Source: Sulfurimonas sp.
GTDB taxonomy: Bacteria; Campylobacterota; Campylobacteria; Campylobacterales; Sulfurimonadaceae
Direction of reading: 5' to 3'
Length of the DNA: 10,697 nucleotides
NCBI GenBank assembly: GCA_002733155.1
Contig: NVUO01000020.1
Location: 44,692-55,388 of the forward strand
Part shown: positions 1 to 10,697 of the stretch, in pieces
How positions within the stretch are numbered: position 1 is the stretch's first letter
How the letters are laid out: the number at the start of each line of letters is the position of its first letter
The notes under the pieces: model-generated
Database searches by the model: none
The model's input: only the letters and a program-made list of their open reading frames with translations
Told to the model about the DNA's origin: nothing
Translations under genes and position numbers: made by a program

Positions 1-273
1 TGATACCTTCTCAAAAGCTTTTAAAACTATAGTCTCATGACAATCATTTCCATAAATAGTTATGGGTGTATGAAAGTATCTATTATATGATTTTACAGGA
101 CGTAGAATCATATCTTGCCATGATATCTCAATCTTTCCATCATATGGTTCAAACGGAACAGTTGATACAACTGTTTTATTTGTTATTTTACATTTAAAGT
201 GACAAACTACATAAAATCTATCTATTTTCACAAAATCTAAAAGTGAAACTATTTTTTGATGATTTATGGGCAT
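1..273 (-). CDS. Unknown protein with a CHxxC motif, 5' part only (3' end outside window)
   Basis: The reading frame is open from an ATG at 273 to the window edge (91 codons, no stop), so the C-terminus is missing. The translation begins MPINHQKIVSLLDF and is soluble, with no signal peptide or membrane segment. A Cys-His-x-x-Cys cluster (C24, H25, C28) and a second Cys-His pair (C78, H79) could bind a metal, but this is inference. The middle contains VPFEPYDGKIEISW, which reads like a conserved block. I do not recognise the family with certainty. An AAGGAA ribosome binding site lies a few bases upstream of the ATG and supports the start. It is 74 bases downstream of flgS on the same strand and may be co-transcribed with it. 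Confidence 0.72.
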   Translation of the reverse strand, partial: MPINHQKIVSLLDFVKIDRFYVVCHFKCKITNKTVVSTVPFEPYDGKIEISWQDMILRPVKSYNRYFHTPITIYGNDCHETIVLKAFEKVS

Positions 274-294
274 AAAAATTTTCCTTTGGTATAT

Positions 295-311
295 ATTATT
301 AATTTAATAAT
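295..311. repeat. 17-bp perfect A/T palindrome between flgS and the next gene
   Basis: ATTATTAA, a central T, then TTAATAAT form a perfect dyad. It lies in the 74-base gap downstream of flgS and upstream of the unknown minus-strand gene. It could be a regulator site or a weak RNA hairpin. In such A/T-rich DNA chance is also possible. Confidence 0.3.
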
Positions 312-347
312 CATAACAGCAAAAAACATACCAAGTATTAATCTTTG

Positions 348-1340
348 CTATAGCGATATTTTAATTTCAAAACCTTTTTTCTTACCATTTAAAAGTTCTA
401 CACTTCCACCATGAGCTTCAGCAATTTGACGAGATAATACAAGTCCCAAACCATTACCTTTTAGTTTTGTACTTTTAAATGCTTCAAATAAGTCTTTTTT
501 ATTCTCTATAGCTACACCTGAATCATAAATCCTAAAAATATGATATTTTCCATCATTTTCATATAGTATCTCAACTAAACCAGTTTCATTGTCATCAGAT
601 TCTATAGCATCTATAGCATTTGTTAAAAAGTTTGAAAATAACATCTCCAATAAATCTTTATCAGCATTTAAAATAAACTTTTGCTGGGGAAATACAAATT
701 TTATATCTTTAGTAAAAGCATAATAACCAACTGACATATCTAGAGCCTCTTGAAGTTCACTCCACATAAATGCATCATGATTAGCCTCTACGCCCTTAGA
801 AAACATCAAAGTAGACTTTATAATACGTTCAATCCTAGATACCGACTTTTGTATCTCTTCAACTATAGCAATATTTTCATCTTTTACACGTTTTTTCAAA
901 CTTGAGCTTAAAAGTGAAATAGAACCAATAGGGTTGCGTATCTCGTGAGACAAATGAGCAGCCATCTGACCCATAGTAGCAAGATTCTCTTTACGTTTTT
1001 GCTCGGTAATATCTATAGCACTTAACATCACCTTATCTTTATAAGTTGAACTTTTGACAAGATATGCTTTTGAATTAAATTTTAGCTCATAATCATCTTC
1101 TTTATATTCAAGTAGTTTTAAAAGCTCCCATAACTCTCTTGCATGAGAGTTTTGTAAAAACACAGCACCATCTTCATTTAAAATCCATATAGCATTTGGC
1201 AAAAATTCTACAATCTTTTCAACTGTATCTTGTAAAGATCCATAAGAGTTTTTAAGTTCATTAAACTCATTTTCAACCTTATATGTCTGCTCTATTAAAA
1301 TGTTTAATTCTTCTGCTGTAACTATAGCTTTATCAGACAT
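348..1340 (-). CDS. flgS: Sensor histidine kinase, FlgS-like (flagellar two-component system)
   Basis: A 330-residue cytoplasmic histidine kinase. The N-terminal about 45 residues are helical or coiled-coil, followed by a PAS-like segment (about 46-115, LPNAIWILNEDGAVFLQN). The HisKA H-box is LSHEIRNP with His132 as the phosphorylation site. The HATPase domain has an N-box around N241 (NFLTNAIDAI), a G1 motif at D273-G275 and a G2 motif GNGLGL at 295-300. There is no signal peptide or transmembrane segment, as expected for FlgS. The block ATMGQMAAHLSHEIRNPIGS matches what I recall of Campylobacter and Helicobacter FlgS. That kinase phosphorylates FlgR to switch on sigma-54 flagellar genes. 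The start ATG lies two bases after the aminopeptidase stop with no clear Shine-Dalgarno, suggesting translational coupling. No flgR or flagellar gene is in the window, so the flgS assignment rests on sequence alone. Confidence 0.8.
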   Translation of the reverse strand: MSDKAIVTAEELNILIEQTYKVENEFNELKNSYGSLQDTVEKIVEFLPNAIWILNEDGAVFLQNSHARELWELLKLLEYKEDDYELKFNSKAYLVKSSTYKDKVMLSAIDITEQKRKENLATMGQMAAHLSHEIRNPIGSISLLSSSLKKRVKDENIAIVEEIQKSVSRIERIIKSTLMFSKGVEANHDAFMWSELQEALDMSVGYYAFTKDIKFVFPQQKFILNADKDLLEMLFSNFLTNAIDAIESDDNETGLVEILYENDGKYHIFRIYDSGVAIENKKDLFEAFKSTKLKGNGLGLVLSRQIAEAHGGSVELLNGKKKGFEIKISL

Positions 1341-1342
1341 AT

Positions 1343-2602
1343 TTATTCACAAAAACCTAAAATAATTTTATATAAAGACAAGGCATCATCAGCTCCACAT
1401 AATTCACGAATAGAATGCATAGCATATGTAGGTAGTCCTACATCTATAGTCTCTATACCTAATCTAGTAGCAGTAATTGGACCTATAGTTGAGCCACATC
1501 CCATATCTGACCTAGTTACAAATTTTTGATAAGGCTCATTTAATGATGAAGCTATATTCATAAACTTAGACATAGTTATAGAGTTAGATGCATATCTCTG
1601 ATTTGCATTCACCTTTATAACACTACCTTTATTTATATATGGGGCATGCTTAGAATCATGTTTAGATGGATAGTTTGGATGAATTGCATGAGCATTATCA
1701 GCAGATATCATTATAGAAGTTCTAATCATTTTCATATACTCTTCATAATCTGGATACATTCTCTTAAGTGTATTTTCCAAAAATGAACCAGCAGCTCCTG
1801 ATGTACTTTCGCTTCCAACTTCTTCATGATCAGAGGCAATAAAAAGCATAGCTTTACTCTCATCTATACTACAAATACTAAGCATACCAAGATAACACGA
1901 AAGAAGATTATCCAGTCTTGCTGAGGCTATAAAGTCATTATGAAGACCTACATATGAAGCCTTTTGTGTATCGTAAAAAGAAAGTTCGTGCGCATAAAGC
2001 TCTTTAACATCAAGTATATCTAACTTAGATAGCTGCCATTTTAAAAACTCATCAAATTCAAAATCATCATTTGTAGTTAAAACAGGAGAGATATCAGTTT
2101 GTTTATTTACAGTCCTGTCTTTGTTTGCCTTATCATCAAGATGAATAGCTAAAGATGGGATTATAGCTATAGACTTATCTACATTTATAAGTATATCTTG
2201 AATCTTATCTTCAGAATCAAGATAGGATATACGACCAGCTAAAGATAAGTCCCTATCAAACCAAGGGTTAAGCAAAAGCCCACCATATGGTTCAACTCCA
2301 AACTTTACAATACCATGTTCTTTTGTAATAGGGTTTGGTTTTAGTTTTAGGTTTGGTGAATCTGTATGACTACCTAACATTGTATAGTTGGAATTTTCTG
2401 GGTAAGTAAAGGCAATAACTGAGCTATCATTTCTAGTTAAATAATACTTCTTACCTTTTTCTAAGTTCCACTTCTCAGATTCTATTAATTTTATAAAACC
2501 TGCATTTGACAACATTGCTGAGATATTTGCCGTAGCATGAAATGGGGTTGGTGAGGCATCTAAAAAACCAAGTAAACCCTCGTTAAAATCTTCTTTGTTC
2601 AT
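1343..2602 (-). CDS. apeB: M18-family metallo-aminopeptidase (aspartyl aminopeptidase type)
   Basis: A 419-residue cytoplasmic di-zinc exopeptidase of the M18 family, which removes N-terminal, often acidic, residues from peptides. All expected metal and catalytic positions can be seen: H79 in LGSHTDSPNLKLKP, D231 in ARLDNL, E260 (general base) and E261 in ASDHEEVGSE, D302 in SADNAHAIHPN, and H396 in YAMHSIRE. The length is normal for the family. The reading frame can be extended seven codons upstream to a TTG at 2623. The ATG at 2602 is preferred because TAGGAAA lies just before it, and that site would fall inside the coding region if TTG were used. The stop is two bases before flgS, so the two genes almost certainly share a transcript. 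The symbol follows the usual name for bacterial M18 enzymes. Confidence 0.93.
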   Translation of the reverse strand: MNKEDFNEGLLGFLDASPTPFHATANISAMLSNAGFIKLIESEKWNLEKGKKYYLTRNDSSVIAFTYPENSNYTMLGSHTDSPNLKLKPNPITKEHGIVKFGVEPYGGLLLNPWFDRDLSLAGRISYLDSEDKIQDILINVDKSIAIIPSLAIHLDDKANKDRTVNKQTDISPVLTTNDDFEFDEFLKWQLSKLDILDVKELYAHELSFYDTQKASYVGLHNDFIASARLDNLLSCYLGMLSICSIDESKAMLFIASDHEEVGSESTSGAAGSFLENTLKRMYPDYEEYMKMIRTSIMISADNAHAIHPNYPSKHDSKHAPYINKGSVIKVNANQRYASNSITMSKFMNIASSLNEPYQKFVTRSDMGCGSTIGPITATRLGIETIDVGLPTYAMHSIRELCGADDALSLYKIILGFCE

Positions 2603-2630
2603 TTTTTTCCTATATTTTATCAAAATTTAA

Positions 2631-2636
2631 ATTATA
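2631..2636 (-). promoter_or_regulatory. Candidate -10 element for the aminopeptidase-flgS operon
   Basis: TATAAT on the minus strand, about 30 bases upstream of the chosen ATG at 2602. No convincing -35 is visible, which is usual for Campylobacterota sigma-70 promoters. The base composition is so A/T-rich that the call is tentative. Confidence 0.38.
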
Positions 2637-2779
2637 TAATCTATTACATAATAATATCACATCTAATTAAAAAAGGATATCTTCAAAGATAAAAACTTAA
2701 TAAAGTATCTTATACTTTTTTTTAACTACATTATAAGTAAAAGATTATTAGTATTAGTTCTTCTTATTGAAGATAATTT

Positions 2780-3447
2780 ATGATTAACTATGATTTTATT
2801 CAATATTTATTAAAAAGCTTTTTATTGCTCTTAATTAGCCAATCTGCCTATTCTCATGACCCAGTATTTGCCCTTGGTCCACATGTAATTTTTAAAGATG
2901 GAATTGAATTATCATCAGAATTTAAATTAAATAAAAAAGCTTCAAAAAAGACAAGTGAACTATATCTTGAATTTACTTATGGTCTAAGTGGTGACTTAGC
3001 TATTGGAGTTGGAGAAAAGATAGCCTTAGTGTACAAGAGACATCCTCTATACTTATAAAAATCATATCAGATACTGCTAATTCAAAGCTCTCAACTAACA
3101 CTATAGATACAGTTTTAGGTTTAACATATGGATATGAAAGTAGGAAATGGTATAAATGGGCTAGTCTTAGATACATGGACAAACCCCAAAAGCTACTTTT
3201 TGACCTCGTTATTGGGATTAGACCAAGGCTTACATCATATTTAGAAGCTGATACTGTGTTGATGCTTAAGTTAAATACTGAACATATATCAAAAACAAAT
3301 AATACTGAAGTATTTATATCACCAGGTTTTATGTGGACTATACGAAATATAGCTATTAAATCAGGGCTTCAAATTCCAATATATAGAAATTTAAAAAATA
3401 ACAAAAGTAAATATAGAGCAAAAACCTTATTAGAATGGCATTTATAA
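2780..3447 (+). pseudogene. Broken outer-membrane beta-barrel-like gene of a metal-transport module
   Basis: Two open stretches in different frames make one damaged gene. Part one (from ATG 2780) has a signal peptide ending near SQSAYS and a mature start HDPVFALGPHVIFKDG, and continues to LEFTYGLSGDLAIGV before a stop at 3056-3058. Part two is open in another frame from about 3001 to the stop at 3447 (WRKDSLSVQE, TIDTVLGLTYGYESRKWYKW, FDLVIGIRPRLTSYLEADT, ending TLLEWHL). From memory, intact relatives are secreted, probably barrel proteins encoded beside MerP/MerT-like genes. They carry roughly 25-30 extra residues between the GLSGDxAxGV and WRKDSL blocks. The frame change therefore looks like an internal deletion of a non-multiple of three near 3005-3020, and not a single-base read error. 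TTGGAG occurs twice in tandem at the junction. The start has only a weak GAAG ribosome binding site. Confidence 0.7.
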
Positions 3448-3458
3448 AAGGAGTTAAG

Positions 3459-3746
3459 ATGAAATTTTTAGTAAAAATCTTTAGTTTATTAGTTTTTTTA
3501 TTTGTATCTTTATCTGCAGATGGACTTAGGTATATAATGAGGGTAGATGGTCTTGCTTGTCCATACTGCGCCTATGGAATTGAGAAAAAACTAAAGGCTA
3601 TAAATGGGATAAAAAAAATAAATGTTAAACTTGAAAAAGGTTTAGTTATAGTTGATGTAAAAGACGGGGTAATACTTAGTGAAAAAAGAATGATAAAACT
3701 TTTTAATAATGCTGGTTTTACTTTTAGAAGTATGACTTATGAGTAA
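3459..3746 (+). CDS. Periplasmic heavy-metal-associated (HMA, MerP-like) protein
   Basis: A 95-residue protein with a signal peptide (MKFLVKIFSLLVFLFVSLSA, cleavage near residue 20) and one HMA fold. The metal motif is GLACPYCAYG, with C34 and C37 as the probable soft-metal ligands. The rest of the beta-alpha-beta-beta-alpha-beta pattern follows (IEKKLKAINGIKKINVKLEK). It probably binds Hg, Cu or a similar cation in the periplasm and passes it to the membrane partner encoded next; the metal cannot be told from sequence. The ATG at 3459 is preferred over an in-frame ATG at 3435, because AAAAGGAG ends five bases before it and the upstream ATG lies inside the preceding gene. The stop overlaps the next gene's start by eight bases (ATGAGTAA), so translation is coupled. 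It is the only intact gene of the three-gene module. Confidence 0.85.
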   Translation: MKFLVKIFSLLVFLFVSLSADGLRYIMRVDGLACPYCAYGIEKKLKAINGIKKINVKLEKGLVIVDVKDGVILSEKRMIKLFNNAGFTFRSMTYE

Positions 3747-4127
3747 AGAAAAAAACAAAGAATCCCCACTATTCTTTCTTACACTATTTGCTTCATCTGC
3801 AACCTTGATTTACTGCACCTTACCAATACTGCTTGTACTATTTGGTCTTGGTGCTAGTGTAGCTGCTATGACAAATGCCCTCCCCTATTTAATCACCCTA
3901 TCTATACATAAGTTTTGGACTTTTTTTTCTCAGGCATATTACTTTTAAGCATATCTTGGTTGATATACAGACCATCCAGACAATGTCCAAGTGACAAAAA
4001 ACTGGGGCAATTATGTGATAAGACACAAACTTACAATAAACGTATATATTGGCTATCAGTTTTTATTTGGTGTATAGGCTTTTTTGCATCTTATTTGATT
4101 CTACCCCTAGTTAAATTTTTAGACTAA
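3739..4127 (+). pseudogene. MerT-like inner-membrane metal transporter, frameshifted at a T8 run
   Basis: The frame from ATG 3739 gives MSKEKNKESPLFFLTLFASS and stops at 3946-3948. The rest of the protein continues in the -1 frame from about 3924 to 4127. Adding one T to the run at 3921-3928 rejoins the halves as HKFWTFFFSGILLLSIS and gives a 129-residue protein. That protein has about four hydrophobic segments (near 11-25, 28-44, 60-77 and 104-123). It has a single cysteine in the first membrane region (C26, in IYCTLP, where MerT has a Cys pair) and a cytosolic-loop pair, C83 and C93. The expected job is carrying a cation from the HMA partner across the inner membrane. The break sits on a U-UUU-UUU sequence, so leaky -1 frameshifting or transcript slippage could still make some full-length protein. 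It could also be a read error. Confidence 0.72.
3921..3928 (+). other. T8 homopolymer and -1 slippery heptamer at the frame break
   Basis: In the upstream frame the codons read ac[T]-TTT-TTT-tct, which is the X-XXY-YYZ form of a -1 slippery heptamer. A -1 slip, or one extra T in the transcript, leads straight into the downstream frame encoding FFSGILLL. Without slippage, translation ends six codons later. Confidence 0.6.
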
Positions 4128-4142
4128 GTTATAAAAATATTC

Positions 4143-4742
4143 CTATAATAAAGGCACAAAAACAAAACCACTAAACACCCGTTTTTCATATATATTTTCA
4201 TCTTTTTTATGTATCAAAAGAATATCATTATTAATAGGGATAACTAAATTTCCCTTAGGCTTTAACTGATTTAAAAGAGTCTCTGGCAAACTTTTTGCAG
4301 CAGCTGAGACTAAAATCTTATTAAATTTTTCTTTAGGCCTACCTAATTCAGAACCAGCCTCTTTGAAAGAGACATTATTGAAATTATATTTTTGAAGATT
4401 ATGTTTTGCAAAATCCAAGAGTTCAACTATACGTTCAACTCCAGTTACTTTTTTTACAATTGAGCCCATTATTGCACTTGTCCAGCCTGAGCCTACACCT
4501 ATATCCAAGACTGTATCATTTTTATTTAAATCAAGAAGTTCAAGCATAAAAGCTACTGTATATGGCTGAGATATTGTTTGAGAGTTACCTATACTAAGTG
4601 GATAATTTTCATAAGCCTCTTCTTTAAAAGAGGGCAAAACAAAGTCTTTACGATCAACACTCTCAAAAGCTTTAATTAAAAGTTTTGATTGTAATACACC
4701 AATATTAATAAGATAAGATACTAATATTTTTTGAGAATTCAA
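4143..4742 (-). CDS. pcm: Protein-L-isoaspartate O-methyltransferase (PCMT)
   Basis: A 199-residue cytoplasmic SAM-dependent methyltransferase that repairs isoaspartyl residues formed in ageing proteins. The family signature GNSQTISQPYTVA (52-64) holds the substrate site. SAM motif I is VLDIGVGSG (78-86), the acidic residue that binds the SAM ribose is E103 in GVER, and motif II is FNKILVSAAA (140-149). KPKGNLVIPI near 161 is also typical. The length is normal, slightly short at the C-terminus. The start is a TTG (4742), supported by AAAAGGA seven bases upstream, and no ATG fits better. It converges on the MerT-like gene with only 15 bases between stops and no clear terminator. A TATAAT box in the gap upstream suggests its own promoter in addition to read-through from dnaE. 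Confidence 0.9.
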   Translation of the reverse strand: MNSQKILVSYLINIGVLQSKLLIKAFESVDRKDFVLPSFKEEAYENYPLSIGNSQTISQPYTVAFMLELLDLNKNDTVLDIGVGSGWTSAIMGSIVKKVTGVERIVELLDFAKHNLQKYNFNNVSFKEAGSELGRPKEKFNKILVSAAAKSLPETLLNQLKPKGNLVIPINNDILLIHKKDENIYEKRVFSGFVFVPLL

Positions 4743-4750
4743 GACAAATC

Positions 4751-4764
4751 CTTTTTATAAAAAG
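4751..4764. repeat. 14-bp perfect palindrome upstream of pcm
   Basis: CTTTTTATAAAAAG is a perfect dyad that overlaps the pcm ribosome binding site. It might mask the site in RNA or be an A/T-rich coincidence. Confidence 0.25.
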
Positions 4765-4779
4765 AAGTCCATACACCTG

Positions 4780-4785
4780 ATTATA
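4780..4785 (-). promoter_or_regulatory. Candidate -10 element for pcm
   Basis: TATAAT on the minus strand, preceded by TG one base upstream, about 40 bases before the TTG start and inside the 73-base gap. There is no good -35. It would allow pcm to be expressed separately from dnaE. Confidence 0.42.
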
Positions 4786-4815
4786 ACACTTTATCTATAA
4801 AAATTAAAAGAGTAT

Positions 4816-5247
4816 TTAAAACAAAAAAGGGATAAGCCTAAATGTTTTTTCTGAATACTCTTTGTACTCATTTGTATTTTTATTCCATAAACTCTCTTCG
4901 TAAAACATTTTAACTAACATATTAACCAAAAGTAATATATATAAAAACAATTCTAAAATACTAAAGTTTAAACATAAAACCCCAAACATAGATATAAGTA
5001 CTGATGTATACATCGGGTGTCTTATATATGAATATATTCCATCTGTGATGAGTTTAGCATCTTCTTGTATATCTGGTCTTATATTAAATGTACCAATTTT
5101 GTTTTTATACAAGGCCGATACACCTACACTAAGACCAACTAAAATAAAAAAGAAACCTATAAAAGGGTAACTTGTTTTATCACTTAGGTCTAATAACATT
5201 AAAAGGACAATAAAAAATTGTATAAATACTAATATTTTACTTTTCAT
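4816..5247 (-). CDS. Isoprenylcysteine/phospholipid methyltransferase-like membrane protein
   Basis: A 143-residue integral membrane protein with about four hydrophobic segments (near 5-20, 28-46, 80-98 and 100-115). It shows the ICMT/PEMT superfamily pattern: NIRPD (55-59), LITDGIYSYIRHPMY (66-80), where R76, H77, P78 and Y80 belong to the SAM-binding region, and a late acidic pair E117-E118 followed by YKEYSEKTFRLIPF. Bacterial members usually have unknown small-molecule or lipid substrates, so the true substrate cannot be stated. The ATG lies eight bases after the dnaE stop with only a weak AAAAG before it, so translation is probably coupled to dnaE. Its neighbour pcm is also a methyltransferase, but of an unrelated fold. 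Confidence 0.82.
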   Translation of the reverse strand: MKSKILVFIQFFIVLLMLLDLSDKTSYPFIGFFFILVGLSVGVSALYKNKIGTFNIRPDIQEDAKLITDGIYSYIRHPMYTSVLISMFGVLCLNFSILELFLYILLLVNMLVKMFYEESLWNKNTNEYKEYSEKTFRLIPFLF

Positions 5248-5255
5248 CTTTTATT

Positions 5256-8200
5256 CTAAGTTAATATATCTATATGTGTATTACCCTCAAGAGCGTTAAT
5301 TATCTTTGAATCTACCCTTATAGCTGACTCAATAACAACATTTTGAAGTTTAGAAATAATAGTAAGTTTTAGTTCCCTATTCCCTGGATGTTGACGTACT
5401 AACATATAAAGCTCATCTAAAATCTCTGTGTTTTCATCAAGTCTTATAGCAAAATGAAGTGGAGATAATGGAGTCTCTCTTACTTCTTTTTTAACTTTTT
5501 TAGTCTCTTTAGAGGCTTGTTTTAGAGTCATAATCTTAGATACGCCGATTCTAGTAAACATTTCAGTATGAGTTATTTTTGCTTTAAATGCAACTGGTTC
5601 TTCTAAATCCATCTCTGATAATTGTTCAAGTTTATCAGAAAAAAGCATAATCTCAATGTTCCCATGAAAATCCATAAGGTTAACTATACCAAACTGGTTC
5701 CCTTTTTTAGAGATTTTCTTTTGTATATCTTCAACCTTACCTATAAAAATAGCGTATGAGCCATCTTTTATACCCTCTATCTCTGAACTCATTGTATATT
5801 CTAACTCATCCATAATCTCTCTGTATTCATCAAGTGGATGACCTGATACATAAAAGCCTAAGGTCTCTTTTTCAAACTCTAAAATCTCTTTAAGTTCATA
5901 CTCCTCTTTATTAGTAAGACTTAGGTTTACCATAGTGATATCTTCATCATCACCAAAAAGTGAGCCTACTGCATTTTTTCTTGCAGTTGAAGCATTTTTA
6001 GCAGTATCAACTATAGTTTCGAGTTGATCTAAAAGAGCTTTTCTTGAATATCCAAACCTATCAAAACCACCAGATTTTATACTAGATTCAATAAAACGTT
6101 TATTTACCTTTGATGGATCAATTCTATTTACAAAGTTCTCAATAGATGTAAACTCACCATCTTCTTCACGAGTTTCAATAATAGAAAGAACAGCTGATTC
6201 CCCCACCCCTTTAATGGCACCTAAACCGAACAATATTATCTCACGCTCATCTTTAGTAATTGCAGAAAATTCAAGGTAAGAATCGTTTACATCAGGTGGG
6301 CTTAACTCTATGCCCATTCTTTTTACCTCATCAATATAACGAACTACCTTATCTGTATTGTCCTTGTCAGATGTTAGAAGTGCAGCCATAAACTCATTTG
6401 GATAATAAGTTTTAAGCCATGCAGTTTGAAAAGTAACCATTGCATAAGCAGCTGAATGAGATTTATTAAAACCATATCCAGCAAATTTTTCAATCAAGTC
6501 AAAAAGCTTAGATGCTTCATCATAGGGATGACCTTGTTTTACAGCACCCTCAGAAAATTCAGCATTGTAAGTAGCCATATCTTTTTTCTTACCCATAGCT
6601 CTACGGATAATATCTGAATAACCAAGGCTAAATCCACCGACATTTTGAACAATCTGCATAACCTGTTCTTGGTATACGATGACCCCATAAGTATTTTTAA
6701 GTATTGGCTCCATTATGTCAAAGGTATACTTAATTTCTTCACGACCATGCTTACGTTCAACAAAACTATCTAACATTCCAGATTCCATAGGTCCCGGTCT
6801 ATAAAGTGCTAAAACGGCGATTAAATCCTCAAAGTTATCTGGTTTTAGACGTTTATTTAAGTCTTGCATACCTGAACTCTCTATCTGGAACATTCCAACA
6901 GTATCCCCAGTTCTAATTACCTCATAAACCTTAACATCATTTTCATCTATTTTATGCCAATCTACAGCTACATCGTAACGACGTTTTATAAGTTTGATTG
7001 CATTATCAATAACATCAAGAGTTTTAAGTCCAAGGAAGTCAAACTTAATTAAATCAACATCTTCAAGATAGTTAAGTGAGTACTGTGTTACAAAAGTATC
7101 TTCACCTGATGGTTTATAAATTGGAGTCTTATACCAAAGCTCTTCATTAGATATTACAACACCAGCTGCGTGAATCCCTGAATTACGTTTAAGCCCCTCT
7201 AGTTTTTTAGCAAATTCCCATACACGCTTAGCATTAGCATCACTCTCTATTAGTTCATTAATCTTTGGCTCTTTTTGAAAAGCTCCATCAATAAATTCAC
7301 CATTTTTTGTCTTACCATTTAAAGTAATACCTAACTCATCTGGTATTAACTTAGCCATTTTGTCAGCTTGAGAAAGTGGCATATCAAGTACACGAGCTAC
7401 ATCACGAATAACCCCCTTAGCTAAAAGAGAACCAAAGGTAATAATTTGTGCTACCTGATTACGACCGTACTTCTCTACTACATAGTCTATAACCTCACCA
7501 CGACGAGCTTGCATAAAGTCCATGTCAATATCGGGCATTGATACACGTTCAGGATTTAAAAATCTCTCAAAAAGTAAATCATACTTCATAGGGTCAATAT
7601 CTGTAATATCAAGTGAATATGCAACCAATGAGCCAGCTGCTGAACCTCGTCCAGGCCCAACGGCAATGTCCTTCTCTTTGGCAACTTTAACAAAATCCCA
7701 AACAATAAGCATATATCCAGGGAACTTCATAGAGTTAATAATATCAATCTCAAAGTCTAAACGTTCTCTATACTCTTGATGTTTAGATTCATCTACATGT
7801 TTAAGTCTATTTTCTAAACCAAGTTTACATCTATATGTAAAGTACTGGGCATCAGATTCATCTTTATCGTCACTTGTAAGTGCAAAACCGTCTGTCTTTG
7901 CATACTCTTTTGTAAACTTAAAATTAGGTGGGGTTGGAGTCTTTACTATTGGTACAAAATTCTCTATTTTATTTACTATCTCTTGAGTATGAGTTATAGC
8001 CTCTGGTATATCTGCAAACAGTAAAGCCATTTGTGCGGGAGACTTTAGGTAAAACTCATGTACAGAGTGACGCATACGGTTTGGATCATCATAAAGTTTA
8101 TTCATACCTATACACATAAAAGCTTCATGATACTGAGCATCACCTGGATATGTATAGTGGGTATCATTAGTAGCTACTACTTTTATACCAGTCTCATGTG

Positions 8201-8807
8201 ATATTTTTAATATTTGTTCATCTATAAATAATTGGTCGCCAATACCATGACGCATAAGCTCTAAATAAAAATCATCACCAAATATCTCTTGATACTCACG
8301 TGCAACTTTAATAGCACCATCATATCCTAAGGCTCCATTTCTTACATTTTTTTCATTTGAAAGATTTAGATGCCAGTTAACCTCACCCTGTAAGCATGCA
8401 GATGTACAAATAAGCCCTTCAGAATGTGCACGTAACTCATTTTTATTTATACGAGGGAAATAATACATACCTTCAATATAAGCCTTTGAAGATAGATACA
8501 TAAGGTTTTCATAACCTTTTTTGTTTTTAGCAAAGAGACATATGTGAAATCTTTGTTTAGTAGATTTATCACCCATAGTCTCACCGTTATGGATATACCC
8601 CTCCATACCAATGATAGGTTTAATATCAGCTGCTCTCATCTGATGGTAAAAATCAATAGCACCAAACATATTTCCATGGTCAGTCATAGCTACAGACTTC
8701 ATACCAAGCTCTTGTAGCTGAGTAACAAGGTTAGTTAATTTGTTCGCACCATCTAGCAGTGAGTATTCAGTATGTAAGTGTAAGTGAGTAAAAGGTTGTA
8801 CGCTCAT
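5256..8807 (-). CDS. dnaE: DNA polymerase III alpha subunit
   Basis: A 1183-residue replicative polymerase subunit that makes DNA from dNTPs at the fork, working with the beta clamp and tau complex. The PHP domain (about 5-290) begins HLHLHTEYSLLDG. The polymerase core includes GPGRGSAAGSL (384-394), catalytic D428 and D430 in PDIDMDF, and D590 in LIKFDFLGL. FNKSHSAAYA (780-789) and LALYRPGPMESG are also typical. A helix-hairpin-helix stretch lies near 860-875 (FGLGAIKGVGE). A probable clamp-binding motif VGSLFGD lies at 947-953, and an OB fold spans about 1018-1060. The length is normal. The ATG at 8807 is preceded by a GGA seven bases away. All nine PHP metal positions look present (H10, H12, D19, H44, E69, H88, C138, D215, H217). 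It leads a minus-strand cluster with the ICMT-like gene. Confidence 0.98.
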   Translation of the reverse strand: MSVQPFTHLHLHTEYSLLDGANKLTNLVTQLQELGMKSVAMTDHGNMFGAIDFYHQMRAADIKPIIGMEGYIHNGETMGDKSTKQRFHICLFAKNKKGYENLMYLSSKAYIEGMYYFPRINKNELRAHSEGLICTSACLQGEVNWHLNLSNEKNVRNGALGYDGAIKVAREYQEIFGDDFYLELMRHGIGDQLFIDEQILKISHETGIKVVATNDTHYTYPGDAQYHEAFMCIGMNKLYDDPNRMRHSVHEFYLKSPAQMALLFADIPEAITHTQEIVNKIENFVPIVKTPTPPNFKFTKEYAKTDGFALTSDDKDESDAQYFTYRCKLGLENRLKHVDESKHQEYRERLDFEIDIINSMKFPGYMLIVWDFVKVAKEKDIAVGPGRGSAAGSLVAYSLDITDIDPMKYDLLFERFLNPERVSMPDIDMDFMQARRGEVIDYVVEKYGRNQVAQIITFGSLLAKGVIRDVARVLDMPLSQADKMAKLIPDELGITLNGKTKNGEFIDGAFQKEPKINELIESDANAKRVWEFAKKLEGLKRNSGIHAAGVVISNEELWYKTPIYKPSGEDTFVTQYSLNYLEDVDLIKFDFLGLKTLDVIDNAIKLIKRRYDVAVDWHKIDENDVKVYEVIRTGDTVGMFQIESSGMQDLNKRLKPDNFEDLIAVLALYRPGPMESGMLDSFVERKHGREEIKYTFDIMEPILKNTYGVIVYQEQVMQIVQNVGGFSLGYSDIIRRAMGKKKDMATYNAEFSEGAVKQGHPYDEASKLFDLIEKFAGYGFNKSHSAAYAMVTFQTAWLKTYYPNEFMAALLTSDKDNTDKVVRYIDEVKRMGIELSPPDVNDSYLEFSAITKDEREIILFGLGAIKGVGESAVLSIIETREEDGEFTSIENFVNRIDPSKVNKRFIESSIKSGGFDRFGYSRKALLDQLETIVDTAKNASTARKNAVGSLFGDDEDITMVNLSLTNKEEYELKEILEFEKETLGFYVSGHPLDEYREIMDELEYTMSSEIEGIKDGSYAIFIGKVEDIQKKISKKGNQFGIVNLMDFHGNIEIMLFSDKLEQLSEMDLEEPVAFKAKITHTEMFTRIGVSKIMTLKQASKETKKVKKEVRETPLSPLHFAIRLDENTEILDELYMLVRQHPGNRELKLTIISKLQNVVIESAIRVDSKIINALEGNTHIDILT

Positions 8808-8814
8808 AATATTT

Positions 8815-8845
8815 CCGTCATTCCAAACTTGATTTGGAATCTAAG
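8815..8845. repeat. REP-like palindromic element in the dnaE leader
   Basis: An 8-bp perfect inverted repeat, ATTCCAAA, CTTGA loop, TTTGGAAT (8820-8840), is flanked on the left by CCGTC and on the right by CTAAG. The frame CGTCATTCC-n-GGAATC closely resembles the dispersed proteobacterial intergenic palindromes I know, typically with a CCGGACTTGATCCGG core. Here both arms carry matching C-to-A and G-to-T changes and the loop is unchanged. In the dnaE mRNA the hairpin would lie 13 to 33 bases before the ATG, just upstream of the ribosome binding site. Confidence 0.55.
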
Positions 8846-8855
8846 TTTTTATATG

Positions 8856-8861
8856 ATTATA
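8856..8861 (-). promoter_or_regulatory. Candidate -10 element for dnaE
   Basis: TATAAT on the minus strand, about 50 bases upstream of the dnaE ATG. The predicted transcript would start near 8849 and carry the REP-like hairpin in its leader. The -35 region (TTAGAT with 17-bp spacing) is poor. Confidence 0.42.
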
Positions 8862-8928
8862 GTTAATTTTACTTAAAATCTAACTTCCTCTTTTAAGTAT
8901 CATTATGAGTGTTATGTAAGTATATGAC

Positions 8929-8956
8929 AAATAACAATCATTTGAGGCTGTTATTT
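8929..8956. repeat. Inverted repeat with 8-bp arms
   Basis: AAATAACA (8929-8936) is the exact reverse complement of TGTTATTT (8949-8956), with 12 bases between. It contains the 12-mer TAACAATCATTT that recurs at 9056. It is a possible binding site for a regulator; the function is unknown. Confidence 0.4.
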
Positions 8957-9055
8957 ATTTACAGAGTATTTAACAGTCACATTTTATTTAAGAATACTAT
9001 GCCAAACTCATAGAAAAACTGAAAAATACTATAATTTTCAATAATTTTTTACTTT

Positions 9056-9080
9056 TAACAATCATTTTAAATGATAGTTA
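9056..9080. repeat. 25-bp dyad upstream of the plus-strand promoter
   Basis: The arms TAAC-A-ATCATT and AATGAT-A-GTTA surround a TTA centre at 9067-9069, giving ten paired positions per arm with one A/A mismatch. The centre lies about 50 bases before the predicted start of transcription, a usual place for an activator or repressor site. The left arm repeats the 12-mer found at 8932. Confidence 0.42.
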
Positions 9081-9105
9081 ATTTTATTATTTAAGCTAAG
9101 TTATA

Positions 9106-9111
9106 TATAAT
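9106..9111 (+). promoter_or_regulatory. Candidate -10 element for the DUF4145-like gene
   Basis: TATAAT within TTATATATAATGATG, with transcription expected near 9118 and a leader of about 50 bases containing the G+C-rich hairpin. If the downstream gene is an integron cassette beginning at 9128, this promoter lies outside the cassette and would drive it, as a Pc promoter does. Confidence 0.42.
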
Positions 9112-9126
9112 GATGTTGAATAAATA

Positions 9127-9155
9127 GTTATCCGCTCACTGCGTGACCGGATAAC
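9127..9155 (+). other. G+C-rich hairpin in the leader of the DUF4145-like gene
   Basis: GTTATCCG (9127-9134) pairs with CGGATAAC (9148-9155). Inside, TCAC pairs with GTGA around a TGC loop, with one C/C mismatch at 9135/9147. The ribosome binding site GGGGA follows directly at 9156-9160. There is no T-run, so it is not a classical terminator. The left edge GTT could be the cassette boundary (see attC). It might control translation or be a recombination structure. Confidence 0.55.
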
Positions 9156-9170
9156 GGGGAAATAAATTAA

Positions 9171-9995
9171 ATGAAAAAATTTCTATTACAAAACTTGTGG
9201 TGGGTAACTTTTTTATCTGCGTTTGCTTTATTAGTAATCCATAGTTTTAATCTAGCAAATATTAGTGTAAATTCGACATCTATAGTACTATTGTTAATTA
9301 TGCTCATCAGCCCATTTATTATTGCAATAAAAAAAATTAAATATGGAGATTTTGAAGCAGAAATAGATTCTGAAGAAATAAAAACATTAAAACTAGAACT
9401 AGAAAAAGCTATTACTTCCAAACCAGATGAAAATATTGAGCAAGCTGAAATATTCAAAACAACAGATGCAATACGTAAGTTAGCAGAATCCGATCCAGTT
9501 ATCGCTTTAGCAAAAGTGAGAATTGAGTTAGAGAAAACATTAACTCGCCTTGAAAGAATCACTTTAGTCGATACACAACCGTCTTCGTTAGGAACGCTTG
9601 TGCGTAAACTTATAAACCATGAAATCATTTCTTCGCAAGTTGGAAAATCTTTAAGTAATGTAATTAGCCTATGTAATCGTGCAATCCATGGAGAATATAT
9701 TGCAAAAGAAGATGCTTTAACTGTTGTGGAACTTGGAAATGAATTATTAGAAGATTTGGACTGGCGTATAGCAGAACAAACTAATACACATTCCATTGTC
9801 AGTGAAGAAATTATTTCTCCAAATAAATCAAATGAATATTACAAGAAACGATATCAGATAACTACGATTACTCCTTATGTTGAAAACCCTAAGAAAATAG
9901 TACGAGAACTTACTCAAGAACAATTAGATGATTTTTTAGATGGTTACAATGAATATGCAGAGTTTATTGTTAAATTAATTGAACTACCAGAATAA
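9171..9995 (+). CDS. Membrane-anchored protein with a DUF4145-like C-terminal domain
   Basis: A 274-residue protein of unknown function. Two N-terminal membrane segments (about 9-26 and 35-54) are followed by KIKYGDFEAEIDSEEI and a charged helical or coiled-coil stretch (about 60-105). A soluble helical domain (about 106-200) then shows a pattern I associate with DUF4145: DPVIALAKVRIELEKTL, a LINHEIIS segment, CNRAIHGEYIAKEDAL (168-183) and LGNELLEDL. The C-terminus (201-274) is unrecognised. Related domains occur in restriction- or defence-linked proteins and in cassette-borne membrane proteins, but no function is proven. The start ATG has GGGGA ten bases upstream. The stop abuts a putative attC site, so the gene is probably an integron cassette. 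It is transcribed divergently from dnaE. Confidence 0.85.
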   Translation: MKKFLLQNLWWVTFLSAFALLVIHSFNLANISVNSTSIVLLLIMLISPFIIAIKKIKYGDFEAEIDSEEIKTLKLELEKAITSKPDENIEQAEIFKTTDAIRKLAESDPVIALAKVRIELEKTLTRLERITLVDTQPSSLGTLVRKLINHEIISSQVGKSLSNVISLCNRAIHGEYIAKEDALTVVELGNELLEDLDWRIAEQTNTHSIVSEEIISPNKSNEYYKKRYQITTITPYVENPKKIVRELTQEQLDDFLDGYNEYAEFIVKLIELPE

Positions 9996-10066
9996 TGCTA
10001 ACAAATCAGAGGAGCCAATATTTGCCCCTAGACGGGTCAAATATTGCCCTCCTTAAACGTTGTACT
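9996..10066 (+). repeat. Putative integron attC recombination site
   Basis: It begins at the base after the stop of the DUF4145-like gene. The left R-type box is TGCTAAC (9996-10002), and the right box is AACGTTGTAC with the likely crossover G10059^T10060. Between them AGGAG (10010-10014) pairs with CTCCT (10049-10053). CAATATTTG (10016-10024) pairs with CAAATATTG (10038-10046). CCC pairs with GGG around a short loop. The asymmetric break between the two stems (C against CC) leaves an unpaired base, as in the extrahelical bases of attC. There is no T-run, so a rho-independent terminator is unlikely. The boxes do not fit the RYYYAAC/GTTRRRY consensus perfectly. The right-hand bases of the crossover belong to the next cassette in an array, which explains poor pairing with the left box. 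Confidence 0.7.
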
Positions 10067-10117
10067 CCAGATTAACATTTTGAATATAGCTATTTAAAAA
10101 CACACACAAGGATAATT

Positions 10118-10697
10118 ATGAAGTTATTTAAATTAAGTGCCACAGTCTTGGCTCTAGTCGTTTCGTTAAATGCAACCGATATTAAACCTTTCGGTAATTT
10201 TAATTTTGGGGATAGTTTTACTCCAGTTTATAAAAACTTATGTAAAACAAAAAATATTACCAATATTAAAATTGGATTTGCTAAACCAGTTAGTAAAAAT
10301 GAATTTTGTAAAAGCAAAAAACATGCTGTTGATTTAGTTGCAAAATCTAGTAAGCAAAAATATAGACCAAGTAAGTTAAATAAAGTCACAATAAAAAGTT
10401 TTGAAAATATTGCTAGATATAATTTATATATTAGAGCCGATGGAATAAATATTAAGGGTGTAGATTTTGAACTTCAACTTCATATGGGTACTCATAGAGA
10501 AGAAGAAACAGTTGGTAGCTATTTATTAACTAAAAATGATACAATCAAAATTGGTAAATTCTATGTTCCATTAGAGCTTGATGAAGTACAATTGAAACCA
10601 AAAAAATATTCTCAGTTTACATTACATCAAGAAGCAATATTTAATATTTTATGGAAAAAATATAATCATTTAGTAAAAAAAGATAATAAAAAACGTC
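10118..10697 (+). CDS. Secreted protein of unknown function, 3' end outside window
   Basis: The frame is open from ATG 10118 to the window edge (193 complete codons, no stop). The start has a good AAGGA ribosome binding site five bases upstream. The first about 19 residues, MKLFKLSATVLALVVSLNA, form a signal peptide for periplasmic export. The mature part is basic, with many lysines, and has two cysteines (C42 and C64) that could form a disulfide. It includes FGNFNFGDSFTPVYKNLC and later IRADGINIKGVDFELQLHMG. I do not recognise the family. It starts 58 bases after the putative attC crossover and runs in the same direction as the previous gene, as expected for the next cassette of an array. 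It could equally be an ordinary chromosomal gene flanking a single inserted cassette. Confidence 0.8.
   Translation, partial: MKLFKLSATVLALVVSLNATDIKPFGNFNFGDSFTPVYKNLCKTKNITNIKIGFAKPVSKNEFCKSKKHAVDLVAKSSKQKYRPSKLNKVTIKSFENIARYNLYIRADGINIKGVDFELQLHMGTHREEETVGSYLLTKNDTIKIGKFYVPLELDEVQLKPKKYSQFTLHQEAIFNILWKKYNHLVKKDNKKR

Follow-up and report, generated by a model that had tools for sequence, protein, structure and literature searches.

The locus beside dnaE

The window, meaning the whole stretch of DNA that was analysed, comprises 10,697 nucleotides of contig C13 (G000:C13:44692-55388) from a Sulfurimonas draft genome of 2.29 Mb in 44 contigs, which is 84% complete. It carries dnaE on the minus strand and, upstream of this gene, an attI site followed by gene cassettes on the plus strand (Table 1). 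The attI begins about 30 bp beyond the promoter-like GATTATAGT of dnaE, which is kept, and the array heads towards the end of contig C13. An Rfam search over the window gave no family at gathering scores.

Table 1. Features of the dnaE locus in window numbering
Feature	Position	Strand	Remarks
dnaE (DNA polymerase III alpha), left flank of the platform	5256..8807	-	Pfam DNA_pol3_alpha, finger, PHP
Promoter-like GATTATAGT of dnaE	8855-8863		Also upstream of dnaE in many relatives (by eye)
Solo attI platform, long form	8893..9127	+	Left edge TTAAG; right edge crossover G9127^T9128
Proximal attI matched by the attI profile	9036..9130	+	46.2 bits, E 5.3e-13
Palindromic box TTAACaATCATTT..AAATGATaGTTAA inside attI	9055..9081	+	From sequence; candidate second integrase-binding site
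-10-like box TATAAT, candidate cassette promoter	9106..9111	+	Begins 21 nt before the crossover G
Start (33 bases) of a non-coding cassette that recurs; hairpin GTTATCCG..CGGATAAC	9127..9159	+	33/33 identical to the first cassette of C15 and to the C7 and C16 copies
Cassette 1, 932 bp	9128..10059	+	attI crossover to attC crossover
Gene of cassette 1, 274 aa	9171..9995	+	N-terminal hydrophobic stretch and DUF4145 domain
attC of cassette 1, crossover G10059^T10060	9996..10065	+	55 bits, E 8.9e-11 (held-out covariance model, over the window)
Cassette 2, first part	10060..10697	+	Ends beyond the window, at about 11399
First gene of cassette 2, 252 aa	10118..10697	+	Signal-like N-terminus; one ambiguous base inside
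attC of cassette 2	11336-11405 (C13:56027-56096)	+	64.1 bits; 1340 bp past the first attC

The gene of cassette 1 (the 9171 gene) encodes a product whose DUF4145 match (PF13643) lies just at the Pfam threshold, with 23.2 bits against a cut-off of 23.1. The sequence suggests a membrane-anchored DUF4145 protein, and nothing beyond that is proposed. A defence gene label was rejected, as PADLOC gave only a weak PDC-M16A match (E 2.6e-4) to part of a 930-position model. The product has 390 homologues at E ≤ 1e-3, and the best 120 of them include, by record name, proteins of Escherichia fergusonii (58% identity), Pseudomonas (58%), Shewanella (56%) and Aeromonas veronii (54%). Homologues in these named bacteria suggest transfer between phyla, as cassettes would undergo. 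No match to the product was found among phage proteins and one among plasmids (Vibrio owensii, 44% identity), and the attI core motif had no match among viral contigs; no carrier element was therefore found. The recurrent non-coding start passes straight into the 9171 gene, so cassette 1 resembles a fusion.

The second attC lies outside the window, and the 10118 gene therefore belongs to cassette 2. This gene is followed, beyond the window, by a second ORF of 148 aa in the same cassette, and a Pfam search of both ORFs gave no match at E ≤ 0.01. Past the second attC, at L088:4206-8579 (11514-15887 in window numbering), the first gene is a DNA methylase by Pfam, and the ORFs after it resemble its restriction partner, with no match at the Pfam cut-off. 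These genes may form a third cassette or the right flank of the island. No full attC was found after them, and the contig ends 136 bp later.

attC sites of the array

The initial annotation had described an imperfect dyad with attC layout directly 3' of the stop codon of the 9171 gene. The dyad was indeed found there (stop at 9993-9995), with its TAAC and GTT boxes and an asymmetric unpaired base. An attC covariance model covering the R and L boxes and the inner stem was built from 46 attC of genus loci, with that of the window left out. This held-out model recognized the dyad as an attC and reproduced both the proposed crossover and the proposed 932-bp cassette. The pairs of the model covary, since 80.6% of the cells were paired and 134 cells had changed on both sides, while none of 500 shuffles was as high on either measure. 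The bottom strand of attC is the strand that integrases use. At 9996-10066 this strand folds at -15.8 kcal/mol, against -5.6 ± 2.0 for shuffled sequences, none of which (0/200) was as good.

Both attC of the array lie on the plus strand, the strand pointing away from attI, as in an integron. A lack of attC in the window and elsewhere in the genome had been named beforehand as evidence against a cassette; instead, the attC of the window was matched, and its own genome gave 15 matches at E ≤ 0.01, that of the window included. The model could favour one type of attC, since attI or attC matches had led to many of the loci that supplied its training set; the genus-wide searches with it covered whole genomes.

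The attI platform upstream of dnaE

The left edge of cassette 1 (G9127^T9128) had been called uncertain, and it was settled by homology to other attI. An attI profile built without the window site and without its intI-linked twin on contig C15 matched the proximal part of the platform. In comparison with the intI-adjacent attI of C15, the distal part (8893-9051) is identical at 128 of 159 aligned positions and the proximal part (9052-9126) at 73 of 75 (Fisher p 2e-4 between the two parts), and the identity continues past the crossover for 33 of 33 positions into the cassette. Positions 9100-9159 are 100% identical to the DNA that separates intI from its first cassette on C15. The steep rise in identity towards the crossover would fit exchange or conversion between platforms, among other possible histories. 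Misassembly was considered as the source of the attI beside dnaE and is hardly tenable, given that the distal part differs from C15 at 31 of 159 aligned positions; the DNA to the right of the repeated proximal attI, however, may have been swapped by such an error.

Two further features lie within attI. A box of the AAC..ACAT..TGT..GTT type recurs across the 51-row attI alignment (by eye), and the palindromic box of the window is a candidate second integrase-binding site, with binding predicted from its sequence. The TATAATG of the sites chosen by the search pattern is invariant by construction, because the pattern itself holds it, and the -10 box was therefore counted only in the 56 attI sites outside the pattern; in 51 of these, TATAAT with at most one mismatch stands at offset 21 or 22.

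The dnaE locus was also compared with that of relatives. A dnaE match was obtained in 52 relatives, and 30 loci, including that of the window, were fetched. The attI core string was absent upstream of dnaE in all 29 relatives read, over 499-1500 bp each. The initial annotation had stated that conservation of the 9171 gene and its dyad in all relatives would speak against a cassette; no such conservation exists, as 0/29 have the attI core. The putative attI insertion at dnaE is peculiar to this genome among those read. A weak attI match (E 5e-6) was seen at G065:C55:4376-4451, on the same contig as dnaE, about 3 kb past the dnaE-matched stretch and on the opposite side of dnaE from that in the window.

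Integrase and other attI sites in the same genome

No integrase had been seen in the window, and tblastn extended this result to C13:40000-60714, where no intI was found, whereas a complete integron has intI beside its attI. An integrase is encoded elsewhere in the genome. One integron integrase (TIGR02249) exceeded the family cut-off, on contig C15, with 405.8 bits against 265. Eleven further weak matches fell below the cut-off, and the family also gives weak matches in all 14 control genomes. The genome contains at least three attI, on contigs C13, C15 and C25, with a complete intI only at C15. The attI of C25 has no intI by tblastn, yet it adjoins a stretch that resembles the start of intI (by eye). 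No attC was found after the C25 attI in the 8 kb searched.

attI sites in the genus

The exact attI core motif occurs in 20/60 genomes of the genus, and a reversed control in none. A genus attI profile was built from 51 sites, leaving out the window and C15, and it gave 128 matches in 48/60 genomes at E ≤ 1e-4. An integrase over the cut-off was found in 22/60. The survey included 104 attI sites from 41 genomes, of which some within-genome pairs (e.g., on two G016 contigs) may be one site split by assembly; they lie in 120 fetched regions around most attI matches, integrases and arrays. Ten weaker matches (L312, L317, L320, L321, L322, L324, L325, L327, L333 and L346), which nhmmer did not recover at E ≤ 1e-3, stand outside the 104.

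At the 100 sites with at least 1.3 kb of upstream sequence, intI was near-full at 13, partial at 7 and absent at 80. A gene counted as near-full when tblastn covered 295 or more of the 322 residues. This class contains broken genes (L094, read in two frames, and L100, split into two pieces), and intact intI are therefore fewer than counted. Predicted attI without intI outnumber those with intI in this genus. A contig scan for the core motif gave at least 116 loci, and most of the records belong by title to Sulfurimonas or other Campylobacterota; a few among the matches listed lie outside this phylum by title (Staphylococcus, Paludibacteraceae and others). Around 80 of the loci, intI was near-full at 13, in two pieces at one and partial at five.

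The attI motif is tied to integrons, as 13 of the 16 fetched regions with a near-full intI have an attI, with 162-205 bp between the intI and profile matches. The other three regions (L098, L326 and L327) have none at the survey threshold, which means that the profile does not fit every integron of the genus. Counted over 24 integrase places above the cut-off, 15 have an attI match close upstream and five lack one at threshold, one of which (in G011) gained an attI in a smaller profile search; the remaining four are truncated by a contig end or stand no more than about 190 bp from one.

The attC sites follow attI in a directed manner. With at least 3.9 kb of downstream sequence available (65 sites), 40 attI have an attC within 4 kb on the same strand and none on the opposite strand, and no attC occurs in the 2.4 kb upstream of attI (0/94). 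Solo attI have an attC within 4 kb downstream at 31 of 53 sites, against 7 of 8 sites with a near-full intI. Because 25 of the 65 sites lack an attC in this range and solo sites have one less often, some platforms are empty, truncated or dead.

Single-contig genomes and the wider phylum

Five single-contig genomes of the genus contain 18 attI and 52 attC (E ≤ 0.01). All but two of the attC (50/52) have an attI on the same strand at most 17 kb upstream, a position for which the fraction expected by chance is 0.013; G047:1213203 and G048:1283124, the weakest-supported of the 18 attI and both among the ten matches outside the 104, each account for one attC, and without both the count is 48/52. 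Counted as clusters, 14 of 16 groups of attC are preceded by an attI. One of the two exceptions, at G047:C1:1135465-1135533, is a strong attC (80 bits) with no attI within 17 kb. Among the 18 attI, four have a near-full intI and two a damaged intI. One of the four attI of G011, that beside its intI, was found only by the smaller profile search. In G047, which carries four attI, no integrase was matched at E ≤ 1e-25. The near-complete genome G009, in two contigs, gave a single attC and, at threshold, no attI.

In the phylum, attI at E ≤ 1e-7 was found in 20 of 200 genomes, which include the genome of the window and four others of its genus, and in 12 of 47 genera; the remaining 180 genomes gave none. 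Three single-contig genomes (G182, G189 and G211) have three or four attI each and no integrase over the cut-off. The platforms of genomes with attI but no such integrase (G002, G047, G182, G189, G211 and others) cannot now be active unless one enters the cell. Two named isolates were also examined. The complete genome of Sulfurospirillum diekertiae JPD-1 has two core-motif loci and one weak attC match, and no integrase was matched in it at E ≤ 1e-15. In S. arcachonense DSM 9755, an integrase, two core-motif loci and 14 attC matches were found.

Cassette exchange at orthologous platforms

A left flank common between genomes was found for 19 pairs of attI sites, and homology continued past the crossover in none of the 19, although many pairs have little downstream sequence or distant flanks (several about 66-75% alike), which weakens them. 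Both flanks are conserved in seven pairs from five loci. In the clearest pair, L092 (G047:1038751) and L093 (G064:439011), the left flank aligns over 7251 bp at 92.8% identity and ends 1 bp past the modelled end of attI. It is followed by islands of about 543 and 1039 bp that cannot be aligned with each other, and then by 5974 bp at 96.4% identity. No intI is present at this platform in either species; G064 has a broken intI elsewhere in its genome and G047 has none. Since both platforms lack intI after the same upstream DNA, the integrase appears to have gone before the lineages split, and since the cassettes differ, the exchange would have come after this loss. Islands of differing length between two conserved flanks were also seen in six further pairs, which come from four loci.

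Loss of intI can be followed at another orthologous locus, where G056 has intI and G021 only an N-terminal remnant of about 30 bp (by eye), which indicates that platforms do lose intI. No intI is visible in G012 at the same locus (by eye). For the attI at dnaE, no relative was found with another cassette at the same site, so that activity of this copy is only presumed.

Proposed origin and function of the platforms

Read from its DNA, the dnaE stretch is an integrase-less integron platform with a complete attI and at least two captured cassettes. It is part of a larger predicted pattern, in which an integron is spread over several attI, most of them without an integrase. The explanation that we consider probable is a dispersed integron, in which attI pads orphaned by the loss of intI are served in trans by the remaining IntI. 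Complete integrons would have settled at several chromosomal places or would have been duplicated, and intI would have been lost at most of these places by deletion or decay while attI stayed. The IntI of C15 would then insert attC-bearing cassettes in trans at the G^TT of any attI, including that at dnaE, and the TATAAT box in attI would drive the first cassette. For class 1 integrons, plasmid assays have established that IntI can act on att sites in trans. The parts that can be read directly are attI, attC and their crossovers, the absence of intI in cis and its presence in trans, the dispersal of the sites and the homology breaks at other platforms. From these we infer that cassettes recombine in trans, that they are expressed, and how events followed one another at dnaE.

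The array could also be a fossil. In this case a complete integron would have captured the cassettes with intI in cis, intI would then have been deleted, and the dead remains would have stayed unchanged since. The piece resembling the start of intI at C25 (by eye), the graded decay of intI at other sites and the several genomes that keep attI without any integrase over the cut-off are consistent with this explanation, as is the lower share of solo sites with attC. It would also agree with Xanthomonas, where arrays are usually identical among strains that share an intI defect, according to the available part of PMC12444791. L092 and L093 argue against a fossil, because both lack intI and have the same left flank up to the crossover, yet carry different cassettes. 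The gradient between the proximal (73/75) and distal (128/159) attI is unlike plain decay, and no clear remnant of intI was seen between dnaE and attI (by eye). A fossil is therefore judged unlikely. Two other explanations deny that attI acts as the landing site. If the attI-like repeat were a mere promoter or small dispersed repeat and no recombination site, its well-placed -10 box, its persistence in genomes without an integrase and the three of 16 near-full intI that lack it at threshold would be accounted for. The spacing of 162-205 bp at 13 of 16 near-full intI, the occurrence of attC solely downstream on the strand of attI and the break of homology at the G^TT of attI make this very improbable. 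Insertion of the cassettes at a random attG-type site upstream of dnaE, without attI, would give a CALIN by off-target integration, a process discussed in the accessible parts of PMC12901181 and PMC12444791; given that a 235-bp attI precedes the first cassette, it is barely credible here.

Within the dispersed integron, attI may have come to dnaE as part of a landed integron that lost its intI or by spreading alone. A more far-reaching version holds that attI of Campylobacterota are mobile, multiplying landing pads of about 80 or 255 bp, which have their own promoter, spread without intI and are used by one or an occasional IntI in trans. We regard this version as rather doubtful. The three attI copies of G062 are 96-100% alike over their last 95 bp, and their unrelated flanks begin at the same TTTAA edge. 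The likeness of attI is also higher within genomes (0.682) than between them (0.621), with 0/2000 label shuffles as high. Both results speak for spread of attI alone, and the likeness within genomes would also be expected from conversion or from selection by a common integrase. Only 25 of 93 sites, however, have their nearest attI within their own genome.

Integrons are usually described as having one integrase and one attI. Here, attI platforms far outnumber integrases (near-full intI at 13/100 sites), and the sequences point to cassette exchange at platforms away from an integrase. Gene capture may thus be spread over many chromosomal places instead of one. If this is true, the CALINs of the phylum would partly be orphan platforms that are still able to capture genes, and loss of intI need not end capture where another IntI is present in the cell or comes into it. 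The position of the first cassette, which is held to be the best expressed, would then exist several times per genome.

Relation to known systems

The locus has the same attI, attC, cassettes and promoter-like box at attI as a sedentary chromosomal integron, with an integrase in the genome. In such an integron, intI adjoins attI and the array, whereas at dnaE the attI and array lie on a different contig from intI. The genus profile is, to our knowledge, the only attI profile for a clade outside class 1, and it makes solo attI searchable elsewhere. The array had been assigned to the CALIN elements, and this label holds only in part. The two attC lie 1340 bp apart with no intI alongside, which agrees with the threshold of two attC used in PMC9024848, whereas the dnaE array differs from a CALIN in having its own complete attI. 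In our reading, the lack of attI is implied for CALINs by the usual picture and stands outside their formal definition. According to the part of PMC9024848 consulted, attI are poorly described outside class 1, and IntegronFinder 2 does not detect them there; CALINs of this clade may therefore in part be solo attI platforms. For Sulfurimonas autotrophica, a table in PMC10295459, a source available in part, gives In0 and CALIN; Sulfurovum NBC37-1 is entered there with two CALIN.

The integrons of Xanthomonas with an inactivated intI at ilvD resemble the present case in that loss of intI leaves an array and CALINs occur at several loci, seven in number in the available text of PMC12444791. The same text, citing earlier work, reports identical arrays in strains that have an intI defect in common, whereas in the present case the cassettes differ between orthologous solo attI. 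In class 1 and 2 integrons, Delta-attI-type cassettes, as described in a portion of PMC12901181, also place attI away from its usual position, within cassette arrays. They mostly consist of short attI ends (14-18 nt in class 1) that replace an attC within an integron, whereas here a whole attI starts an independent array. Among the titles and abstract openings covered, with subscription journals mostly outside the scope, no description of integrase-free attI platforms was found.

A recurrent non-coding cassette and contig ends

A non-coding cassette of about 145 bp, with a hairpin start and a GC-rich attC-like end, recurs within the arrays and in some cases stands first after attI. Copies were seen at L082:6096, at L083:2012 and 5705, and at L084 (reverse strand numbering) 2990 and 6537, and a partial copy lies at window 9127-9159. 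It recurs in full at C15, C7 and C16. A palindrome of this cassette type starts 15 of the 204 attI sites checked, some of which are counted in two collections. A similar AT-rich stretch (GAGACTGT.AAATAATCAAACCCCTCAACTC...) was seen beside arrays at three contig ends (the tails of L082 and L083 and the head of L085), and it may be an insertion sequence at which the assembly broke off. At the tail of L085, where contig C10 ends, the DNA looks very G+C-rich compared with the rest of the genome (by eye), which points to possible contamination or a chimera.
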